Shown: positions 1 to 64,000 of the stretch, piece by piece
Numbering within the stretch: the stretch's first letter is position 1
Layout: each line of letters begins with the position of its first letter
DNA from: Paludisphaera soli
GTDB taxonomy: Bacteria; Planctomycetota; Planctomycetia; Isosphaerales; Isosphaeraceae
DNA: 64,000 bases
Assembly: GCF_011064595.1 (NCBI RefSeq)
Contig: NZ_JAALJI010000005.1
Location: 62,001 to 126,000, forward strand
Direction of reading: 5' to 3'
Program-made: the position numbers and the translations under genes
The notes under the pieces: model-generated
The model's input: only the letters and a program-made list of their open reading frames with translations
Database searches by the model: none
Told to the model about the DNA's origin: nothing

Positions 1-372
1 GCGACCTACCAGGCGGAGCCGCCGGGCCTGCGCCTGCGTCCGATGCGTCCGTCCGGTCGACCACCTCTCCCGTCTCGATCGACCCGGCCCGACGACGATC
101 CCGCCACCGCTCTCCTCGTCCCGGGGCCCGCGCGACGGACCGGCCCGCCGCATTGGAGAAGGCCGCTCGCATCTCGGCCGCCGGATCGGCGCAAACCAGC
201 GAAAAGGCGAATCAACCCACTCGCCGATTCGACAAATCTTTATTTGCAGAATAAATTTCAAACGAATTGCGCCCGCGTTGTGCTCCAATGGGGCGCGGCC
301 CCCATCGTCGGGCAGGGCCGCTCCCGCCGTCGATCGAAGGACGGGCACCGCACGACAACGAAGGCCGAACCC
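1..372. other. Upstream region without a supported gene
   Basis: No gene is supported before the ATG at 373. Positions 225-275 form an AT-rich island in otherwise very GC-rich DNA and contain a perfect inverted repeat TTTATT-tgcag-AATAAA (239-255). This could be promoter DNA for the DUF11 protein downstream or the end of a transcript from the left. Open frames run through the stretch but look like GC-rich chance frames. Confidence 0.5.
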
Positions 373-1980
373 ATGCCGCGATTCCTCCCCATAGGACGGC
401 CCGGAGGGCGTACGCGCCGGCGGACCTCCCGATCGGCCGTCTCGCCCCGCGTCGAGCCTCTGGAGGGCCGCACGCTCCTGGCGAACCTGCTCCTCAACGG
501 CGGCTTCGAGCAGCCCCGGGTCCCCGCGGGGGGCTTCTTCCGCACGTTCGACGTCGGCAGCCCGCAGCTGACCGGCTGGACGATCGCCGCCGGCGACCTC
601 GACGTCGTGGGCAACCAGCCTGCGGCCGAGGGGACGCAGAGCCTGGACCTCAACGGCACCGTCCCGGCCGTGCTCCGTCAGGAGTTCGCCACGATCCCGG
701 GGGGACGCTACCGGCTCTCGTTCCAGTACGCCGACAATCCCGGGGGCGCCGTCGCGGCCCCGTCCGCGCTGGTCCAGGTCATCGGCGAGGCCGAGGCGCT
801 CCACGTCAGCGAGACGATCGCCCACTCGGGGTCGACCCTGGCCGACATGCGGTATACGCCCTTCTCGGCCTTCTTCACCGCCACCTCGTCGACCACGGCG
901 CTGCGGTTCCAGTCGCTGGTGGAAGGGAATGCCGGGGTCGTGCTCGACGCCGTCGCGGTGGAGCCCGCCCTCGACGCCTCGGCCGCCGACCTGGCGGCCA
1001 CGGTCCGCGCGCCGGCCGAGGCCGTCGCCGGAGAGACGCTGACCTATCAGATCACCGTCGCCAACCGCGGGCCGGGCGAAGCGCGGGCGGTCGCGCTCGC
1101 CGACGCGCTGCCAGCCCACACCACGTTCGTCTCGCTCACGACGCCGGCCGCCTGGACGGCGACCACGCCGGCGGTCGGCTCGCACGGGTCCGTCTCCATC
1201 TCGACCCCGAACCTCGCCGGCGGTGCCTCCGCGACGTTCACGCTGGTCGTCCGCGTCTCCCCCGGCACGCCCGTCGGCACGCGGATCTCCGTCACGGCCT
1301 CCGTCGCCTCGTCCTCGCCCGACCCCACCCCGTCGAACGACGCCGCGACGCAGGTCGCCACGGTCCAGGCGCCCCTCCCCGCGGCCGACCTGGCGGTCGC
1401 CGTCGCCGCGCCGGGCGCCGCCTTCGTCGGCCAGGACCTGGCCTATACCGTCACCGTCACCAACCTCGGCGCCGTCCGCTCCGCCCCCGGAGTCGCCCTG
1501 AGCTTCGCCGTCCCGGCCGGCGCGACGTTCATCTCGGCGACGACGAGCCTCGGGACGGTCGTGGCGGCGGGCGGCACGGTCACCGCCGACCTCGGCGCGA
1601 TCGACGGCGGCGGCACGGCGAGGGTGACGATCGTCCTCAGGCCGACGACGGCCGGGAGCCTCGTCGTCGTGGCCCGAATCGACGGCGGCGTCTCCGACCC
1701 CGACCCGGCCAACAACACCGCGGAAGCCGTCACGGCCGTCCAGGCCCCGGCCCCCGTCCGCGTCTCCGCCCGCCAACTCATGCTCCTCCAGCGCGCGGAA
1801 CGACGGTCGTACCTCGCATTCGCCCGGGCCGTCCGGTCCCAATTCCGGCGCGCCGACGGCGTGATACGGGCCTCGGTCGAAAGGACCCTCCGCGACATCC
1901 TCAGGGAGCTGAGGGGGAAATGGGCCGCGGAGACTCGGAGTCGGACCGCCGGCCAACCCTTCGACTTCCCCGACCTGTAA
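373..1980 (+). CDS. Secreted DUF11-repeat protein with planctomycete N-terminal motif
   Basis: 535-residue predicted extracellular protein. The start at 373 puts a basic stretch (RRRTSR) and the motif VEPLEGRTLLA about 25-35 residues in, as in many planctomycete surface proteins. Residues about 38-200 (NLLLNGGFEQP, TGWTI, DLDVVG, SLDLNG) look like a DUF642-type beta-sandwich. Two DUF11-like domains follow, each opening with ADLA(A/V) and carrying YTVTVTN or YQITVANRG signatures and conserved D-P-x-N-N-T ends. The C-terminal 80 residues are basic and partly helical (RQLMLLQRAERRSYLAFARA). The role is likely cell-surface or matrix structure; no catalytic residues are evident. The frame stays open upstream to position 43, but that extension is low-complexity and lacks a signal. 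Confidence 0.8.
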   Translation: MPRFLPIGRPGGRTRRRTSRSAVSPRVEPLEGRTLLANLLLNGGFEQPRVPAGGFFRTFDVGSPQLTGWTIAAGDLDVVGNQPAAEGTQSLDLNGTVPAVLRQEFATIPGGRYRLSFQYADNPGGAVAAPSALVQVIGEAEALHVSETIAHSGSTLADMRYTPFSAFFTATSSTTALRFQSLVEGNAGVVLDAVAVEPALDASAADLAATVRAPAEAVAGETLTYQITVANRGPGEARAVALADALPAHTTFVSLTTPAAWTATTPAVGSHGSVSISTPNLAGGASATFTLVVRVSPGTPVGTRISVTASVASSSPDPTPSNDAATQVATVQAPLPAADLAVAVAAPGAAFVGQDLAYTVTVTNLGAVRSAPGVALSFAVPAGATFISATTSLGTVVAAGGTVTADLGAIDGGGTARVTIVLRPTTAGSLVVVARIDGGVSDPDPANNTAEAVTAVQAPAPVRVSARQLMLLQRAERRSYLAFARAVRSQFRRADGVIRASVERTLRDILRELRGKWAAETRSRTAGQPFDFPDL

Positions 1981-2010
1981 AGAACCTCCGCTCGGGAAGG
2001 AGCCGGTGGT

Positions 2011-2637
2011 TCAGGATCGTTTCGACGCGTCTCGGCCCGCCCGCAGCTCCTCCAGTTCCCGCTCCAACTCGTGGACGCGGGACTGGAGCCTCTCGATCAC
2101 GGGCTGGACCTCGCGATGGGAGAAACGCGGGTGGATGTGCTGGTGGCAGTTGACGTCCCAGGCCTCGACGTTGAAGACGATCGCCCGCTCCACCTTCGCA
2201 GGATAATCCGGGTCGGCCAGGCGGGCGAGCAGCTCGGCGTCCCCCTCGACGACGCGGGCGGAGCCCCAGACCTTGACGCGCCGCCGGTTGGCGTAATCCA
2301 TCAGGAAGAGGAACGCCTTCGGATTCTCGGACAGGTTGCCGAGGGTGATGTACTGGCGGTTGCCGCCGAAGTCGGCGAAGGCCAGGGTCCGCTCGTCCAG
2401 CACCTTCAGGAAGCCGGGCGGGCCCCCTCGGTACTGGATGTAGGGCTGGCCCTCGGCGTTCGCCGTGCCGAGGTAGAACATGTCGAGGTCGGCGACGAAC
2501 CCCGCCAGGTCGGCGGAGATCGTCGTCGCCCAGCCCCCGGCCTCTTCCATCCGGGCGTAGCCTCGCCGGGAGCCCTTGGCCTGCTGGACCGCCTTCACCG
2601 CCGGGGTGAAGGCGACGTCGCTGGGATGGCTTCTCAT
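2011..2637 (-). CDS. Pyridoxamine 5'-phosphate oxidase family flavoprotein
   Basis: 208 residues, FMN-binding split-barrel family. The core (MFYLGTANAEGQPYIQYRGG, then LAFADFGGNRQYITLGNL and AFLFLMDYANRRRVKVWG) has the layout of the PPOX-like barrel in which these strands bind FMN. The C-terminus adds a predicted coiled coil (IERLQSRVHELERELEEL). Substrate unknown; relatives act on quinones, nitro compounds or F420/FMN-linked substrates. It is the last gene of a minus-strand operon, 22 nt after the alpha/beta hydrolase gene, so it should be under control of the TetR regulator encoded first in the operon. Confidence 0.85.
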   Translation of the reverse strand: MRSHPSDVAFTPAVKAVQQAKGSRRGYARMEEAGGWATTISADLAGFVADLDMFYLGTANAEGQPYIQYRGGPPGFLKVLDERTLAFADFGGNRQYITLGNLSENPKAFLFLMDYANRRRVKVWGSARVVEGDAELLARLADPDYPAKVERAIVFNVEAWDVNCHQHIHPRFSHREVQPVIERLQSRVHELERELEELRAGRDASKRS

Positions 2638-2659
2638 CGTTCGATCCCTTGATAGGTCG

Positions 2660-3544
2660 TCAGGCCCGCGCCACGCGCCGGCCGAGGAAGTCGCGGATCA
2701 AGGCGGCGATCTCGTCGCCGTGCGACTCCAGGGCGAAGTGGCCCGCGTCGAGGAGGTGGTATTCCAGGGTTTTCAGGTCGCGCTTGTAGGGCTCGGCGCC
2801 GGCGGCCGGGAAGATCGGGTCGTTCTTCCCCCAGGCGATCAGCATCGGCGGCTGGTGCTCGCGGAAGTAGGCCTGCCAGCCCGGGTAGAGCGGCGGGTTG
2901 CTGCCGTAGCTGAGGAACATATCGAGCTGGATCTCGGCGTTCCCCGGGCGGTCGAGCAGGTACTGGTCGTGCGCCGGGCCGTCGGGGGCGACCCGCTCGG
3001 GGTCGGGCACGCCGACCGTGTACTGCCATTTCGTGGCCTCGTAGGTCAGCAGGCCGCGCAGGGCCTCGCGCTTCTCGACGCTCGTCGGGTCGGCCCAGTA
3101 CGCCTGGATCGGCTCCCAGAAGGGGTTGTCGAGACCCTCGTCGTAGGCGTTGCCGTTCTGGACCACGATCGCCGTCACGCGCTCCGGATGCCGCGACGCC
3201 AGCCGATAGCCGACCGGGGCGCCGTAGTCCTGCACGTACAGGGCGTACTTCGTCAGGCCGACCGCCTCGGTGAACCCGTCGATCACGTCCGCCAGGTGGT
3301 CGAAGGTGTAGGCGAACTCGTCCCGCGAGGGCGTCGCGCTGTGGCCGTATCCGGGATAGTCGGGCGCCACGACGCGATACCCGCCCGCCAGCGCCGGGAT
3401 GAGGCCCCGGAACATCTGCGAGCTGGTCGGGAAGCCGTGCAGCAGCAGGATCGCCGGGGCCTCCTCGGGGCCGGCCTCGCGGTAGAAGACGTCGAGTCCG
3501 TCGACCTTCACCGTCCTGTGCCGCGTCTTCGTCGCGTCGCTCAT
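2660..3544 (-). CDS. Alpha/beta hydrolase, epoxide hydrolase/haloalkane dehalogenase type
   Basis: 294 residues, soluble. The HGFP oxyanion motif is at residues 36-39, the nucleophile elbow VQDYGAP places Asp106 as nucleophile, and His269 in DAGHFALE is the likely catalytic base. An Asp rather than Ser nucleophile points to epoxide hydrolase or haloalkane dehalogenase chemistry over esterase. Cap-domain residues include [18 protein letters not shown]. It lies between the tetR gene and the PPOX gene, with a TetR-type palindrome (3563-3580) just ahead of its start. This suggests an inducible detoxification operon for an electrophilic compound; the substrate cannot be told from sequence. Confidence 0.88.
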
Positions 3545-3562
3545 GAGAAGGCTCCTTACAGC

Positions 3563-3580
3563 GAACAGACAGGTCTGTTC
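3563..3580. promoter_or_regulatory. Palindromic operator copy 2, before the hydrolase gene
   Basis: GAACAGAC-AG-GTCTGTTC is a perfect inverted repeat with 8-bp arms. The 14-bp core ACAGACAGGTCTGT is identical to the core of the palindrome upstream of tetR (4188-4205, read on the minus strand). It sits 19 nt before the hydrolase ATG. Likely binding site of the TetR regulator encoded next to it. Confidence 0.8.
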
Positions 3581-3605
3581 ATCGCTAGCAAAAAAAAGAG
3601 GAGGG

Positions 3606-4178
3606 TTACGCTCCCCCCTCGTCGACCAGCCGAAGTGCGGCGTCTCGGGCCACGTCGACGGCGTCCGGTTCGCCCTGGATGGCGGCCGTGACGATGGCCC
3701 CCTCGACCAGCAGGAACACGGCCGGGGCGAAGATCGCGGCCTTGCCGCCGACCGACTCCTCGATGATCCCCCGCAGGAACTCGCCGAACCGGCGCTTGAA
3801 GCCCCGAGAGTACGCGGTCCCGGGATGCGACGGGTCGGCCAGTTCGACGGTGGCGTTCTGGAAGGCGCACCCCCGGAAGCCCGGCGACTCGAACCACTCC
3901 CTCAGGGCCGCGAAGAAGGCCCGCAAGGCCCCCTCGGAGGCATGCCGCCCCATCGCCGCGCGGAAGAACTCGTTCGTGGAATGCTCCCGATGCTCCAGGA
4001 CGGCCAGGATCAGGTCGTCCTTGGAAGGGAAGTGGGCGTACAGGGTGGCCTTGGCGACGCCCGCCTCGGCGATGATCCGGTCGATCCCCACGGCGCGAAA
4101 ACCTTCCTCGTAGAACAACCGATCGGCCGTCTCGAGGATACGCTGCCGGGCCTTGGAGAGAGGCTTCGTCCGTTCCAT
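3606..4178 (-). CDS. TetR/AcrR family transcriptional regulator
   Basis: 190 residues. The N-terminal helix-turn-helix is clear ([20 protein letters not shown], then [19 protein letters not shown]), followed by a helical ligand-binding domain with the GFRGCAF segment common to this subfamily. I chose the ATG at 4178 (MERTKPLSK) because the longer frame to 4253 would run through the operator at 4188-4205. Gene order (regulator, hydrolase, flavoprotein) and matching palindromes in front of both the regulator and the hydrolase indicate autoregulation plus control of the operon, with release by an unknown small molecule. Confidence 0.9.
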
Positions 4179-4187
4179 GCCCGAATC

Positions 4188-4205
4188 ATACAGACCTGTC
4201 TGTAT
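4188..4205. promoter_or_regulatory. Palindromic operator copy 1, before tetR
   Basis: ATACAGAC-CT-GTCTGTAT is a perfect inverted repeat with 8-bp arms, 10 nt upstream of the tetR ATG. It shares its 14-bp core with the site at 3563-3580. Confidence 0.82.
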
Positions 4206-4256
4206 CTTGTCAAGGTGCGTCGAAGGATCCTCGCCGAGTCTCCCGGGCCGCACGAC

Positions 4257-4685
4257 TCAGGCCTCCGGCCCGCGGCCCTTCGCCCGTTCCAGCAGGACGC
4301 GGACGCGCCCGACGCAGCCGTCGAGGTCCTTCTCGACGTCGTGGCCCCAGAGGCGGAGGACGGCCCAGCCCTGGCGGCGGAGCCTGGCGAAGTTGCGGCG
4401 GTCGCGGGCGCGGTTGCGCTCGATCTTGGCCCGCCAGAATTCCGAGAGCTTGTGCTTCCACAGGGGGTAGCGCCAGCCGTGCCAGAAGTCGCCGTCGACG
4501 AACACGACGACGCGCGCCTTCGTGAACACGAAATCGGGCTTGCCGGGCAAGGGCTTGTAATTCCGTCGATACCGCCAGCCCAGGCGGTGGAAGGCCGAGG
4601 AGACCTTGCGCTCAAGCGACGTGTTCTTGCCTTTGACCGCCTGCATCGTCCGCCGACGCTGCTCGGGCGTCAGGTTGTCGGCCAC
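4257..4685 (-). CDS. vsr: Very short patch repair (Vsr) endonuclease, zinc ligands apparently absent
   Basis: 142 residues. It nicks DNA 5' of T:G mismatches left by deamination of 5-methylcytosine. The N-terminus (LTPEQRRRTMQAVKGKNTSLE) is typical of the family, PGKPDF contains the presumed catalytic Asp51, and VFVDGDFWHG contains Trp68 and His69, matching E. coli Vsr numbering. E. coli Vsr has Cys66 and nearby Cys/His zinc ligands; here residue 66 is Asp and the following stretch (WRYPLWKHKLSEFW) has no Cys, so the structural zinc site is probably missing. The start overlaps the 3' end of the cytosine methyltransferase gene by 74 bp, as in dcm-vsr pairs, implying translational coupling. Confidence 0.88.
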   Translation of the reverse strand: MADNLTPEQRRRTMQAVKGKNTSLERKVSSAFHRLGWRYRRNYKPLPGKPDFVFTKARVVVFVDGDFWHGWRYPLWKHKLSEFWRAKIERNRARDRRNFARLRRQGWAVLRLWGHDVEKDLDGCVGRVRVLLERAKGRGPEA

Positions 4686-5865
4686 CGGGCGTCCTCCGTG
4701 CTTCCGCGACCCCGGCCGAAGCCATCGGCGACAGGACGTGGCGGTCGATCCATTGTACGGCCGGCACGCAGACCGCGTCGCCGAAACCGAACAGGTTCTG
4801 GATCGCGTTCGCGACCAGCGGGAAGTCCGGCACCCCCTGGAGCCGGGCGTACTCCCGCGGCGACATCCAGCGCATCCGCAGCCGGCCGTCCTCGACGACG
4901 ATCACGATCTGCTTGGCGCTGCCGCCCCGGGGCGTGCGCAGGCAGCCGGCCACGCCGTCGAAGCGGACCTCGGCGCGGGTCCGGCCGTCGCGCTTGCGTC
5001 GGTAGATCGTCCCCACGAACGTCGCGCCGGCCGCGACCATCGCGTCGACCCGCTCGCGGTGGCGGTCGTGCATCATGTCGCGATGTTTGGAGACGGCCGC
5101 CTCGTCCCACCAGGCCTGTGCGTCGTCGCGGTCGATCAGCGTCGCCACGCCCGGCGGCGCGACCGAGGGCGCGGGGACGTCGAACGCGATCCAGCCCGTC
5201 GGCAGGTCGATCGACCGCATCAGGTCGATCAGCCGACGCGGGCGGATGCGGCGGTCGGCCGCTTCGAGCCGCTCGGCCCACGGATCGACGATCCAGCCGG
5301 ACGACGAACGGGGCAGGGCGCCCGGCGGGTCGAGATCCTGATGCACGCCGACGACGAAGACCCGGGGCCGACTCTGGGGGACGAACATCGCGGCGTCGAG
5401 CGTGAAGGCGTCCAGCCGGTAGCCCAGGCCCGCGAGCGCCCGCGCAGCGGCCTCGAAGTCCTTCCCCCCGGCCGAGGTCAGGAAGCCCGTCACATTCTCC
5501 AGCAATACCAGGGGCGGGCGGCGTTCGCCCAGCTTCTCCATCGCCCGCACGAATCCGAAGAAGGTCGACGAATGCGTCCCCTCGAACCCGCGCCCATGCC
5601 CGGCCAGCGAGAGGTCGACGCAGGGGAACGAGGCCGTCGCCAGCAGCGGGCGGCCCTCGATCCGCGACACCACCTCGGGCGTCTCCCAGACGTCCCCCAG
5701 GTGGAAATGCCCCTCGTCGTCGAACCGGCCGAGGTAGAGGGCCTGCTTCTTGGGGTCCACGTCGTTCGCGTAGACGCACGACCACCCCGACGCCCCGAGC
5801 GCCTCGCGCACCAGGCCGATCCCGGCGAAGAACTCGCAGAACGTCTTCCCGGCCGCCTCGCCCAT
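4612..5865 (-). CDS. DNA (cytosine-5) methyltransferase
   Basis: 417 residues. Motif I FFAGIG (residues 12-17) binds SAM, motif IV SFPCVDLS carries the catalytic Cys82, motif VI is LLENVTG (121-127), motif VIII is QSRPRVFVVG, and the C-terminal motifs IX/X are ARLQGVPDFP and FGFGDAVCVPAV. The target-recognition region is roughly residues 230-330; specificity cannot be read from it. No restriction endonuclease gene lies nearby, so this looks like an orphan enzyme paired with Vsr. A TATGAT box lies 53 nt upstream (5918-5923). Confidence 0.92.
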   Translation of the reverse strand: MGEAAGKTFCEFFAGIGLVREALGASGWSCVYANDVDPKKQALYLGRFDDEGHFHLGDVWETPEVVSRIEGRPLLATASFPCVDLSLAGHGRGFEGTHSSTFFGFVRAMEKLGERRPPLVLLENVTGFLTSAGGKDFEAAARALAGLGYRLDAFTLDAAMFVPQSRPRVFVVGVHQDLDPPGALPRSSSGWIVDPWAERLEAADRRIRPRRLIDLMRSIDLPTGWIAFDVPAPSVAPPGVATLIDRDDAQAWWDEAAVSKHRDMMHDRHRERVDAMVAAGATFVGTIYRRKRDGRTRAEVRFDGVAGCLRTPRGGSAKQIVIVVEDGRLRMRWMSPREYARLQGVPDFPLVANAIQNLFGFGDAVCVPAVQWIDRHVLSPMASAGVAEARRTPGGRQPDARAASADDAGGQRQEHVA

Positions 5866-5917
5866 GCCCGTCCGTCCTTCCGCGCTTGTGCCTCACCGGC
5901 CGCGACGGCGGAAGCCT

Positions 5918-5923
5918 ATCATA
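5918..5923 (-). promoter_or_regulatory. Candidate -10 box for the methyltransferase gene
   Basis: TATGAT on the minus strand in the 75-nt gap between the small membrane protein gene and the methyltransferase ATG. No convincing -35 box. The same hexamer occurs ahead of the gene at 45334. Confidence 0.35.
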
Positions 5924-5939
5924 CGGAGGGCCGGATTCC

Positions 5940-6215
5940 TCAGCCGGGCCGGCGAGAGTCGTCCGCCTCAAGCTCGCCGAACGACCAGTGGGCCTCGATG
6001 GGCTCGTCCATGTCGTCGAACCGGACCTTGGCGACGGGCGCGACGCGGACGCCCTGCTTCTTCATGAGGTAGGCGACCAGGCGGCGGTCCCAGCCGAGCT
6101 TGTGGAGGACGAACGCGACGAAGAGCGTCGCGCAGGCGACGGCCGTCAGGAGGACGACCAGGAGCCCGACGAGGACCAGGACGGCGGCCCCGATGAGCAG
6201 GTAGAGCAGGAGCAT
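5940..6215 (-). CDS. Small single-span membrane protein, unknown function
   Basis: 91 residues from the ATG at 6215; a GTG at 6287 in the same frame would add 24. One long or hairpin-like hydrophobic segment (LLLYLLIGAAVLVLVGLLVV, continuing LLTAVACATLFVAFVL) is followed by a basic then acidic cytosolic tail (WDRRLVAYLMKKQG, later FDDMDEPIEAHW). No domain recognised. It lies upstream of the methyltransferase gene in the same direction, but a likely promoter in between argues against a strict operon. Confidence 0.6.
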   Translation of the reverse strand: MLLLYLLIGAAVLVLVGLLVVLLTAVACATLFVAFVLHKLGWDRRLVAYLMKKQGVRVAPVAKVRFDDMDEPIEAHWSFGELEADDSRRPG

Positions 6216-6676
6216 CAGTTGCGGCACGGTCGACCTCGCGCAAGGGGGCTCGTCACGGCCATCCAGGTCGACCTTAACGGAAATCACGGCCCGCGCACAG
6301 GCCGGGGGCGGGGGCGCGATTCGGGGTTGACCGGCCCGGGGGATGGCAGCAGAATGCGGCCCTCAGGTTTCGGGAGGCTGGATCACCTATGGATGCACGT
6401 CGTGTTGTCAGGCTCTGTGTGATTTGAGGCCGGCTCGTCCGGCTCCCGATCGGGTCGGGATGCGGTCTGCGGATCGCGTCCCGAATTCGGCTCGAACGAG
6501 GGGCGGGGCGAGGTGGGAGTTTCCCGCTTCATTGGGAAGGATCGGCTCTCGACCCGGGAAGACTCGCCGAAATCTCCGAAGAATCGGGGCGGCGGGATTC
6601 GCGGCGAGGATGATCGAGGCCGATCGGATCCCCGGACATCGCCGACAACGTCAAGCTATCAAGGAGGATACGCGCC
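6216..6676. other. Intergenic region upstream of the VPEP protein
   Basis: About 460 bases between divergent genes. I see no RNA gene and no convincing promoter; chance frames only. The only clear signal is a strong ribosome binding site AGGAGG at 6662-6667, 9 nt before the GTG start at 6677. Confidence 0.5.
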
Positions 6677-7339
6677 GTGACGCGTCCTGGATTCACCCCC
6701 TCGGCAGTACTTGCGGCCTTCACCATGCTCGGGCTCGGGGCCTGGGCCCCGTCCGCGAAGGCCGCCGCGATCAACCCCAACGGCACGACGGCGACCGCCT
6801 ACTATCGGCTGACGGCCGATTCCGGCCTCCCGGCCCCCGCCTCCGACATCGCCGGCCCGCAGGTCGTGGCCCTGGTGTCGCCCGCCGGCGGCGTGGTCCC
6901 CCCCACCGGGGCCGACGGCACGCAGGGAAGCCCCCTGACCATCCTGAGCGACTCCCAGGGCTTCGACGCCGACCAGCTCGTCGTCGCCCTGAAGGATTCC
7001 ACCAACGCCGCCGGCGAACCCGAGCAGCTCCTGGGCCTGGTCTTCTTCGGCCAGGGGCTCCAGCCCGGCGGCGTGCTCCACTTCGCGTTGAGCATCGACA
7101 AGGCGCTGGCGGACAACCCGCCCCGGCTCACCTCGTCGACCCCCGGCATCACCATCGCCGCCGTCCCCCAGGCGGGCCCGGACCCGGACCCGGGGACCGG
7201 CCCCGACCCGGTCGACCCGGCCCCGAACGTGCCGGAGCCGGTCGCCTTCCTGCTCTGGTCGGCCGCCGCCGGCGCCATCGCCTTCCGCACCCGCTCTCGG
7301 GCCCGCGCCCGTCGCCTGGAAGCCCGGCCAGCCGCCTGA
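6677..7339 (+). CDS. Secreted protein with VPEP (PEP-CTERM-like) sorting tail
   Basis: 220 residues with a GTG start chosen for the AGGAGG Shine-Dalgarno 9 nt upstream. A signal peptide (VLAAFTMLGLGAWAPSAKAA, cleavage near AKAAA) is followed by a predicted extracellular beta-rich body. The C-terminus has a Pro/Asp linker, then VPEPVAF, a hydrophobic stretch (LLWSAAAGAIAF) and an arginine-rich end (RTRSRARARR). That tripartite tail is the hallmark of exosortase substrates. The likely processing enzyme is the exosortase encoded at 55402-56514 in this window. The body matches no domain I recognise. Confidence 0.8.
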   Translation: MTRPGFTPSAVLAAFTMLGLGAWAPSAKAAAINPNGTTATAYYRLTADSGLPAPASDIAGPQVVALVSPAGGVVPPTGADGTQGSPLTILSDSQGFDADQLVVALKDSTNAAGEPEQLLGLVFFGQGLQPGGVLHFALSIDKALADNPPRLTSSTPGITIAAVPQAGPDPDPGTGPDPVDPAPNVPEPVAFLLWSAAAGAIAFRTRSRARARRLEARPAA

Positions 7340-7603
7340 TCGCGGCCCGAATCCCCCCGGATCCCGCGTCGTCCGCGTCGGGCCGATCGAGGCTCGTCGC
7401 GGGCGCTCGACGTCCCGCCGTCCGTGTTGATCTTTTCGCACACGCCCCTCCCCGGCGGTCGCGAACCCGGCCGAACCGCGAGGCCGGCCGGAAAGCCCTG
7501 GTCGGATCCGCACCGACCACCCATAATAACTCGGCTTCGCGCGTGAATCGACGACGACTGGCTTGCATGACTGCTTGCTTCACACCCGTGACCGAGCCAG
7601 GCC

Positions 7604-8209
7604 ATGAATGAATCCCTCGCGGTCTGCCCCCACTGCGCGGCGCGGCTGCGCTTGAGCGCCGAGCCCGGCGATGGGCCGACGACCTGCGCGCGATGCCGGC
7701 GGACGTTCCGGTCCCCGTCGGCGACGACGGCCTCGGGCTCCAGCTCCGGCGAATACGCGACGGCGGATCCGCCGCCCCCCGACGGCGCCCACGTCGAGGT
7801 CGCCTGCCCAGATTGCGGCGCGGGGCTGCGGGTGCGCGAGAAGTACGTCGGCCGCCACGTCCGCTGCGGGGGATGCCGCGCGAAGTTCCTGGTGCAGACC
7901 GGGCCGACGTCGGCCCCCGTCGCCTCCCCGCCGGGCCTCGCCCAGCCCCCGGCCGCCACGCCCGACCCCGACGACCCCTGGCAGGGCCGCGCCGAGGTCC
8001 TCAGGCTGCTCGACGAGGTCGCCACGCTCCGCGCCGAGAACGCCGGGCTCCGGGCGAGGGTGGAGCGGCTCGAACGGGAACGCGACGCCGCCGGCCGGGA
8101 GGCCGCGCGCGCCCGCTCGACCTCCGGCCGCTACGCGCCCCGCGACGACGACGACGACGCCGTGACGTTCCGCTTCCTCGACGAGGCCGCGCGAGCCTCC
8201 GGCGCGTGA
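7604..8209 (+). CDS. Double zinc-ribbon protein with coiled coil
   Basis: 201 residues. Two zinc ribbons of MJ0042-like form: CPHC...CARC (residues about 8-29) and CPDC...CGGC (about 68-89), each followed by an RxxF or xKFL strand. After a proline-rich linker comes a predicted coiled coil (LRLLDEVATLRAENAGLRAR, continuing to ERERDA) and an acidic DDDDD patch near the end. Probably a cytosolic adaptor or nucleic-acid/protein binding factor; the function is not known. Weak ribosome site. A G/C hairpin followed by a T-run lies just downstream (8290-8338). Confidence 0.72.
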   Translation: MNESLAVCPHCAARLRLSAEPGDGPTTCARCRRTFRSPSATTASGSSSGEYATADPPPPDGAHVEVACPDCGAGLRVREKYVGRHVRCGGCRAKFLVQTGPTSAPVASPPGLAQPPAATPDPDDPWQGRAEVLRLLDEVATLRAENAGLRARVERLERERDAAGREAARARSTSGRYAPRDDDDDAVTFRFLDEAARASGA

Positions 8210-8289
8210 ACGCGCTCGCGTTCGTCGCGCGCTCATTCGCTCGGTCGGAACGCCTGCGCCCTCAAGGGGGCGGAATTCCCATGGGCGGC

Positions 8290-8338
8290 TCCCTTCCCCC
8301 AGCAGAGGGGGGGAAGGGATCATGACGCGAGGGTTTTT
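8290..8338 (+). terminator. Hairpin and T-run after the zinc-ribbon gene
   Basis: TCCCTTCCCCC-agcaga-GGGGGGGAAGGGA (8290-8319) forms a strong stem. A TTTTTT run follows at 8333-8338, about 14 nt after the stem, so an intrinsic terminator is plausible but not canonical. The stem core CCTTCCCCC/GGGGGAAGG also occurs at 30232-30254. Confidence 0.45.
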
Positions 8339-8351
8339 TGATACGACGGGC

Positions 8352-9344
8352 TCAGGCGTCTTCGGAGTGCGGGACGTTCCAGAGGCGGACGGAGCCGTCG
8401 AGGGAGCCGGAGGCGAGGGTGCGGCCGTCGGGGGAGAAGGCGACGGAGTAGACGTTGCCGGTGTGGCCCTGGAGCACGGCGCGGCAGAGGCCGGACTCCA
8501 GGTCCCAGAGGCGGATCGTCCGGTCGTGGCTGCCGCTGGCGAGCAGGGGCTCGACGGGCGAGAAGGCCAGGGCGGCGACCCAGCCGGCGTGGCCGGGGAA
8601 GTCGGCGACGCAGACGCCGCGGCCCACGTCCCAGAGCCGGACCATGCGGTCGAAGCCGCCGGTGGCCAGCAGCGGGGCGATCGGGGAGAAGGTCGCGGCG
8701 GCGACGCCGAAGTCGTGGCCGACCAGGCGGTGGGCGCAGGTCGGCTCGGGGCCGGAGACGTCCCAGAGCTTGACCTCGCCGCGGCGGTCCTCGGCGGCCG
8801 GGTCGGCCATGGCCGGGACGACGCCCGAGGCGGCGGCGAGCAGCCGGCCGTCGGGCGAGTAGGCGACCGACCAGACCGGCGCGGCGTGCTCGGGGAGGCT
8901 CCGGCGCTCGGAGCCGTCGGCGACGTTCCAGAGCGTGACGGTGCGGTCCTCGCCGCCGGAGGTCGCCAGGGTCCGGCCGTCGGGGCTGAAGGCCATCGCG
9001 TCGAGCTTGCCCGCGACCCGCAGCAGTCGCCGCCCGCGACGGGCGTCGGCGTCCCAGAGCGTGACGGCGCCGAAGGGGAGGCCGTCCCAGCCCGCGCCCA
9101 GGCCGGCGACCGTGCGGCCGTCGGGGCTGAAGGCCACGGCCTCCACCTCGTCCCACTTGCCGCGCATGGCGCGGATCAGCCGGGGCGGGGCGTCCCCCTC
9201 GCGCAGCTCCCAGAGCTTGACCAGGCCGTCCCATCCGCCGCTGACCAGGGTGCGGCCGTCGGGCGAGAAGGCGACGGACGTCACCACGTCGCTGTGCTTG
9301 GCAAGCCCCCCCCGCAGCGGCTTCGCGTCCATCGACAACGCCAT
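8352..9344 (-). CDS. WD40 repeat protein
   Basis: 330 residues consisting almost wholly of WD40 repeats. At least six blades are visible from motifs such as VTSVAFSPDGRTLVSGGWDG...VKLWE, LDAMAFSPDGRTLATSG...VTLWN, VWSVAYSPDGRLLAAAS, VAALAFSPVEPLLASGSHD...IRLWD and VYSVAFSPDGRTLASGSLD...VRLWN; a seven-bladed propeller is likely. No signal peptide, so cytosolic scaffold by inference. The ATG at 9344 is preceded by GGAGGG. It follows the histidine kinase/regulator pair on the same strand after a 212-nt gap that has its own AT-rich segment, so it may be transcribed separately. Confidence 0.85.
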   Translation of the reverse strand: MALSMDAKPLRGGLAKHSDVVTSVAFSPDGRTLVSGGWDGLVKLWELREGDAPPRLIRAMRGKWDEVEAVAFSPDGRTVAGLGAGWDGLPFGAVTLWDADARRGRRLLRVAGKLDAMAFSPDGRTLATSGGEDRTVTLWNVADGSERRSLPEHAAPVWSVAYSPDGRLLAAASGVVPAMADPAAEDRRGEVKLWDVSGPEPTCAHRLVGHDFGVAAATFSPIAPLLATGGFDRMVRLWDVGRGVCVADFPGHAGWVAALAFSPVEPLLASGSHDRTIRLWDLESGLCRAVLQGHTGNVYSVAFSPDGRTLASGSLDGSVRLWNVPHSEDA

Positions 9345-9556
9345 CTTCGAACCCTCCCCCCTCGTCAAGATCCCGAGCCTCGCGACGCGGGGCCGCATCG
9401 GCCCGACCTCTCCATCGCGACGAGACCTTAATACAATCCCCGTGCCGAAGCGGCCGGAGGGGCCTTCGCGCGGCCTCCGGCGGCTGCGGGGAGCGGTTTG
9501 CGAGGGTTTTCGAAGCCTTGCGCCGGCCCTCGGGCGAGGCCGGCGCTGGGCGGCGG

Positions 9557-11071
<1,515 letters not shown>

Positions 11072-11123
11072 GGCGGGTTCCTTATTCTCGTTCTCATCCG
11101 CGGCTCGTCGCGCGGCGTCGGGC

Positions 11124-12428
11124 TTAGGCCCCGTGGCCGACGATCCGCGAAGGGCCGGGGAGGCGGAGGACGAAGCGGGCGCCCCCCTCGGGGCGGTTGG
11201 AGGCGACGAGGCTGCCGCCGTGGTCGCGGGCGATCCGCTCGGAGATCGCCAGGCCCAGGCCCAGGCCGGCGTCCTTGCTCGTGAAGAACGGTTCGAACAG
11301 GCGGGGCAGGGCGTCGGGCTCCACGCCCGGCCCGGTGTCGTCGACGGTCAGCTCCACGAAGCCGTCGGGGGCCGTCGTCAGGGCGGTGGTCAGCCGGCCG
11401 CCCCGGGGCATGGCGTCCAGGGCGTTCATCGCCAGGTTCATCAGCACCCGGCCGATCTGCTCGGCGTCGGCCTGGACCGTGATCGGCGAGCCGGGGCGGA
11501 CCAGCCGCATCTCCACCCGGTGCTTCGCCGCGCGGCCCTGCAGGAGCGCCAGGGTCTCGACCACGACGGCGACCGGGTCGATCGTCCGCCACTTCGGCCT
11601 CGGCGGCCTCGCGTAGTCGATGAAGGCGTTCAGCCGCTCCTCCATCCTGACGATCTCGCGCTCGATGACCTGGAGGTCCTCGGCGGGGAGGCCCTCCTCC
11701 TCCGCCTTCTCGCGCTGGAGCTGCACCAGCATGGAGATGGCCGTCAGCGGGTTGCGCAGCTCGTGCGCCATGCCGGCGGCCATGCGGCCCACGGCCGCCA
11801 GCTCCTCCGCCCGGATCATGGCCCGCTCCAGCCCGGTGGCCACCGAGTAGCCGAAGAAGAGCCCGGCGATCGTCGCCAGCACCCCCACGCCCGCGAGCCA
11901 CCAGGCCGTCCACGAGGCCGTCCGATGCATCGCCGCCAGCGACCGCGCCGTGGACTCGGCGACCTCGGAGTCCAGCTCGCGGGCCGCCTGGCGGACCTCG
12001 GTCTCCAGGATCGCCAGCGCGGCCCGGCCGGGAGCGCCCGCGGAGGCGACGTCGCCGCCCGCCTCGACCGCCTCGCGGTAGCGCCGGAAGCCGGACTCCA
12101 GGCGATCGACGATCCCCACCTCCGCCGGCCGGTTCGCGGCGGCGTCGGACTCGGCCAGCAGCCGGCGGACGTCCTCGTTGAGCTCCGCCACCCGGCTCCC
12201 GCCCGCCTCCGAGCCGTCGCCGTGCAGGCCGATCTCGATCAGCTCGCTCAGGTCCTTCAGCAGCGCGTCGACGATCCGACGCCCATCCAGGTCGATCTCC
12301 AGCTCCCGCACCGTGGCCGCCTGCCTCATCCCCAGGAAGACCGCCGCCGCCGCGCACGAGGTCAGGAACAGCAGGCTCGCCACCAGCGAAGGCCAGGCGA
12401 TCCGGAACAGAAGTCTTCGCGTCAGCAC
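11124..12428 (-). CDS. Membrane sensor histidine kinase
   Basis: 434 residues from the GTG at 12428, which I chose because a TATACT box (12476-12481) lies 48 nt upstream; the frame is open further back to 12569. Two transmembrane segments (IAWPSLVASLLFLTSC and WLAGVGVLATIAGLFFGYSV) flank a periplasmic sensor of about 135 residues with no recognised fold. HisKA motif GRMAAGMAHELRNPLTAI with His222 as phosphorylation site. HATPase motifs: N box NLAMNALDAMP, G1 DDTGPGVE, F box FEPFFTSK and G2 GLGLGLAISE. It forms an operon with the NtrC-type regulator downstream. The stimulus is unknown. Confidence 0.92.
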   Translation of the reverse strand: MLTRRLLFRIAWPSLVASLLFLTSCAAAAVFLGMRQAATVRELEIDLDGRRIVDALLKDLSELIEIGLHGDGSEAGGSRVAELNEDVRRLLAESDAAANRPAEVGIVDRLESGFRRYREAVEAGGDVASAGAPGRAALAILETEVRQAARELDSEVAESTARSLAAMHRTASWTAWWLAGVGVLATIAGLFFGYSVATGLERAMIRAEELAAVGRMAAGMAHELRNPLTAISMLVQLQREKAEEEGLPAEDLQVIEREIVRMEERLNAFIDYARPPRPKWRTIDPVAVVVETLALLQGRAAKHRVEMRLVRPGSPITVQADAEQIGRVLMNLAMNALDAMPRGGRLTTALTTAPDGFVELTVDDTGPGVEPDALPRLFEPFFTSKDAGLGLGLAISERIARDHGGSLVASNRPEGGARFVLRLPGPSRIVGHGA

Positions 12429-12475
12429 GACTACTCGCCCCCCGACTCGCCCGCCCTCGCGTCCCGCGACCGCCC

Positions 12476-12481
12476 AGTATA
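12476..12481 (-). promoter_or_regulatory. Candidate -10 box (TATACT) for the kinase/regulator operon
   Basis: TATACT on the minus strand, 48 nt before the GTG start of the histidine kinase gene, followed by GG as at the TACACTGG boxes at 19683 and 20888. No clear -35. Confidence 0.4.
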
Positions 12482-12884
12482 ACCGACCCTCGCCGACGCG
12501 ACCCAGGTCCCCCGGCCCCGATCGAACCGACCCGAGACGGCCGCAACCGCGTGTCCGCCTCTTGGGCACACCTGCTGAAATCGCGCGCTGAGGCCTTCGC
12601 CATCCTTTCGCCGATTCCGCAATCGAATCGAGACATTTTATGAAAACTTGACGCAGGCCGCGTCGACTTTAACGCCATTTTTAGACCGGTTCGGTTCAAA
12701 TCAAGTCAGATTTCCGAGCATCCGAGGCTCAAACACGAACCTTGCCCTGCGGAGCCCCGATGCCATGGCCGAACCACTTTGCAAAAAAGGACTTAGATCA
12801 TTCTCCAGGCGCAAAACCGGGCTTGGCACGCGAATGGCTCAAGACCCGGCATCATCCCCTTGCCAACGTCGTGCGGAGAACAAC
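12482..12884. other. Divergent intergenic region
   Basis: About 400 bases between the kinase promoter and the repeat-protein gene. Positions 12610-12720 are AT-rich for this genome (ATTTTATGAAAACTTGACG, GCCATTTTTAGACC) and probably hold the promoter for the plus-strand gene; a TTGACG occurs at 12648 but no -10 box at proper spacing. A frame open from 12648 is not supported as coding. Confidence 0.45.
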
Positions 12885-13517
12885 ATGAGCCAGCGCCCTG
12901 TCGACGCGGTCGTCGAACGTCTCGAGCAATTGGAAGCCGCCACCCGCCGCCTGGAGCTTGAGCGTCGCCGCTGGCGAATCGTCGGCACGGCCCTGACCGT
13001 CGGCGTCGGCCTGCTCGTGACCGCCGGTGCGGCGATGCGCGAGACGCCGGCGACGATCGAGGCCGGCGAGTTCGTGCTGCGAGACCCGGAGGGCAAGGCC
13101 CGCGCCGCCTTGACGATCCGCCCCGACGGCACCCCGGGCCTGGCCTTCTACGACGCGAAGGAGCGGATGCGGCTCTCGCTCGACCTGGGCTCGAAGGAGC
13201 AGGGCGGCGGCGACACCCCCGGCGTGAACGTCTACGGCGAGGAGGGCGAGCTGCGGGCCGCCCTGACCATCCGCCCCGACGGCACCCCCGGCCTGGGCTT
13301 CTTCGACAAGGACCGCAACCCCCGGCTCTCGCTCGACATGGCCGCCGACGACTCGACCGGCGTGAACATCTACGGCCCGGGCGGCACCCTGCGGGCCGCC
13401 ATGGCGATCCGCCCCGACGGCACCCCCGGCCTCGGCCTGTTCGACGAGGCCGGCCGGGTCGTCCAGTCGGTCGACATCGGCGCGGACGGCACGCCCCGCC
13501 GCGGCCCGGCCCAGTGA
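12885..13517 (+). CDS. Membrane-anchored protein of three near-identical repeats
   Basis: 210 residues from the ATG at 12885, preceded by GGAGAA. An N-terminal predicted coiled coil (VVERLEQLEAATRRLELERR) leads into one transmembrane segment (VGTALTVGVGLLVTAGAA). Three repeats of about 40 residues follow, each containing RAA(L/M)(T/A)IRPDGTPGL(A/G)(F/L)(Y/F)D and ending in L(S/V)xDxG-like strands, interspersed with VNVYGEEG or VNIYGPGG turns. Repeats 1-3 are also closely similar at the DNA level, suggesting recent internal duplication. The repeat probably forms a beta-solenoid or beta-roll outside the membrane. Function unknown. Confidence 0.8.
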   Translation: MSQRPVDAVVERLEQLEAATRRLELERRRWRIVGTALTVGVGLLVTAGAAMRETPATIEAGEFVLRDPEGKARAALTIRPDGTPGLAFYDAKERMRLSLDLGSKEQGGGDTPGVNVYGEEGELRAALTIRPDGTPGLGFFDKDRNPRLSLDMAADDSTGVNIYGPGGTLRAAMAIRPDGTPGLGLFDEAGRVVQSVDIGADGTPRRGPAQ

Positions 13518-13518
13518 G

Positions 13519-13534
13519 CCCCCCGATCAGGGGG
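13519..13534. terminator. Short hairpin between convergent genes
   Basis: CCCCCC-gatca-GGGGG immediately after the stop of the repeat-protein gene and overlapping the stop of the convergent gene. Possibly a bidirectional terminator; no T-run. Confidence 0.3.
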
Positions 13535-13895
13535 TGGTGGGGAGCCAGGGCTTGATCATCGGGTAGGTCCGCCCCGTGCCGAACTCCGGGTTGCCGGGGC
13601 CGATCGGCGACCCCTGGGGGAGCCGCCGGCGGGCCGGGACGGCCCGGCGACCGACCCGCCGGGCGGGCGCGAACTGCGACGTCGGCGGCTGGTAAGGCAC
13701 CCAGCCCCGGCCCGGGACGTGGACCACCCATCCCGTCGCAACCGGGGCCTGCACCTGGGCCGGCGCGACGGCGGTCGGCGGATAGACGTAGGTGTAGCCG
13801 GCGGCCTGGCCCCGGGCCGCGGGCGCCGTCGGGCCGCCGATCAGGCAGACGGCCGCCATCGCCGTCGCGGCGCCGATCCCTCGCAAGCTCTGCAT
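13527..13895 (-). CDS. Small secreted Pro/Arg-rich protein, unknown function
   Basis: 122 residues from the ATG at 13895, chosen for AGGAGG seven nt upstream. A signal peptide (IGAATAMAAVCLIGGPTA, cleavage near ARGQA) is followed by a low-complexity region rich in Pro, Val, Gly, Tyr and Arg (YTYVYPPTAVAPAQVQAP; GWVVHVPGRGWVPYQPP; RRVGRRAVPARRR). Likely periplasmic or wall-associated. No family recognised. Confidence 0.68.
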   Translation of the reverse strand: MQSLRGIGAATAMAAVCLIGGPTAPAARGQAAGYTYVYPPTAVAPAQVQAPVATGWVVHVPGRGWVPYQPPTSQFAPARRVGRRAVPARRRLPQGSPIGPGNPEFGTGRTYPMIKPWLPTTP

Positions 13896-14058
13896 CGCGA
13901 TCCTCCTCGCCATCCGTCGTCGCTCGGGCCCGATCCGCGAGGCCGGCTCTCGCCTCCTCCATCCCAATCTCCCGCCGTCCGAATCCTAGGGGGCGGCTTC
14001 CGAACGTCAATCAACGCACGGCGAAACGCCCGCAGGATGGGGCTCACGCGGGCGGCCC

Positions 14059-14853
14059 TCAGGACCCGGGGGCCTCGCGGAGGATGCGGCCGGCGACGAG
14101 GCGGTGGACCTCGCGGCCGTCGTCGACGAGCAGGGCGCCCTGGGGGTCGATCCCCCGGCCGGTCCCGACGAGGTTGCGGGGGCCGATCGCCGCGCGGACG
14201 GGGCGGCCTCGGAGCAGGTCCAGGCGGGCCCAGGCGGCGGCGAGGGTCGGGTCGTCGGCGGCCAGCCGCCCGAGCGCGGCGGGGAACCGCTCCAGGACGG
14301 CGGCGAGGAACCTGGGCAGGTCGGCGACGGTCAGCGGCTCGGGCTGGAGCGCGCCCAGCGAGGTGGCCATGGCGGCGACCTCCGGCGGGGCGAGGTCGAG
14401 CCGGGTGGCCACGTTGACCCCCACGCCGATGAGGATGCGGTCGCCGGCCGGGGTCTCGATCCGCTCGGGGAGGATGCCGGCGACCTTCCGCCCGCCGACC
14501 TCCACGTCGTTCGGCCAGCGCACGCCCAGGCCGGGGTCGACCAGCCCGAGCGCGGCGACAGCCTCGACGAGGACCACGGCCGTCGTCAGGGCGATCCTCG
14601 GCTGCTGATCGACCCGGACGCCGGACTCGGCCGGGTCGAGGACCAGGGTGAAGGTCAACGAGCCCTCGTCCGACCACCAGGCGTTGGCGCGCTGGCCCCG
14701 CCCCCGGGTCTGTCGACGGGCCCAGACGGCGAAGGGGAGGGGGCGGCCGGGGTCGACCGCCATCGCCCCGGCGACGGTGCTGGTCGACTCCAACTCGTCG
14801 TAGATCAGGAGATCGCGGACGAACGGCCAGGGGGTCGGAGTCGGCGAAGGCAT
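14059..14853 (-). CDS. birA: Biotin--[acetyl-CoA-carboxylase] ligase, catalytic domain only
   Basis: 264 residues. It activates biotin with ATP and attaches it to carrier lysines. Motifs: ELESTSTVAG (biotin/AMP site start), RRQTRGRGQRANAW (biotin-binding GRGR loop), LGVRWPNDVEVGGRKVAGILPE and LIGVGVNVA. The C-terminal small beta domain (LLRGRPVRA, GTGRGIDPQGALLV) is present. There is no N-terminal helix-turn-helix, so it is a non-regulatory type. It sits directly downstream of pyruvate carboxylase on the same strand, whose biotin domain is its obvious substrate. A palindromic repeat (14940-15011) lies in the 212-nt gap. Confidence 0.92.
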   Translation of the reverse strand: MPSPTPTPWPFVRDLLIYDELESTSTVAGAMAVDPGRPLPFAVWARRQTRGRGQRANAWWSDEGSLTFTLVLDPAESGVRVDQQPRIALTTAVVLVEAVAALGLVDPGLGVRWPNDVEVGGRKVAGILPERIETPAGDRILIGVGVNVATRLDLAPPEVAAMATSLGALQPEPLTVADLPRFLAAVLERFPAALGRLAADDPTLAAAWARLDLLRGRPVRAAIGPRNLVGTGRGIDPQGALLVDDGREVHRLVAGRILREAPGS

Positions 14854-14939
14854 GAGGTCGAGTCCGGCGAGGAGGGCGTCAGGCGAGGGTTTCGGCCCTC
14901 GATTCCGAAGTCCCGAGGGCGACGGCGTCCCCGATCCTC

Positions 14940-15011
14940 GTGGTCCGGGCGGCCCGCCCGGACGTAGAAGGCTCGGGATTCCCGACGTCCGGGCGGGGCC
15001 GCCCGGACCAC
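14940..15011. repeat. Nested palindromic repeat element, copy A
   Basis: Two inverted arms (14940-14965 and 14985-15011) begin and end with GTGGTCC/GGACCAC. They are complementary over 26 positions apart from one extra G in the right arm. Each arm is itself palindromic (GTCCGGGCGG-C-CCGCCCGGAC). The same element occurs at 34734-34807 with identical left arm and a different loop. It lies between pyc and birA, so both genes may be separated by a strong RNA structure. Confidence 0.85.
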
Positions 15012-15065
15012 CCCATCGGTCGGGCCCCGCCTTTCGGCGAATCGGCGGGATCGAGGGCCGCCCGC

Positions 15066-18000
15066 TCAGGCGGGGGCCAGCTTGAGGAGCAGGTCGCCGG
15101 CCTTGACCTGGAGGCCGACCTTGGCCGGCAGCTCGGCGACGCGGCCGGGGCGCTCGGCGGTGATGGTGGTCTCCATCTTCATGGCCTCGATGGAGAAGAG
15201 CTTCTGGCCCTTGCGGACCGGGTCGCCCACGCTGATCGCGACGCCGACGATCAGGCCCGGCAGCGGCGAGCCGACCTGCATCGGGTCGGCCGGGTCGGCC
15301 TTGGGGGCCTCGACGACCGAGGAGGCGAGCGAGCGGTCGGGGACCTCGACCTCGCGGGGCTGGCCGTTCAGCTCGAAGAAGACCGTGCGCTTGCCGTCGG
15401 CGTGGGGCTCGCCCACGGCCAAAAGCTTGACGAGCAGGGTCTTGCCGGGCTCGATCTCGAACGCGTTCTCCTCGCCGGCCTCGGCCCCGTAGAAGAAGAC
15501 CGGGGTGGGGAGGACCGAGGTGTCGGAGAAGGTCCGCTCGTGGGCCACCAGGTCGGGGAAGACGCGGGGGTACATGAGATAGCTCAGGACGTCGAAGTCC
15601 GAGACCTCGGCCGGGTCGTCGACGCCCCGGATCTCGGCGACCTTCTTGCGGATGGCGTCGAAGTCGGCCGGGGGCAGGCCCGCCGCGGCGCGGTCGGTCA
15701 GCGGCTTGCGGTCGCGGAGGATCCGCTGCTGCAGGGCCGGCGGGAAGCCCCCCGGGGGCTGGCCCAGGCGGCCTTCCATGAACTCGACGACGCTGTCCGG
15801 GAAGGCCAGCTCGCGCTCGGGGTCGAGCACGTCGTCCGGGGTCAGGTTGTTGGCGACGAGGAAGAGGGCCATGTCGCCGACGACCTTGGACGACGGCGTG
15901 ACCTTCACGATGTCGCCGAACAACTGGTTCACCTGGCTGTACGCCCGGCAGACCTCCAGCCATCGGGGCGAGAGGCCCAGGGCGTCGGCCTGCTGGTACA
16001 GGTTGGTGTACTGGCCGCCGGGCATCTCCAGGTCGTACAGGTCGGCCGCCGGCGACCGCGGGCCGGACTCGAACGGCTTGTACAGGTCGCGGACCTCGTC
16101 CCAGTAGCGGCTGACGTCGATCAGGGTCTGGTGGTCGACGCCGGTGTCGCGGGGGGTGAACCGCAGGCTCTCGACGACGGCGTTGAGGCTGGGCTGCGAG
16201 GTCAGGCCCGACATCGAGGCGACGGCGCCGTCGGCCACGTCGAGGCCCACCTCGGCACCCATCAGCACGCTGGCCGCCTGCGCCCCGCCGATGTCGTGGG
16301 TGTGGAAGTGGACCGGCAGGCCGACCTCCTCGCGCAGGGCCTTGATCAGCCTCACGGCCGCCGGCGGCTTGCAGAGGCCGGCCATGTCCTTGATCGCGAT
16401 GATGTTGGCCCCGCGCCGCTCCAGGTCCTTCGCCATCGACACGTAGTACTTCAGGTCGTACTTCGTCCGCGAGGGGTCCAGGACGTCGCCGGTGTAGCAG
16501 ATGGCGGCCTCGCAGATCCCGCCCGCCTTGCGCACGGCCTCGATGCAGGCGCCCATGTTCGGCACCCAGTTGAGCGAGTCGAACACGCGGAAGACGTCGA
16601 TGCCGGCGTCGGTCGCGGTCTTGACGAAGGCGTCGACCACGTCGTCCGGGTAGCTCGTGTAGCCGACGGCGTTCGAGCCCCGGATGAGCATCTGGAAGAG
16701 GATGTTGGGGATCCGCTCGCGGAGGGCGGTCAGGCGCTCCCAGGGGTCTTCCCGCAGGAACCGCATCGAGGTGTCGAACGTGGCGCCGCCCCACATCTCC
16801 AGCGAGAACAGGTTGGGGAGCCGGCGGGCGTAGGCGTCGGCCACGCGGAGCATGTCCCGGGTGCGCAGGCGGGTGGCCAGGAGGCTCTGGTGGGCGTCGC
16901 GGAAGGTGGTGTCGGTGACGAGCAGCGGCTTCTGCTCGCGGACCCACTTCGAGAACCCCTCGGGGCCGAGCTGCTTCAGGCGCTGGCGGGTGCCGTCAGG
17001 GATCGTCCCCATGTGGTCGTAGGCCGGCGACGCCGGCTCGGCCGGGATCTTCCGCCCGGGCTCGCGCCTCACGCCCGGGAAGCCGTTGACGGTCACGTCG
17101 CCGATGTACGCCAGCAGCTTCGTCGCCCGGTCCCGGCGCTCGGCGAACTCGAACAGGCTGGGGGTCTGGTCGATGAACCGGGTGGTGCAGCGGCCTTCCA
17201 AAAACGTCTCGTTGGTGATGACGTTGATGAGGAACGGGATGTTCGTCTTCACGCCCCGGATGCGGTACTCCTGCAGCGCCCGCTCCATCCGCGAGGCGGC
17301 GTCGACGAACCGCCGGCCGTAGCACGAGACCTTCACCAGCAGCGAGTCGTAGAACGGCGTGACGATGGCGCCGCTGGTGGTGGAGCCGCCGTCGAGCCGC
17401 ACGCCCGGGCCGCCGGACGAACGGTAGTGGGTGATCCGGCCGTAATCCGGCGTGAAGTGGTTGGCCGGGTCCTCGGTGGTGATCCGGCACTGGATCGCGA
17501 AGCCCTCGGTGTGGACCGAATCCTGCCCGGAGATGCCGATGGCGGGGTTGGCCAGCGGCTCGCCCTGGGCGATCAGGATCTGGCTCTTGACCAGGTCCAC
17601 GCCGGTGACGACCTCGGTGACGGTGTGCTCCACCTGGAGCCGGGGGTTGACCTCGATGAACGAGAAGGTCCTGGCCTCGTCGTCCACCAGGAACTCCACC
17701 GTCCCGGCGTTCTCGTAGCCGACCTCGCGGCCGATCTTCAGCGCGGCCTCGCAGATCGCGTCGCGGAGGCCCTCGTCGAGGTTGTAGGCCGGGGCGATCT
17801 CGATGACCTTCTGGTGCCGGCGCTGGATCGAGCAGTCGCGCTCGAACAGGTGGACGAGGCCGCCGTGCTTGTCGCCCAGGAGCTGGACCTCGATGTGCTT
17901 GGCCTTGGCGATGAACTTCTCGATGAAGGCGTCGGCGCAGCCGAAGGCGGCCTTGGCCTCGCTGCGGGCCTGCTCCAGCGCCCCGTCCAGGTCCTCGGCC

Positions 18001-18524
18001 TTCTCGACCACGCGCATCCCGCGGCCGCCGCCCCCCATCGACGCCTTGATGATGACCGGGAAGCCCATGGCCTCGGCGACCTTGCGGGCCTCGGCCCCGG
18101 GGACCACCGGCTGGCTCCCCTTGAGCACCGGCACGCCGGCCCTCTCGGCCAGGGCCCGCGCGGCGACCTTGTCCCCGAGGCTGTCGAGGATCTCGGGCGT
18201 GGGGCCGACGAAGACGATCCCGGCGGCGGCGCAGGCGCGGGCGAACTCGGCGTTCTCGGACAAAAAGCCGTAGCCGGGGTGGATCGCGTCCACCCCCTTC
18301 TCGACCGCCAGCTCGACGATCGCCGGGATGTTCAGGTAGCTGCGGATCGGCTCGCCGGCGTGGCCGATCTGATAAGCCTCGTCCGCCTTCAGCCGGTGCA
18401 GCGCGAAGCGGTCCTCGTGCGAGTAGAGGGCGACCGTCCGGATGCCCAGCTCATGGGCCGAGCGGAAGATGCGGATGGCGATCTCGCCGCGGTTGGCGAC
18501 CATCAGTTTGCGGAACGTCGGCAT
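15066..18524 (-). CDS. pyc: Pyruvate carboxylase
   Basis: 1152 residues, full length for the single-chain enzyme that carboxylates pyruvate to oxaloacetate. Biotin carboxylase domain (1 to about 450): KLMVANRGEIAIRI start, glycine-rich ATP loop GGGGRGMRVV, and EVNPRLQVEHTVTE. Carboxyltransferase domain (about 530-1000): TDTTFRDAHQSLLATR, metal and substrate residues, ANIIAIKDMAG, HFHTHDIGG. Biotinyl domain at the end with AMKM, biotinylated Lys1116. The ATG at 18524 (MPTFRKL) was chosen by homology to family N-termini. It is co-directional with birA. A GATAAT box is at 18612-18617. Confidence 0.96.
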   Translation of the reverse strand: MPTFRKLMVANRGEIAIRIFRSAHELGIRTVALYSHEDRFALHRLKADEAYQIGHAGEPIRSYLNIPAIVELAVEKGVDAIHPGYGFLSENAEFARACAAAGIVFVGPTPEILDSLGDKVAARALAERAGVPVLKGSQPVVPGAEARKVAEAMGFPVIIKASMGGGGRGMRVVEKAEDLDGALEQARSEAKAAFGCADAFIEKFIAKAKHIEVQLLGDKHGGLVHLFERDCSIQRRHQKVIEIAPAYNLDEGLRDAICEAALKIGREVGYENAGTVEFLVDDEARTFSFIEVNPRLQVEHTVTEVVTGVDLVKSQILIAQGEPLANPAIGISGQDSVHTEGFAIQCRITTEDPANHFTPDYGRITHYRSSGGPGVRLDGGSTTSGAIVTPFYDSLLVKVSCYGRRFVDAASRMERALQEYRIRGVKTNIPFLINVITNETFLEGRCTTRFIDQTPSLFEFAERRDRATKLLAYIGDVTVNGFPGVRREPGRKIPAEPASPAYDHMGTIPDGTRQRLKQLGPEGFSKWVREQKPLLVTDTTFRDAHQSLLATRLRTRDMLRVADAYARRLPNLFSLEMWGGATFDTSMRFLREDPWERLTALRERIPNILFQMLIRGSNAVGYTSYPDDVVDAFVKTATDAGIDVFRVFDSLNWVPNMGACIEAVRKAGGICEAAICYTGDVLDPSRTKYDLKYYVSMAKDLERRGANIIAIKDMAGLCKPPAAVRLIKALREEVGLPVHFHTHDIGGAQAASVLMGAEVGLDVADGAVASMSGLTSQPSLNAVVESLRFTPRDTGVDHQTLIDVSRYWDEVRDLYKPFESGPRSPAADLYDLEMPGGQYTNLYQQADALGLSPRWLEVCRAYSQVNQLFGDIVKVTPSSKVVGDMALFLVANNLTPDDVLDPERELAFPDSVVEFMEGRLGQPPGGFPPALQQRILRDRKPLTDRAAAGLPPADFDAIRKKVAEIRGVDDPAEVSDFDVLSYLMYPRVFPDLVAHERTFSDTSVLPTPVFFYGAEAGEENAFEIEPGKTLLVKLLAVGEPHADGKRTVFFELNGQPREVEVPDRSLASSVVEAPKADPADPMQVGSPLPGLIVGVAISVGDPVRKGQKLFSIEAMKMETTITAERPGRVAELPAKVGLQVKAGDLLLKLAPA

Positions 18525-18611
18525 TCGGCTCTTCCCGGCTGGCTGGGGGGAGGTACTGGCGGGTCGAGAGCGGCGCATGGGCCGGCTCGGCTCGTCGCGG
18601 TCGGGCCGACC

Positions 18612-18617
18612 ATTATC
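18612..18617 (-). promoter_or_regulatory. Candidate -10 box (GATAAT) for pyc
   Basis: GATAAT followed by GG on the minus strand, 88 nt upstream of the pyc ATG and just past the stop of the upstream gene. Confidence 0.35.
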
Positions 18618-18629
18618 CCGGACGGGGGG

Positions 18630-19604
18630 TCAGAATTCATCCTCATTTTCCGCCCGGACCGGATTCTCCAGCGTCCCGATCGGCGCGATCGTCGCCCGGA
18701 CGAGGTCCCCCGGCTTGAGGAACGTCCCGGTGGACGAGCCCACGCCCGACGGCGTGCCGGTGGCGATCACGTCGCCCGGCTCCAGGGTGACGAACCGCGA
18801 GACGAAGGCCACCACGGCGGCCACCGGGAACACCATCTCGGCGGTCGTCGCCTCCTGCTTGACCTGGCCGTTGACCGTCAGCTTGATCGGCAGGGCCTGC
18901 GGGTCCTCCACGGCCGTCGCCGCCAGGATGCACGGGCCCATCGGGCAGAACGTGTCGTGCCACTTGCCGTGCAGCCAGTCGAAGAACTTGTCGCGCTCGC
19001 GGGCCTTCCGCCCGGGGTTGGGCCGGAACGCCCGGTCGCTCACGTCGTTGACCACCGTGTACCCCGCGACGTACCCCAGCGCCTCGGACTCCGGCACGTC
19101 GCGCCCCTTGCGGCCGATCACCACCCCCAGCTCGCACTCCCAGTCGATCTGGTCGGGCGAGACCGAGGGGATCACGATCGGGTCGCCCGGGTGGTTCAGC
19201 GTCGTGCTCGGCGGCTTCATGAAGACATAAGGGAACGTCTCTTCGCGCTCGGTGTCGGCGTACCCGCGCTCGACCAGGTGCTTGCCGTAGTTCCCGGCCA
19301 GGAACAGCATCTTGCGAGGGCAGGGGAGGGGGACCAGGAGCTGCACCTCGGAGCGCGGGATGGTCAGCTCGGAGACCGCGATGACGTCCAGCTCCTCGAT
19401 CCAGTCGTGCAGCCGCCTCGCCTGCTCGTAGGACTCGCCGTCCGGCGGGAGCAGGTCCAGGAGGTCCTCGGTGGAGGCCAGGAGCATCTCGCTGTCGGTC
19501 TCGCGGCTGTACATCTCGGCCGCCTGGTCGAGCGGGATCACCACGTCGTCGTCGTAGAAGCCGGTGAGGATCAGGTCGTCGTAGCGGAATCGGCAGACGC
19601 GCAT
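18630..19604 (-). CDS. Fumarylacetoacetate hydrolase family protein
   Basis: 324 residues. FAH-superfamily C-terminal domain: GNYGKHLVERG, FMKPPSTTLNHPGDPIVIP, then metal-binding acidic residues in DWECELGVVIG (the E-x-E of the family), GYTVVNDVSDRAF, and the end GDVIATGTPSGVG. The family comprises hydrolases, isomerases and decarboxylases of beta-diketo or 2-oxo acids; the exact substrate cannot be assigned. The start at 19604 is preceded by AAGGAG. A promoter-like 17-mer shared with the next gene upstream lies at 19676-19692. Confidence 0.9.
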   Translation of the reverse strand: MRVCRFRYDDLILTGFYDDDVVIPLDQAAEMYSRETDSEMLLASTEDLLDLLPPDGESYEQARRLHDWIEELDVIAVSELTIPRSEVQLLVPLPCPRKMLFLAGNYGKHLVERGYADTEREETFPYVFMKPPSTTLNHPGDPIVIPSVSPDQIDWECELGVVIGRKGRDVPESEALGYVAGYTVVNDVSDRAFRPNPGRKARERDKFFDWLHGKWHDTFCPMGPCILAATAVEDPQALPIKLTVNGQVKQEATTAEMVFPVAAVVAFVSRFVTLEPGDVIATGTPSGVGSSTGTFLKPGDLVRATIAPIGTLENPVRAENEDEF

Positions 19605-19675
19605 GAGCGAGGCTCCTTGACGACCCGGACCGGCACGATCACGTCCCGACGCACGACGTTCGATGTGAGGATGAT

Positions 19676-19692
19676 GGCCTCCAGTGTATCGG
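19676..19692 (-). promoter_or_regulatory. Promoter-like 17-mer, copy 1
   Basis: Minus strand CCGATACACTGGAGGCC, containing TACACT as possible -10 box, about 75 nt before the FAH-family ATG. An identical 17-mer lies at 20881-20897, at nearly the same distance before the kelch-like gene. Confidence 0.45.
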
Positions 19693-19722
19693 CGGCCGAT
19701 CGCAAGTCCACCGTCACGTCGA

Positions 19723-20811
19723 TCAGCGTCGCCCCCGCACCACGCACCGGCGTCCGCACGCCTTCGCAACCCGGGCCCCGAGGCCTTCAGCGAGCGCCGC
19801 GGCCTTCGCCTCGTCCATCCGGCCCTCGATCACGAGGCTGATCGCCTCCAGCCCCCGATCCAGCTCGACGGCGACCGGGACGCCCTCGACGAGCGCCCGC
19901 ACCCCTCGCCAGGCTCCGTCGTCCTGGATCTCGGAGGCGCCCTCCCCGCCGGGCGGGAGCAGCGACGAGCGATCCAGGTAGGCGTCGCCCGAATCCACGC
20001 GGGCCGGCCCGGGGTCGTCGGGCTCCAGGACGATGAGGTTGTCGACGTCCTCCAGGATGAGCCGGAACTGCCGCCAGCCCCGGTCCGTCGTCCGCCGCCA
20101 GGTTCCGGTCGAAACTTCCAGTGCGTACTCCTCGAAGCTGCGGCGGGAGTCCTCCTCGCCGGCCTCTTTGAGATAGACCTCGCCTCCGGAGACGACGATC
20201 GATTCGCCCTCGACCCGCGCGGAGTGTTCGAAGATCCAGCCGGGGGGCTCGCCGCGGGTTTCGAGCGGCTCGATGCGGTAGTCGTCCAGATGGAGGATGA
20301 ACACCGGCGTGGCCCCGGGGCGGCGTTCGCCCTGGTAGCCGAGGCCGCCGATCACGACCAGGCGGTCGCCCATGACGGTGGACGTGTGGTAGTCGGTCGG
20401 CGGGAAGACGTCCCTGGGATAGCCGTAGATCGCGACGGAGCCGTCGGGTTCGAGGACGACCACGTCGTTGTAGATGCAGAAGTCCGGGTCGTAATAGTCC
20501 TCGTACTCGCCGCCGATGCAGACCACTCGGCCGTCCGGCAGGCGGTCGCGCGTGGCCCCCCAGCGGTCGAAGGTCCAAACGGGGCGATCGCGCGAAGACT
20601 CGTAGCCGACGTCGAAATGCCTCCGGACTCCGGGGGCCGACGCCCATCTCGGCCTCGGCACGAGGGGCGGGGCTGCGAGATCGTGGCCGGGCGGCCGCCC
20701 CTCATGGCCGAGGACCATCCATTCCCAGAACTCCAGGCGCATGCGCTCCGGGTTGCCGGTCCCGAAGCGGCGGTCGCGCTGGGCGTCGAAGATCGCGCGG
20801 GGGAGGTCCAT
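19723..20811 (-). CDS. Kelch-like beta-propeller protein, unknown function
   Basis: 362 residues from the ATG at 20811 (MDLPRAIFDAQRDRRFG). Kelch-type repeats are visible: DRLPDGRVVCIGGEYEDYYD, VVVLEPDGSVAIYGYPRD, TSTVMGDRLVVIGGLGYQG, and SARVEGESIVVSGGEVYL, with the conserved PPTDYHT. The N-terminal 50 residues (MRLEFWEWMVLG) and the C-terminal 90 residues, which include a separate alpha/beta-looking part (GVRALVEGVPVAVELDRGLE), lie outside the propeller. No signal peptide. The frame is open upstream to 20919, but that would run across the promoter-like 17-mer. Function unknown. Confidence 0.72.
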   Translation of the reverse strand: MDLPRAIFDAQRDRRFGTGNPERMRLEFWEWMVLGHEGRPPGHDLAAPPLVPRPRWASAPGVRRHFDVGYESSRDRPVWTFDRWGATRDRLPDGRVVCIGGEYEDYYDPDFCIYNDVVVLEPDGSVAIYGYPRDVFPPTDYHTSTVMGDRLVVIGGLGYQGERRPGATPVFILHLDDYRIEPLETRGEPPGWIFEHSARVEGESIVVSGGEVYLKEAGEEDSRRSFEEYALEVSTGTWRRTTDRGWRQFRLILEDVDNLIVLEPDDPGPARVDSGDAYLDRSSLLPPGGEGASEIQDDGAWRGVRALVEGVPVAVELDRGLEAISLVIEGRMDEAKAAALAEGLGARVAKACGRRCVVRGRR

Positions 20812-20880
20812 TCGGCCGATTGCCTCGCCGTCGAAGACGCGACGGGCGGGCCGTCGAACCGATCCGGGTAAAGGGATGAG

Positions 20881-20897
20881 GGCCTCCAGTGTATCGG
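20881..20897 (-). promoter_or_regulatory. Promoter-like 17-mer, copy 2
   Basis: Identical to 19676-19692. Contains TACACTGG on the minus strand about 75 nt before the chosen start of the kelch-like gene, which supports the 20811 start. Confidence 0.45.
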
Positions 20898-20998
20898 AAA
20901 CGGCCTTCGAGGCCAGCATCCGCGCGAAGGCGCAACGGCCGGCTCGCCGTGCTTCACCCGCCTCCGCTTCCCTCTGGGGGAAGGACCGGGAAGGGCGG

Positions 20999-22042
20999 TC
21001 AGCGGGCCTGGCGCCAGCGGCGGAAGGGGCCCGCGGGGGCGGCGGGCTGCGTCCAGGCGGGAACGTACGTGGTGGTCGGGACGGGGGCGGGTTCCTGGAC
21101 CTGCACCTCCACCTGGGCGGAGGTCTCGACGAACGTCGGGGCGGCGGGCCAGGGGACGTTGGAGAGGCCGTCGAAGCGGGCGTTCTCCGGGGCGCAGCGG
21201 CCGTAGCCGTCGTCGAACCAGTCGCGCAGGAGGGCGACCACGCCGGGCTTCCCCTCGCCGATGTAGTGCTCGCGGCGGAGGCGGTACTCGGCGAAGATCG
21301 GCTCGGAGCGGGTCATCAGGGCGCGGTCGGCGTCGTTCGCCTGGTGCCCCTTGGGGACGGCCCAGACGAACTTGTTCGTGGCCGCCGAGAACGTGGGGAC
21401 AGACAGGAAATCCCGGGGGACGATCTTCTTGTCCTCGGACGACGCCCGCTTCAGCTCGGCGTCGACGAAGAAGTCGACGGCGTGGTCCGGGTAGCCGTAG
21501 AAGTGGCCCGAGGCCCGCAGCCGGTCGGGCTGGGGGGCGTGCTCCATCTTCTCGATCAGCTCCGTCGGCGGGGTCTCGGGCGAGACGCCGTAGGGGCCGA
21601 AGAACGCCTGGTGGTCGGCCAGCATCCGCCGCACCGAGGGCCGGTAGGCGACCCAGGCGTGGCCCATCCGGTGCTCGCCGCTCACCGCCTTGAAGATCAG
21701 CATGCCGGCGTCGTAGGCGTCGCCGCAGCGGAAGGCCGAGAGCGCCCGGCGGGTCTCGTCGAGCTTCGCCGTGTCGGGCTCCTTGATCGCGAACCGCGTC
21801 GACGCGAACGAGCCGCTGACCGGCTTCACCCCGCCGACGATCGTGTACAGCGCCTCGCTGTCCAGGGCCCGCAGCAGCAGTTCCTCGGCCCTCGCCCGCG
21901 CGGCGGGGTCCAGGCGCTCGACCGGGAAGCAATCCTCGCGCGGCACGCCGTCCGCGCGGGCGGCCCCCGCGAAGGAAGCGGCCAACGCCAGGCCGAGGAT
22001 CAGGGTGCGAAGGGTGGACGCGATGCGAAGGGGGGCGGGCAC
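20999..22042 (-). CDS. Secreted protein of unknown function
   Basis: 347 residues. Signal peptide (TLRTLILGLALAASFAGA, cleavage near ARADG). The mature part has conserved-looking patches: EALYTIVGGVKPVSG, FRCGDAYDAGMLIFKAV, HAWVAYRPSVRRML, GHFYGYPDHAVDFFVDAE, RDFLSVPTFSAATNKFVWAV. The last 50 residues are Pro/Val/Gln rich. It looks like a family of planctomycete hypothetical proteins, with no catalytic motif that I can name. It stands alone between short intergenic gaps. A small CTTCCC-tct-GGGGGAAG hairpin lies just beyond its stop (20967-20983). Confidence 0.75.
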   Translation of the reverse strand: MPAPLRIASTLRTLILGLALAASFAGAARADGVPREDCFPVERLDPAARARAEELLLRALDSEALYTIVGGVKPVSGSFASTRFAIKEPDTAKLDETRRALSAFRCGDAYDAGMLIFKAVSGEHRMGHAWVAYRPSVRRMLADHQAFFGPYGVSPETPPTELIEKMEHAPQPDRLRASGHFYGYPDHAVDFFVDAELKRASSEDKKIVPRDFLSVPTFSAATNKFVWAVPKGHQANDADRALMTRSEPIFAEYRLRREHYIGEGKPGVVALLRDWFDDGYGRCAPENARFDGLSNVPWPAAPTFVETSAQVEVQVQEPAPVPTTTYVPAWTQPAAPAGPFRRWRQAR

Positions 22043-22167
22043 GGGAGGATTCCTCGGAAGGCGGGGATGCGGAGAGGGCGAGCCTGAGTGAAGGCCCGTC
22101 CCGTGAATGCGTCAGGTTGCATAGCGTTCGAGGGACGCGCCGTCTCGGCGTGATCGGCGAGGCGTGC

Positions 22168-22488
22168 TCATGATTCCGACGGCTTCGACTTCGACTCGTC
22201 GTTTCGCTCCCGAGTTCGGTCAAGCCAAGAGCCCAATCCACCCCAAAAGAAACAGCCGCCGACCATGGTGAGAAACATGAGGACAGGCTCTACTTTGGGA
22301 TTGTTGTGAGCCAGCATGGACACCGGAATCAGGAGAGGAAGGCATGGCGCGTAGACGACGAGCCAGGCGATCGCGAGGTAGGGCCGGGCGGGCCCCGATA
22401 GATCCGACTTATAGACGACCATCGAGACGAGATAGAGCCCCAGAGGGACGAACACGCCGAGGGAGAGTCCGAGCCGCCTTCGTCGCAT
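22168..22488 (-). CDS. Small multi-span membrane protein
   Basis: 106 residues. Basic start (MRRRRLG), then three predicted transmembrane segments: LGVFVPLGLYLVSMVVY, YLAIAWLVVYAPCLPLLIPV and VLMFLTMVGGCFFWGGLG, followed by a hydrophilic DRTRERNDESKSK tail. Base composition here is noticeably lower in G+C than in the neighbours (stretches such as ttccgacggcttcgacttcg, gaaacagccgccgaccatgg), which may mean later acquisition. Function unknown. Confidence 0.62.
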   Translation of the reverse strand: MRRRRLGLSLGVFVPLGLYLVSMVVYKSDLSGPARPYLAIAWLVVYAPCLPLLIPVSMLAHNNPKVEPVLMFLTMVGGCFFWGGLGSWLDRTRERNDESKSKPSES

Positions 22489-22596
22489 AGATAGGCCTTA
22501 GTTGAAGGTCTCTTGCGTGCTCCCTCGCGACCGCTCGACGCCGGACCCGGATTCACGCCTGTTTCCTTTCAACCGTAGCCCCCCTACGACGGCCGC

Positions 22597-23637
<1,041 letters not shown>

Positions 23638-23823
23638 GTCGCCTCCTCCTCGGGTCCTGAATCGCCCATCGTCCCGGCCCGCCCCCTCCGCACAGGTCGC
23701 ACGCGCCGGCCGCCCCGCGCCGCGAGGCCGATGATAATGGTTTATCAATTGGCGAGAGAGAGCGTCAAGCGGCCCAGGATTAAACCTTGTTCACACAACC
23801 GGCCGCCCCGACCCTTGACTTCG

Positions 23824-23835
23824 ATTATCGATAAT
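23824..23835. promoter_or_regulatory. Palindromic candidate operator before the GntR gene
   Basis: ATTATCGATAAT is a perfect 12-bp palindrome 30 nt upstream of the GntR ATG, within the AT-rich divergent promoter region. Position and symmetry fit autoregulation by the GntR protein. A second weaker symmetric element, GATAA-tggt-TTATC, is at 23733-23746. Confidence 0.5.
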
Positions 23836-23865
23836 ATACGATTCGCCGACGGAGGGACTTCGGCG

Positions 23866-24537
23866 ATGGGGTACGAGCGGAGCTGCCTGAGCGACCACAT
23901 CCGGCGCGAGCTGGCGAGGCGGATCCTGGACGGGACGCTGAGGCCGGGGGAGCGGCTGGTGGAGCTGAAGATCGCGGCGGAGTTCGCGTCGAGCCAGACG
24001 CCGGTGCGCGAGGCGCTCCGGGAGCTGGAGTCGATGCGGCTCGTCGAGGCCTCCCCCTACAAGGGGACGCGGGTCCGCGACGTCGGCCCGCGCCAGACGG
24101 CCGAGGCCTACGCGGTCCGCGGCGCGCTCGAACGCCTCGCCGCCGAGTCCGCCGCCGCGGCCTTCCGGGGCGACGTCCGCGCGCTTCGGGCGACGGCCCG
24201 GGCCATCGTCGCGGCGGCCCGCGCGGGGGACCGCGAAGGCTACGCCCGCCACGACCTGGAGTTCCACCGCGCGATCGCGACGGCCTCGGGCAACGCCACC
24301 CTGCTGCAACTCTGGGAGTCGCTGGCGTTCGAAACCCGCACCCCGCTGACCCTGACGCGCGACGACCTGGACTGGCCGGCCGTCGCCGAATCCCACGCGC
24401 CGATCGTCGACGCGCTCGAAGCCGGCGACGGCGCGCTCGCCGGCCGGCTGCTCGAAGAGCACGCCCGCAAGTTCATCCCGCCGCCGAGGGCCGAGGCCGG
24501 GACGACCTCCCGGGCGAGGCGGGCGTCCGGTTCGTAG
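23866..24537 (+). CDS. GntR family regulator, FadR/FCD subfamily
   Basis: 223 residues from the ATG at 23866, with GGAGGG upstream. Winged helix N-terminus (LSDHIRRELARRILDGTLRP, GERLVELKIAAEF, QTPVREALRELESMRLVE), then an all-helical FCD ligand domain with metal-type residues (YARHDLEFHRAIATASGN; EEHARKF). Usually a repressor released by an organic acid or similar metabolite. It ends 23 nt before the reductase gene, so it probably controls the downstream reductase/aldo-keto reductase genes and itself through the palindrome at 23824. Confidence 0.9.
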   Translation: MGYERSCLSDHIRRELARRILDGTLRPGERLVELKIAAEFASSQTPVREALRELESMRLVEASPYKGTRVRDVGPRQTAEAYAVRGALERLAAESAAAAFRGDVRALRATARAIVAAARAGDREGYARHDLEFHRAIATASGNATLLQLWESLAFETRTPLTLTRDDLDWPAVAESHAPIVDALEAGDGALAGRLLEEHARKFIPPPRAEAGTTSRARRASGS

Positions 24538-24560
24538 TGACCATCCATCGGGAGCGAATC

Positions 24561-25640
24561 ATGGGGGAATCCGAACGAGTCGTGGTCGTCGCCGGGGCCC
24601 GGGGGGTCATCGGCCGGGCCGCGGCGGAGCACTTCGCCAGGCGGGCGGGGACGACCGTCTACGGCCTCTCGCGGCGCGCCGTCGACCTGCCCGGCGTGTC
24701 GGGGATCGCGGTCGACCTCCTCGACCCGGCCGACGCCCGGGCCAAGCTCGCCCCGCTGTCCGACGCCACCCACCTGATCTTCGCCGCCTACGTCGAGAAG
24801 TCCACGGCCGCCGAGAAGAGCGTCGTGAACTCCGCCCTGCTGGAGAACACGCTCGACGCCCTGGAGGCCGCGGCGCCGGGCCTGGCGCACGTCACGCTCT
24901 ACCAGGGGGGGAAAGCGTACGGCTCCGACCTCGGGCCGTTCAAGACCCCGGCGCGCGAGGACGACCCCCGGCTCATGCCGCCGAACTTCTACTACGACCA
25001 GGAAGACATCCTGAAGCGCCGCCGCAAGAGCGGCGCCCGGTGGTACGACACCATCCTCCGCCCCGAGGCGGTCTGCGGCTTCGCCCTGGGCAACCCGATG
25101 AACCTGGCCATGATCATCGCCGTCTACGCCACGCTCTCGAAGGAGCTGGGCCTGCCGCTCCGCTTCCCCGGGCCGCTGGGGGCCTACCGGGCACTCTACC
25201 AGGTCACCTCGGCCGACGTCCTGGCGCGGGCCGCCGACTGGGCGGGGACCGAGCCCTCGGCGCGGGGGGAGGTCTACAACATCACCAACGGCGACTCCTT
25301 CCGCTGGGAGCACCTCTGGCCCCGGATCGCCCGCATGTTCGACATGGAGTGCGCCCCGCCCGTGCCGTTCAAGCTCGCGGAATACATGGCCGACAAGGGC
25401 CCGCTCTGGGACGCGATCGTCCGCAAGCACGGCCTCGCGCCGACGCCCTACCGCGAGGTCGCCTCGTGGCCGTTCGGCGACTTCATCTTCCACTCCGAGT
25501 TCGACAACATCAGCAGCACGATCAAGGCGCGCCGCCACGGCTTCCCCGACTGCATCGACACCGAGGACATGTTCGCGGAGTTCTTCGACCGGCTCCGCGA
25601 GGCCCGCGTCATCCCCCCGCGCGAGGGGCCCTTCTCGTGA
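24561..25640 (+). CDS. PRISE-like short-chain dehydrogenase/reductase
   Basis: 359 residues. Rossmann motif GARGVIGRAA (12-21). The order of motifs matches the progesterone-5-beta-reductase/iridoid-synthase-like (PRISE) group: YQGGKAYG with Lys118, the P-x-x-E-D-D-P-R segment, NFYYDQEDIL with Tyr144-Tyr145, the ILRPEAVCGF strand, ITNGDSFRWEHLWPRIA, and a C-terminal DFIFHSEFDNISS...RRHGF. Such enzymes reduce enone double bonds with NADPH. The natural substrate here is unknown. The start at 24561 has GGGAG upstream. A broken second copy of this gene flanks the island downstream (25889-25966 and 27212-27376). Confidence 0.88.
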   Translation: MGESERVVVVAGARGVIGRAAAEHFARRAGTTVYGLSRRAVDLPGVSGIAVDLLDPADARAKLAPLSDATHLIFAAYVEKSTAAEKSVVNSALLENTLDALEAAAPGLAHVTLYQGGKAYGSDLGPFKTPAREDDPRLMPPNFYYDQEDILKRRRKSGARWYDTILRPEAVCGFALGNPMNLAMIIAVYATLSKELGLPLRFPGPLGAYRALYQVTSADVLARAADWAGTEPSARGEVYNITNGDSFRWEHLWPRIARMFDMECAPPVPFKLAEYMADKGPLWDAIVRKHGLAPTPYREVASWPFGDFIFHSEFDNISSTIKARRHGFPDCIDTEDMFAEFFDRLREARVIPPREGPFS

Positions 25641-25702
25641 AGACGGCGACGGGGCCGGGCCGGGGGTTCAGACGGCCTTGGGGTCGTCGACGACTCAGCG
25701 TC

Positions 25703-25885
25703 TCAATCGAGCACGATCTTGGTCGCCAGGAAGGCGAAGTATTTCGGATCCTCGTCTTCAAAAACATCCTTCCCTTCGGCCATATAGGCCCGCGCAAGTT
25801 CATCGGCCGCCTTCTCGAAATTTTCCAGTTCAAAGTACACCTCCCCGAGCCGGAGATGAACGGCCGGATTAGCCCGGTCGTTCAT
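25703..25885 (-). pseudogene. Truncated TPR-type protein fragment
   Basis: 60 codons plus stop on the minus strand from an internal ATG. It reads like the last repeat of a TPR protein (NPAVHLRLGEVYFELENFEK, ADELARAYMAEG, FEDEDPKYFAFL). That pattern resembles the C-terminal end of TPR proteins found near polymorphic-toxin loci. The N-terminal part is missing: upstream DNA immediately becomes the duplicated reductase 5' region. Lower G+C than its surroundings. Whether it is translated is doubtful. Confidence 0.55.
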
Positions 25886-25888
25886 GGC

Positions 25889-25966
25889 GCCGCCGGGGGC
25901 CGAGGCCGGATCGAAGTGACCATCCATCGGGAGCGAATTATGGCTGAATCCGAACGAGGCGTGGCG
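25889..25966 (+). pseudogene. 5' remnant of a second reductase copy
   Basis: Near-identical to the end of the GntR gene and start of the reductase at 24480-24587: GGCCGAGGCCGG, then GTGACCATCCATCGGGAGCG, an ATG at 25940 and the start MAESERG versus MGESERV. About 28 nt present in the first copy are missing here. After about 10 codons the similarity stops and the frame continues into unrelated sequence. Confidence 0.75.
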
Positions 25967-26292
25967 CCGGCCTGGAGGTATACCACGGAGTGCCCGGATG
26001 GTTGCAGGAGCAGCTCATGGTCGCCGCGGGTAGGACCCGGGATCTCGACGACAGCCCGGCGATCCAGCCGACGTAGTCGCACCATAACGACAGTAGAAGG
26101 AGGGCGGGGCGGTCGATCCTCGGCTGGCATCGCTGAGTCGATAGGTCGATGAGGTCGGGAAAGACCTACGCCGAGTCGGCCGTCCTGACGAATCAGCAGA
26201 CGGCCGACGCGGATTTCGCGAGGCTGGAGGACATCGCCGGCGACGGCATCCGGTCCGTGGGGCCGGCCGGGTGTTCGACCTTGAAAGCAGCC
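25967..26292. other. Scrambled spacer inside the duplicated reductase
   Basis: No intact gene. One plus-strand stretch (25970-26029) reads EVYHGVPGWLQEQLMVAAG, which looks like a fragment of a real protein, but the frame breaks soon after. A longer frame open from 26149 continues into the next gene; I do not see a ribosome site for it. Lower G+C than flanking genes. Confidence 0.45.
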
Positions 26293-27153
26293 ATGAAAAC
26301 CAAAGCGAGCTTGATCGTTCATGCAAAATTCTCGGGCGAAGACGTCATCCAAGCGCTGAGCGACGTCTACCCCAAAGGCCAGGACGGCGATCGGTTCGAG
26401 TGCCTCCTCCCCTGGGGCGACGCGAGGCTGATGCGGCTGCTCGGAGTTCTCGCTGCCCACGGCCTCAAGCCCTCCGGCCCCGGCCCGGCGTCGCCGAGCG
26501 ACTACCATCTCGCGATCAATCGCACCTACAGCCGTGCGGACCTCCATGAGGCGGCCTACCTTACGTTCCAATCGAAGACGCTCTTATATGACGTCAGACG
26601 GGACGAGGACGGGACGATAAGGCTGCGATCGGACAGGTTGAAATCCGGCCTGGATCTAGGATCCGCGAAGACGACCTGGCTCGTCGTCTCCGACCGGGTC
26701 AAGGGTCTTATGGAGCATCAGGGCCTGGTTCATGCCGTGTTCCGCCAGACGCGCATCGACGGTCCCGCGGGCGGAGCGACGAGGCGGAGCGAGGGGGCGT
26801 TTTGGGAACTCACGAGCGATCTCATCCTGCCGCCGATGGGCCCGCCGGCCAGGTTCATACACGGTCGCACGGGGGCCGAGGTCCCCGGCGACTCCGACGA
26901 GCCCTTCATCTTTCGAGAGGGCGTCGACATCCCCGGGTATTATTTCCTGCCCACCGAGCCGCACTATGACGAGGACGCCCTGAGGTCGGCGGGTCCTTTC
27001 GATCTGGCCCTGACTTTCGAGAAGATCGCCGGAGGCTACCTGGGTGGCCTCCCCATATGTTCGCAACGATTTCGACGGTTCTGCATCGATAACTCACTGG
27101 AGCACAAATTGTACTGGACTCCCGTTAGGGTCGACCGCCGCAGCCAGGCCTGA
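26293..27153 (+). CDS. Immunity-like (Imm11/DUF1629-type) protein, tentative
   Basis: 286 residues from the ATG at 26293; an upstream ATG at 26149 in frame would add 48. Soluble, no signal peptide. The C-terminal part (GYYFLPTEPHYDEDALRS, LPICSQRFRRFCIDN, YWTPVRVD) resembles the end of DUF1629/Imm11 proteins, which finish with a vS-x-R-f...fxPV pattern, but the match is only by eye. G+C and codon choice are lower and less biased than in neighbouring genes. It replaces the middle of a broken reductase copy, and a TPR fragment lies upstream, so this is likely a leftover of a toxin/immunity cassette. No toxin gene is visible. Confidence 0.6.
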   Translation: MKTKASLIVHAKFSGEDVIQALSDVYPKGQDGDRFECLLPWGDARLMRLLGVLAAHGLKPSGPGPASPSDYHLAINRTYSRADLHEAAYLTFQSKTLLYDVRRDEDGTIRLRSDRLKSGLDLGSAKTTWLVVSDRVKGLMEHQGLVHAVFRQTRIDGPAGGATRRSEGAFWELTSDLILPPMGPPARFIHGRTGAEVPGDSDEPFIFREGVDIPGYYFLPTEPHYDEDALRSAGPFDLALTFEKIAGGYLGGLPICSQRFRRFCIDNSLEHKLYWTPVRVDRRSQA

Positions 27154-27211
27154 TGCACGTCTCGACGGACCGCGCCGCGGATCGCGGCCAGGCGGATTTG
27201 TACGACGCCGG

Positions 27212-27376
27212 TCCTGGGCGATCGGCGACTTCATCCTCCGCTCCCAGTTCGACGACGTCGGCAGAACCGTCCAGGGGCGTCGCCACGGCTTCCCCTACCG
27301 CATCGACACCGAGGACATGTTCGCGGAGTTCTTCGACCGGCTCCGCGAGGCCCGCGTGATCCCCCGGAGGGGCTGA
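27212..27376 (+). pseudogene. 3' remnant of a second reductase copy
   Basis: 54 codons plus stop matching the last part of the reductase at 24561-25640: GDFI(L)RSQFDD... versus GDFIFHSEFDN..., then RRHGFPYRIDTEDMFAEFFD, and LREARVIP before the stop. A run of more than 50 nt is identical between the two copies. The first 300 or so codons are missing. There is no plausible start, so it is not a gene. Confidence 0.82.
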
Positions 27377-27425
27377 CCCGGCCGCGGAGGTCGTTCATGG
27401 CTTCATGACAGGAGATGCACACGCG

Positions 27426-28466
27426 ATGGAATATCGACGACTCGGCGGATCGGGCTTCAAGGTCCCCGCGCTGACCTTCGGCACGGGGACGTTCGGCGGC
27501 GGCACGGAGCTGTTCAAGGCCTGGGGCGAGACCGACGTGGCCGAGGCCACCCGGCTCGTCGACGTCTGCCTGGAGGCCGGCGTCACCATGTTCGACTCGG
27601 CCGACGTCTACTCCAAGGGGGCGGCCGAGGAGATCCTGGGCAAGGCGATCGAGGGGCGTCGCGACCAGGTCCTGATCTCGACCAAGGCCACGTTCCGCCG
27701 GGGGACCGGGCCCAACGACGTCGGCTCGTCGCGGTTCCACCTGATCGAGGCCGTGCACAAGGCCCTCAAGCGGCTGAACACCGATTACATCGACCTGTTC
27801 CAGCTCCACGGCTACGACGCCGAGACCCCGCACGAGGAGGTGTTGAGCACGCTCGACCAGCTCGTCCGCGACGGGAAGATCCGCTACGTTGGTTGCTCCA
27901 ACTTCTCGGGCTGGCACCTGATGAAGGCCCTTTCCGTCGCCGACCGCCACGGCTGGCCGCGCTACGTCGCCCACCAGGCGTACTACTCGCTCGTCGGCCG
28001 CGATTACGAGTGGGAGCTGATGCCCCTGGGGCTGGACCAGGGGGTCGGCGCTGTGGTCTGGAGCCCGCTGGGCTGGGGCCGGCTCACGGGCAAGCTCCGC
28101 CGCGGCCAGCCGAAGCCGGAGGTCAGCCGGCTCAACACCAAGGTCTCCGTCGACGCCGGCCCGCAGGTCGACGAGGAGTACCTGTACCGGGTCGTCGACG
28201 CGATCGACGAGGTCGCGGCCGAGGTCGGCAAGACGGTCCCGCAGGTCGCCCTCAACTGGCTCCTCCAGCGCCCGACGGTCGCCACCGTGGTCATCGGCGC
28301 CCGCAACGAGGAGCAGCTCCGCCAGAACCTCGGCGCCGTCGGCTGGAACCTCACCCCCGACCAGGTCGCCAGGCTCGACGCCGCCAGCGCCCGCCCGCTC
28401 GCCTACCCGTACTGGCACCAGAAGGCCGCCTTCGCCGAGCGCAACCCGTTCCCGGTCTCGGTCTGA
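27426..28466 (+). CDS. Aldo/keto reductase
   Basis: 346 residues, (beta/alpha)8 NADPH-dependent reductase. Catalytic tetrad visible: Asp and Tyr in FDSADVYSKG, Lys in LISTKATF, His in DLFQLHGYD. Cofactor-binding C-terminal end ATVVIGARNEEQLRQNL. Close to the YajO/Tas-like group that acts on small aldehydes or sugars. The start at 27426 (MEYRRLGGSGFKV) fits family N-termini, with AGGAGA upstream. It follows the reductase duplication in the same direction and may originally have shared the GntR-controlled operon. Confidence 0.92.
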   Translation: MEYRRLGGSGFKVPALTFGTGTFGGGTELFKAWGETDVAEATRLVDVCLEAGVTMFDSADVYSKGAAEEILGKAIEGRRDQVLISTKATFRRGTGPNDVGSSRFHLIEAVHKALKRLNTDYIDLFQLHGYDAETPHEEVLSTLDQLVRDGKIRYVGCSNFSGWHLMKALSVADRHGWPRYVAHQAYYSLVGRDYEWELMPLGLDQGVGAVVWSPLGWGRLTGKLRRGQPKPEVSRLNTKVSVDAGPQVDEEYLYRVVDAIDEVAAEVGKTVPQVALNWLLQRPTVATVVIGARNEEQLRQNLGAVGWNLTPDQVARLDAASARPLAYPYWHQKAAFAERNPFPVSV

Positions 28467-28632
28467 TCGCCCGACCCGGCTCGATCGTCGCCCGCCCGGC
28501 CCCTCCCGCCTACGCCCCTGGAACCGAGAGGCCGCGGCTGCGACGATGGGATCCCGACCGGCGCCCGGCCGGCGGGGGCGGCGGTCGACCCGTCCCGGCG
28601 GCCGCGCGGGCGGCCGATCGACGGACAAAGGG

Positions 28633-28944
28633 ATGTCGCCCGTGAAAATGTACATACTCGTGCGCGAATCCGTGCCCCTGGGCTTCGCCGTCCTGGCGGC
28701 GGCCCACGCCTCGCTCGCGGCCTACCTCCGGTTCCGCGACACGCCCGAGGTCGCCTCGTGGCTCGCCGGCCCGTTCTTCAAGGTGGTCTGCAAGGTCGAC
28801 GACGCGGAATTCGAGCGCGCGAAGTCCTTCGAGGATTCGGTCGTCCTCACGGAGTCGGCCCTCGGCGGCCAGGAGGTCGCCATCGCCTGCAAGCCTCGCG
28901 AGGAATGGCCCAAGGCGTTCCGGTTCTACAAGCTGTATCGATGA
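28633..28944 (+). CDS. PTH2-like small protein
   Basis: 103 residues. It opens KMYILVRESVPLGFAVLAAAHASLAAY, similar to the N-terminal strand and helix of peptidyl-tRNA hydrolase type 2 (strand, then K-x-x-A-Q-x-x-H-A-like helix), and ends with VAIACKPREEWPKAFRFYKL. The usual PTH2 catalytic Gln and surrounding Lys are not obvious: the position reads VLAAAHAS. It may therefore be a catalytically inactive or redirected relative. The start at 28633 has AAAGG just upstream. Single gene between an aldo/keto reductase and a cupin. Confidence 0.62.
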   Translation: MSPVKMYILVRESVPLGFAVLAAAHASLAAYLRFRDTPEVASWLAGPFFKVVCKVDDAEFERAKSFEDSVVLTESALGGQEVAIACKPREEWPKAFRFYKLYR

Positions 28945-29194
28945 GCGGCGCGGGGCGAAGGCCGACGGCAGGCCCCTCGGCCGCGCCCTCGGCTTGCCGT
29001 TTCGTCCTCCCGGGCTCCGCCCCCCTTCCGAAGTCGGACGGGATTCCGCGGCGTCGTCCGGCGTGAGCGGCTCCCCGGCTCGAAGCGAGTCCGCTCGCCG
29101 ACCTTCGACGACGATCTGCCGAGACGCGGGCCCGCGAAACGGGTAGCTTGCGGCCCGTCGACTAGGACACGTCGGACTTGTTGAAGGAATCGCC

Positions 29195-29731
29195 ATGGAA
29201 TCGACCGCCGCGGAACGGATCCTGGATTTCGCCCCGATCGGCATGTGCTGGGAGGTGACGAGGACCACGGCCGAATCGGGGGGCGCGTCGTTCGAGGCGG
29301 TCAACGTGCTCACCCCGGGCTTCGGCGGGCCGCCGTTGCACGTCCACCCCGAGGCGGAGGAGAGCTACGAGGTGCTCTCCGGGACGCTCGACGTCCGCGT
29401 CGGCCGCGAGTGGCGGCGGTTGGGCCCGGGCGAGTCGGTGACGGTCCCGGCGGGGACGCCCCACACCCTGCGCAACACGAGCGGGGCGGAGGTCCGCCTG
29501 CGCAACGTCCACAGCCCGGCGATGGACTTCGAGCGGTTCTTCCGGCGGCTTCAAACCCTGGTCTGCCACGGCGGGATGAAGCTCCCGCCCAGGGATCTGC
29601 GGTCGGCCGTCCTCGTCGCCATGCTGTTCACGGACCACCCCCGCGAGATCGTCTCCGTCGCCCCCCCGCGCCGGGTGCTCCAGGTGCTTGCCGCCGTCGG
29701 CCGGCTCTTGCGCTTCAAGCTGCCCGACTGA
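29195..29731 (+). CDS. Cupin domain protein
   Basis: 178 residues. One cupin domain: motif 1 PPLHVHPEAEESYEVLSG (two His plus Glu for metal) and motif 2 GESVTVPAGTPHTLRN. An unassigned helical C-terminal part follows (about 75 residues: FERFFRRLQTLVCHGGMK, VLVAMLFTDHP, RVLQVLAAVGRLLRF). Likely a metal-binding sensor or small-molecule enzyme; no specific substrate. The ATG at 29195 has GAAGGA upstream. Confidence 0.85.
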   Translation: MESTAAERILDFAPIGMCWEVTRTTAESGGASFEAVNVLTPGFGGPPLHVHPEAEESYEVLSGTLDVRVGREWRRLGPGESVTVPAGTPHTLRNTSGAEVRLRNVHSPAMDFERFFRRLQTLVCHGGMKLPPRDLRSAVLVAMLFTDHPREIVSVAPPRRVLQVLAAVGRLLRFKLPD

Positions 29732-30406
29732 AAAGCCGCCCGTCTCGTCCGCAATCGCCGATCCGGGCGCATCCTCTCGGTAAGCGATGCCGCGCCCGGA
29801 TCCGGCCGAAGGCCGACGTGGGGCGGTCGCCGGGGATCGGGTCGATGAGTCGATGCGCGCCGAACGAACCCAATCCCGGGATCGCAAATCAGGACTTAAG
29901 GTGCATCCGTGATGAGCCTTGCGTCAATTGGGTTCGATTTCGAGGCGGTGCGAACGAAGCCAATTGCGGTGTCGACCTCGGCGCGCGAACATCAAGCGGT
30001 CGAGGCCCTGTCAGGGACTCGCCGGCCGCCTTGCCCCCGGCGCACGCCGCTCGGTAACGCACGGAAGGCCGGCCAGGAACAGCCTTCCCGCTGTGCAGAC
30101 CCGCGGGACGGAAAGGGGAGCACGACCAGCACGAGCCTCGACGGAGGAACAGCCGGGCTCGGGTCCCGTCGCGTCCTCGTGAAGTCCGCCTTGATGGTCC
30201 CCCTCATCCGGCCTCCGGCCACCTTCCCCCACCGAGGGGGAAGGGGGGACGAGCCGATGTCGACGCGGGCGACGACGACCTCGAAAGCGCGCCGAACGAA
30301 CCCAATTTCTCGGAACGTTCTCTCGACGCAAAATCCTACACTCATGGAAAATGCGTCCGACGGCTTCGTTTCCAGCCCGGCGCGAACGAAGCCAATCCGG
30401 GCGCGG
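29732..30406. repeat. Intergenic repeat cluster with CGAACGAACCCAAT-type units
   Basis: No gene is supported in these 675 bases. Units seen: CGAACGAACCCAAT at 29861-29874 and 30293-30306 (both preceded by GCGCG); GCGAACGAAGCCAAT at 29950-29964 and 30382-30396; inverted pieces ATTGGGTTCG at 29927-29936 and GGCTTCGTT at 30362-30370. The 29865-29874 and 29927-29936 pieces can form a 10-bp stem. This resembles a dispersed repeat type common in Planctomycetes that yields spurious translations such as RTNPI or NEPN. Confidence 0.75.
30199..30248. repeat. REP-like palindromic element
   Basis: CCCCCTCATCC, then GGCC-tcc-GGCC, then CCTTCCCCC-accga-GGGGGAAGG. This double-hairpin layout (CCCTCATCCGGCC followed by a CCTTC.../...GAAGG hairpin) is typical of short extragenic palindromes in many genomes. 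Related hairpins lie at 8290-8319 and 20967-20983. Confidence 0.65.
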
Positions 30407-31744
30407 TCAGTGGGGGAGGATCTGGCCGGGGAGGAGGTCGGGCAGGGCGGGGACGGGTTCGGGGTTGGTCATCTGGCGGCGGACGTCGGCCAGGGCGGGG
30501 GAGACGCCGAAGTCGTCCAGGTTGAAGTTGTACCGCTGGGTCAGGCCGGCCCCGCTGTAGCGCAGGAAGGTGACGTTCAGGATCACGTCGCGCTGGTTGT
30601 GCTGGGGCCGGAGCCTCGTCTGGGTGAACTGCAGGGCGCTCAGGATCGCCAGGCCCCCCATCGCCAGGGTCGCCCGGCGGTAGCCCGACATCGCCCGCAG
30701 GCCGATCGCCGCGCCCAGGTACAACAGCGGCAGGAAGGGGAAGATCAGCCCCGCGTTGCCGGCGAAGACCAGGAACGAGAAGGCCCACGACGGCCCGACC
30801 CAGAGCGCCGCCAGGGCCAGGTCCCGCCAGTGTCGACGGCGCAGCGAGGTCGCCAGCCCGACCAGGAACGGCGGGAGGATCAGCAGCGAGCCCCAGGCCA
30901 GGAACAGCTTGTACTTCACCACGTTGCGGAGGAGGCCCTCGAACAGGCCCCGGACGAACGGCGAGAAACCGGCCTTGTCCCCCTCGTGCTTGGCCTCGAC
31001 CCGGTGCAGGTAGACGTCCACGCCGCCGAGCACCCAGGCCGTGCCGAAGAACCAGGCGCAGCAGGCCGCCGCCAGGATCGCGCCGCCGATCAGCCAGTGC
31101 CGGATCGGCGCCCGGCCCAGCAGCAGCGCCCCGGCCCAGAGCGGCGTGCCGAAGGCCAGCATGTCGGGCCGGAGGATCATCCCCAGCCCCAGCGACACGC
31201 TCGCGCCGAGCAGGTCGCCGAGCCGCCGGCCGTCCCTCATGTAGCGGGTGCCGAACCAGCCCACGGCCGGCAGGACGGCCAGCCAGACGGGGTAGCTGGC
31301 GATGGCCCCGCCGTGCCACCAGACGATCGGGTTGCAGGTCATCGCCCAGGCCGTCGCCGCCGCCAGCGGGCGGGGGACGAACAGGGTCGCGTACAGATAA
31401 GCGAACGCCGCCCCGACGATCGTCAGGATCACGTTCACCGCCAGGTACGCCGTCACCGGGTTCGCCCAGGCCAGGTTCGCCAGCTTCCCCAGCAGGACGT
31501 AGCCGATGTTCCCCGGCATGGGGACGTCGAACGTCGCGTCGAGCTTCAGGGCGTTGACGTAGAGCGGGCCGTCCTTGCCCATGAAGTCGAACGTGTCGAG
31601 GTACGGGAACCGGCTGGCGACGACCCACCAGGCCAGGCCGAGGATGCAGCCCACGTCCCGGACGCCCAGCCCGGATCGCGCCGGGGCCGGGGCCGTCGCG
31701 TCGGCCAGGGGGCCGTCGAGGTCGGCCGGGGTGTTCGGGCGCAT
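30407..31744 (-). CDS. GT-C fold membrane glycosyltransferase (ArnT/PMT-like)
   Basis: 445 residues with about ten predicted transmembrane segments. The first periplasmic loop carries the acidic motif FMGKDGPLYVNALKLDA expected for polyprenyl-phosphate-sugar-dependent GT-C enzymes. A planctomycete family of protein or lipid glycosyltransferases is the best fit; donor and acceptor are unknown. Final soluble tail about 60 residues (RYNFNLDDFGVSPALADVR). It is divergent from anmK and followed by the repeat cluster. Confidence 0.75.
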   Translation of the reverse strand: MRPNTPADLDGPLADATAPAPARSGLGVRDVGCILGLAWWVVASRFPYLDTFDFMGKDGPLYVNALKLDATFDVPMPGNIGYVLLGKLANLAWANPVTAYLAVNVILTIVGAAFAYLYATLFVPRPLAAATAWAMTCNPIVWWHGGAIASYPVWLAVLPAVGWFGTRYMRDGRRLGDLLGASVSLGLGMILRPDMLAFGTPLWAGALLLGRAPIRHWLIGGAILAAACCAWFFGTAWVLGGVDVYLHRVEAKHEGDKAGFSPFVRGLFEGLLRNVVKYKLFLAWGSLLILPPFLVGLATSLRRRHWRDLALAALWVGPSWAFSFLVFAGNAGLIFPFLPLLYLGAAIGLRAMSGYRRATLAMGGLAILSALQFTQTRLRPQHNQRDVILNVTFLRYSGAGLTQRYNFNLDDFGVSPALADVRRQMTNPEPVPALPDLLPGQILPH

Positions 31745-31865
31745 TCCGGGGCTCCTTCCGCGGTGTCCGTCCAGGTCGTCTTCCCTTCGCAGGCGGAACG
31801 GATCCTAACCCGATCCGCCCCGATCCGCAACCGGCCCCGGCGCTGCGGCGAGGCTCCCCCGCCTG

Positions 31866-31871
31866 CTACGA
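31866..31871 (+). promoter_or_regulatory. Candidate extended -10 box for anmK
   Basis: TGC-TACGAT, 46 nt before the anmK ATG. Same form as TGA-TAAGAT before the symporter gene (41222). Confidence 0.4.
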
Positions 31872-31917
31872 TGTCCCGGATTCGAGCCCGCACGACCCCC
31901 GCCGAGGAGCCCCGACG

Positions 31918-33120
31918 ATGAACGCGACGGCCGAGATGCTGACCGCCCGGACGGGCAAGCCGTCGCGGATCGTGGTGGGGATGATCTCCGGCACCAGCGC
32001 CGACTCGATCGACGCGGCCGTCTGCCGGATCGAAGGCTTCGGCCTCCCCTCCGCCGACGGCCCCGGCGCGCGGGTGGAGCTGATCCACTACGCGGAGACG
32101 CCCTATCCGGAGGCGACCCGCGCCCGCATCCTCGACCTGAAGAACTGGGGCGTCCGCGACGTGGCCGAGATGAACGTGCGGGTCGCCGAGGCCTTCGCCG
32201 ACGCCTGCCTGAAGACCCTCGCCGAGGCCGGCCTGAGGCCCGAGGACGTGGACCTGATCGGCTCGCACGGGCAGACCGTGTACCACCACAGCTCGGTCCC
32301 CGGCGCGCTCGGCGCGACGCTCCAGGTGGGGGACGGCGACGTGCTCGCCGAGCGCACCGGGGCCCTGGTGTTCGCCGACTTCCGCGCCCGCGACGTCGCC
32401 GCCGGCGGCGAGGGGGCGCCGATCTCGCCCTTCGCCGACATCATCCTCTACGCCCCCCGCGACCCGTCCTCGACCCCCGAGCGGCGGGCCGTGCTCAACC
32501 TGGGGGGCATCGCCAACGTCACCGTGCTCGACCCCGACCCGAACAAGGTCTTCGGCTTCGACACCGGCCCGGCCAACACCCTGCTGGACCGCCTGGCCCG
32601 GCGGATCTCCGGCGGGGCCGAGTCCTGCGACCGCGACGGCGCGCTCGCCCGCGCGGGGAGGGTCGACCCGGCGCTGGTCGAGCGACTCCTGGCGGATGAC
32701 GCTTATCTGGGCCGAAAGCCCCCCAAGTCGACCGGCTTCGAGATGTACGGCGACGCCTTCGTCGAGCGTGCGGGGACGCTCCTGGGCCGGTTCGACGCCG
32801 ACCTGATGGCGACCCTGACCGAGTACACCGCGAGGACCGTGGCCGACGCCTTCGCCCGGTTCGTGCCGCCGGTGGTCGAGGTGATCGGGGCCGGCGGCGG
32901 CGTGCGGAACCCCGCCCTGTTCGGCCGCCTCGCCGAGCTGCTCGCCCCCGCCCGGCTCCTCCTGGGGGACGACCGCGGCGTCCCCGGCGACGCCCGCGAG
33001 GCGATGGCCTTCGCCGTCCTGGCCCATGAGGCGCTCCACGGCCTGCCGACCTCGCTCCCCTCCGTCACCGGCGCGCGACGACCGGCGGTGCTCGGGAAGG
33101 TCTGCCTGCCTAGAGCGTGA
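31918..33120 (+). CDS. anmK: Anhydro-N-acetylmuramic acid kinase
   Basis: 400 residues. It cleaves the 1,6-anhydro ring of anhMurNAc and phosphorylates it to MurNAc-6-phosphate, a peptidoglycan recycling step. Motifs: VGMISGTSADSIDAAV (phosphate 1 loop; most family members read SGTSxDGID), IGSHGQTVYHH, FADFRARDVAAGGEGAPI, LNLGGIANVTVL, FDTGPANTLLD, and GAGGGVRNPALF near the end. The start is preceded by GAGGAG. Its product is the substrate of the MurQ enzyme encoded at 42782-43699. Confidence 0.94.
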   Translation: MNATAEMLTARTGKPSRIVVGMISGTSADSIDAAVCRIEGFGLPSADGPGARVELIHYAETPYPEATRARILDLKNWGVRDVAEMNVRVAEAFADACLKTLAEAGLRPEDVDLIGSHGQTVYHHSSVPGALGATLQVGDGDVLAERTGALVFADFRARDVAAGGEGAPISPFADIILYAPRDPSSTPERRAVLNLGGIANVTVLDPDPNKVFGFDTGPANTLLDRLARRISGGAESCDRDGALARAGRVDPALVERLLADDAYLGRKPPKSTGFEMYGDAFVERAGTLLGRFDADLMATLTEYTARTVADAFARFVPPVVEVIGAGGGVRNPALFGRLAELLAPARLLLGDDRGVPGDAREAMAFAVLAHEALHGLPTSLPSVTGARRPAVLGKVCLPRA

Positions 33121-33695
33121 CCGCCGGAAAATGGGATAAATGAAGGGATTAAGGGGTCACTGGAAAAAATTCAGAGGGTGCTTGCCCCAGGGCGTGGATG
33201 GAGTACTATTATGGCGTCCTCGGGACGACCCACCCGACTCGATGCTGAGTCGGACGGCCTTCCCGAGGGAACGACCCCGGCCGTCGACGTCGACGTCCCG
33301 CGTGGCGTCGCGGCGGCGGCCGGGGGGCTTTCCCACCCTCGCGCCGCCGGGAGTTTCGCGCTCCCCGGCGGCGATCGAACGGCCCGGACGATGGGCCGAT
33401 CGGATCGCGTCGTCTGGATCGCAAGAGGGTTCGGAAGCAAGTCAAGTTTGGCGCTCTCGACGACGATTTTGCATTCCGAAAGCATCCACCAGGGGGCCCC
33501 GTTCCGGCCCCTCGTCTTCCCCAGCGGGCCGGCTCTCGGCCCGTCGTATCGACCGTCCGGGGCGACGAGCGGGCTGTGGTGTGAAGGGGCGGGCCGGATG
33601 TGAGCTAGACTCGATGGAGAGTCGGGATGAGGGACGCGACGCGACGACGCGATGGCCGCAGCGGGGGACTCGTCGACTCTCGGGAGAGTCGCGCG
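33121..33695. other. Long intergenic region after anmK with a promoter-like box and hairpin
   Basis: 575 bases without a supported gene. Positions 33128-33175 are AT-rich. TATTAT at 33207-33212 is a good -10-like hexamer, followed 22 nt later by the hairpin CCGACTC-gatgct-GAGTCGG (33234-33253). Nothing downstream is clearly coding until 33696. Further short GACTC/GAGTC symmetric pieces occur at 33668-33690. Candidate site for an untranslated RNA or a long leader. Confidence 0.4.
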
Positions 33696-34661
33696 ATGGA
33701 GCAGGCGAGGAGGCGGAACGACGCCGCGAAGGACCGTCGACGCGGGGCCCTGGTGGGCCTGGCGGTGGGAGACGCGCTGGGGGCGGCGGTGGAGTTCAGC
33801 CCGCCCGGGTCGTTCGCCCCGGTGCACGGCTACCGCGACGGCGGCCCCCACGGCCTGGGCCCGGGCGAGTGGACCGACGACACGAGCATGGCGCTGGCTC
33901 TGGCCGACAGCCTGGGGACGGCCGGCTGGGACCTGGGCGATCAGGCGGACCGCTATCTCAAATGGTGGCGGACGGGGGCCTACTCGGTCAACGGCCGCTG
34001 CTTCGACATCGGCTTCACGACCAGCGGCTCACTGGGCCGCTACGCGGCTCGCGGCCACGCGCGGACCTCGGGCGACCCGTCGGAGTCGGCCGCCGGCAAC
34101 GGCTCGATCATGCGGCTCGCGCCGGTCCCGATCCACTACGCCGACTTCTACCCCGACCGCGTGGAGGAGCTGGCGCGGCTGGGGGCCGAGTCGAGCCTGC
34201 CGACCCATGCCTGCGGGCCCTGCGTCTCGGCCTGTCGCTACCTGACGGTCGTCCTCGCGGCCCTGATCCGCGGCGAGTCGCGCGAGCGGGCGTTCGATCC
34301 CGACTGGGCCCCGCTGCGGCGGATCGACGCGGCCGAGCCGCTCCACCCCCTGATCCGCGACGTCGCCCGGGGGAGCTTCCGCCGCAAGCGGCCGCCGGCG
34401 ATCCGGGGCTCGGGCTGGGTGGTCGAGAGCCTGGAGGCGGCCCTCTGGGCGTTCCACGACGCCCCCGACTTCGAGACCGCCGTCCTCCGCGCCGTGAACC
34501 TCGGCGACGACGCCGACACCACCGGGGCCGTCTGCGGGCAGCTCGCCGGGGCCTTCTGGGGCGAATCCGGGATCCCCGCCGCCCTGCGGCTCGGGCTCGC
34601 CCGCGTCGAGATGCTGGAAGAGGCCCTCGACGGCCTCCTCGGCGACTCGCCGGACGACTGA
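33696..34661 (+). CDS. ADP-ribosylglycohydrolase family protein
   Basis: 321 residues, all-helical family that removes ADP-ribose from proteins or small molecules (DraG/ARH type). Magnesium-site motifs are present: RGALVGLAVGDALGAAVEF, EWTDDTSMALALAD, and NLGDDADTTGAVCGQLAGAFW near the C-terminus. NGSIMRLAPV is the conserved middle motif. The start at 33696 was chosen for GGGAG upstream and the family N-terminus. No partner ADP-ribosyltransferase is visible nearby. Confidence 0.93.
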   Translation: MEQARRRNDAAKDRRRGALVGLAVGDALGAAVEFSPPGSFAPVHGYRDGGPHGLGPGEWTDDTSMALALADSLGTAGWDLGDQADRYLKWWRTGAYSVNGRCFDIGFTTSGSLGRYAARGHARTSGDPSESAAGNGSIMRLAPVPIHYADFYPDRVEELARLGAESSLPTHACGPCVSACRYLTVVLAALIRGESRERAFDPDWAPLRRIDAAEPLHPLIRDVARGSFRRKRPPAIRGSGWVVESLEAALWAFHDAPDFETAVLRAVNLGDDADTTGAVCGQLAGAFWGESGIPAALRLGLARVEMLEEALDGLLGDSPDD

Positions 34662-34680
34662 CGCGAGGCCTCTCCCCGTG

Positions 34681-34701
34681 GGGCGGCCGGCCCGGCCGCC
34701 C
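34681..34701. terminator. Palindromic hairpin after the ADP-ribosylglycohydrolase gene
   Basis: GGGCGGCCGG-C-CCGGCCGCCC, perfect 10-bp arms, 19 nt after the stop. No T-run; possibly a terminator or transcript-end protector. Confidence 0.35.
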
Positions 34702-34733
34702 TGCCTCGGAGAGAGAAAATCGGCGCGCCTCTC

Positions 34734-34807
34734 GTGGTCCGGGCGGCCCGCCCGGACGTCGAACGGCTCAGGAGGCCCGCCACGTCCGGGCGGGCCGCCC
34801 GGACCAC
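34734..34807. repeat. Nested palindromic repeat element, copy B
   Basis: Perfect 26-bp inverted arms (34734-34759 and 34782-34807) starting GTGGTCC and ending GGACCAC, with a 22-nt loop. Each arm is also a self-complementary hairpin. Left arm identical to that of the element at 14940-15011; loops share only a GGCTC core. Lies in the 288-nt gap before the SGNH hydrolase gene. Confidence 0.88.
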
Positions 34808-34949
34808 CCTCCCGATCGAACCTCGCCCGAATCCGGCGCGGCTCCGCTCAACGCAGGATCCGTTTTTCCTGCCGAGCCTTGCGTGAAGCTGGGCGCCCTG
34901 GCCAAACTGGTCGGGCGAATGACACCATGCACACCGGGAGGCCGCATCG

Positions 34950-36863
34950 ATGCGCACGTCGGGTCCGGAGAAGTTGCGGGCGAAGAAGGCCAGGCGGTTC
35001 GCGATCGAGGCCCTGGAGCCCCGCGAGCTGATGGCGGTGGGCTTCGACTACGCGATGGCCGAGCGGTTCGGCCGCGACCTGAACCAGGACGGCCGCATCG
35101 ACCTGCCCAACACCGCGACCTACGCCCAGCCGACGGCGCTCTCGCTGACCTTCACGGTGCTCGACGACCCGAACCCGGACCCGTCGACGCTCTACTCCTG
35201 GACCATGCAGCCGGCCGTCGGCTCGCCGACCGTCGTGCAGAAGACCGCCGCGCAGATCGCCTCGGGCGACCTGCCGACGGCGACCGTCGCCGCCGGGACC
35301 TACGCCACGACCTTCCAGAAGATCGTCGGCGGCGTGGTCCAGGCCACGGTCCAGCAGCCGGTGAGCGTGCGCGACATCCTCATCGTCAGCATGGGGGACA
35401 GCTACAGCTCCGGCGAGGCCAACCCGGAGCGGATCCAGGGCCTCTCGCTGCCGGACTACTTCCCCTCGGGCACCATCCCCTACCTCCAGACGAGCGACCT
35501 GAACCAGGACGCCCCGGGGGCGGCTTTCGTCCTGGCCTCGCCGTTCTTCACCCAGACCGGCATCGCCCTCTGGGCCGACGGCGCCGACGGCTACTACGGG
35601 CCGACCCCGTTCGGCCTGAACATGGAGAACGACAACCGCCAGTCGCACCGCTCGACCGTCGCCGCGACCGCCCAGTACGCCCTGCAACTGGAGCGGTCCG
35701 ACCCGCACAGCTCGGTCACGTTCGTGCACGTCGCCCAGAGCGGCGCGACGACCCAGACGGCCATCGGCGCCGTGACCGCCTACGGGCTGGAGGATCCGAA
35801 CTACGTCCTCACCGCGCAGACGAGGCTGATCCAGGCGATCGTGGGGAGCCGGCCGGTCGACCAGCTCTTCATCTCGCTGGGCGCCAACGACGTCGGCTTC
35901 GCCAGGCTGACCGAAGGGCTCGTGGCCAGCGACATCGACCTGACCGACGTCATCGGCGACGCCTCGTCGTTCGCCCCCAACCAGGTGAACCGGATCTACC
36001 GCCAGGCGAACCAGGTCATCGCCAACTCCGACGCCCTCGCGCTGGTGCTCGACTACTTCGATTTCAACAAGGCGTCCCTGCCGTCGGGCTACGCGAGCGT
36101 CCAGGCGAAGCTGGCGGAGATCGGCGTCACCCCCACGGCGACGTTCCTCACCGAGTACCCGGACCCGACGCGGATCTATCGGTCGTTCGTCAACCCGAAC
36201 ACCGGCCGGCCGTTCACGCTCCCCTGGTGGGGCCCGGCGGTCTTCGACGTGGCTCCCCCGGCCGGGATCTCGGCCACGGAGTCGTACTTCGTCTCGGGGT
36301 CGATCCTGGCCCCCTTGAACCAGGCCCTGCAGGCCGGGGCGGCGGCCAACGGCTGGACCTTCCTGACGAACATCTCGTCCGCCTTCATGGGCCACGGCTA
36401 CGACGCGCCGAAGGTCCAGGACGGCCTGGGGAACGTCCGATTCTTGCGGACCGCGAGGGAATCGAGCCTGTTCCAGGGCCCGGTGGGGCTGACCGGCCCG
36501 CTGGACACCAAGGGGACGCTCCACCCCAACGCGCTGGGCCACCAGACGATCCAGGCGGCGATCTGGAACGACCTGGCCCCCTCGGCGCAGGTGGGCGTCT
36601 CTGTCGTGCGAGGCGCCACGGCCGTCGCCATGACCCGGGGCCGCATGGCGCGGCACCCCCGCAACGCCGGCCTGACTTATGAGTGGGACTTCGACCGCCT
36701 CCCCGGCCAGGGCCGCTTCCGCGCCGACGCCGCCGGCCAGCGCGTCGCCATCACCGGCGCCGACCCCGACGGCAAGCCCGGCCGCGTCGCGACCCTGCGG
36801 ATCACCAACGCCCTCGGCCTCGCCACCGAACGAGCCGTGTTCCTCCGCACCCGGCGGGTGTGA
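34950..36863 (+). CDS. Secreted SGNH/GDSL hydrolase
   Basis: 637 residues. The N-terminus has the basic stretch KKARR and the motif IEALEPRELMA, as in planctomycete exported proteins. SGNH blocks: block I VSMGDSYSSGE with nucleophile Ser151, block III SLGANDVGF, and block V LHPNALGHQTI with the catalytic His. Between them is a long insertion (YYGPTPFGLNMENDN, QSHRSTVAATAQYALQL). Residues about 540-637 form an extra C-terminal beta domain (YEWDFDRLPGQGRF, PGRVATLRITNALG). Probably a carbohydrate or lipid esterase acting outside the cell. Substrate unknown. Confidence 0.85.
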   Translation: MRTSGPEKLRAKKARRFAIEALEPRELMAVGFDYAMAERFGRDLNQDGRIDLPNTATYAQPTALSLTFTVLDDPNPDPSTLYSWTMQPAVGSPTVVQKTAAQIASGDLPTATVAAGTYATTFQKIVGGVVQATVQQPVSVRDILIVSMGDSYSSGEANPERIQGLSLPDYFPSGTIPYLQTSDLNQDAPGAAFVLASPFFTQTGIALWADGADGYYGPTPFGLNMENDNRQSHRSTVAATAQYALQLERSDPHSSVTFVHVAQSGATTQTAIGAVTAYGLEDPNYVLTAQTRLIQAIVGSRPVDQLFISLGANDVGFARLTEGLVASDIDLTDVIGDASSFAPNQVNRIYRQANQVIANSDALALVLDYFDFNKASLPSGYASVQAKLAEIGVTPTATFLTEYPDPTRIYRSFVNPNTGRPFTLPWWGPAVFDVAPPAGISATESYFVSGSILAPLNQALQAGAAANGWTFLTNISSAFMGHGYDAPKVQDGLGNVRFLRTARESSLFQGPVGLTGPLDTKGTLHPNALGHQTIQAAIWNDLAPSAQVGVSVVRGATAVAMTRGRMARHPRNAGLTYEWDFDRLPGQGRFRADAAGQRVAITGADPDGKPGRVATLRITNALGLATERAVFLRTRRV

Positions 36864-37077
36864 TCGGGGTCGGGCTCCGGGCCTCGCGCCGTTCTCCCAG
36901 GGAGTTCGGCGAGGGGGCCGCGGCACGCGGGTCGTGGCGCCCCGAGACGTCGGATCGGGGCCGGCCCGGGCGCGAACCACCGGCGGGTCATGCGCCTCCG
37001 ATGCGAGGATGTCGCCGGGGCCGGCACTCGCCCGAACCGACCCGCATCCCCCCCTTCGACAGGCCAGGGAGATCGGC

Positions 37078-37899
37078 ATGCCTTCCGACGATCGGTTCGA
37101 CTGCGAGCGGTTCCCCCGCTCCTCGCGATACAACCCCGAGTGGGTCGTCGCCGGCGTCAGCGGGGGGGCGAACGCGCTCCGGCTGACCGAATGGCTGGCC
37201 GGGGCGATGGAGTTGCGGCCCGGCATGCGGGTGCTCGACCTGGGCTGCGGGCGGGCCTCGTCGTCGGTCTTCCTCCATCGGGAGTTCGGAGTGCAGGTCT
37301 GGGCGGCCGACCTCTGGTTCGACGTCTCGGAGAACCTCCGGCGGATCCGAGACGCGGGCGTCGAGGACGGCGTCTTCCCGATCCACGCCGACGCCCGTTC
37401 GCTGCCGTTCGGCGCGGAGTTCTTCGACGCCGTGGTGAGCATCGATTCCTTCTTCTACTACGGGACGGACGACCTGTACCTGAACTACCTCGCCCGGTTC
37501 GTGAAGCCGGGGGGCCCGGTGGGGATCGCGGCCGCCGGGCTGATGCGGGAGATCGAGGGGCCCGTCCCCGAGCACCTTCGCGAGTGGTGGACCCAGGATT
37601 GCTGGATGTTGCATTCGGCGGCCTGGTGGCGTCGGCACTGGGAGCGGACGGGCGTCGTGGACATCGAGACGGCCGACTCCATGCCGGACGGCTGGCGATC
37701 GTGGCTGGAATGGCACCGGTCGATCGCCCCCGACAACGAGGTGGAGATCAGGGCGATCGAGGCGGACCGCGGCGACTACCTGGGCTACGTCCGCCTCGTG
37801 GCCCGACGCCGCGGCGACGCGACGCTGGCCGATCATATCGTCTCCCTGCCCCCGCAGGGGTACGAGAGCAAGCCCCTGCTGCGTGGCGCGGAGGCGTGA
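37078..37899 (+). CDS. SAM-dependent methyltransferase
   Basis: 273 residues, class I fold. Motif I VLDLGCGRASSSVFL (SAM), motif II VWAADLWFD, post-motif region IHADARSLPFG, motif IV FDAVVSIDSFFYYG. The second half is aromatic-rich (REWWTQDCWMLHSAAWWRRH). This arrangement is seen in small-molecule methyltransferases of the ubiE/cypemycin-like groups. The ATG at 37078 is preceded by GGGAGA. No partner gene is evident; the next gene is convergent. Confidence 0.85.
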   Translation: MPSDDRFDCERFPRSSRYNPEWVVAGVSGGANALRLTEWLAGAMELRPGMRVLDLGCGRASSSVFLHREFGVQVWAADLWFDVSENLRRIRDAGVEDGVFPIHADARSLPFGAEFFDAVVSIDSFFYYGTDDLYLNYLARFVKPGGPVGIAAAGLMREIEGPVPEHLREWWTQDCWMLHSAAWWRRHWERTGVVDIETADSMPDGWRSWLEWHRSIAPDNEVEIRAIEADRGDYLGYVRLVARRRGDATLADHIVSLPPQGYESKPLLRGAEA

Positions 37900-37940
37900 T
37901 CCCGCCGGCGGGTCGGAGGCTGCGGCGTCCGCCGCGGTTG

Positions 37941-37966
37941 CGCCCGACGCGTCACGGCGTCGGGCG
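37941..37966. terminator. Hairpin between convergent genes
   Basis: CGCCCGACGC-gtcacg-GCGTCGGGCG, 10-bp perfect stem overlapping the stop of the minus-strand gene and 41 nt after the stop of the plus-strand gene. Likely shared transcript end; no T-run. Confidence 0.45.
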
Positions 37967-40627
37967 GCCCGTCGTCAGGGCGACCGGGAAGGCGCCCTCG
38001 CCCGCGACCTCCACCTCGCCCGTCGCGACGACCTCCCCCTCGGCGCGGGCCGAGACGGTCCAACGGCCAGGCCAGAGGGAGGGGATCGCGATCCGGTCGA
38101 AGCTCGAATCGGACTCAAACTTCCGACGCACCGAGACGCCCGAAGGATCGACCGCCACCACCTCGTCGGGGACGCGCGTGGGCCGGGCGAAGGCGATCGC
38201 GACCTCGGCCGTCGCGCCGGGGGAGAGCGTCAGCTCGCCCAGGTCGACCACGCCGGCCGGCACCTCCACGTCGTCCACCCGGCGATAGCCCGCGTCCGGG
38301 TCGTGGATGAACAGCGAGTACGTCCCGGGCGTCAGGTAGCGGACGCAGAAGTTGCCGTCGCCGTCGCAGCGCGACCGCCTCGACGGGGCGCCCGCCCCCT
38401 TCGCCAGGGCGGTGACCTCGACGGGACGCCGGAAGCCCTCCTCCGAGGCGTGGACCTTCCCCGTGATGCAGCCGGCGCCCAGCGGGATCCGGACCTCGCC
38501 GCGACCGCCTTCCGGGACGGCCACCTCGGCGTCGAACATCGGGCCGCCGTCCAGGTCGGTCGAGCCCAGCCAGTCGAAGACGCGGAGCCGGTACACGCCG
38601 GGGCCGACGTCGGGCAGCACGATCTTCCGCGCGTCGTCCAACCCCTCCCAGTCGGGCCGAGCGAACGCGAGCGGGGCGTCCGCGAGCGGCGTCAGCTCGA
38701 CCCGGAACATCGGCTCGCGCGGCTCCCGGCCCGCCCCTGCCTCCAGGATCGATTTCGCCATTTCCGTGACGTTGTCGACCTTCCGCGCCGCCCCCAGCCC
38801 CGTGCCCGACTGGTGCTGCGCGTCCGACCCGTCGCCGATCGCGAAGGCCAGCGTGAACTTCCGACCCCCTTCGGGTTCGAAGGCGCCGATCGTCGTCGTC
38901 CTCTCCGCGGCGACCTGAGCCGTCCAGACGTGGGCGTCGATGACGTCGAAGAACTGGAAAGGGAACCCGACCTCGACGAGGCCCGTGGGTACGCCGTCGA
39001 GCTGGAAGCGGCCCTCCTCGTCGGCCAGGAACGAGATCTCGTCCTCCGCCTCGCCCAGGCCCGCGAGCCGGCCGCGCCCGACGTACCCCCGGGCGAAGGC
39101 CCAGGGGCCGCCGCCTTCATCCTGAGGACGCCAGACCCGGCCCTCGATGCGGCCGGTCGCCGCGGGGGTCGCGAGGGGCACGGCCCCCACGTCGAGGCCG
39201 TCGGCCGGCACGTCGAGCGTCAGGGCCGTCTCGGGGGCGCCCCGCCTCGCCAGGACCAGCCGGTAGCGGTCCGGGCGGACGTGCTCGAACCGCAGCCCCC
39301 CCTCGGCGTCGGGGACCGCCTTGCGGGAGGCGAACGACGCAGCGAGCGCTTCGGATGGGTATCTCTCGACCTGCGACCTCTCCCGACGGGGTACGAGCGT
39401 CGCCTCGGTGCGGTTCCGACGGGCCTCGGGCCCCTCGACGCGGGCCGTCACAGTCGCCCCCGCCGACAGCCGGACCTCCAGCGGCCCGCCGCCGCGTCTC
39501 ACGTCCACCAGGCCCTCCCACGCCGCGAAGCCCTCGGCGACGACGCCCACCCAGGCCGGCCCCTCCGCCGGGAGGCCCAGCGTGAAGCGGCCCTCGCGGT
39601 CCCGCACGTCGAGGGGCTCGCAGTCGAATTCCCCGGGGAGCGGGCCCGGCCCGGCGGCCGCCCGGAACGCCTCGACGGCCCGCCCGTCGGGGCCGACGAC
39701 CCGGCCCGTCAGCTTGATCGTCGGCTCCATCACCACGACAAGCGCTTCGGGCCTGTCCATCCGCCGCTGCGCCTCCTCGGCCTCCAACTTCGCCTCGATG
39801 AACCCGTCCATGCGGATCGTCAGTCCGGAGAGCGCGTCGCGGACCTTGACGACGAGCCTGCCGTCCTCGCCCGCGACGGGGCCTTCCTTCCAGATGTCGT
39901 GGACCGCCGCCCCGGCCAGGGGCCGGCCGTCCGTGTCGACGACCGCGATCGCGACCGTCGCGAGACGCTTCATGAAGAAGTCGCGGTTCGGGTCGCCCTT
40001 CGGCCCGTCGGCGAACGCCGGGTCGTCCTCGTAGTCGGGATGCTCCGCGTGGACGCCCCACTCGGAATCGGCCCCGCGAACCTCGTAGCGGCCGTCGTCG
40101 CCGGTCACCACCGCCTTATCCTCGTCGTCGAAGCCGTAGATCATCGGGCCGGAGAACCTCGGCGTGACCTTCGCCCCGGCGATCGGCCGCAGCGTGCGCG
40201 AGTCGCGGACGGTCCCCCGGATGGTCACGCCGCGGAGCATCCGGACCACGACGCGGCGGGGGTCGTCCGACCGCACCAGGAACTCGTCGGGCTGCGATCG
40301 GTCCTCATAGTAGTCGGGGGCCTTCACCTGGAGGTCCAGCCAGCACGCGGGCGGGGCCGGGATCTCGAACGTCCCGGCGGGCGACGCGACGGGCGTCCAA
40401 GCCTCGGCCTTCGGCAGGTCCCCGTCGTCCGCCCGGCGCTGGCGGCCCGGCACCTGGAAGCGGGCCCGGTAGGTGAATTCCGTCACGGGCGCCCCGGTCG
40501 CGCCGTCGACCACGGCCACCGTGAGGGGCCTGAGTTCCGGCTTCGCCGCGGCCTCCTGGAGCGGCGGGACGGCCTCGGCGGCGGAGGCGGCCAGGAACAT
40601 CGCAAACGCGGCGAGGTATTCACGCAT
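37952..40627 (-). CDS. Large secreted protein with carboxypeptidase-regulatory-like repeats
   Basis: 891 residues from the ATG at 40627. Signal peptide (REYLAAFAMFLAASAAEA). Many beta-sandwich modules of the carboxypeptidase-regulatory (transthyretin-like) type: VAVVDGATGAPVTEF, IRGTVRDSRTLRPIAGAKV, IAVVDTDGRPLAGAAVHD, LTGRVVGPDGRAVEAF, RIEGRVWRPQDEG, CITGKVHASEEGF, each followed by D-x-x-G-x-F/Y turns and P-x-G-x-Y/W ends. No peptidase domain, so probably an adhesive or structural envelope protein. Stands alone, divergent from the small membrane protein gene. Confidence 0.82.
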   Translation of the reverse strand: MREYLAAFAMFLAASAAEAVPPLQEAAAKPELRPLTVAVVDGATGAPVTEFTYRARFQVPGRQRRADDGDLPKAEAWTPVASPAGTFEIPAPPACWLDLQVKAPDYYEDRSQPDEFLVRSDDPRRVVVRMLRGVTIRGTVRDSRTLRPIAGAKVTPRFSGPMIYGFDDEDKAVVTGDDGRYEVRGADSEWGVHAEHPDYEDDPAFADGPKGDPNRDFFMKRLATVAIAVVDTDGRPLAGAAVHDIWKEGPVAGEDGRLVVKVRDALSGLTIRMDGFIEAKLEAEEAQRRMDRPEALVVVMEPTIKLTGRVVGPDGRAVEAFRAAAGPGPLPGEFDCEPLDVRDREGRFTLGLPAEGPAWVGVVAEGFAAWEGLVDVRRGGGPLEVRLSAGATVTARVEGPEARRNRTEATLVPRRERSQVERYPSEALAASFASRKAVPDAEGGLRFEHVRPDRYRLVLARRGAPETALTLDVPADGLDVGAVPLATPAATGRIEGRVWRPQDEGGGPWAFARGYVGRGRLAGLGEAEDEISFLADEEGRFQLDGVPTGLVEVGFPFQFFDVIDAHVWTAQVAAERTTTIGAFEPEGGRKFTLAFAIGDGSDAQHQSGTGLGAARKVDNVTEMAKSILEAGAGREPREPMFRVELTPLADAPLAFARPDWEGLDDARKIVLPDVGPGVYRLRVFDWLGSTDLDGGPMFDAEVAVPEGGRGEVRIPLGAGCITGKVHASEEGFRRPVEVTALAKGAGAPSRRSRCDGDGNFCVRYLTPGTYSLFIHDPDAGYRRVDDVEVPAGVVDLGELTLSPGATAEVAIAFARPTRVPDEVVAVDPSGVSVRRKFESDSSFDRIAIPSLWPGRWTVSARAEGEVVATGEVEVAGEGAFPVALTTGRPTP

Positions 40628-40863
40628 CGGCAAGGGCCACTCCCGGCGCGGTCGTCCGAAGGGTGCGCGGCTCCCCATTCTCAGGATAGACGTGAGAATC
40701 TTCGGATACGTTCCCGATGACCCGCAAGCGATTTCCAAGAATCGGGCTTTGGAGGTTGCCCCGGGGGCTGGGGCCGGGCGTAAGATCGGGAGATGCGGGC
40801 GTGCGAGGACGCCCGTCGGATCGGCCGCCGAGAAGCCCGGGCGAAGCGAGGAGGCCCCGCGCC

Positions 40864-41178
40864 ATGAAGCCGCCCGACGCCTCGAATCCCTGGAGTGAGA
40901 TCGGCCGGCGGGCGCTCTCGGCCCTGGCGGTCTATGCGGTCCTGGTCGGCTCACAGGTGGACCGCAAGCCGCCGGGGGTCGGGTACGGGCCGAGGCTCGC
41001 CTCGATCGCCTGGCAGGCCGTCGTGTTCGCCCTGGTCCTGGCGGTCCTGTGCCTGGTCACCCGCGGCCTGCAGCCGGACCTGGCGTCGCAACGGGCCGGA
41101 CAGGACCGGGAGCGAGGGCCCCTCAAGAGGTCCGCACCCTTCCTGACGGGCGACCCGGGAGGCGGGGGCGGGGCCTGA
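40864..41178 (+). CDS. Small membrane protein, unknown function
   Basis: 104 residues from the ATG at 40864. Two predicted transmembrane segments (ALSALAVYAVLVGSQV and AWQAVVFALVLAVLCLVT) with a short loop, then a polar Arg/Gly-rich tail. No recognised domain. It precedes the symporter operon by about 120 nt, with a promoter-like box between, so it need not be part of it. Confidence 0.55.
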   Translation: MKPPDASNPWSEIGRRALSALAVYAVLVGSQVDRKPPGVGYGPRLASIAWQAVVFALVLAVLCLVTRGLQPDLASQRAGQDRERGPLKRSAPFLTGDPGGGGGA

Positions 41179-41221
41179 TCGTCGATCCGAACGTTGGCTG
41201 CACCCGCCCCGGCGGTTGTGA

Positions 41222-41227
41222 TAAGAT
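41222..41227 (+). promoter_or_regulatory. Candidate extended -10 box for the symporter-murQ-kinase operon
   Basis: TGA-TAAGAT about 75 nt upstream of the symporter start; extended -10 form, no -35 seen. Confidence 0.4.
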
Positions 41228-41300
41228 CGAGCCCTCTCCCGGCCGCAAGGCGTCGCAAGCCTTGGTGGACAACTCGATCTAGCAACATCTGGTGGGGCCG

Positions 41301-42761
41301 ATGCATCCGATCGACGTGGGGATTATCGTGGTCTACATCCTCGGGTGCACGGCGCTCGGGGGGTGGATCGGCGGCAAGGGGGACCAGGGGCTCAAGGGGT
41401 ACTTCCTGGGCGAGCGGAACATGCCGGCCTGGGCGGTGATGATCTCGATCGTCGCCACCGAGACCAGCACGGTGACGTTCCTGAGCGTGCCGGGCGAGGC
41501 GTACAAGGGGAACTTCGAGTTCCTCCAGCTGCCGATGGGCTACATCGTCGGCCGGATGATCGTCTCGGCCATGCTCCTGCCGGCGTACTTCAAGGGGCAG
41601 ATCGAGACCGCCTACCAGGTGCTGGGCAACCGCTTCGGCCAGACGACCCGGCGCACGGCGTCGATCCTGTTCCTCGTCACGCGGAACCTGGCCGACGGCC
41701 TGCGGCTGTTCCTAGCGGCCACCGTCCTGGCGTTCGTCACCGGCTGGCCGATCCTCTACGCCATCATCGCGGTCGAGGCCGCCACGATCGTCTACACCTA
41801 CCTCGGCGGCGTGAAGGCCGTCATCTGGGCCGACGTGCTCCAGTTCACGGTCTACATCGTCGGCGCCCTGATCGCCCTCTACATCCTCGTGGGCAAGCTC
41901 CCTGGCGGCTGGAACCAGCTCATCGACACGGCGAAGGCCGGCGACAAGTTCCGGACGTTCGACTTCTCGCTCGACTGGACCAAGCCCTACACCTTCTGGG
42001 CGGGCGTCTTCGGCGGCATGGTGCTGAACACGGCGACCCACGGGGCCGACCAGATGATGGTCCAGCGCTACCTGGCGGCGCGTTCGCAGAAGCAGGCGGC
42101 GGGGGCGTTGATCGCCAGCGGGTTCGTGGTGCTGGCGCAGTTCGCGCTCTTCCTGTTCATCGGCGTCTCGCTGTACGTCTTCTTCGGGCAGTTCCCGCCG
42201 ACGTCGCCGCTGGAGAAGTCGGACCAGGCGTTCTCGCTGTTCATCGTGAATTACCTGCCGATCGGCATCAAGGGGATGGTCGTGGCGGCGATCTTCGCGT
42301 CGGCGATGGGGGTGCTGTCGGGGTCGTTGAACGCCTCGGCGTCGACCCTGATCAACGACCTGTACCGGCCGATCTCGGGCGACGAGAACGAGCGTCGGCT
42401 GATGCGGCTGTCGCGGCTGGCGACGATCGGCTTCGGCGTGGTGCAGGCGTCGGTGGCCTGGTGGGCGACGGGGCTGGAGTCGAGCGTGGTGAGCAACGCG
42501 CTGGCGATCGCCGGGTTCACGACGGGCATCCTGCTGGGCCTCTTCCTGCTGGGGAACCTGACCCGCTACGTCGGCCAGGGGGCCGCGCTGACGGGGATGG
42601 CCGCGGGCGTGGCGGCGGTCTCCTACGCGAAGTTCGGCACGCCGCTGGCCTGGCCCTGGTTCGCCCTGGTTGGCTCGGCGACGACGTTCCTCGTCGGCCT
42701 GGCCGCCGGCCGGATCTTCCCCGTGGCCGTCAAGCCGGTCCCGACCGACGAATTCATCTAA
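41301..42761 (+). CDS. Sodium:solute symporter family transporter
   Basis: 486 residues, about 13 transmembrane segments. SSS-family features: unwound first helix region CTALGGWIGGKGDQGLKGYFLG, ERNMPAWAVMISIVATETST with the Na+-site Ser/Thr pair, YLGGVKAVIWADVLQF, HGADQMMVQRYLA and SASTLINDLYRP. The ATG at 41301 is preferred; a GTG at 41292 in frame is an alternative. It is the first gene of an operon with murQ (21 nt gap) and a sugar kinase. This points to uptake of N-acetylmuramic acid or a related amino sugar; substrate assignment is from context only. Confidence 0.92.
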   Translation: MHPIDVGIIVVYILGCTALGGWIGGKGDQGLKGYFLGERNMPAWAVMISIVATETSTVTFLSVPGEAYKGNFEFLQLPMGYIVGRMIVSAMLLPAYFKGQIETAYQVLGNRFGQTTRRTASILFLVTRNLADGLRLFLAATVLAFVTGWPILYAIIAVEAATIVYTYLGGVKAVIWADVLQFTVYIVGALIALYILVGKLPGGWNQLIDTAKAGDKFRTFDFSLDWTKPYTFWAGVFGGMVLNTATHGADQMMVQRYLAARSQKQAAGALIASGFVVLAQFALFLFIGVSLYVFFGQFPPTSPLEKSDQAFSLFIVNYLPIGIKGMVVAAIFASAMGVLSGSLNASASTLINDLYRPISGDENERRLMRLSRLATIGFGVVQASVAWWATGLESSVVSNALAIAGFTTGILLGLFLLGNLTRYVGQGAALTGMAAGVAAVSYAKFGTPLAWPWFALVGSATTFLVGLAAGRIFPVAVKPVPTDEFI

Positions 42762-42781
42762 CCGACGAGCTGAATCCGACC

Positions 42782-43699
42782 ATGGCGCTGGAAGATCACC
42801 TGCTGACCGAGTCCCGCAACCCGCTGACCACCGGCATCGACGCCGCGGGGGCGCTGGGCATCGTCGAGATCATGAACGACGAGGACGTGAAGGTCGTCGA
42901 GGCCGTGCGGGCCGAGGCGGCGAACGTCGCCAAGGCGGTCGAATGGACCGCCGAGCGGTTCCGCCGCGGCGGCCGGCTGATCTACGTCGGCGCGGGGACC
43001 TCGGGGCGGCTGGGGGTGCTCGACGCCTCCGAATGCCCGCCGACCTTCAGCACCCCGCCCGAGATGGTCGTCGGCCTGATCGCCGGCGGCCAGGCGGCGC
43101 TCACCCGATCGATCGAGGGGGCCGAGGACCACGCCGAGATCGGCGCGGCCGAGATCGCCGACATGGGCGTGACCGACCGCGACATCGTCGTCGGCATCGC
43201 CTCGTCGGGCCGGACCCCCTACGTCCTGGGGGCCGTCCGCGAGGCCCGGAAGCGCGGCGCGGCGACGGTCGGGATCGCCTGCAACCGGCCGAGCCTGCTG
43301 GGCGACGAGGTCGACCTGGACGTGGCCCTCCTGGTCGGCCCCGAGGTGATCTCGGGCTCCACCCGGCTGAAGTCCGGGACGGCCACGAAGATGGTCCTGA
43401 ACATGATCACGACGGGCGCGATGATCCTGATCGGCAAGACGCTGGGCAACCGGATGATCGACTTCACGCCGGTCAACGAGAAGCTGCGGATCCGCGCCCG
43501 GCGGATGCTCCGCGAGCTGGCCGAGGTGGACGACGACCGCGCGGTCGAGCTGCTGGCGGCCTGCGGGGGCCGGCTCAAGACGGCCCTGGTGGCCCAGCTC
43601 GCCGAGGTCGGGCCCGAGGAGGCCGACGCGCTGCTGGCGGCGAACGGCGGCCAGGTGCGTCGGGCGGTGGCGGCGAAGACGGGGGCGAGCCGGCTATGA
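42782..43699 (+). CDS. murQ: N-acetylmuramic acid 6-phosphate etherase
   Basis: 305 residues. It splits the lactyl ether of MurNAc-6-phosphate to GlcNAc-6-phosphate and D-lactate. SIS-domain signature YVGAGTSGRLGVLDASECPP, ESRNPLTTGID at the N-terminus (T-E-x-x-N), GIASSGRTPYVLGA, ISGSTRLKSGTATKMVLNM, GNRMIDFTPVNEKL, and the C-terminal UBA-like helical part (LLAACGGRLKTALV). It overlaps the next gene by four bases (ATGA). Confidence 0.96.
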   Translation: MALEDHLLTESRNPLTTGIDAAGALGIVEIMNDEDVKVVEAVRAEAANVAKAVEWTAERFRRGGRLIYVGAGTSGRLGVLDASECPPTFSTPPEMVVGLIAGGQAALTRSIEGAEDHAEIGAAEIADMGVTDRDIVVGIASSGRTPYVLGAVREARKRGAATVGIACNRPSLLGDEVDLDVALLVGPEVISGSTRLKSGTATKMVLNMITTGAMILIGKTLGNRMIDFTPVNEKLRIRARRMLRELAEVDDDRAVELLAACGGRLKTALVAQLAEVGPEEADALLAANGGQVRRAVAAKTGASRL

Positions 43700-44691
43700 G
43701 CGCGAACGAGGACGAGTCCCAGGACCCCGCGGAATCCGCCGAGACCCTGTTCCTGGGCGTCGACGGCGGCGGGACCTCGACGGTCGCCCTGCTGGGCCTG
43801 GCCGACGGCCGGGTGATCGGCCGGGGCGAGGCCGGGCCGTCGAACGCCAAGGCCGTCGGCACGGCCGCGGCTCGCACGGCGCTGGAGGAGGCGATCGCCG
43901 GCGCCTTCGCCGAGGCCGGCCGCTGGCCCCGCGCCGTGGCCGTCGCCTGCCTGGGCGTCGCCGGGTTCGACCGCCCCGAGGACAAGGCGCTTCTGGGCGA
44001 GTGGTCGGTGGCCGGCAACTGGGCCGACCGCCTGGTGCTGGTCAACGACGGCGACCTCGTCGTCGCCGCCGGCACGCCCGAGGGCTGGGGCGTGGGCCTG
44101 ATCGCCGGCACCGGCTCGATCGCCGTCGCCCGCGCCGCCGACGGCCGGAAGGCCCGCGCCGGCGGCTGGGGCGCCGTCTTCGGCGACGAGGGGAGCGCCT
44201 ACGCCCTGGCCGTCGCCGCCCTCCGCCTGGTCGCCCGCCGCATCGACGGCCGCGACGCGCCCCCCGCCGGGGACGGCTCCGACGCCCTGACCGAGGCGCT
44301 CTGCAAGGCGCTCAAGATCGACGGGCCGGGCAAGATCGTCTCGGCCGTCTACGCCCCCGGCATGGACCGCACCCGCATCGCCGGCCTGACCCCGGCCGTG
44401 ATGGAGGCCGCCGCCCACGACCCGACCCTCGTCGAGCTGCTGGTCCGCCCCGCCGCCCGCGACCTGGGCGAGACCGCCGCCGCCGCCGCCCGCGCCCTGG
44501 GCTGGCACGGCGGCCCGCTCCCCCTCGGCCTGGCCGGCGGGTTCCTGGTCTCCGCCCCCTTGCTCGCGGACGCCCTCCTGGAAGACCTCCGCGCCCGAGG
44601 GTATGAGCCCGTCCCCACCCGCGTCCACGAGCCCGCGCAAGGGGGCCTCAACCTCGCCCGCCGCGCCTTCGCCGGTGAGGCCGTCGGCTGA
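43696..44691 (+). CDS. BadF/BadG-type amino-sugar kinase, probable MurNAc or GlcNAc kinase
   Basis: 331 residues, ASKHA fold. Phosphate 1 motif LFLGVDGGGTSTVALLG, phosphate 2 region LIAGTGSIAVAR, GGWGAVFGDEGSAYALA, LVLVNDGDLVVAAG and GLAGGFLVSAPLL. The group includes eukaryotic-type GlcNAc kinases and the MurNAc kinase MurK. The translationally coupled murQ upstream makes MurNAc the likelier substrate, since MurQ needs MurNAc-6-phosphate. GlcNAc or glucosamine kinase activity cannot be excluded. Confidence 0.88.
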   Translation: MSANEDESQDPAESAETLFLGVDGGGTSTVALLGLADGRVIGRGEAGPSNAKAVGTAAARTALEEAIAGAFAEAGRWPRAVAVACLGVAGFDRPEDKALLGEWSVAGNWADRLVLVNDGDLVVAAGTPEGWGVGLIAGTGSIAVARAADGRKARAGGWGAVFGDEGSAYALAVAALRLVARRIDGRDAPPAGDGSDALTEALCKALKIDGPGKIVSAVYAPGMDRTRIAGLTPAVMEAAAHDPTLVELLVRPAARDLGETAAAAARALGWHGGPLPLGLAGGFLVSAPLLADALLEDLRARGYEPVPTRVHEPAQGGLNLARRAFAGEAVG

Positions 44692-44706
44692 TCGGAGGGC
44701 CGCCCG

Positions 44707-45186
44707 TCAGTTGGGCACGAGGTAGCCCAGGTGGTGGGCGCAGTGGATGAGCTGGAGCTTCATCCACTCGTCGCGGTTGAGGTGGCCGAACAGGTGCGAC
44801 GGCTGGAACGGGCCGACGTACTGTTCAAATCGCTCGACGGACCGGCGCAGGGCCTCGATCGCCCGGGCCTCGTCGCCGCCGGGGGGCGGGACGGTCTCCT
44901 TCATCGTCGGGGCGCCGGCCGGCATCTCCCCCTTGGCCAGCACCCGACGCGCGGCGATCGGGCCGATGGTGTGGCGGGCCACGAAGAGGAAGGGCTTCAG
45001 GAAGGTCGGCGGCGACGGGAAGCCGTCCATCGGGAAGTCGATCCACTGGGCCAGGTGGCCGCAGGCCTGCGACAGCTCCCACTCGCCGGCCTTGCGGTAG
45101 CCGAGCTCGTGCAGCGTCTCGGCGTCGCGGACGGCCTCGTCCAGGGTCGCGAATTTCAGGTTCCGGCGCTTCGGGTCGGTCGGCAC
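44707..45186 (-). CDS. DUF1569 protein (DinB-like fold)
   Basis: 159 residues. Four-helix DinB-like family with motifs RNLKFATLDEAVRDAE, LSQACGHLAQWIDFPMDG, GEMPAGAPTMKET, HLFGHLNRDEWMKLQLIHC and the final AHHLGYL. The conserved His residues (HLAQ, HLFGHL, HCAHH) suggest a metal site. Common in Planctomycetes; biochemical role unknown, possibly a thiol-dependent transferase or metal-binding protein. It is convergent with the kinase gene. Confidence 0.88.
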   Translation of the reverse strand: MPTDPKRRNLKFATLDEAVRDAETLHELGYRKAGEWELSQACGHLAQWIDFPMDGFPSPPTFLKPFLFVARHTIGPIAARRVLAKGEMPAGAPTMKETVPPPGGDEARAIEALRRSVERFEQYVGPFQPSHLFGHLNRDEWMKLQLIHCAHHLGYLVPN

Positions 45187-45250
45187 GGCGTTGCTCCTCG
45201 GGGGTCGAATCGGGGGCCGTCGGGGCGACTCGGACGCGCGACGGCCCGTT

Positions 45251-45256
45251 TATGAT
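45251..45256 (+). promoter_or_regulatory. Candidate -10 box (TATGAT)
   Basis: TATGAT about 78 nt before the ATG at 45334, within the 147-nt divergent gap. Same hexamer as at 5918-5923. Confidence 0.35.
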
Positions 45257-45333
45257 ACCGTCGATTTCCGGGCGGACGGCCGCCGGATTTCCGAGGCCGC
45301 CGGGAAGGGCGGAGGAGCCCGAAGGGACAGACC

Positions 45334-46074
45334 ATGACGACGCCCGTCGACCCGATCCCGACCGCCGCCCCCGCCTGGGCCGCGACCCTGCGCCGCGTCA
45401 CGGACTACCTTTCGTGCGACTTCGGCGGCGGCCCCCGGCCCTGGCGGTTCGCCTGGGTGATCAACTTCCAGAAGGGGGGCACGCTGCCGTTCCTCGGCTT
45501 CCTGATGTACTGGTACCGCAATTCCGAGGCCGCCGCCTGGATCTACCTGGCGCTGCACGGCGGCTACGGCCTGATCTGGCTCATGAAGGACCTGGCGTTC
45601 CCCGACCCGACCTGGCGGCGATGGATCACCGTCGGCGGCGGGATCAACGCCTTCCTCGGCGTCCTGGCCTGGTACTGGTCGTTCGGCTGGCTCCTGATCT
45701 CGCGGACCTCGCGGCCGACCTACCCGCTGCCCGACCACGCCTGGTTCGCGCTCTGCATCCTCCTGTGCCTGGTCGGCTCGGCCGTCATGATCGCGGCCGA
45801 CGCGCAGAAGTACTTCACCCTCCGGTTGCGGCCCGGCCTGATCACCGACGGCATGTACCGTTACATCCGCCACCCCAACTACCTCGGGGAGATGATGATC
45901 TACGGGAGCTTCGCGCTCCTGGTCTGGCACTGGCTGCCGTTCGTCGTCCTGGCCGGCATCTGGGGCGGCCTCTTCGCCGTCAACATGACGATCAAGGAGG
46001 CCCGGATGGCCCGACACCCCGGCTGGGCCGAGTACCGCCGCCGCACCTGGTGGCTGCTGCCGCCGGTCTTGTAA
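45334..46074 (+). CDS. Isoprenylcysteine carboxyl methyltransferase/phospholipid methyltransferase-like membrane protein
   Basis: 246 residues with about six transmembrane segments. The C-terminal SAM-binding signature of this membrane methyltransferase superfamily is clear: LRPGLITDGMYRYIRHPNYL, then GEMMIYG, and later MTIKEARMARHPGWAEYRRR. The target may be a lipid or prenyl compound; not determinable. ATG preceded by GGGACAG only. Divergent from the DUF1569 gene. Confidence 0.87.
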   Translation: MTTPVDPIPTAAPAWAATLRRVTDYLSCDFGGGPRPWRFAWVINFQKGGTLPFLGFLMYWYRNSEAAAWIYLALHGGYGLIWLMKDLAFPDPTWRRWITVGGGINAFLGVLAWYWSFGWLLISRTSRPTYPLPDHAWFALCILLCLVGSAVMIAADAQKYFTLRLRPGLITDGMYRYIRHPNYLGEMMIYGSFALLVWHWLPFVVLAGIWGGLFAVNMTIKEARMARHPGWAEYRRRTWWLLPPVL

Positions 46075-46167
46075 AATGCCGGGGTGGCCGGCGTGGCCCA
46101 AGAATCCGCCCGGGACGGCGAACGTGCCTCGGGAGAAATCGGATCGGGACGCCCGGGAGCCTTCGCC

Positions 46168-46344
46168 ATGCCCGCCTTCCTCGTCGCCGCTTGCGTCTTG
46201 CTGTCGATCCCCGCGCTAGTGATCGGGGTGTTGGGTTATCCGGAGTCGCTGATCGCGGGGGCGATCCTGCTGGGATCGGCGACGATCGCGACGGCGATCC
46301 CGGACGACGAGGGGCCGCGGAAGGGGCCCGGGAGCCTCGATTGA
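46168..46344 (+). CDS. Very small membrane protein
   Basis: 58 residues from the ATG at 46168, preceded by GGGAG; the frame is open back to a GTG at 46084. Two hydrophobic stretches (FLVAACVLLSIPALVIGVLG and LIAGAILLGSATIATAI) and a short charged tail. No function assigned. It is 93 nt downstream of the membrane methyltransferase gene. Confidence 0.5.
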   Translation: MPAFLVAACVLLSIPALVIGVLGYPESLIAGAILLGSATIATAIPDDEGPRKGPGSLD

Positions 46345-46739
46345 GGGGCCCTCGCGAGGGGCCGGTTTCGGCCGGCGATCCCGCTTGACGGGGTTGGATC
46401 GATCGGAGATACTCCCTCGTCTCAGAGAGTATCCAAACCCGGGATGGAATCCTGGGGGTGGAAATTGCACCTGCACGAGTCAAGGAAGACGAGACCTACC
46501 GTGCTTGGCTACACCCTGTCCACACATCGACGCACGGGCCGCGCGTGGCGATCTCGCCTTCGCGAACGGTCCCCGGCCGTCCCCCCGACGCTCGCCGCCC
46601 TCGCCACGACGGCGGCCTCCGCGCTTCGCCGACTCCTCGACGGCCCTGTCGCGAGTCGGCCTCCGATCCCGATCGGTCTACCGAACCGGACGACGACGAC
46701 CGGCGCGACATCCACGCGGCGCGGGGAGGGTCTGGTCTG
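46345..46739. promoter_or_regulatory. Leader region of the exopolysaccharide locus with inverted repeats
   Basis: 395 bases. Inverted repeat GATACTC (46408-46414) / GAGTATC (46427-46433), inside a looser outer pair GGGTTGGAT (46391-46399) / ATCCAAACCC (46431-46440). Such a structured AT-richer stretch ahead of a long operon suggests an operator or leader RNA. A frame from 46444 to 46740 overlaps the next ATG (TGATG) but shows no protein features. GGGGAGGG at 46724-46731 is the ribosome site for the next gene. Confidence 0.4.
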
Positions 46740-48455
46740 ATGATGATCTCGAACGGGTACCTGATGATCTTCGCGTTCGCGATGATGGGGTGCGTGCTGG
46801 CCACGCCCCTGGTCACGCAGTTCGCGGGCTGGGTGGGGGCGATCGACAAGCCCGACGGCTTCCGGCGGATCCACACGACGAGCGTGCCCCGCCTGGGGGG
46901 CCTGGGGCTGGCCCTGGGCGTGGCCGTGGGGGTCTTCCTGCCGCACGCCTCGGCGTGGTCGGCGAACATCAACATCAACCTGCCCGACCTGGGCCGCGAG
47001 TGGCCGATCTTCCTCGCGGCGCTCATCGTCCTGGTCGTCGGCTTCGTCGACGACACCCGGTCGCTCGGCCCGAGGGTCAAGCTGCTGGGACAGGCCGCGG
47101 CGGTCATGGCGCTCTACCTGGGGGGGATCCGGATCGACCGGATCGACGTCCTGGGGCTGAACCTGGACCTGGGGAGCCCGGCGATCCACTTCGCCGTGCT
47201 GGGCCGGCCGTTCGACGTCGCGCCGCCGAGCCTGCTGATCACCATGTTCTGGTTCCTGGGCTGCATGAACGTCTGGAACCTGATCGACGGCATGGACGGC
47301 CTGGCCTCGGGCGTGGGCCTGCTGGTGAGCGGCACCCTGACGCTCGTGGCGCTGCACAACCAGAACGTCGAGGTCGCCATCCTGGCGACGGCCCTGGCCG
47401 GCTCGCTGGCCGGGTTCCTGCTCTACAACTGGCACCCCGCCTGCATCTTCCTGGGAGACAGCGGGGCGCTTTTGATCGGCCTGTTGATCGGGGTGATCGG
47501 CGTGCAGGGGTCGCTCAAGGGGCCGTCGGCGATCTCGATCCTGTTCCCGATCCTGGCGATGGGCCTGCCGATCTCCGACACGGCCATGGCCATCTTCCGG
47601 CGATGGGTGCGGAACCTGCCGATGAGCGCGGCCGACCGCCGCCACGTCCACCACATCCTGATCGGCCTGGGGCTGAACCCGAGGCAGGCGGCGCTCCTGC
47701 TGTACTGCTTCTCGGGCTTCCTGTGCGGGGCGGTCTTGCTGGGGGTGTCGCTGCGGAGCGAGTTCCTGGCGCTGGTGCTGGGTATGTCGGGCTGCCTGGC
47801 GTTCCTGGTGGTGGTGACCAGCCGCCGCGACGAGCTGAACAACCTGATGGACGACTTCCAGGCGCGGATGGTCCGGGGCCGGCAGGAGCGGCAGGCCGCG
47901 AAGCTGACCTGGGAGGCCATCCAGCGGGTGGAGCTGTGCACGTCGCCGATGGCGGCCTACGAGATCCTGGAGAAGACGGCCGAGGCCCTCGGCTGCGCCG
48001 GGATCCACGTCGCCTGCGCCGACGCCGCGTTCCCGCCCGAGGACGCCGTGCAGACGCTCGACTCCATCGACGACGGCGACTCGGCCTCGCCCGGCGCGAT
48101 CTTCCGCACCGTGGGCGACGGCCTGCGGATCACGGCCGTCATGCGGCTCGCGCCCGAAGGGGGGCTCGCGGCCGACATCGTCTTCCGCTACCTCCAGCGC
48201 CTGACCCAGAGCCTGGGCGAGCGGCTGCGGTCCTTCGCCGACGACGAGGCGGCGGCCCGCGAGGCCGTCGAGACCCTGGCCGTCGCCGAGGCCGAGGGGG
48301 GCCGCGAGCCCCGGCCCGCGCCGCAGGACGCCTTCCCGATCGCCATGGCGAAGGGCCTGGGCCGCCGGCTGCGATTCCAGAAGCCGGCCGTCGCCGGCCC
48401 GTCGCCCGAGGCGATCCGAGGCGTCCCCCCGGCCGCCGGCCTCGCCCGACGCTGA
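46740..48455 (+). CDS. Polyprenyl-phosphate sugar-1-phosphate transferase (WecA/MraY superfamily) with C-terminal extension
   Basis: 571 residues. Residues 1-360 form the multi-span transferase that starts glycan assembly on undecaprenyl phosphate: DKPDGFRRIHTTSVPRLGG, GFVDDTRSLGPRVKLLGQ (Asp-Asp at 104-105), NVWNLIDGMDGLASG (177-191), FLGDSGALLIG (237-247) and DRRHVHHILIGLGL (299-312). Family members usually end soon after. Here about 200 further cytosolic residues follow, with a coiled segment and a GAF-like alpha/beta part (TSPMAAYEILEKTAEALGC, GIHVACADAAF, FRTVGDGLRITAVMRLA). It is the first gene of the exopolysaccharide locus. Confidence 0.9.
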   Translation: MMISNGYLMIFAFAMMGCVLATPLVTQFAGWVGAIDKPDGFRRIHTTSVPRLGGLGLALGVAVGVFLPHASAWSANININLPDLGREWPIFLAALIVLVVGFVDDTRSLGPRVKLLGQAAAVMALYLGGIRIDRIDVLGLNLDLGSPAIHFAVLGRPFDVAPPSLLITMFWFLGCMNVWNLIDGMDGLASGVGLLVSGTLTLVALHNQNVEVAILATALAGSLAGFLLYNWHPACIFLGDSGALLIGLLIGVIGVQGSLKGPSAISILFPILAMGLPISDTAMAIFRRWVRNLPMSAADRRHVHHILIGLGLNPRQAALLLYCFSGFLCGAVLLGVSLRSEFLALVLGMSGCLAFLVVVTSRRDELNNLMDDFQARMVRGRQERQAAKLTWEAIQRVELCTSPMAAYEILEKTAEALGCAGIHVACADAAFPPEDAVQTLDSIDDGDSASPGAIFRTVGDGLRITAVMRLAPEGGLAADIVFRYLQRLTQSLGERLRSFADDEAAAREAVETLAVAEAEGGREPRPAPQDAFPIAMAKGLGRRLRFQKPAVAGPSPEAIRGVPPAAGLARR

Positions 48456-48517
48456 GCGAAGACGAGCCGAGCCGAGCCGACGCCGACGACCCCCAGGGAT
48501 TGGACACGGAGCCCATC

Positions 48518-50836
48518 ATGGACGACATCTCGCCCTATCGCGGACACTCCGCCCCGATCGCCCCGGCCTCGCGCGGCGGGGCCTCGGCCCCGGGCCACTA
48601 CCGGCCCGCGCCGCCCCCGGCGGCGACCCCGTACGGGCCCGACCCGGCCGCCGTGAAGACCGCCGGCCACTACCTGGGCGCGCTCCGCCGGCGGTTCTGG
48701 CTCGCCCTGATCGTCGCCGTGCCCATGGGGACGCTGACCTCCATCTACGCCCTGCGGCTCCCGAAGGTCTACGAGGCCAAGGCGCAGATCAAGATCGAGC
48801 AGCCCCGCTACGACGCCGCGCTCTCCACCCTGGTCTCGCGCGAATTCTCCCAGGCCGACGCCGCCTCCGGGTCGACCTACGCGACCGACATGATCACCGA
48901 CCTCCAGGGCCGCGCGCTGGCCGACAAGGTGATCTCGGGCATGCGGCTCGCTCCCGAGCTGGCCCACCTGGACGACCCGGCGATGGAGCTGATCGTCAAC
49001 AACATCAGCGCCAAGCAGCTGCTGAAGTCCAACACCTTCAACGTCGTCCTGTCGGGCCGCGACCCGGCCCTGACCGCGAAGCTGCTGCACTCCCTGCTGG
49101 AAGAGCTGGTCAAGTACGCCGACAGACTGCGCCGCGACCAGGTCGACCAGACGGTGCAGCATACCGAATCGGCCCTGAACAAGCTGCGGCAGGAGTCCGC
49201 CGCGCTGGAGAAGCAGATGCTCGGCCAGATCGCCAGCCTGGGGACGATCGGCCCCGGCGGGCGGAACATCCTGGAGGAGAAGTACGCCCAGCTCGGCCAG
49301 TCGATCGCCCACAAGCAGGCGCGGATCGCCGAGTTCCAGCAGAAGTCCATGTTCGCCTCGTTCTTCCCCCGCGAGGGCCCGGGCGACCTCGCCGAGGCCG
49401 TGAAGCGGCAGCAGATGAGCCAACTCGTGGAAGCCAAGGAACAGCTCACGAAGCACCTGGTCGACCTCAAGCGCAAGACCCGCCACTTCAACACCGACCC
49501 GGCCGTCCAGAGCGTCTCCAACCAGCTCAACGACGTGCTCGACCAGATCGACGACCTCGGTGCCTCGTTCCAGAAGACGAAGATGGCCGCCGACCCGACC
49601 GAGATGATCCTCGAGTCGCAGCAGCGCGAGGTCGAGACCGACGTCGGCGCCCAGGCCGATCTGCTGGTGCAGATGCGGAAGGCGATGCCGGACCACCAGA
49701 AGTTCCTCGGCCTGATGGACGAGCGCGAGAGCCTGAGAAAGCGGATCGGCGAGTTGGAGCACAACCTGGCCTCGTTCGAGATCCTGGCTAAGTCGCAGAC
49801 CCCGCCCGTGAGGATCCCGCCCCGGGTCGAGGAGCCGCCAGTGCCGAGCAAGCCGAACCGGCTGCTGATGATCGCGATGGGGCTGGTCGTCAGCGTCGGC
49901 CTGGGGCTCGGCCTGGTCTGCCTGCTGGAGCATCTGGACCACGCGGTGCGGGAGCCGGAGCACGTCAGCCACGGCTTGGCCCTGCCGCTCCTGGGGGTCG
50001 TCCCCCGGATCCCCCGCACGGCGCTCACCCATCGGGGGGGCCACCTGTGGACCTCGGCCGTGCCGGACTCGGCGGCGGCCGACGCCTACCGCAACATCCG
50101 GGCGGGCCTGCTGGGGGCGGCCGACCGCCACGGGCCGATCGTCAGCCTTCTCGTCACCAGCGCCAAGGCGGGCGACGGCAAGAGCACCGCGGCGCTGAAC
50201 CTGGCCGCCGCCTGCGCCCGGGCCGGCGAGCGGACCCTGCTCCTGGACGTGGACCTCCGCCGGCCGACGCTCGCCGACGCCTTCCCGGCCGCCGACGACG
50301 ACGAGGACGACGACGGCCCGCTCGGCCTGGTCGACGTGCTCAAGGGCTCGGTCCCCTGGCAGGCGACCCTGCGGCACACCGACCTGCACAACCTGGACTT
50401 CATCCCCACCGGCGACACGGCCGGGGTGCCGATCGAGATCCTCGGCACGCTGGAGCTTCGCCAGCTCCTGTCGGCGCTGACGCACCACTACGACCGCGTG
50501 ATCCTGGACGGCCCGGCGATCCTGGGCATGGCCGACTGCCGCGTGCTGGGCCGGATGGTCGACGCGGCCTTGCTCGTGGTGCGGGCGGGCGTGCACCAGA
50601 CGATGACGCTGCAGCGGGCCAAGGCCGTGCTGGAGCAGTCGCACGTCGAGATCGCCGGGGTGATCGTCAACGGCCTGAGCGAAGGGGTGCAGAACTGGTC
50701 GAGCTACGGCTACGGGCCGGTCCCCGCGACCGCCTACCGCCGCGACCGCGCCCTGCCGGCCTCGGCCTCGGCCCCCGGCGCGTCGTCCCCCTCGGCCCGC
50801 GAGGACGCCCTGGCGGGCGCCTCGGCCGAAGCCTGA
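48518..50836 (+). CDS. Polysaccharide co-polymerase/tyrosine autokinase (Wzz plus BY-kinase)
   Basis: 772 residues. Pro-rich cytosolic start, TM1 (FWLALIVAVPMGTLTSIY), Wzz-type region (VYEAKAQIKIEQP), a long periplasmic coiled coil (residues about 200-440), Pro-rich segment and TM2 (LLMIAMGLVVSVGLGLGLVC). C-terminal BY-kinase: Walker A SAKAGDGKSTAALNLA (548-563), Walker A' LLLDVDLRRPTLAD, Walker B RVILDGPAIL. An acidic insert DDDEDDD follows A'. Few tyrosines lie in the tail (SSYGYGPVPATAY), so the autophosphorylation cluster is short. It controls polymer length and export. Confidence 0.93.
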   Translation: MDDISPYRGHSAPIAPASRGGASAPGHYRPAPPPAATPYGPDPAAVKTAGHYLGALRRRFWLALIVAVPMGTLTSIYALRLPKVYEAKAQIKIEQPRYDAALSTLVSREFSQADAASGSTYATDMITDLQGRALADKVISGMRLAPELAHLDDPAMELIVNNISAKQLLKSNTFNVVLSGRDPALTAKLLHSLLEELVKYADRLRRDQVDQTVQHTESALNKLRQESAALEKQMLGQIASLGTIGPGGRNILEEKYAQLGQSIAHKQARIAEFQQKSMFASFFPREGPGDLAEAVKRQQMSQLVEAKEQLTKHLVDLKRKTRHFNTDPAVQSVSNQLNDVLDQIDDLGASFQKTKMAADPTEMILESQQREVETDVGAQADLLVQMRKAMPDHQKFLGLMDERESLRKRIGELEHNLASFEILAKSQTPPVRIPPRVEEPPVPSKPNRLLMIAMGLVVSVGLGLGLVCLLEHLDHAVREPEHVSHGLALPLLGVVPRIPRTALTHRGGHLWTSAVPDSAAADAYRNIRAGLLGAADRHGPIVSLLVTSAKAGDGKSTAALNLAAACARAGERTLLLDVDLRRPTLADAFPAADDDEDDDGPLGLVDVLKGSVPWQATLRHTDLHNLDFIPTGDTAGVPIEILGTLELRQLLSALTHHYDRVILDGPAILGMADCRVLGRMVDAALLVVRAGVHQTMTLQRAKAVLEQSHVEIAGVIVNGLSEGVQNWSSYGYGPVPATAYRRDRALPASASAPGASSPSAREDALAGASAEA

Positions 50837-50891
50837 TCCTGAGAGCAGCCCCCGGTCGAGATGCAACGCAAAGAGGGATCGGAGCCCCTTC

Positions 50892-52463
50892 GTGAACAGC
50901 CTTCGCACGCGATTCCTGGCGACGTTCGACCGCACCTTCGGGTGGCTGGTGGCGGGCCTGGTGCTGGCCGCGATCCTCGGCTTCGGCGGGACCGCCTGGT
51001 GGTGCCGCCCGGCGCTGGCCGCCGGGGCGACCGGGCTGACGCTCCTGCTGATCGCCCGCAACCTCGTCGCCGGCCGCGCGCCGATCCTCAAGAGCCCGCT
51101 CGGCCTGCTCGGGCTGGCGGTGCTGGGGCTGGGGATCCTGCAGATCGCCCCGCTGCCGGCGAGCCTGGCGGCCCGGCTCTCCCCGACGGCCCGCGAGGCC
51201 TACACGCGGGGCTTCCTCCCCGAGCTGGCCCTGGCCGACGCCCCCGGCGCGGCGCTCGGCGAGGCCCCGGCGATCCGCTCGCCGGCCAGCCTGGACCGGG
51301 CGGCGACGATCCGCAAGCTGGCCCTGGCGGCGGCCTGCCTGGGGATCTTCTGGTGCGCCTCGCACGCCGTCGACCGGCTCCAACGGCTCTATCTGGTCTG
51401 GGGCGCGGTGATCGCCGGGTTCCTGCTCAACACGACGCTCGCCCTGGTTCAGGTCAGCACCCGGACCGAGGGCCTGTACGGCTTCTGCGTCCCCGGCGCG
51501 GCGGCGCCCTGGTGGGCCCCGGACGTCAACGACGTACTCGACGCCCCGGCCGTCGCGGCGCTGCGCGAGCTGCCGGCGACCACGGCGCCGGGCTCGGCGC
51601 CGGCCGCGTACCTGGAGGTCGTCCGCCCGTTCACGTTCGGCACGCTCCCCGGCGGCGTCGGCGGCTTCCTCGCCCTGGGGGCGCTCGCCTTGCCGCTGAT
51701 CCTGGCGTTGGTGCTGCACCTGGGCTCGCCGAGGGGGAGCCGCGAGGCCTGGTTCGACCGCCTGGGACGCACGGGGCAGGGGAGCCTGGCGATCCTGCTG
51801 GTCCTGCTGGCGATCCCCGGTGCGGTGCTGGTCGGGATGGCGGCCGGCCCCTGGTTCTGCCCGCCGTTCGCGATCGGCCTGGCGATGGTCGGGCTGCCGG
51901 CCCTGTTCACGCCCGGCGCCCGCGCGCTGGGCTTCGGCCTGGCCGCCGCGATGCTCGTCGCGCTGGCCTCGGGCGCGGCGATGCAGGCCCGATGGGACGA
52001 CCTGGCCGGGGCCCGGCCCCCGCTGAAGGCCCCCGACTGGCGCGAGAGCCGCGAGGTCTGGCGCGACGCCGCGCGGATCTTCCGCGAGTTCCCCCTCGTC
52101 GGCGTCGGCCTCGGCGGCTTCGGCGCGGTGCAGCCGTACTACAAGGACCGCGACGTCGCCTCCAACACCGCCATGAGCAGCCTGCTGCAATGGGCGGCGG
52201 AGGCGGGCGCGGCGGGCCTGGCGATCCTGGGGGTCGGGGCGCTCTGGTGCCTGATCCGCATCCCGGGGGGCCTGAAACGGCTCGGGACGATGGATCGATT
52301 CCTGGCCCATGGGTTGATCGGGGCGGTCCTCGGGCTTAGTCTATTAGCCGCCGTTCACTGGACCGTCGAGCTGACGGCCGTGGCCGTCTCCGCCAGCGCC
52401 CTGGGTGGAACCTGGAATCGCTGGCTGGCCGGCGGCACCGACCTGTTCGTCGAGCACGGCTGA
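50892..52463 (+). CDS. O-antigen ligase/polymerase-type membrane protein
   Basis: 523 residues from a GTG start with GGAG 8 nt upstream. About eleven transmembrane segments. Wzy_C-type signature in a large periplasmic loop: WRDAARIFREFPLVGVGLGGFGAVQPYYKD region (52060-52150), followed by NTAMSSLLQWAAEAG. Such proteins polymerise or ligate lipid-linked glycans at the periplasmic face. Follows the BY-kinase gene after 55 nt. Confidence 0.85.
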   Translation: MNSLRTRFLATFDRTFGWLVAGLVLAAILGFGGTAWWCRPALAAGATGLTLLLIARNLVAGRAPILKSPLGLLGLAVLGLGILQIAPLPASLAARLSPTAREAYTRGFLPELALADAPGAALGEAPAIRSPASLDRAATIRKLALAAACLGIFWCASHAVDRLQRLYLVWGAVIAGFLLNTTLALVQVSTRTEGLYGFCVPGAAAPWWAPDVNDVLDAPAVAALRELPATTAPGSAPAAYLEVVRPFTFGTLPGGVGGFLALGALALPLILALVLHLGSPRGSREAWFDRLGRTGQGSLAILLVLLAIPGAVLVGMAAGPWFCPPFAIGLAMVGLPALFTPGARALGFGLAAAMLVALASGAAMQARWDDLAGARPPLKAPDWRESREVWRDAARIFREFPLVGVGLGGFGAVQPYYKDRDVASNTAMSSLLQWAAEAGAAGLAILGVGALWCLIRIPGGLKRLGTMDRFLAHGLIGAVLGLSLLAAVHWTVELTAVAVSASALGGTWNRWLAGGTDLFVEHG

Positions 52464-52541
52464 TCGACCAATCGATCGCGCCGAAGCGAGAAGCATCGAA
52501 GCAACGACCGGGACATCGCTCAGGGAGGAGTCGATTCCACG

Positions 52542-55349
52542 ATGGCCGAATCCACCTGTCTCCATATCCAGGACCACGACGCCGGGCCGATCCGCATCGT
52601 GGAAATCCCCTGGATATCGGTGCGCATCGGGAGGGCGGCCTTCTGCGAGGTCCGGCTCAACGACCCCTCGCTCCCCGAGGAGGCCTGCCGGCTGCATCGC
52701 CGGGGCCGGAGCTGGCACCTGACCCCCCTGGGAGGCTCCGACGTCAGCCTCGACGGCCGGCCGATCGATGGGGCCCGGACGCTCGACTTCGACGTCGCGT
52801 TCCAGGTCGGCGGCTTCCGCCTGGCCCTCAAGCGCAACAGGTTCGCCGAGCCCGACTGGCAGCCCCCGCGCGACGAGCCCCGCGCCGGGGCGGGGGCCCG
52901 GGCCGGCCGCGAGCCGCTGGCCGACCCCGCCTTCGAGCAGCCGGCCCCGACGCCGGCCGCCGATCCGGCGGCCTCGGGGGCGACCGCCCCCCTGGCGAAC
53001 CCGTGGGAGGCCCGCTGGCGCGCCGCCGGCGACCGGCTCAAGGCCGCCCGCGCCGCCGAGGCCCGGCCCGCGACCCCTCCGGGCCAGGCCCCCGGCCCGA
53101 CCCCGCCGACGCCCCCGTCCGCCCCCTCGGCCCGCGCGGTCGACCTGCTCGATCGCCGCCCGGCCCCCGACGCGCCCCGGCCCGCCGCCCGCCGCGTCGA
53201 GCCGCGCGTCCGGCCCCGAGCGGCGACGCCCCCGCCCCCCGCCGCCCCCCGGTTCGACCCGTCCTCCTACAGCCGCGCCGCCCGGCCCGCCGCGCCGCCG
53301 TTGCGGCCGACGCCGACGCCGACGCCGCCCCGGCCCGCCCGGCCTCCCGAGCCGACCCGCGTCGCGGCCCCCATGCCCGAGGCCTGGGCCGCGCCGATCC
53401 CCGAGCCGATCCCCCGGCCGGTGGAGCCGGCGAGCCCGACGATCGCCACGGCGCCCGCCCCGTTCCTCGACGCCGATCATGTCGCCCGGCTCGAAAACCT
53501 CGACGTCGCCGACCTCGGGCGCGACTTCGCCGCCGTCGAGGCCGAGGCCCGGTCGGTCGAGATCGAAGTCGAGGCCGTCGTCCCGACCGCCCCGGACGAC
53601 GCCCCCCCCACGGTCGAGCCGGCCACGGTCGAGCAGGTCGAGGTTGAAGACGCCCCCGCCCCGGCCGATCCCATCGCGATCGACGCCGAGCCCGAACAGG
53701 AGCCGGAGCCGGAGCCGTCGGCGATCGAGGCCGAGGCGTCGGGTCCGCCCGACGTCGTGGCGACGGTCGAGGATGAGGTCGCGGAGGAGGTCGATTCCCC
53801 TGCGATCCGTGCGGAAGCCGAGGTCGCGGACGAGCCGGAACCCCACGCGCCCTGGACGTACGCGCCGGTCGTGGAATCGACGACGGCGAGTCACCCCCGG
53901 TTCGTGGCCGACACGAGCGAGTTCGGGCGTCCCGAGGCCCCGGTCGAAGAGGCCCCCCGGAATCGCCGGGCGGTCGCCGCCACGCCGAGGCTCGTGGAGC
54001 GGGAGGAGGTCGAGGGCGAGGACGGGGCCGAGGCGTTCGACCCGACGCGGTCGAGGCGGTCGCGGCCGGGCGGCGACTGGGTCCTCCCCTCGGTCCAGGA
54101 CGTGCTGAACGCCGGGCTGCATCGCGGGATGGGCGAGGCGAGGTCGATCCCCCGGCCGCCGTCGCGGCCGGCGCGGGCGACGGCCGCGGCCCCGACGCCG
54201 GCGAGGGAGCCCGCCCAGTGGGACCCGCCGGCCTGGCTGACGGCGCCGCCGGCCTTCGCGATGACGCTGGCGGTCGGCGGCCTGCTGGCCTTCGGCTCGT
54301 GGCGGCAGGCGGTCGTCTCGCACGGCGCCTCGTCCGCGATCCAGACGTCGGCGGCGGTCCGCCTGGGGCTCGCCAAGGACCGACCGCTGGCCAAATCGAT
54401 CGCCCCGCCCCGAGCTTCCTGGTGGGGCGCCGCCCCGGCGCACCTGGCGCAGTGGGGGGTCTACCTGGACGGCACCCGCGTCGAGCACGGCTGGGACGCG
54501 ACCGCCCCCGAGATGCTGGAGGCCGCCGCGGCCGCCGGCCCGCTCGACCCCCTCGCCCGGTTCGCGCTCGCCCGCAAGGCCGGCGACGCCCCCGGAGGCG
54601 CGATCGCGCCGAAGCTCGCCCTGGGCCTGAGCCGGGACGCCGTGAGCCTGGCCTGGACCGGCCGGTCCCTGCACAAGGCGGGCAAGGACGCCGACGCCGC
54701 GAAGGCGTACCGCCGGGCCCTGGAGATCGCCGCCCGGTGCGACCGCACGCCGCGCGGGCCGCTCGCCTACAGCGACGACCCGAACGTCCCGCGCTACCTG
54801 CTGCCGGGCGAGGACCTGGCCGCCGCGATCGTCCGCGAGCTGGTCGCCGACTCTTCGTGGCGGTACGCCGACTGGGCCGAGGCCCTGCCCGAGACCGGCG
54901 TCTCGGCCCTGGCCGCCGCCCGCGTGCTGAAGCGCGAGGGGAGGCCCGAGGCCGACGCCGTCCTCAGGCGGATCCTCGACCGCGCCGACGCCGAGGCGAA
55001 GGCCCGGGCCGGCGGCCCCGACGAGCCCGCCGACGACCCCGACGGCGAGGCCGTGGCGCTCGCCGTCGCGGCCGAGGCGCAGGCGCTCCGGTCCGACTGG
55101 AAGGACGCCGAGCGTCGCTACAAGGCGGCCATCGACCGGATGGCCGACCCCCGCATCCGACGGTCGTGGTGGTTCAACCTCGCCGACGTCGCGATGCACC
55201 TCAACGACGACGACCAGCGCCGCGCCGCCCTCGACGAGGCGCTGGCGGTGGTCGACTCCGACGAAGTCAGCCGCCGCGCCATGGAGATGCAGCGCGGCGA
55301 TTCAGGGACGATGGATCGCCGCGGGCTCGGCAAGCTCAAGGCGAATTAA
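52542..55349 (+). CDS. Degenerate FHA / proline-rich / TM / TPR-like protein
   Basis: 935 residues. N-terminal about 100 residues look like an FHA domain (ISVRIGRAAFCEVRLNDPSL, SWHLTPLGGSDVSLDGRPI), but the phosphothreonine-contact S-R-x-H segment reads LPEEACRLHR, so binding is uncertain. Residues about 105-330 are Pro/Ala/Arg rich, 330-450 acidic. One transmembrane segment near 569 (PAFAMTLAVGGLLAFGSW). The rest is helical and TPR-like (AWTGRSLHKAGKDADAAKAY; AEAQALRSDWKDAERRYKAA). It sits between the ligase gene and exosortase in one direction. A membrane scaffold linking cytosolic signals to polymer assembly is an inference. Confidence 0.78.
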   Translation: MAESTCLHIQDHDAGPIRIVEIPWISVRIGRAAFCEVRLNDPSLPEEACRLHRRGRSWHLTPLGGSDVSLDGRPIDGARTLDFDVAFQVGGFRLALKRNRFAEPDWQPPRDEPRAGAGARAGREPLADPAFEQPAPTPAADPAASGATAPLANPWEARWRAAGDRLKAARAAEARPATPPGQAPGPTPPTPPSAPSARAVDLLDRRPAPDAPRPAARRVEPRVRPRAATPPPPAAPRFDPSSYSRAARPAAPPLRPTPTPTPPRPARPPEPTRVAAPMPEAWAAPIPEPIPRPVEPASPTIATAPAPFLDADHVARLENLDVADLGRDFAAVEAEARSVEIEVEAVVPTAPDDAPPTVEPATVEQVEVEDAPAPADPIAIDAEPEQEPEPEPSAIEAEASGPPDVVATVEDEVAEEVDSPAIRAEAEVADEPEPHAPWTYAPVVESTTASHPRFVADTSEFGRPEAPVEEAPRNRRAVAATPRLVEREEVEGEDGAEAFDPTRSRRSRPGGDWVLPSVQDVLNAGLHRGMGEARSIPRPPSRPARATAAAPTPAREPAQWDPPAWLTAPPAFAMTLAVGGLLAFGSWRQAVVSHGASSAIQTSAAVRLGLAKDRPLAKSIAPPRASWWGAAPAHLAQWGVYLDGTRVEHGWDATAPEMLEAAAAAGPLDPLARFALARKAGDAPGGAIAPKLALGLSRDAVSLAWTGRSLHKAGKDADAAKAYRRALEIAARCDRTPRGPLAYSDDPNVPRYLLPGEDLAAAIVRELVADSSWRYADWAEALPETGVSALAAARVLKREGRPEADAVLRRILDRADAEAKARAGGPDEPADDPDGEAVALAVAAEAQALRSDWKDAERRYKAAIDRMADPRIRRSWWFNLADVAMHLNDDDQRRAALDEALAVVDSDEVSRRAMEMQRGDSGTMDRRGLGKLKAN

Positions 55350-55401
55350 CGGATTGACACCCCGGGCGCGACCCCTCCCCTCGCTCCGAAGGAAGGCTCC
55401 C

Positions 55402-56514
55402 ATGGCGGCGAACCCCGATCGACCGGCCCCCCCCGACGACCCCGCATCCGGCCCCGGCCCCGCGCCCGCGCCCGCCGTGGAGCGGCCCCCGAGCCTCTTC
55501 GACGCCTTCCTGCGCTGGGCGGGCGACCCGGAGCAGCGGCCCGCCGTGCTGGGCGCGGCCGCGTGCCTGGCCCTTTTCGCCTTGCTCTTCCGCGAGAGCC
55601 TGGGGCACTTCTACTACGCCTGGACGACCGACGACAACTACAGCCACGGCTTCCTCGTGCCGCTGTTGAGCTTCTACTTCGCCGCGCAGGTCTACCGCCG
55701 CGAGGGCTGGCCGGCGGCGCCCGAGGGCCGCGCGGGGGTTTGGTCCGGCGGCGTCCTGCTGGGCGGGGCCTTGCTCGTCCACCTGCTGACGATCCCGCTG
55801 CCGATCCCGTTCCTGGGCGACCTGGCGCTGCTGGCCGGGCTGGCCGGCGGGTTCACGATCCTGGCCGGGCCGGCGGCGCTGCGGCGGTTCTGGTTCGCCT
55901 TCACGTTCCTGATCTTCATGGTCCCGCTGCCGATCGCGCTGTACTCGCGGATCGCCTCCCCCTTGCAGCTGATGGCGAGCCGGGTGGCGTCGGCGTTCAT
56001 GAACGCGACGGGGGTGCCGGTGCTCTGCGAGGGGAACCGGATGACGCTGCCGGGGGGCGTCCAGATGTTCGTGGCCGAGGCCTGCAGCGGGATGCGCCAG
56101 CTCACCGGGTTCCTGGCGCTGGCGGCGGCCGTGGCCTACCTGTCGCGGCGGCCGAACTGGTATCGCGCGGCGGTGGTGCTGGCCGCCCTTCCGATCGCCC
56201 TGTTCGCGAACACGACGCGGGTCGTGATCACCGGCTACATCATGCACTACGTGAACCCCCAGTACGCCGAGGGCGCCTACCACACGCTGGAGGGGATTCT
56301 CCTGATGGGCTTCGGGCTGCTCCTGTTGAACTCCGTCTGCGTGCTGATGGACCTCTTCTGCGCCGGGGACGACGCGCCGCCGTCCCCGCCGCCGCCCCCT
56401 TCCTCCGACGCCCCGACGTCGGGCCGGCGGATCCTGGCCGGGGCCGACGGCTGGTCGGCCCCCCGCATCTCCGGCCCCCTCTCCCTCCGCGCCGCCACCG
56501 AGGACCTGTCATGA
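55402..56514 (+). CDS. Exosortase
   Basis: 370 residues. Polytopic cysteine transpeptidase-like enzyme that processes PEP-CTERM tails. Catalytic residues are all present: Cys228 in VAEACSGMRQL, Arg273 in LFANTTRVVITGY, His294 in GAYHTLEG. Family motif DDNYSHGFLVPLLS near the N-terminus. Pro-rich cytosolic N-terminus and a Pro/Ser tail. The ATG at 55402 has GGAAGG upstream. It overlaps the EpsI-like gene by four bases. A likely substrate in this window is the VPEP protein at 6677-7339. Confidence 0.94.
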   Translation: MAANPDRPAPPDDPASGPGPAPAPAVERPPSLFDAFLRWAGDPEQRPAVLGAAACLALFALLFRESLGHFYYAWTTDDNYSHGFLVPLLSFYFAAQVYRREGWPAAPEGRAGVWSGGVLLGGALLVHLLTIPLPIPFLGDLALLAGLAGGFTILAGPAALRRFWFAFTFLIFMVPLPIALYSRIASPLQLMASRVASAFMNATGVPVLCEGNRMTLPGGVQMFVAEACSGMRQLTGFLALAAAVAYLSRRPNWYRAAVVLAALPIALFANTTRVVITGYIMHYVNPQYAEGAYHTLEGILLMGFGLLLLNSVCVLMDLFCAGDDAPPSPPPPPSSDAPTSGRRILAGADGWSAPRISGPLSLRAATEDLS

Positions 56515-57185
56515 CCACCGCCACGCGCTGCGGCCTCTGCGCCGCGTTGTTGACCCTCGGCCTGGCGGCTCACGCCGGCCTGGAGCGGCTGGACGACACC
56601 GAGCGGCCGCCGCTGCGCCAGTCTCTCAAGACGATCCCGCTGGAGATGGACGGCTGGGTCGGCCACGACGTGCCGGTCGCCCCCGACATCGTCGAGCGGG
56701 CGCAGACGACCGAGTACCTGAACCGGGTCTACGAGAGCCGCCGCAGCCCCGGCGTGAAGCTCACGCTCTGGATTAACTACTCCGAGTACGGCACCAACCT
56801 CCGGCACACGCCGGAGATCTGCCTGCCGTCGGGGGGCTGGACCAAGGTGGAGTCGCAGACCCGCGAGCTGTCGCTGCCCGCCGGCGACCGCGGCGAGGTG
56901 ACCTGCACCCGGCTGGGCTACGCGCAGGGCGACCTTGTGAAGCATGTGGGCTTCTGGTACTATATTTTCGGGGAGGGGCGGCTGCAGAACATGGTCCGTC
57001 GACTCCCCATCACCAGCCGGAGCAGCCACGGGAGGACCACCCGCGGGTCGTCGATGACGGTCGAGGTGTTCTACCCCGGCGACGTCGACCCCGACGCGGT
57101 CGCGCTGGCGGAGTTCGGCCGGGAACTGCTCGCCGCCCTCGAGCCGATCCTCCCCGTCGAGCGGGCCGAGTACCACGTGCCCTGA
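56511..57185 (+). CDS. EpsI-like exosortase-associated protein (DUF3485)
   Basis: 224 residues. N-terminal membrane or signal segment ([14 protein letters not shown]), then an extracytoplasmic EpsI domain: [36 protein letters not shown] with the conserved H-x-P-E-x-C-L-P, [12 protein letters not shown]. EpsI domains accompany exosortases, sometimes fused to them, and are linked to exopolysaccharide production. ATGA overlap with the exosortase gene implies coupled translation. Confidence 0.92.
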
Positions 57186-57256
57186 CGCATCGGGGCCAGA
57201 CAGCAAGCAGCACGCCGGCGCCCGCCGGCCTGCGCGGACCTGAGGCGATTGACACG

Positions 57257-58264
57257 ATGAAGCGCGCCCTCCTCACCGGCGTCACCGGACAAGACGGCTC
57301 CTACCTGGCGGAGTTCCTGCTCGGCAAGCCGGACTACGAGGTCCACGGCCTGGTCCGCCGGTCCAGCACGCTGAACCGCCAGCGCATCGACCACCTCTCG
57401 CGCGAGAACCCCGAGCGCCTCCACCTGCACTACGCCGACCTGGCCGACGCCTCGTGCCTGTCGTCCCTACTGGAGGAGATCCAGCCCGACGAGGTGTACA
57501 ACCTCGGCGCCCAGAGCCACGTCCGGGTCTCGTTCGACCAGCCGCTCTACACCGCCGACGTCGTCGGCCTGGGGACGCTCCGACTGCTGGAGGCCGTCCG
57601 CGTGCTGAACCGCCGCCGGCCGGTGAGGTTCTACCAGGCGTCCAGCTCCGAGATGTTCGGCTCGGCCCCCGCCCCCCAGGGACCGGACACCCCGTTCCAC
57701 CCCCGCAGCCCGTACGCCGTCGCCAAGGTCTACGCCCACTGGCAGACCATCAACTACCGCGAGGCCTACGGGCTTTACGCCTGCTCCGGCATCCTCTTCA
57801 ACCACGAGAGCCCGCGCCGGGGCGAGTCGTTCGTGACCCGCAAGGTCACCCTGGGCGCCGCGCGGATCAAGGAAGGCCTGCAGAAGCGGCTGGTGATGGG
57901 CAACCTGGAAGCCAAGCGCGACTGGGGCTTCGCCGGCGACTACGTCCGCGCCATGTGGCTGATGCTCCAGCAGGACAAGCCCGACGACTACATCGTCGCC
58001 ACCGGCGAGACGTATTCCATCCACGAGCTGCTGGAGAAGGCCTTCACCCTCGTCGACCTGGACTACCGCGACTTCGTCGACTTCGACGAGCGCTACGTCC
58101 GCCCCTCCGAGGTCGACGTCCTGCAGGGCGACGCCACCAAGGCCCGCGAGGTCCTCGGCTGGAAGCCCGAGGTCGACTTCGACGGCCTCGTCCGCATGAT
58201 GGTCGAGCACGACCTCGAACTCGCCCGCCGCGAGAAGCACGCCCGCGCCTTCCCGGGGGGGTGA
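57257..58264 (+). CDS. gmd: GDP-mannose 4,6-dehydratase
   Basis: 335 residues. Extended SDR: NADP motif [32 protein letters not shown] (cofactor-binding Arg/Ser), [13 protein letters not shown], catalytic SSSEMFGS and [12 protein letters not shown] (Tyr-x3-Lys), [31 protein letters not shown]. It makes GDP-4-keto-6-deoxymannose for deoxyhexose residues (fucose, rhamnose, perosamine types). No partner reductase is visible before the edge, so the final sugar cannot be named. Confidence 0.95.
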
Positions 58265-58289
58265 CGCTTGCGTCATGGAGGCCGCGTCG

Positions 58290-58694
58290 ATGGCCCGGCC
58301 GCAGATCCCGCCTCTCACGGCCGAAGCGTTGGGCGTCCTGGATCGGATGCCGTTCGATCCCGCCGCGCGAGGCGGTTTCGACGTCATGTCCGGCGGGCTC
58401 GCTTGGCCAGACGCATTCCCGCGGATGCGATCGCCCGAGCGGGCGGTCGTCTACCGCAACTGGATGCCTCGGCTCCTGATCGCTTACCGGGCGTCGATCA
58501 CCCTCGGCGAGGAGCGGCTGAAGTTCCGCGCGGCCTGGGAACAGGTCGTCCAAGGAGCCCCGAACTGGCCCGGGCTGCGCCCGGAGCGGCGGGGTGACCG
58601 GGCGCTGAGACGGTTGCGCGCGGCGCTCCGCTGTCAGGACGAGTGCCTGGCCGAGTTGGAGGCGGAGATCGAATCGAGCGACCCCATCATCTGA
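58290..58694 (+). CDS. Hypothetical protein within the exopolysaccharide locus
   Basis: 134 residues from the ATG at 58290, preferred over 58275 because GGAGG lies 8 nt upstream. Soluble and mostly helical (ITLGEERLKFRAAWEQVV; RALRRLRAALRCQDECLAEL). No domain recognised. Coding character is supported by a G/C third-position pattern and lack of a competing frame. It is convergent with the next gene, breaking the run of exopolysaccharide genes. Confidence 0.55.
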   Translation: MARPQIPPLTAEALGVLDRMPFDPAARGGFDVMSGGLAWPDAFPRMRSPERAVVYRNWMPRLLIAYRASITLGEERLKFRAAWEQVVQGAPNWPGLRPERRGDRALRRLRAALRCQDECLAELEAEIESSDPII

Positions 58695-58726
58695 AACGCC
58701 ACGCTTCTCGTCTCCCAACGGATCCG

Positions 58727-59227
58727 TCACGCGGGGCGAATTCGCCGGTCCTTCCAATAGCGTACGGAGAACCTGCCCGACGCCTCGACGCTCTCCCAGT
58801 GCGGGGGGAAGTAGGGGCTCTTGACGGCGAACGGCCGCGTCTCACGGCCACGGTAGTACAGGAGATCTTCCTGGGCCGTGAACCTCCCGCAGCACCTCAG
58901 CGAGACCAGCGTGCGGCGGCCGTCTTCGTCCTCGACCATGACGTCGATCCACTCCGGAACCTTTTCGTCCCGCCAGAGGAAGTCGACGACCTCTCCGGCG
59001 GTCCAGGGGCCGTGATGCCGTCCGCCGTCCATGTGCAGCCCGTCAGGGAGCGAGTCCTGGGGATAGATCGTCTCGTCGCCGACGAGCGGGTGGCCGTCGC
59101 AGGATTGGTTGGGGAAGACCAGGAACGCCGTCTCATCCGGGAGCGTCTCGCGGACGAACTCACGGGCGAATACCACCGACGCATCGGCGGCCAGCCGTAA
59201 ACGAGACGCGAACTCCTGTCCGTCCAT
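58727..59227 (-). CDS. Hypothetical protein on the opposite strand within the exopolysaccharide locus
   Basis: 166 residues from the ATG at 59227, preceded by GGGAG. Soluble, acidic, with an aromatic-rich C-terminus (LLYYRGRETRPFAVKSPYFP, FSVRYWKDRRIRP). The middle reads DGLHMDGGRHHGPWTAGEVV. Three Cys, two adjacent in RCCGRF. Not recognised; its size and style resemble single-domain immunity or stress proteins, but that is speculation. Lower G+C than the adjoining exopolysaccharide genes. Confidence 0.6.
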   Translation of the reverse strand: MDGQEFASRLRLAADASVVFAREFVRETLPDETAFLVFPNQSCDGHPLVGDETIYPQDSLPDGLHMDGGRHHGPWTAGEVVDFLWRDEKVPEWIDVMVEDEDGRRTLVSLRCCGRFTAQEDLLYYRGRETRPFAVKSPYFPPHWESVEASGRFSVRYWKDRRIRPA

Positions 59228-59432
59228 GCCGAAGCTCCCTGTTGCGGACGAAATCCAGCAGTGCCGCCCTGGAGAATGGACGTTCGTCGGGGCTCCCTCG
59301 TCATCCGAGCGATAAGCAGCTTGGCGTGCAACGGTCCTCGAACGTCCCCGCTCGGTCTTGCCCTCGGGGGCGACTTCTGGTCTACTTCGACGCATCGACA
59401 AGGATGGACACCCAGGGAAGGTCGAGGGCGCC

Positions 59433-60794
59433 ATGGACGTGCCAGCGCGAACGAATCGGGAATCCGTGGTCGTGGCCTGCCCGGACGCCCGGCCCCCGGC
59501 CTATCAGGCCGTCGTGGGGCTCCACCGCTCGGGGATGCTCAAGCGGTTCATGACGTCGTACTATCACGACCCGGACTCGCTGGGCGCGAACCTCGCGCGC
59601 AAGCTGGCCCCGTCGGCGTACGACCGCTTCCGGCGCGTCCTGGCGCGTCGGCACGACGACGAGATCCCGGCCGGTCGCGTCGCCTCGACGCCCGCCGTCG
59701 ACCTGTCGCTCCGGGTCGAATCCCGGCTCTCCGGCCGCCCCGGCCTGAGGCGCGCCGCCGCCCGGGCGCGAACGACCTGGTTCGACCGCCGCCTGGCCCG
59801 CGAGCTGGCCTCGGCCCCCCCGGAGGCGCTTTTGGTCTTCAGCGACGTCGGCTCGGGCGTGGCGATGCCGCTCTGCCGCCGCAAGGGGGTCGCCACCGTG
59901 CTGAGCATGGTCCACGGCGACGTCCGCGAGGAGGCCCGGCTTCTGGAGGCCGAGGAGGCGCTCGCGCCCGACTTCTTCCCGCTCTACCTGGGCGACGCCT
60001 CGCTGGATCGCGAGGAGATGGACTGGCTGCACGCCCGAAGGCTCCGCGACCTGGAGCTGGCCGACCTGATCCTCGTCCCCTCCGAGCACATCGCCGGCAC
60101 GTTGGAGCGCGAGGGGATCCCGCGCGATCGGCTGCGGGTCATCCCCTACGCGGCCGACTGCCGACGCTTCCGCCCCCTCTCGGGCCGGCGGGCCGACGAC
60201 GGCTCGTGCACGTTCCTGTTCGCCGGCGGGGTCAGCCAGCGCAAGGGGATCAAGTACCTGCTGGAAGCCTGGGCCAGGATCCGCCGGCCGGGCTGGAGGC
60301 TCCAGCTGCTGGGCCCCATGCCGCGCCGGCTGGGCCCGATCGAGGGGATGCTGGAGGGGGTGGAGCCGCTGGGACGGGTCGGCCACCCGGAGGTCCCCGC
60401 GCACATGGCGTCGGCCGACGTCTTCGTCTTCCCGTCGCTGTTCGAGGGGTCCGCCGTCGTGACGTACGAGGCGCTCGCCTGCGGCCTGCCGGCCGTGGTC
60501 ACGCCTGAGGCCGGCTCGGTGGTCCGCGACGGCGTGGAGGGCCTGGAGGTCGCCTCGCGGGACGTGGACGCCCTGGCCGCCGCGATGGCCCGCCTGGGCG
60601 AGGACCCAGCGCTCCGGGCCCGGATGGGCGCCGCCGCGCGAAGCCGGGCCATGGACTTCGACTGGCCCCGCTACCACCTGTCCGTCGTCGAGGCCGTCGC
60701 CGGCGCGATCGAGCGGAACCGACGCCCCGGCGCCCCGGCGTCCGCCAGCGACCGCGAGCGGGGCAGGCCCCTCGCGACGTGGGCCGGCGGCTGA
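59433..60794 (+). CDS. Glycosyltransferase, GT4 family
   Basis: 453 residues, GT-B fold. C-terminal Rossmann domain: FLFAGGVSQRKGIKYLLEAW (donor phosphate loop with K), MASADVFVFPSLFEGSAVVT (E-x7-E motif around FEGSAVVTYE) and CGLPAVVTPEAGSVV. The N-terminal part binds the acceptor (PPAYQAVVGLHRSGMLKRFM). Cytosolic, adds one sugar to the growing lipid-linked unit; donor unknown. The ATG at 59433 has GAGGG upstream. Confidence 0.9.
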   Translation: MDVPARTNRESVVVACPDARPPAYQAVVGLHRSGMLKRFMTSYYHDPDSLGANLARKLAPSAYDRFRRVLARRHDDEIPAGRVASTPAVDLSLRVESRLSGRPGLRRAAARARTTWFDRRLARELASAPPEALLVFSDVGSGVAMPLCRRKGVATVLSMVHGDVREEARLLEAEEALAPDFFPLYLGDASLDREEMDWLHARRLRDLELADLILVPSEHIAGTLEREGIPRDRLRVIPYAADCRRFRPLSGRRADDGSCTFLFAGGVSQRKGIKYLLEAWARIRRPGWRLQLLGPMPRRLGPIEGMLEGVEPLGRVGHPEVPAHMASADVFVFPSLFEGSAVVTYEALACGLPAVVTPEAGSVVRDGVEGLEVASRDVDALAAAMARLGEDPALRARMGAAARSRAMDFDWPRYHLSVVEAVAGAIERNRRPGAPASASDRERGRPLATWAGG

Positions 60795-60873
60795 CGACGC
60801 CCGGCCGGGGGATCGACCGCGAAGCCAACGCACCACGGAAGGGGGCGGCGCGAGGAGCGTCGCGACGGGACTC

Positions 60874-62325
60874 ATGGACGACCTGCAATACGTCTACGCG
60901 ACCGCCGGCGTCATGGCGGTCTACTTCCTGTGGCAGGTCGCCACGCGGCGGTTCGACCCGTTCGCGCCGGTCTGGCTGTTCTTCGTCGGCTACGTCCAGA
61001 TCTACGTCATCCAGGCCTACTCCTACCACGAGTGGGCCGTCGGCGTGCGCGGCGAGGACGTGGTGGCGACGGCCAACTCGCGGGCGCTCTGGGCCTTGCT
61101 CTGGTTCCTGGCGATCTACCACCTGGGGGCGGCCCGCCTGGTCGCGGCCCGGCTGCCGAGGCCGCCGCAAGGCTGGTCGGCGCCGACCGTCGCGGCCCTG
61201 TGCCCGGTCCTGATCGCCTGGGGCCTGCTCTGCGCCGGGGTCTTCGGCGGCGGCCAGTCCTCGCAGGAGGAGGTCTCGGCCGAGGGCGCGCTCCTGCGGT
61301 CCTTCCCGTTCGTGATGATGGTGGCGGCGATCCTCCTGATCACCACCGGCCGCCGGCTGGAGGCCCCGAAGCCGGCCTTCCTGTACGCGGGGCTCGCCGT
61401 GGCGGGCTTCTACGTCCTGATCTGGATGTTCAACGCCAAGCGCTCGCACTCGTTGATGGGCGTGCTGACGACCGTCTGCGCCCTGTACGTCACGCGCCAG
61501 AAGCGGCCCTCGTGGGGCGTGCTGGCGGCGACGGCGTTCTCCGGGGCGCTGGTGGTTGCGGTGTCGATCGGCTGGCGCAACAACCCGAACTACGAGCGCT
61601 CGTTCTCCGGTTTCACCCAGTTCGTCAGCGAGTTCGACCTGTCCAAGATCCTCGTCAGCATGGACGTGGCCGACGAGGAAGACGTGGGCCCGGACGTCTC
61701 CTACGAGAGCAAGGAGTACGGCGGCTACCTGCTGATGCTGGACACCGTGCCCGAGAAGTCCGACTACGACCACGGCGCGAGCTACCTGCGGGCCATCTCC
61801 ACGTACATCCCGCGGATCGTCTGGCCGAGCAAGCCGCTGTACGGCCGCAAGCAGTGGATCGACGCCTGGATCGCCGGTTCAGAGTTGAAGCGCGACGAGG
61901 AGTTCGCCGGCCCGGCCATCGGCATCCTCGGCGCCACCCAGCTCAACGGCGGGGCGACCGCCACGCTGATCGTGCTGGCCGCCGTGGCCCTGGTCCTCCG
62001 CGCCAGTTACGACTACTTCCTGCTCCACGCCGGGGCGACCTGGGTCCAGTTCTTCTGGTCCATCTTCTTCTACAACGCCTGGTTCGTGGTGGTGGGCGAC
62101 GACCCGGTGGTCTGGTTCTACTACAACTGGGGGTTCTCGGCGTTCCCCGTCGTCGTCGTCACCTGGTTCGCCTCCAAATACCTCGCCCCGCGCGACGCGG
62201 CGCCGGAGCCCACCGAGCCCGAGCCCTGGGAGGCGCCCCCGGAGTGGGGATACGCCCACGAGACCGCGCCCGAGCCCGCCCCCCCTCGCACCCGCCGACG
62301 CTTCAAGGAAGGAGCCTCGACATGA
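60874..62325 (+). CDS. Wzy-like oligosaccharide repeat-unit polymerase
   Basis: 483 residues, about eleven transmembrane segments with a long periplasmic loop (FSGFTQFVSEFDLSKILVSM, YLRAISTYIPRIVWPSKPLY). The N-terminus DDLQYVYATAGVMAVYFLW and mid-protein GWRNNPNYE fit the diverse O-antigen polysaccharide polymerase group, whose members share topology more than sequence. The loop motif with conserved Arg and Pro (IPRIVWPSKP) is typical. Cytosolic C-terminal tail is Glu/Pro rich. Overlaps the acyltransferase gene by four bases. Confidence 0.82.
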   Translation: MDDLQYVYATAGVMAVYFLWQVATRRFDPFAPVWLFFVGYVQIYVIQAYSYHEWAVGVRGEDVVATANSRALWALLWFLAIYHLGAARLVAARLPRPPQGWSAPTVAALCPVLIAWGLLCAGVFGGGQSSQEEVSAEGALLRSFPFVMMVAAILLITTGRRLEAPKPAFLYAGLAVAGFYVLIWMFNAKRSHSLMGVLTTVCALYVTRQKRPSWGVLAATAFSGALVVAVSIGWRNNPNYERSFSGFTQFVSEFDLSKILVSMDVADEEDVGPDVSYESKEYGGYLLMLDTVPEKSDYDHGASYLRAISTYIPRIVWPSKPLYGRKQWIDAWIAGSELKRDEEFAGPAIGILGATQLNGGATATLIVLAAVALVLRASYDYFLLHAGATWVQFFWSIFFYNAWFVVVGDDPVVWFYYNWGFSAFPVVVVTWFASKYLAPRDAAPEPTEPEPWEAPPEWGYAHETAPEPAPPRTRRRFKEGAST

Positions 62326-63524
62326 CCGCCCGCCCCGAAGCGCGGACGCCGCTGACGTCCGTGGAGAAGATCGACGTCTGCCGGGGGCTGTTCGCCTTCC
62401 TGGTGGTGATCGCGCACGCCGTCGACATCGCCTGGGCGATCCACCCGTCCGCCCCCGCGGCCATGCCGAGGGCGCTGCACGACGCCTGGCTGAACATCGT
62501 CGCGGCCGGGGTCTACTGGGTCATCGGCTTCTTCGTCATCAGCGGATATTGCATCCAGCTCTCGGTGGAGCGCCAGGTGGAGCGCGGGCGGTTCCCGCTG
62601 CGGAGCTACCTGATCGCCCGGCTGTCGCGGATCCTGCCGCTGTACTACGTCGCGCTGGCGTCGGCCGTGGTGTTCGAGCGGCTGATGGTGCCGGCGCGGC
62701 CGAGCACCTGGCCCAACGGGCTCGACTCCGCGACGCTCGTCGCGCAGCTGTTCGTGGTGCAGAACTTCCAGCAGACCTTCGGCTCGTTCGCGCCGTCGTG
62801 GAGCATCACCAACGAGATGTTCTACTACGTCTTCTTCGGGGCGATCGTCTGCCTGGGCCTGCGGCTCCGGGTGCGCCCGGCGAGCCTGGGGATGGCCGCG
62901 TGCCTGGGCCTGGCCGTGCTGCTGGAGGGGGCGTACTTCGGCTGGTTCCGCACCGACCCGGTGGTCCGGAGCCTGGGCCTGCTGTTCGGGCTGGGGACGA
63001 TCTGGTTCCAGGGCGCCCTCGTCGCCGTCCACCGCGAGTCGCTGCGGAACAGCCCGACGGCCCGGCGGCTCTCGGCCTGCTGGCCGCTCGTGCTGCTGCT
63101 GGCCGTGGCCCTCTGGTACAACCACGCGGTCCACCTGCAGTTCCTGTACATCGTCCTGGGCGCGGCGTTCACGATGATGCTCGCGCGGTTCGTGGCCGTC
63201 GACCCGCCGGACGCCCGGCCCCCCGACCGCGGGCGGGTCGGCGCCGCCATCCGGGCCCTGGGGCTGTCGAGCTACCCGACGTACCTCTTCCACGGGCCGT
63301 TCATCATGTGGCTGGGCTCGGTCATGACCCGCGCGGGATGGCTGGCCGACGACTGGCGGGTCACCTGGCTCGTCCTGAGCGCCGCCGGCATCGGCTCGGG
63401 GCTGATCCTGGGGTTCGTCGCCGAGCGCCCGCTGATGACCTGGCGCGCCGGGATGCTCAAGAAGCTGAAGGCGACGGAGCGCGCCGACGCCGCCCCCTCG
63501 CCGATCCTCGGGATGCCGCGCTGA
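62322..63524 (+). CDS. Acyltransferase 3 family membrane protein
   Basis: 400 residues, about ten transmembrane segments. Family motifs: KIDVCRGLFAFLVVIAHAV (catalytic His), FFVISGYCIQLSVERQ, FPLRSYLIARLSRILPLYYV (the R-x10-R region), SFAPSWSITNEMFYYVFF, and YPTYLFHGPFIMWLG. It transfers acetyl or similar groups to sugars of exported glycans. It starts in the ATGA overlap with the polymerase gene. Confidence 0.92.
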   Translation: MTARPEARTPLTSVEKIDVCRGLFAFLVVIAHAVDIAWAIHPSAPAAMPRALHDAWLNIVAAGVYWVIGFFVISGYCIQLSVERQVERGRFPLRSYLIARLSRILPLYYVALASAVVFERLMVPARPSTWPNGLDSATLVAQLFVVQNFQQTFGSFAPSWSITNEMFYYVFFGAIVCLGLRLRVRPASLGMAACLGLAVLLEGAYFGWFRTDPVVRSLGLLFGLGTIWFQGALVAVHRESLRNSPTARRLSACWPLVLLLAVALWYNHAVHLQFLYIVLGAAFTMMLARFVAVDPPDARPPDRGRVGAAIRALGLSSYPTYLFHGPFIMWLGSVMTRAGWLADDWRVTWLVLSAAGIGSGLILGFVAERPLMTWRAGMLKKLKATERADAAPSPILGMPR

Positions 63525-63557
63525 CAGGCCGACGCCGCCACGGAAGGAGCCGCGACC

Positions 63558-64000
63558 ATGCTTTACGCCGTCTGCTTCACGAACTTCGGCCCCTATCACC
63601 TGGCCCGCCTCCGCGCCCTGGCGACGCGGCTGGCCGAGCGGGGCGACCGCCTGATCGCCTACGAGACGGCCGGCGGCGAACGCCTCTACCCCTGGGCGCG
63701 CAGCGAGGGGGGCGAGCCGTTCGACCGCGTAGTCCTGTTCCCCGACCGGGCGCTCGAGGAGATCCCCGCGGGCGCCTGCGCCGAGGCGATGGCCGAGGCC
63801 CTGGACCGCGACCGGCCCGACGCCGTCGCCGCCGTGGGCTACGTCCGGCCCGAATCGCTGGCGCTGGCGAAGTGGGGGCGTCGCCGCCGCGTCCCGACGA
63901 TCCTGATGTCGGAGAGCCAGGCCGTCGACCGCCCCCGCGTCTGGTACAAGGAGATGATCAAGTCGCGTCGGATGCGGCTGTTCGACGCCGCGCTCTGCGG
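63558..64000 (+). CDS. Glycosyltransferase N-terminal part, cut by the window edge
   Basis: At least 147 residues; it continues beyond the window. The N-terminus YAVCFTNFGPYHLARLRALA is the GT-B acceptor domain start, with further strands RVVLFPDRALEEI and DAVAAVGYVRPESLALAKWG, then RVPTILMSESQAVDRPR. It follows the acyltransferase gene by 33 nt with GGAAGGAG upstream, so it belongs to the same operon. The donor-binding half is not visible. Confidence 0.75.
   Translation, partial: MLYAVCFTNFGPYHLARLRALATRLAERGDRLIAYETAGGERLYPWARSEGGEPFDRVVLFPDRALEEIPAGACAEAMAEALDRDRPDAVAAVGYVRPESLALAKWGRRRRVPTILMSESQAVDRPRVWYKEMIKSRRMRLFDAALC

Follow-up and report, generated by a model that had tools for sequence, protein, structure and literature searches.

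We observed three co-directional genes on the forward strand of a 64,000-nucleotide window of the planctomycete Paludisphaera soli. They code for an SSS/SLC5-family transporter of 486 aa, predicted to import N-acetylmuramic acid (MurNAc) (41301..42761; hereafter the symporter), a predicted MurNAc-6-phosphate etherase of 305 aa (murQ, 42782..43699), and a BadF/MurK-type kinase of 331 aa (43696..44691), predicted to act as a 6-kinase on MurNAc and probably also on GlcNAc. The gap between the symporter and murQ is 20 nt (42762-42781), rather than the 21 nt given in the first-pass annotation, while the ATGA overlap between murQ and the kinase gene described there is present at 43696-43699. The order and direction of the trio are kept throughout the genus, in six of six genomes, indicating that the arrangement is not due to chance; along with family matches over the respective cut-offs, this conservation bears out the initial identification of the three genes. 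When the six genomes are aligned, the symporter start falls at ATG 41301, and is preceded at a constant distance by a G-rich block, GGTGGGG or one- or two-base variants thereof, which in the window (41291..41297, + strand) is a probable ribosome-binding site; the alternative GTG at 41292 falls within this element. Further 5' of the operon lies the conserved element GTTGTGATAAGATCG (41215..41229, + strand), which resembles an extended -10 promoter box. Here TGTGnTAnGAT is aligned in six of six genomes amidst mostly unconserved sequence, from which we infer a promoter. No MurR-type regulator was found among the neighboring genes scanned around the operon.

The murQ product scores 357 bits against TIGR00274, above the equivalog cut-off of 302, matches MurQ of PDB entry 4s12 with E 6.9e-76, and displays the motifs ASECPPT at 82 and IEGAED at 111, which we take to have the catalytic role in MurQ. 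On this family assignment over a curated cut-off, it is likely to be a MurNAc-6-phosphate etherase. The kinase scores 116 bits against PF01869 (cut-off 31.5), and both the murQ and the kinase families have one match over the cut-off and one weak match below it in the genome. The best solved relative of the kinase is the MurNAc/GlcNAc kinase 8zo3, presumably MurK of Clostridium acetobutylicum, with E 2.8e-35 and 125.6 bits over residues 19-295 and the common motifs GGG, ND, GTGS, GGWG and GDEGS, followed by NAGK at 77.8 bits. A profile search recovered 8zo3 with E 1.4e-71 versus 2.2e-6 for Tannerella MurK 8ow9, and chains of the latter enzyme were absent from the single-sequence search at E 0.01. 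These comparisons place the kinase, in all likelihood, in the 8zo3 branch and not in that of Tannerella MurK.

The catalytic aspartate, Asp118, is conserved in 106 of 107 aligned kinases, a set counting both the window kinase and the genome's own copy L093, with a gap in the remaining one. It is preceded by Asn117, and an Asn occupies this position in 45 of the 107. According to PMC10465942, Asn before the catalytic Asp is linked to other sugar kinases and Tannerella MurK has T94 in its place. This residue counts against a MurNAc kinase, though it is also found in 8zo3, and hence the rule does not decide the substrate. The same report ties the room for the lactyl group to the lack of Glu or His at the place of Ser133-Pro134-Leu135 of Tannerella MurK (PMC10465942). 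Using the published equivalence of P134 with NAGK G145, the corresponding residues would be Gly156-Gly157-Trp158, with Gly157 present in 107 of 107 kinases; as human NAGK and 8zo3 carry the same GGW, it cannot separate MurNAc from GlcNAc kinases. Also speaking against MurNAc is the sole NCBIfam match of the kinase, to the N-acetylglucosamine kinase (NagK) model at 81 bits, far under its cut-off of 370.

The first-pass annotation called the transporter a sodium symporter. Its family stands, with 139 bits against PF00474 (cut-off 22.8) and 228 bits against TIGR00813 (cut-off 184), but coupling to sodium appears doubtful, because the side chains of the Na2 site are replaced across the genus. In place of the hydroxyl residues found on TM8 of SiaT (Ser342/Ser343), the window symporter and its five relatives in the genus have Gly337-Val338, whereas Ser-Thr, as in the symporter of Singulisphaera acidiphila, is retained in 128 of 164 aligned copies, a set that includes the window gene and the genome's own copy L093 and excludes copies at or below 400 bits. 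Alanine substitutions at this site of SiaT are reported to abolish transport, yet the same account finds it conserved in merely 54.2% of PF00474 sequences (PMC5931594); hence, it is not needed for membership in the family.

Across 218 genomes of the class, murQ and the symporter are both present in 107, neither was found in 109, and only two are discordant (G448, with murQ and no symporter, and G502, the converse), the P-values for this co-occurrence taking no account of phylogeny. Excluded from the symporter count as paralogues were the matches in G339 and G452 (E 2.4e-62 and 6.5e-64; 31-33% identity) and weaker second matches elsewhere. Within the family (45 genomes), the same nine genomes are without both genes. 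The symporter lies within 6 kb of murQ in 72 of 108 genomes, and its "downstream" label in G520 is an overlap artefact, the neighborhood listing placing it upstream. The kinase gene is downstream of murQ and co-directional in 106 of the 108 murQ genomes, and is fused to it in 28. The idea that the trio would co-occur across Planctomycetes is thus borne out within the class. It does not extend to the rest of the phylum, where few of the sampled MurQ genomes have the close symporter: of 352 genomes sampled outside the class, 208 have MurQ but just 10 the close symporter, which counts against the MurNAc reading. So do 44 of 80 named symporter relatives that are listed without murQ in the fetched stretch, many such stretches ending at contig ends; in eight of these 44, mostly from Acidobacteriota and Gemmatimonadota, the symporter and kinase occur together without murQ. 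No member of the Bacteroidetes is named among the 80 symporter matches listed. On the whole, the comparative evidence suggests MurNAc as the likeliest substrate of the trio.

A further connection is to NamZ, an exo-muramidase, whose gene is found in 107 of the 218 genomes, including 100 of the 108 with murQ. The symporter is within 6 kb of it in 51 of 108 genomes, and NamZ is nearby for 21 of the 36 symporters that are not near murQ. Counting against the MurNAc reading are the remaining 15 of 108 symporters near neither gene, the eight murQ genomes without a NamZ match, and the seven genomes with NamZ and no murQ. In Singulisphaera acidiphila, the symporter, an AmiE-like/NamZ fusion, murQ and the kinase follow each other in a row. 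The P. soli genome codes for a comparable, secreted-looking protein of 804 aa on another contig, combining a PF00144 domain, which we take to be of the kind found in Bacillus subtilis AmiE, with a NamZ domain, the B. subtilis NamZ being presumably YbbC.

The search for a PTS covered the EIIC domain of the MurP kind, PF02378, which has no match in the P. soli genome; as a control, the same search yields matches in 7 of 14 named genomes. On this basis a PTS route for MurNAc was rejected. Only one of the 218 class genomes has PF02378 over the cut-off, and it is a genome without murQ. The anmK gene (31918..33120, + strand) is a genuine member of its family (PF03702, 323 bits; NF007148, 402 bits against a cut-off of 387), as was originally noted; it ends 8.2 kb upstream of the operon and is not a part of it, and its role as an anhydro route feeding MurNAc-6-phosphate is a proposal.

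We therefore have a lack of EIIC matches, a near-perfect co-occurrence of murQ and the symporter, adjacency or fusion of the kinase, and linkage to NamZ, all of which argue in favor of the PTS-independent MurNAc salvage proposed in the first-pass annotation. We posit with considerable confidence, based on these genomic signals, that the operon constitutes the cytoplasmic half of a PTS-free pathway for MurNAc catabolism. The secreted-looking AmiE-like/NamZ fusion would trim muropeptides and liberate MurNAc in the periplasm, and, going by its co-occurrence and gene context, the SSS-family transporter would carry the free sugar into the cytoplasm. There, as suggested by homology and by the MurQ fusions of its relatives, the BadF-type kinase would use ATP to convert MurNAc to MurNAc-6-phosphate, from which MurQ is predicted to strip D-lactate, yielding GlcNAc-6-phosphate; AnmK might supply the same MurNAc-6-phosphate pool from anhydro-MurNAc. 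For the subsequent step, NagA is detected in the genome only below the curated cut-off (162.8 versus 225.65 bits).

The symporter and kinase might instead be dedicated to GlcNAc derived from chitin or peptidoglycan, with MurQ serving only AnmK-made MurNAc-6-phosphate in recycling, the three genes being grouped in one operon since the two routes converge on GlcNAc-6-phosphate. The below-cut-off NagK match and Asn117 are compatible with this, as are the activity of C. acetobutylicum MurK on both sugars (PMC4432640, PMC10465942) and an Acidobacteriaceae locus (L286) whose fetched stretch has a GH20 gene close to the symporter and kinase but lacks murQ. Set against these are the presence of both genes in 107 of the 109 class genomes with either murQ or the symporter, the linkage of the symporter to NamZ in about half of its genomes, the position of NamZ between the symporter and murQ in Singulisphaera, the 28 kinase-MurQ fusions, and the rarity in the family of a kinase without murQ (3 of 45 genomes, two of them less than 90% complete), in light of which we regard a GlcNAc system as improbable. 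Less probable still is the import of a larger or modified fragment, such as GlcNAc-MurNAc, a muropeptide or anhydro-MurNAc, with AnmK as the main kinase. An anmK gene is indeed found in the window and, among the stretches fetched around the 108 murQ genes, in 19, but enzymes of the NamZ and AmiE types would be expected to free MurNAc prior to uptake, going by their families and by the description of B. subtilis AmiE and NagZ in PMC5061867. Moreover, Clostridium MurK is reported as inactive on disaccharides (PMC4432640), so that a kinase of this type would have no work to do in a fusion with MurQ.

The salvage of free MurNAc is of a kind already known from Tannerella forsythia, in which murTKQ is described as a single operon for a MurNAc transporter, the BadF kinase MurK and MurQ, with no PTS, and in which Tf_MurT and MurK are reported to be needed together for growth of an E. 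coli murP deletion strain on MurNAc (PMC5790795). The claimed identity of the functional set holds for the coupling of transporter, kinase and etherase, with the kinases of both in PF01869 and no EIIC match in P. soli; it fails for the gene order, which is symporter-murQ-kinase as opposed to murT-murK-murQ, and for the branch of the kinase, which has Gly-Gly-Trp at the inferred place of the Tannerella Ser-Pro-Leu. The transporter here has a replaced Na2 site, and its likeness to Tf_MurT, variously placed by PMC5790795 in the sodium symporter and major facilitator superfamilies, is a functional one by predicted role. Despite its closeness to 8zo3 in sequence and motifs, the kinase differs from it in context, as the planctomycete versions adjoin or are fused to MurQ in nearly all of the class murQ genomes. 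The murQRP-amiE-nagZ-ybbC cluster of B. subtilis is described as joining MurQ to secreted AmiE, NagZ and YbbC, so that muropeptides are broken down and MurNAc is recovered, with the PTS protein MurP (PMC5061867). Similarly, MurQ is here tied to AmiE/NamZ-type muropeptide enzymes, but a transporter and kinase take the place of MurP, the AmiE-like and NamZ domains are united in one protein, and a MurR-type regulator is missing from the scanned neighbors.

What appears new are the MurQ-kinase fusions and the changed ion site: the literature searched, as far as its accessible text goes, contained no prior description of the system, which is no proof that none is in print. More tentatively, and with less than even confidence, we propose that the MurNAc transporter of the genus, having lost the conserved Na2 site, is either proton-driven or a facilitator, MurNAc being drawn in through its ATP-dependent phosphorylation by the co-translated kinase, and that family f101 has combined kinase and etherase in a single bifunctional protein, which takes MurNAc all the way to GlcNAc-6-phosphate and substitutes in the cytosol for the PTS-MurQ pair. 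The natural fusion allows the functional link to be tested with one protein, and the SSS transporter offers a case of a sodium site changed inside a single genus. Our findings would also extend the Tannerella-type transporter-kinase-etherase solution to planctomycetes, for which a peptidoglycan-free wall was once proposed, a view that PMC4432640 goes on to refute. That murQ and the symporter are either jointly present or jointly absent in 216 of the 218 sampled class genomes implies that many members of the class eat or recycle peptidoglycan.

The three genes that the first-pass annotation had read as a PTS-independent salvage operon for N-acetylmuramic acid (MurNAc) were recovered on the forward strand by family scans as a symporter (41301-42761; PF00474, TIGR00813), murQ (42782-43699; TIGR00274, above the equivalog cut-off) and a BadF-type kinase (43696-44691; PF01869), and in its core this reading is right. 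The window corresponds to C143:62001-126000 of a 7.97 Mb genome. The symporter start at 41301 is backed by an alignment of the six genomes of the genus, the spacing to murQ measures 20 nt rather than the 21 nt first given, and murQ and the kinase overlap by ATGA. The same alignment revealed a conserved TGTGnTAnGAT element (41215-41229); together with a TGCA block it is kept across the genus 5' of the operon (41198-41229), and these blocks are a possible promoter. The flanking genes, both on the reverse strand, code for a large carboxypeptidase-regulatory-domain protein (37952-40954) and a DUF1569 (DinB-like) protein (44707-45186), neither of them a sugar regulator.

Within the sampled Isosphaeraceae, murQ and the symporter (E < 1e-60) are each present in 36 of 45 genomes and are missing from the same nine, with the kinase in 39 of the 45. 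Across the class, murQ occurs in 108 of 218 genomes; the symporter search reported 110 genomes, of which 108 remained after removal of two with paralogue-level matches only. Both genes are found in 107 genomes, murQ alone in one (G448), the symporter alone in one (G502, an assembly of 1430 contigs) and neither in 109 (Fisher P 8e-61, a value that ignores phylogeny). The pair lies at most 6 kb apart in 72 of the 108, mostly divergently (37) or co-directionally with the symporter first (33). Hence, the link holds, as it is seen in two arrangements and, where the genes are far apart, in their co-occurrence.

When as much as 5.5 kb of flanking sequence per side of murQ was surveyed in all 108 genomes, a co-directional kinase was found 3' of it in 106, and none was found in these stretches in G471 and G492. 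Fewer than 150 nt separate the two domains in 100 of the 106, and 305-1224 nt in the other six. In 28 of the 108, namely all 25 murQ genomes of one family (f101) and three others (G437, G506 and G105), the MurQ and BadF kinase domains share one uninterrupted frame, separated by 4 to 19 residues (L127:5333-7339, L188:4490-6430, L187:4490-6397, L168:5429-7327 and 24 further loci). Pfam scans of two such proteins detected SIS/GKRP domains and PF01869, and four scanned with NCBIfam scored above the MurQ cut-off; the fusion also appears, among the matches listed, in 3 of 80 named relatives of the symporter. Such fusion is a strong genomic sign that both enzymes act in sequence, and we predict that the fused protein is a bifunctional MurNAc kinase/etherase.

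Among solved relatives of the window kinase, the MurNAc/GlcNAc kinase 8zo3 (E 2.8e-35), which we take to be Clostridium acetobutylicum MurK, ranks ahead of the N-acetylglucosamine kinase NAGK (E 9.7e-21). A profile of eight planctomycete kinases retrieved 8zo3 with E 1.4e-71 and 8ow9, reported as the Tannerella MurK (PMC10465942), with E 2.2e-6. Of 107 aligned kinases, 106 have the catalytic Asp118 and every one has Gly157; the position preceding the Asp is variable (45 Asn, 16 Thr, 16 Pro and others). Specificity for MurNAc cannot be distinguished from that for GlcNAc by sequence alone, and by analogy with the Clostridium enzyme we expect action on both sugars.

PF02378, the family containing the EIIC part of MurP, had no match in the window's own genome and exceeded the cut-off in one of the 218 class genomes (G524), which is not among the 108 bearing murQ; as a positive control, it matched 7 of 14 named genomes. 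The anmK gene pointed out earlier is indeed present (31918-33120; PF03702), but as a separate locus in the window; AnmK lies within the stretch around 19 of the 108 class murQ genes, and its proximity fits a shared MurNAc-6-phosphate pool. Elsewhere in the same genome, a NagA-like match well under the curated NagA cut-off (L296, C46:30785-31825) is a candidate for the step after GlcNAc-6-phosphate.

The exo-beta-N-acetylmuramidase NamZ (PF07075) occurs in 107 of the 218 genomes, that is, in 100 of the 108 with murQ versus 7 of the 110 without it. It lies at most 6 kb from the symporter in 51 of 108 genomes, including 21 of the 36 cases in which the symporter is far from murQ, such that a link to at least one of murQ and NamZ holds for 93 of 108 symporters and is absent for 15. 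In Singulisphaera acidiphila DSM 18658, a member of the same family by the taxonomy table, the gene order is symporter, a 783-aa AmiE-like (PF00144)/NamZ fusion (L112:3109-5460), murQ, kinase. The window's own genome has an 804-aa PF00144+NamZ_N+NamZ_C protein on contig C24 (L293:4127-6541), with an N-terminus that appears signal-like by eye. While domain scans established this architecture in these two proteins, 88 of 142 NamZ matches fall in open frames of at least 700 aa, long enough for it. AmiE of Bacillus subtilis is a PF00144 member and YbbC a NamZ. In that bacterium AmiE, NagZ and YbbC are reported to be kept with murQ and the PTS gene murP (PMC5061867). In light of this cluster and the NamZ/AmiE-like link, the planctomycete set looks like a B. 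subtilis-type pathway with a transporter and kinase in place of the PTS, serving either scavenging of other bacteria or recycling of the cell's own wall. Pathways of this kind are already known from Tannerella; the planctomycete form departs from that one in the branch of its kinase, the order of its genes, the fusions and the ion site.

Seventeen diverse symporter orthologues share many invariant residues. An alignment of 164 copies shows no variation at Glu54-Thr-Ser, Arg135 and Asp250, and Arg128 is kept in 163 of them; three second SSS proteins of Gemmatimonadota loci differ (Thr54, Pro247, Gly250). In the sialic acid transporter SiaT, Arg135 is reported to bind the sialic acid carboxylate (PMC5931594), and, by analogy, the lactyl carboxylate could be bound by Arg128 or Arg135 of the symporter, which a hand count on the alignment places 3 and 4 residues off the SiaT position. 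The consensus of the Na2 site is Ser-Thr (128 of 164 copies); in all six genus genomes it is Gly-Val (residues 337-338; window 42309-42314). Alanine in place of either Na2 Ser of SiaT is reported to abolish transport (PMC5931594), and CbrA, an SSS protein without the conserved Na2 residues, is described as apparently stimulated by a proton gradient (PMC7918813). Thus, despite the earlier label "sodium symporter", sodium coupling is not to be assumed for this copy; the replacement suggests a changed coupling ion.

The co-occurrence across Planctomycetes that had been put forward as a check holds in the class, with two discordant genomes, but not outside it. In the phylum sample of 392 genomes, 228 have MurQ and 88 the symporter (E < 1e-60), many of the latter at paralogue level. 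Counted from listings, 40 of these genomes belong to the class; of the other 352, MurQ is present in 208 and a close symporter (E < 1e-90) in 10. Eight of these ten have MurQ, seven with both genes at most 2 kb apart on one contig. At least four further non-class genomes (G270:C2, G278:C12, G319:C99, G324:C268) carry a less closely related SSS protein, of 31-35% identity, no more than 90 nt from murQ, and the pairing may extend past the close orthologue. Most MurQ beyond the class must work with other partners. Among the matches listed for the 80 named relatives, murQ was in the fetched stretch for 36 and missing in 44, many stretches being short; symporter and kinase occur together in 8 of these 44 (L225, L229, L257, L283, L285, L286, L289, L291), from Acidobacteriota, Gemmatimonadota and one Deltaproteobacteria MAG. 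Either their murQ is located at another site or the sugar phosphate takes a different route, and part of the group may use the kinase product differently. NamZ lies near symporter and kinase in two of these relatives, L229 and L291; in the latter (L291:1371-5986), from a Longimicrobiales MAG and with no murQ in the stretch, NamZ and an adjacent GH3-PF00144 fusion precede symporter and kinase.
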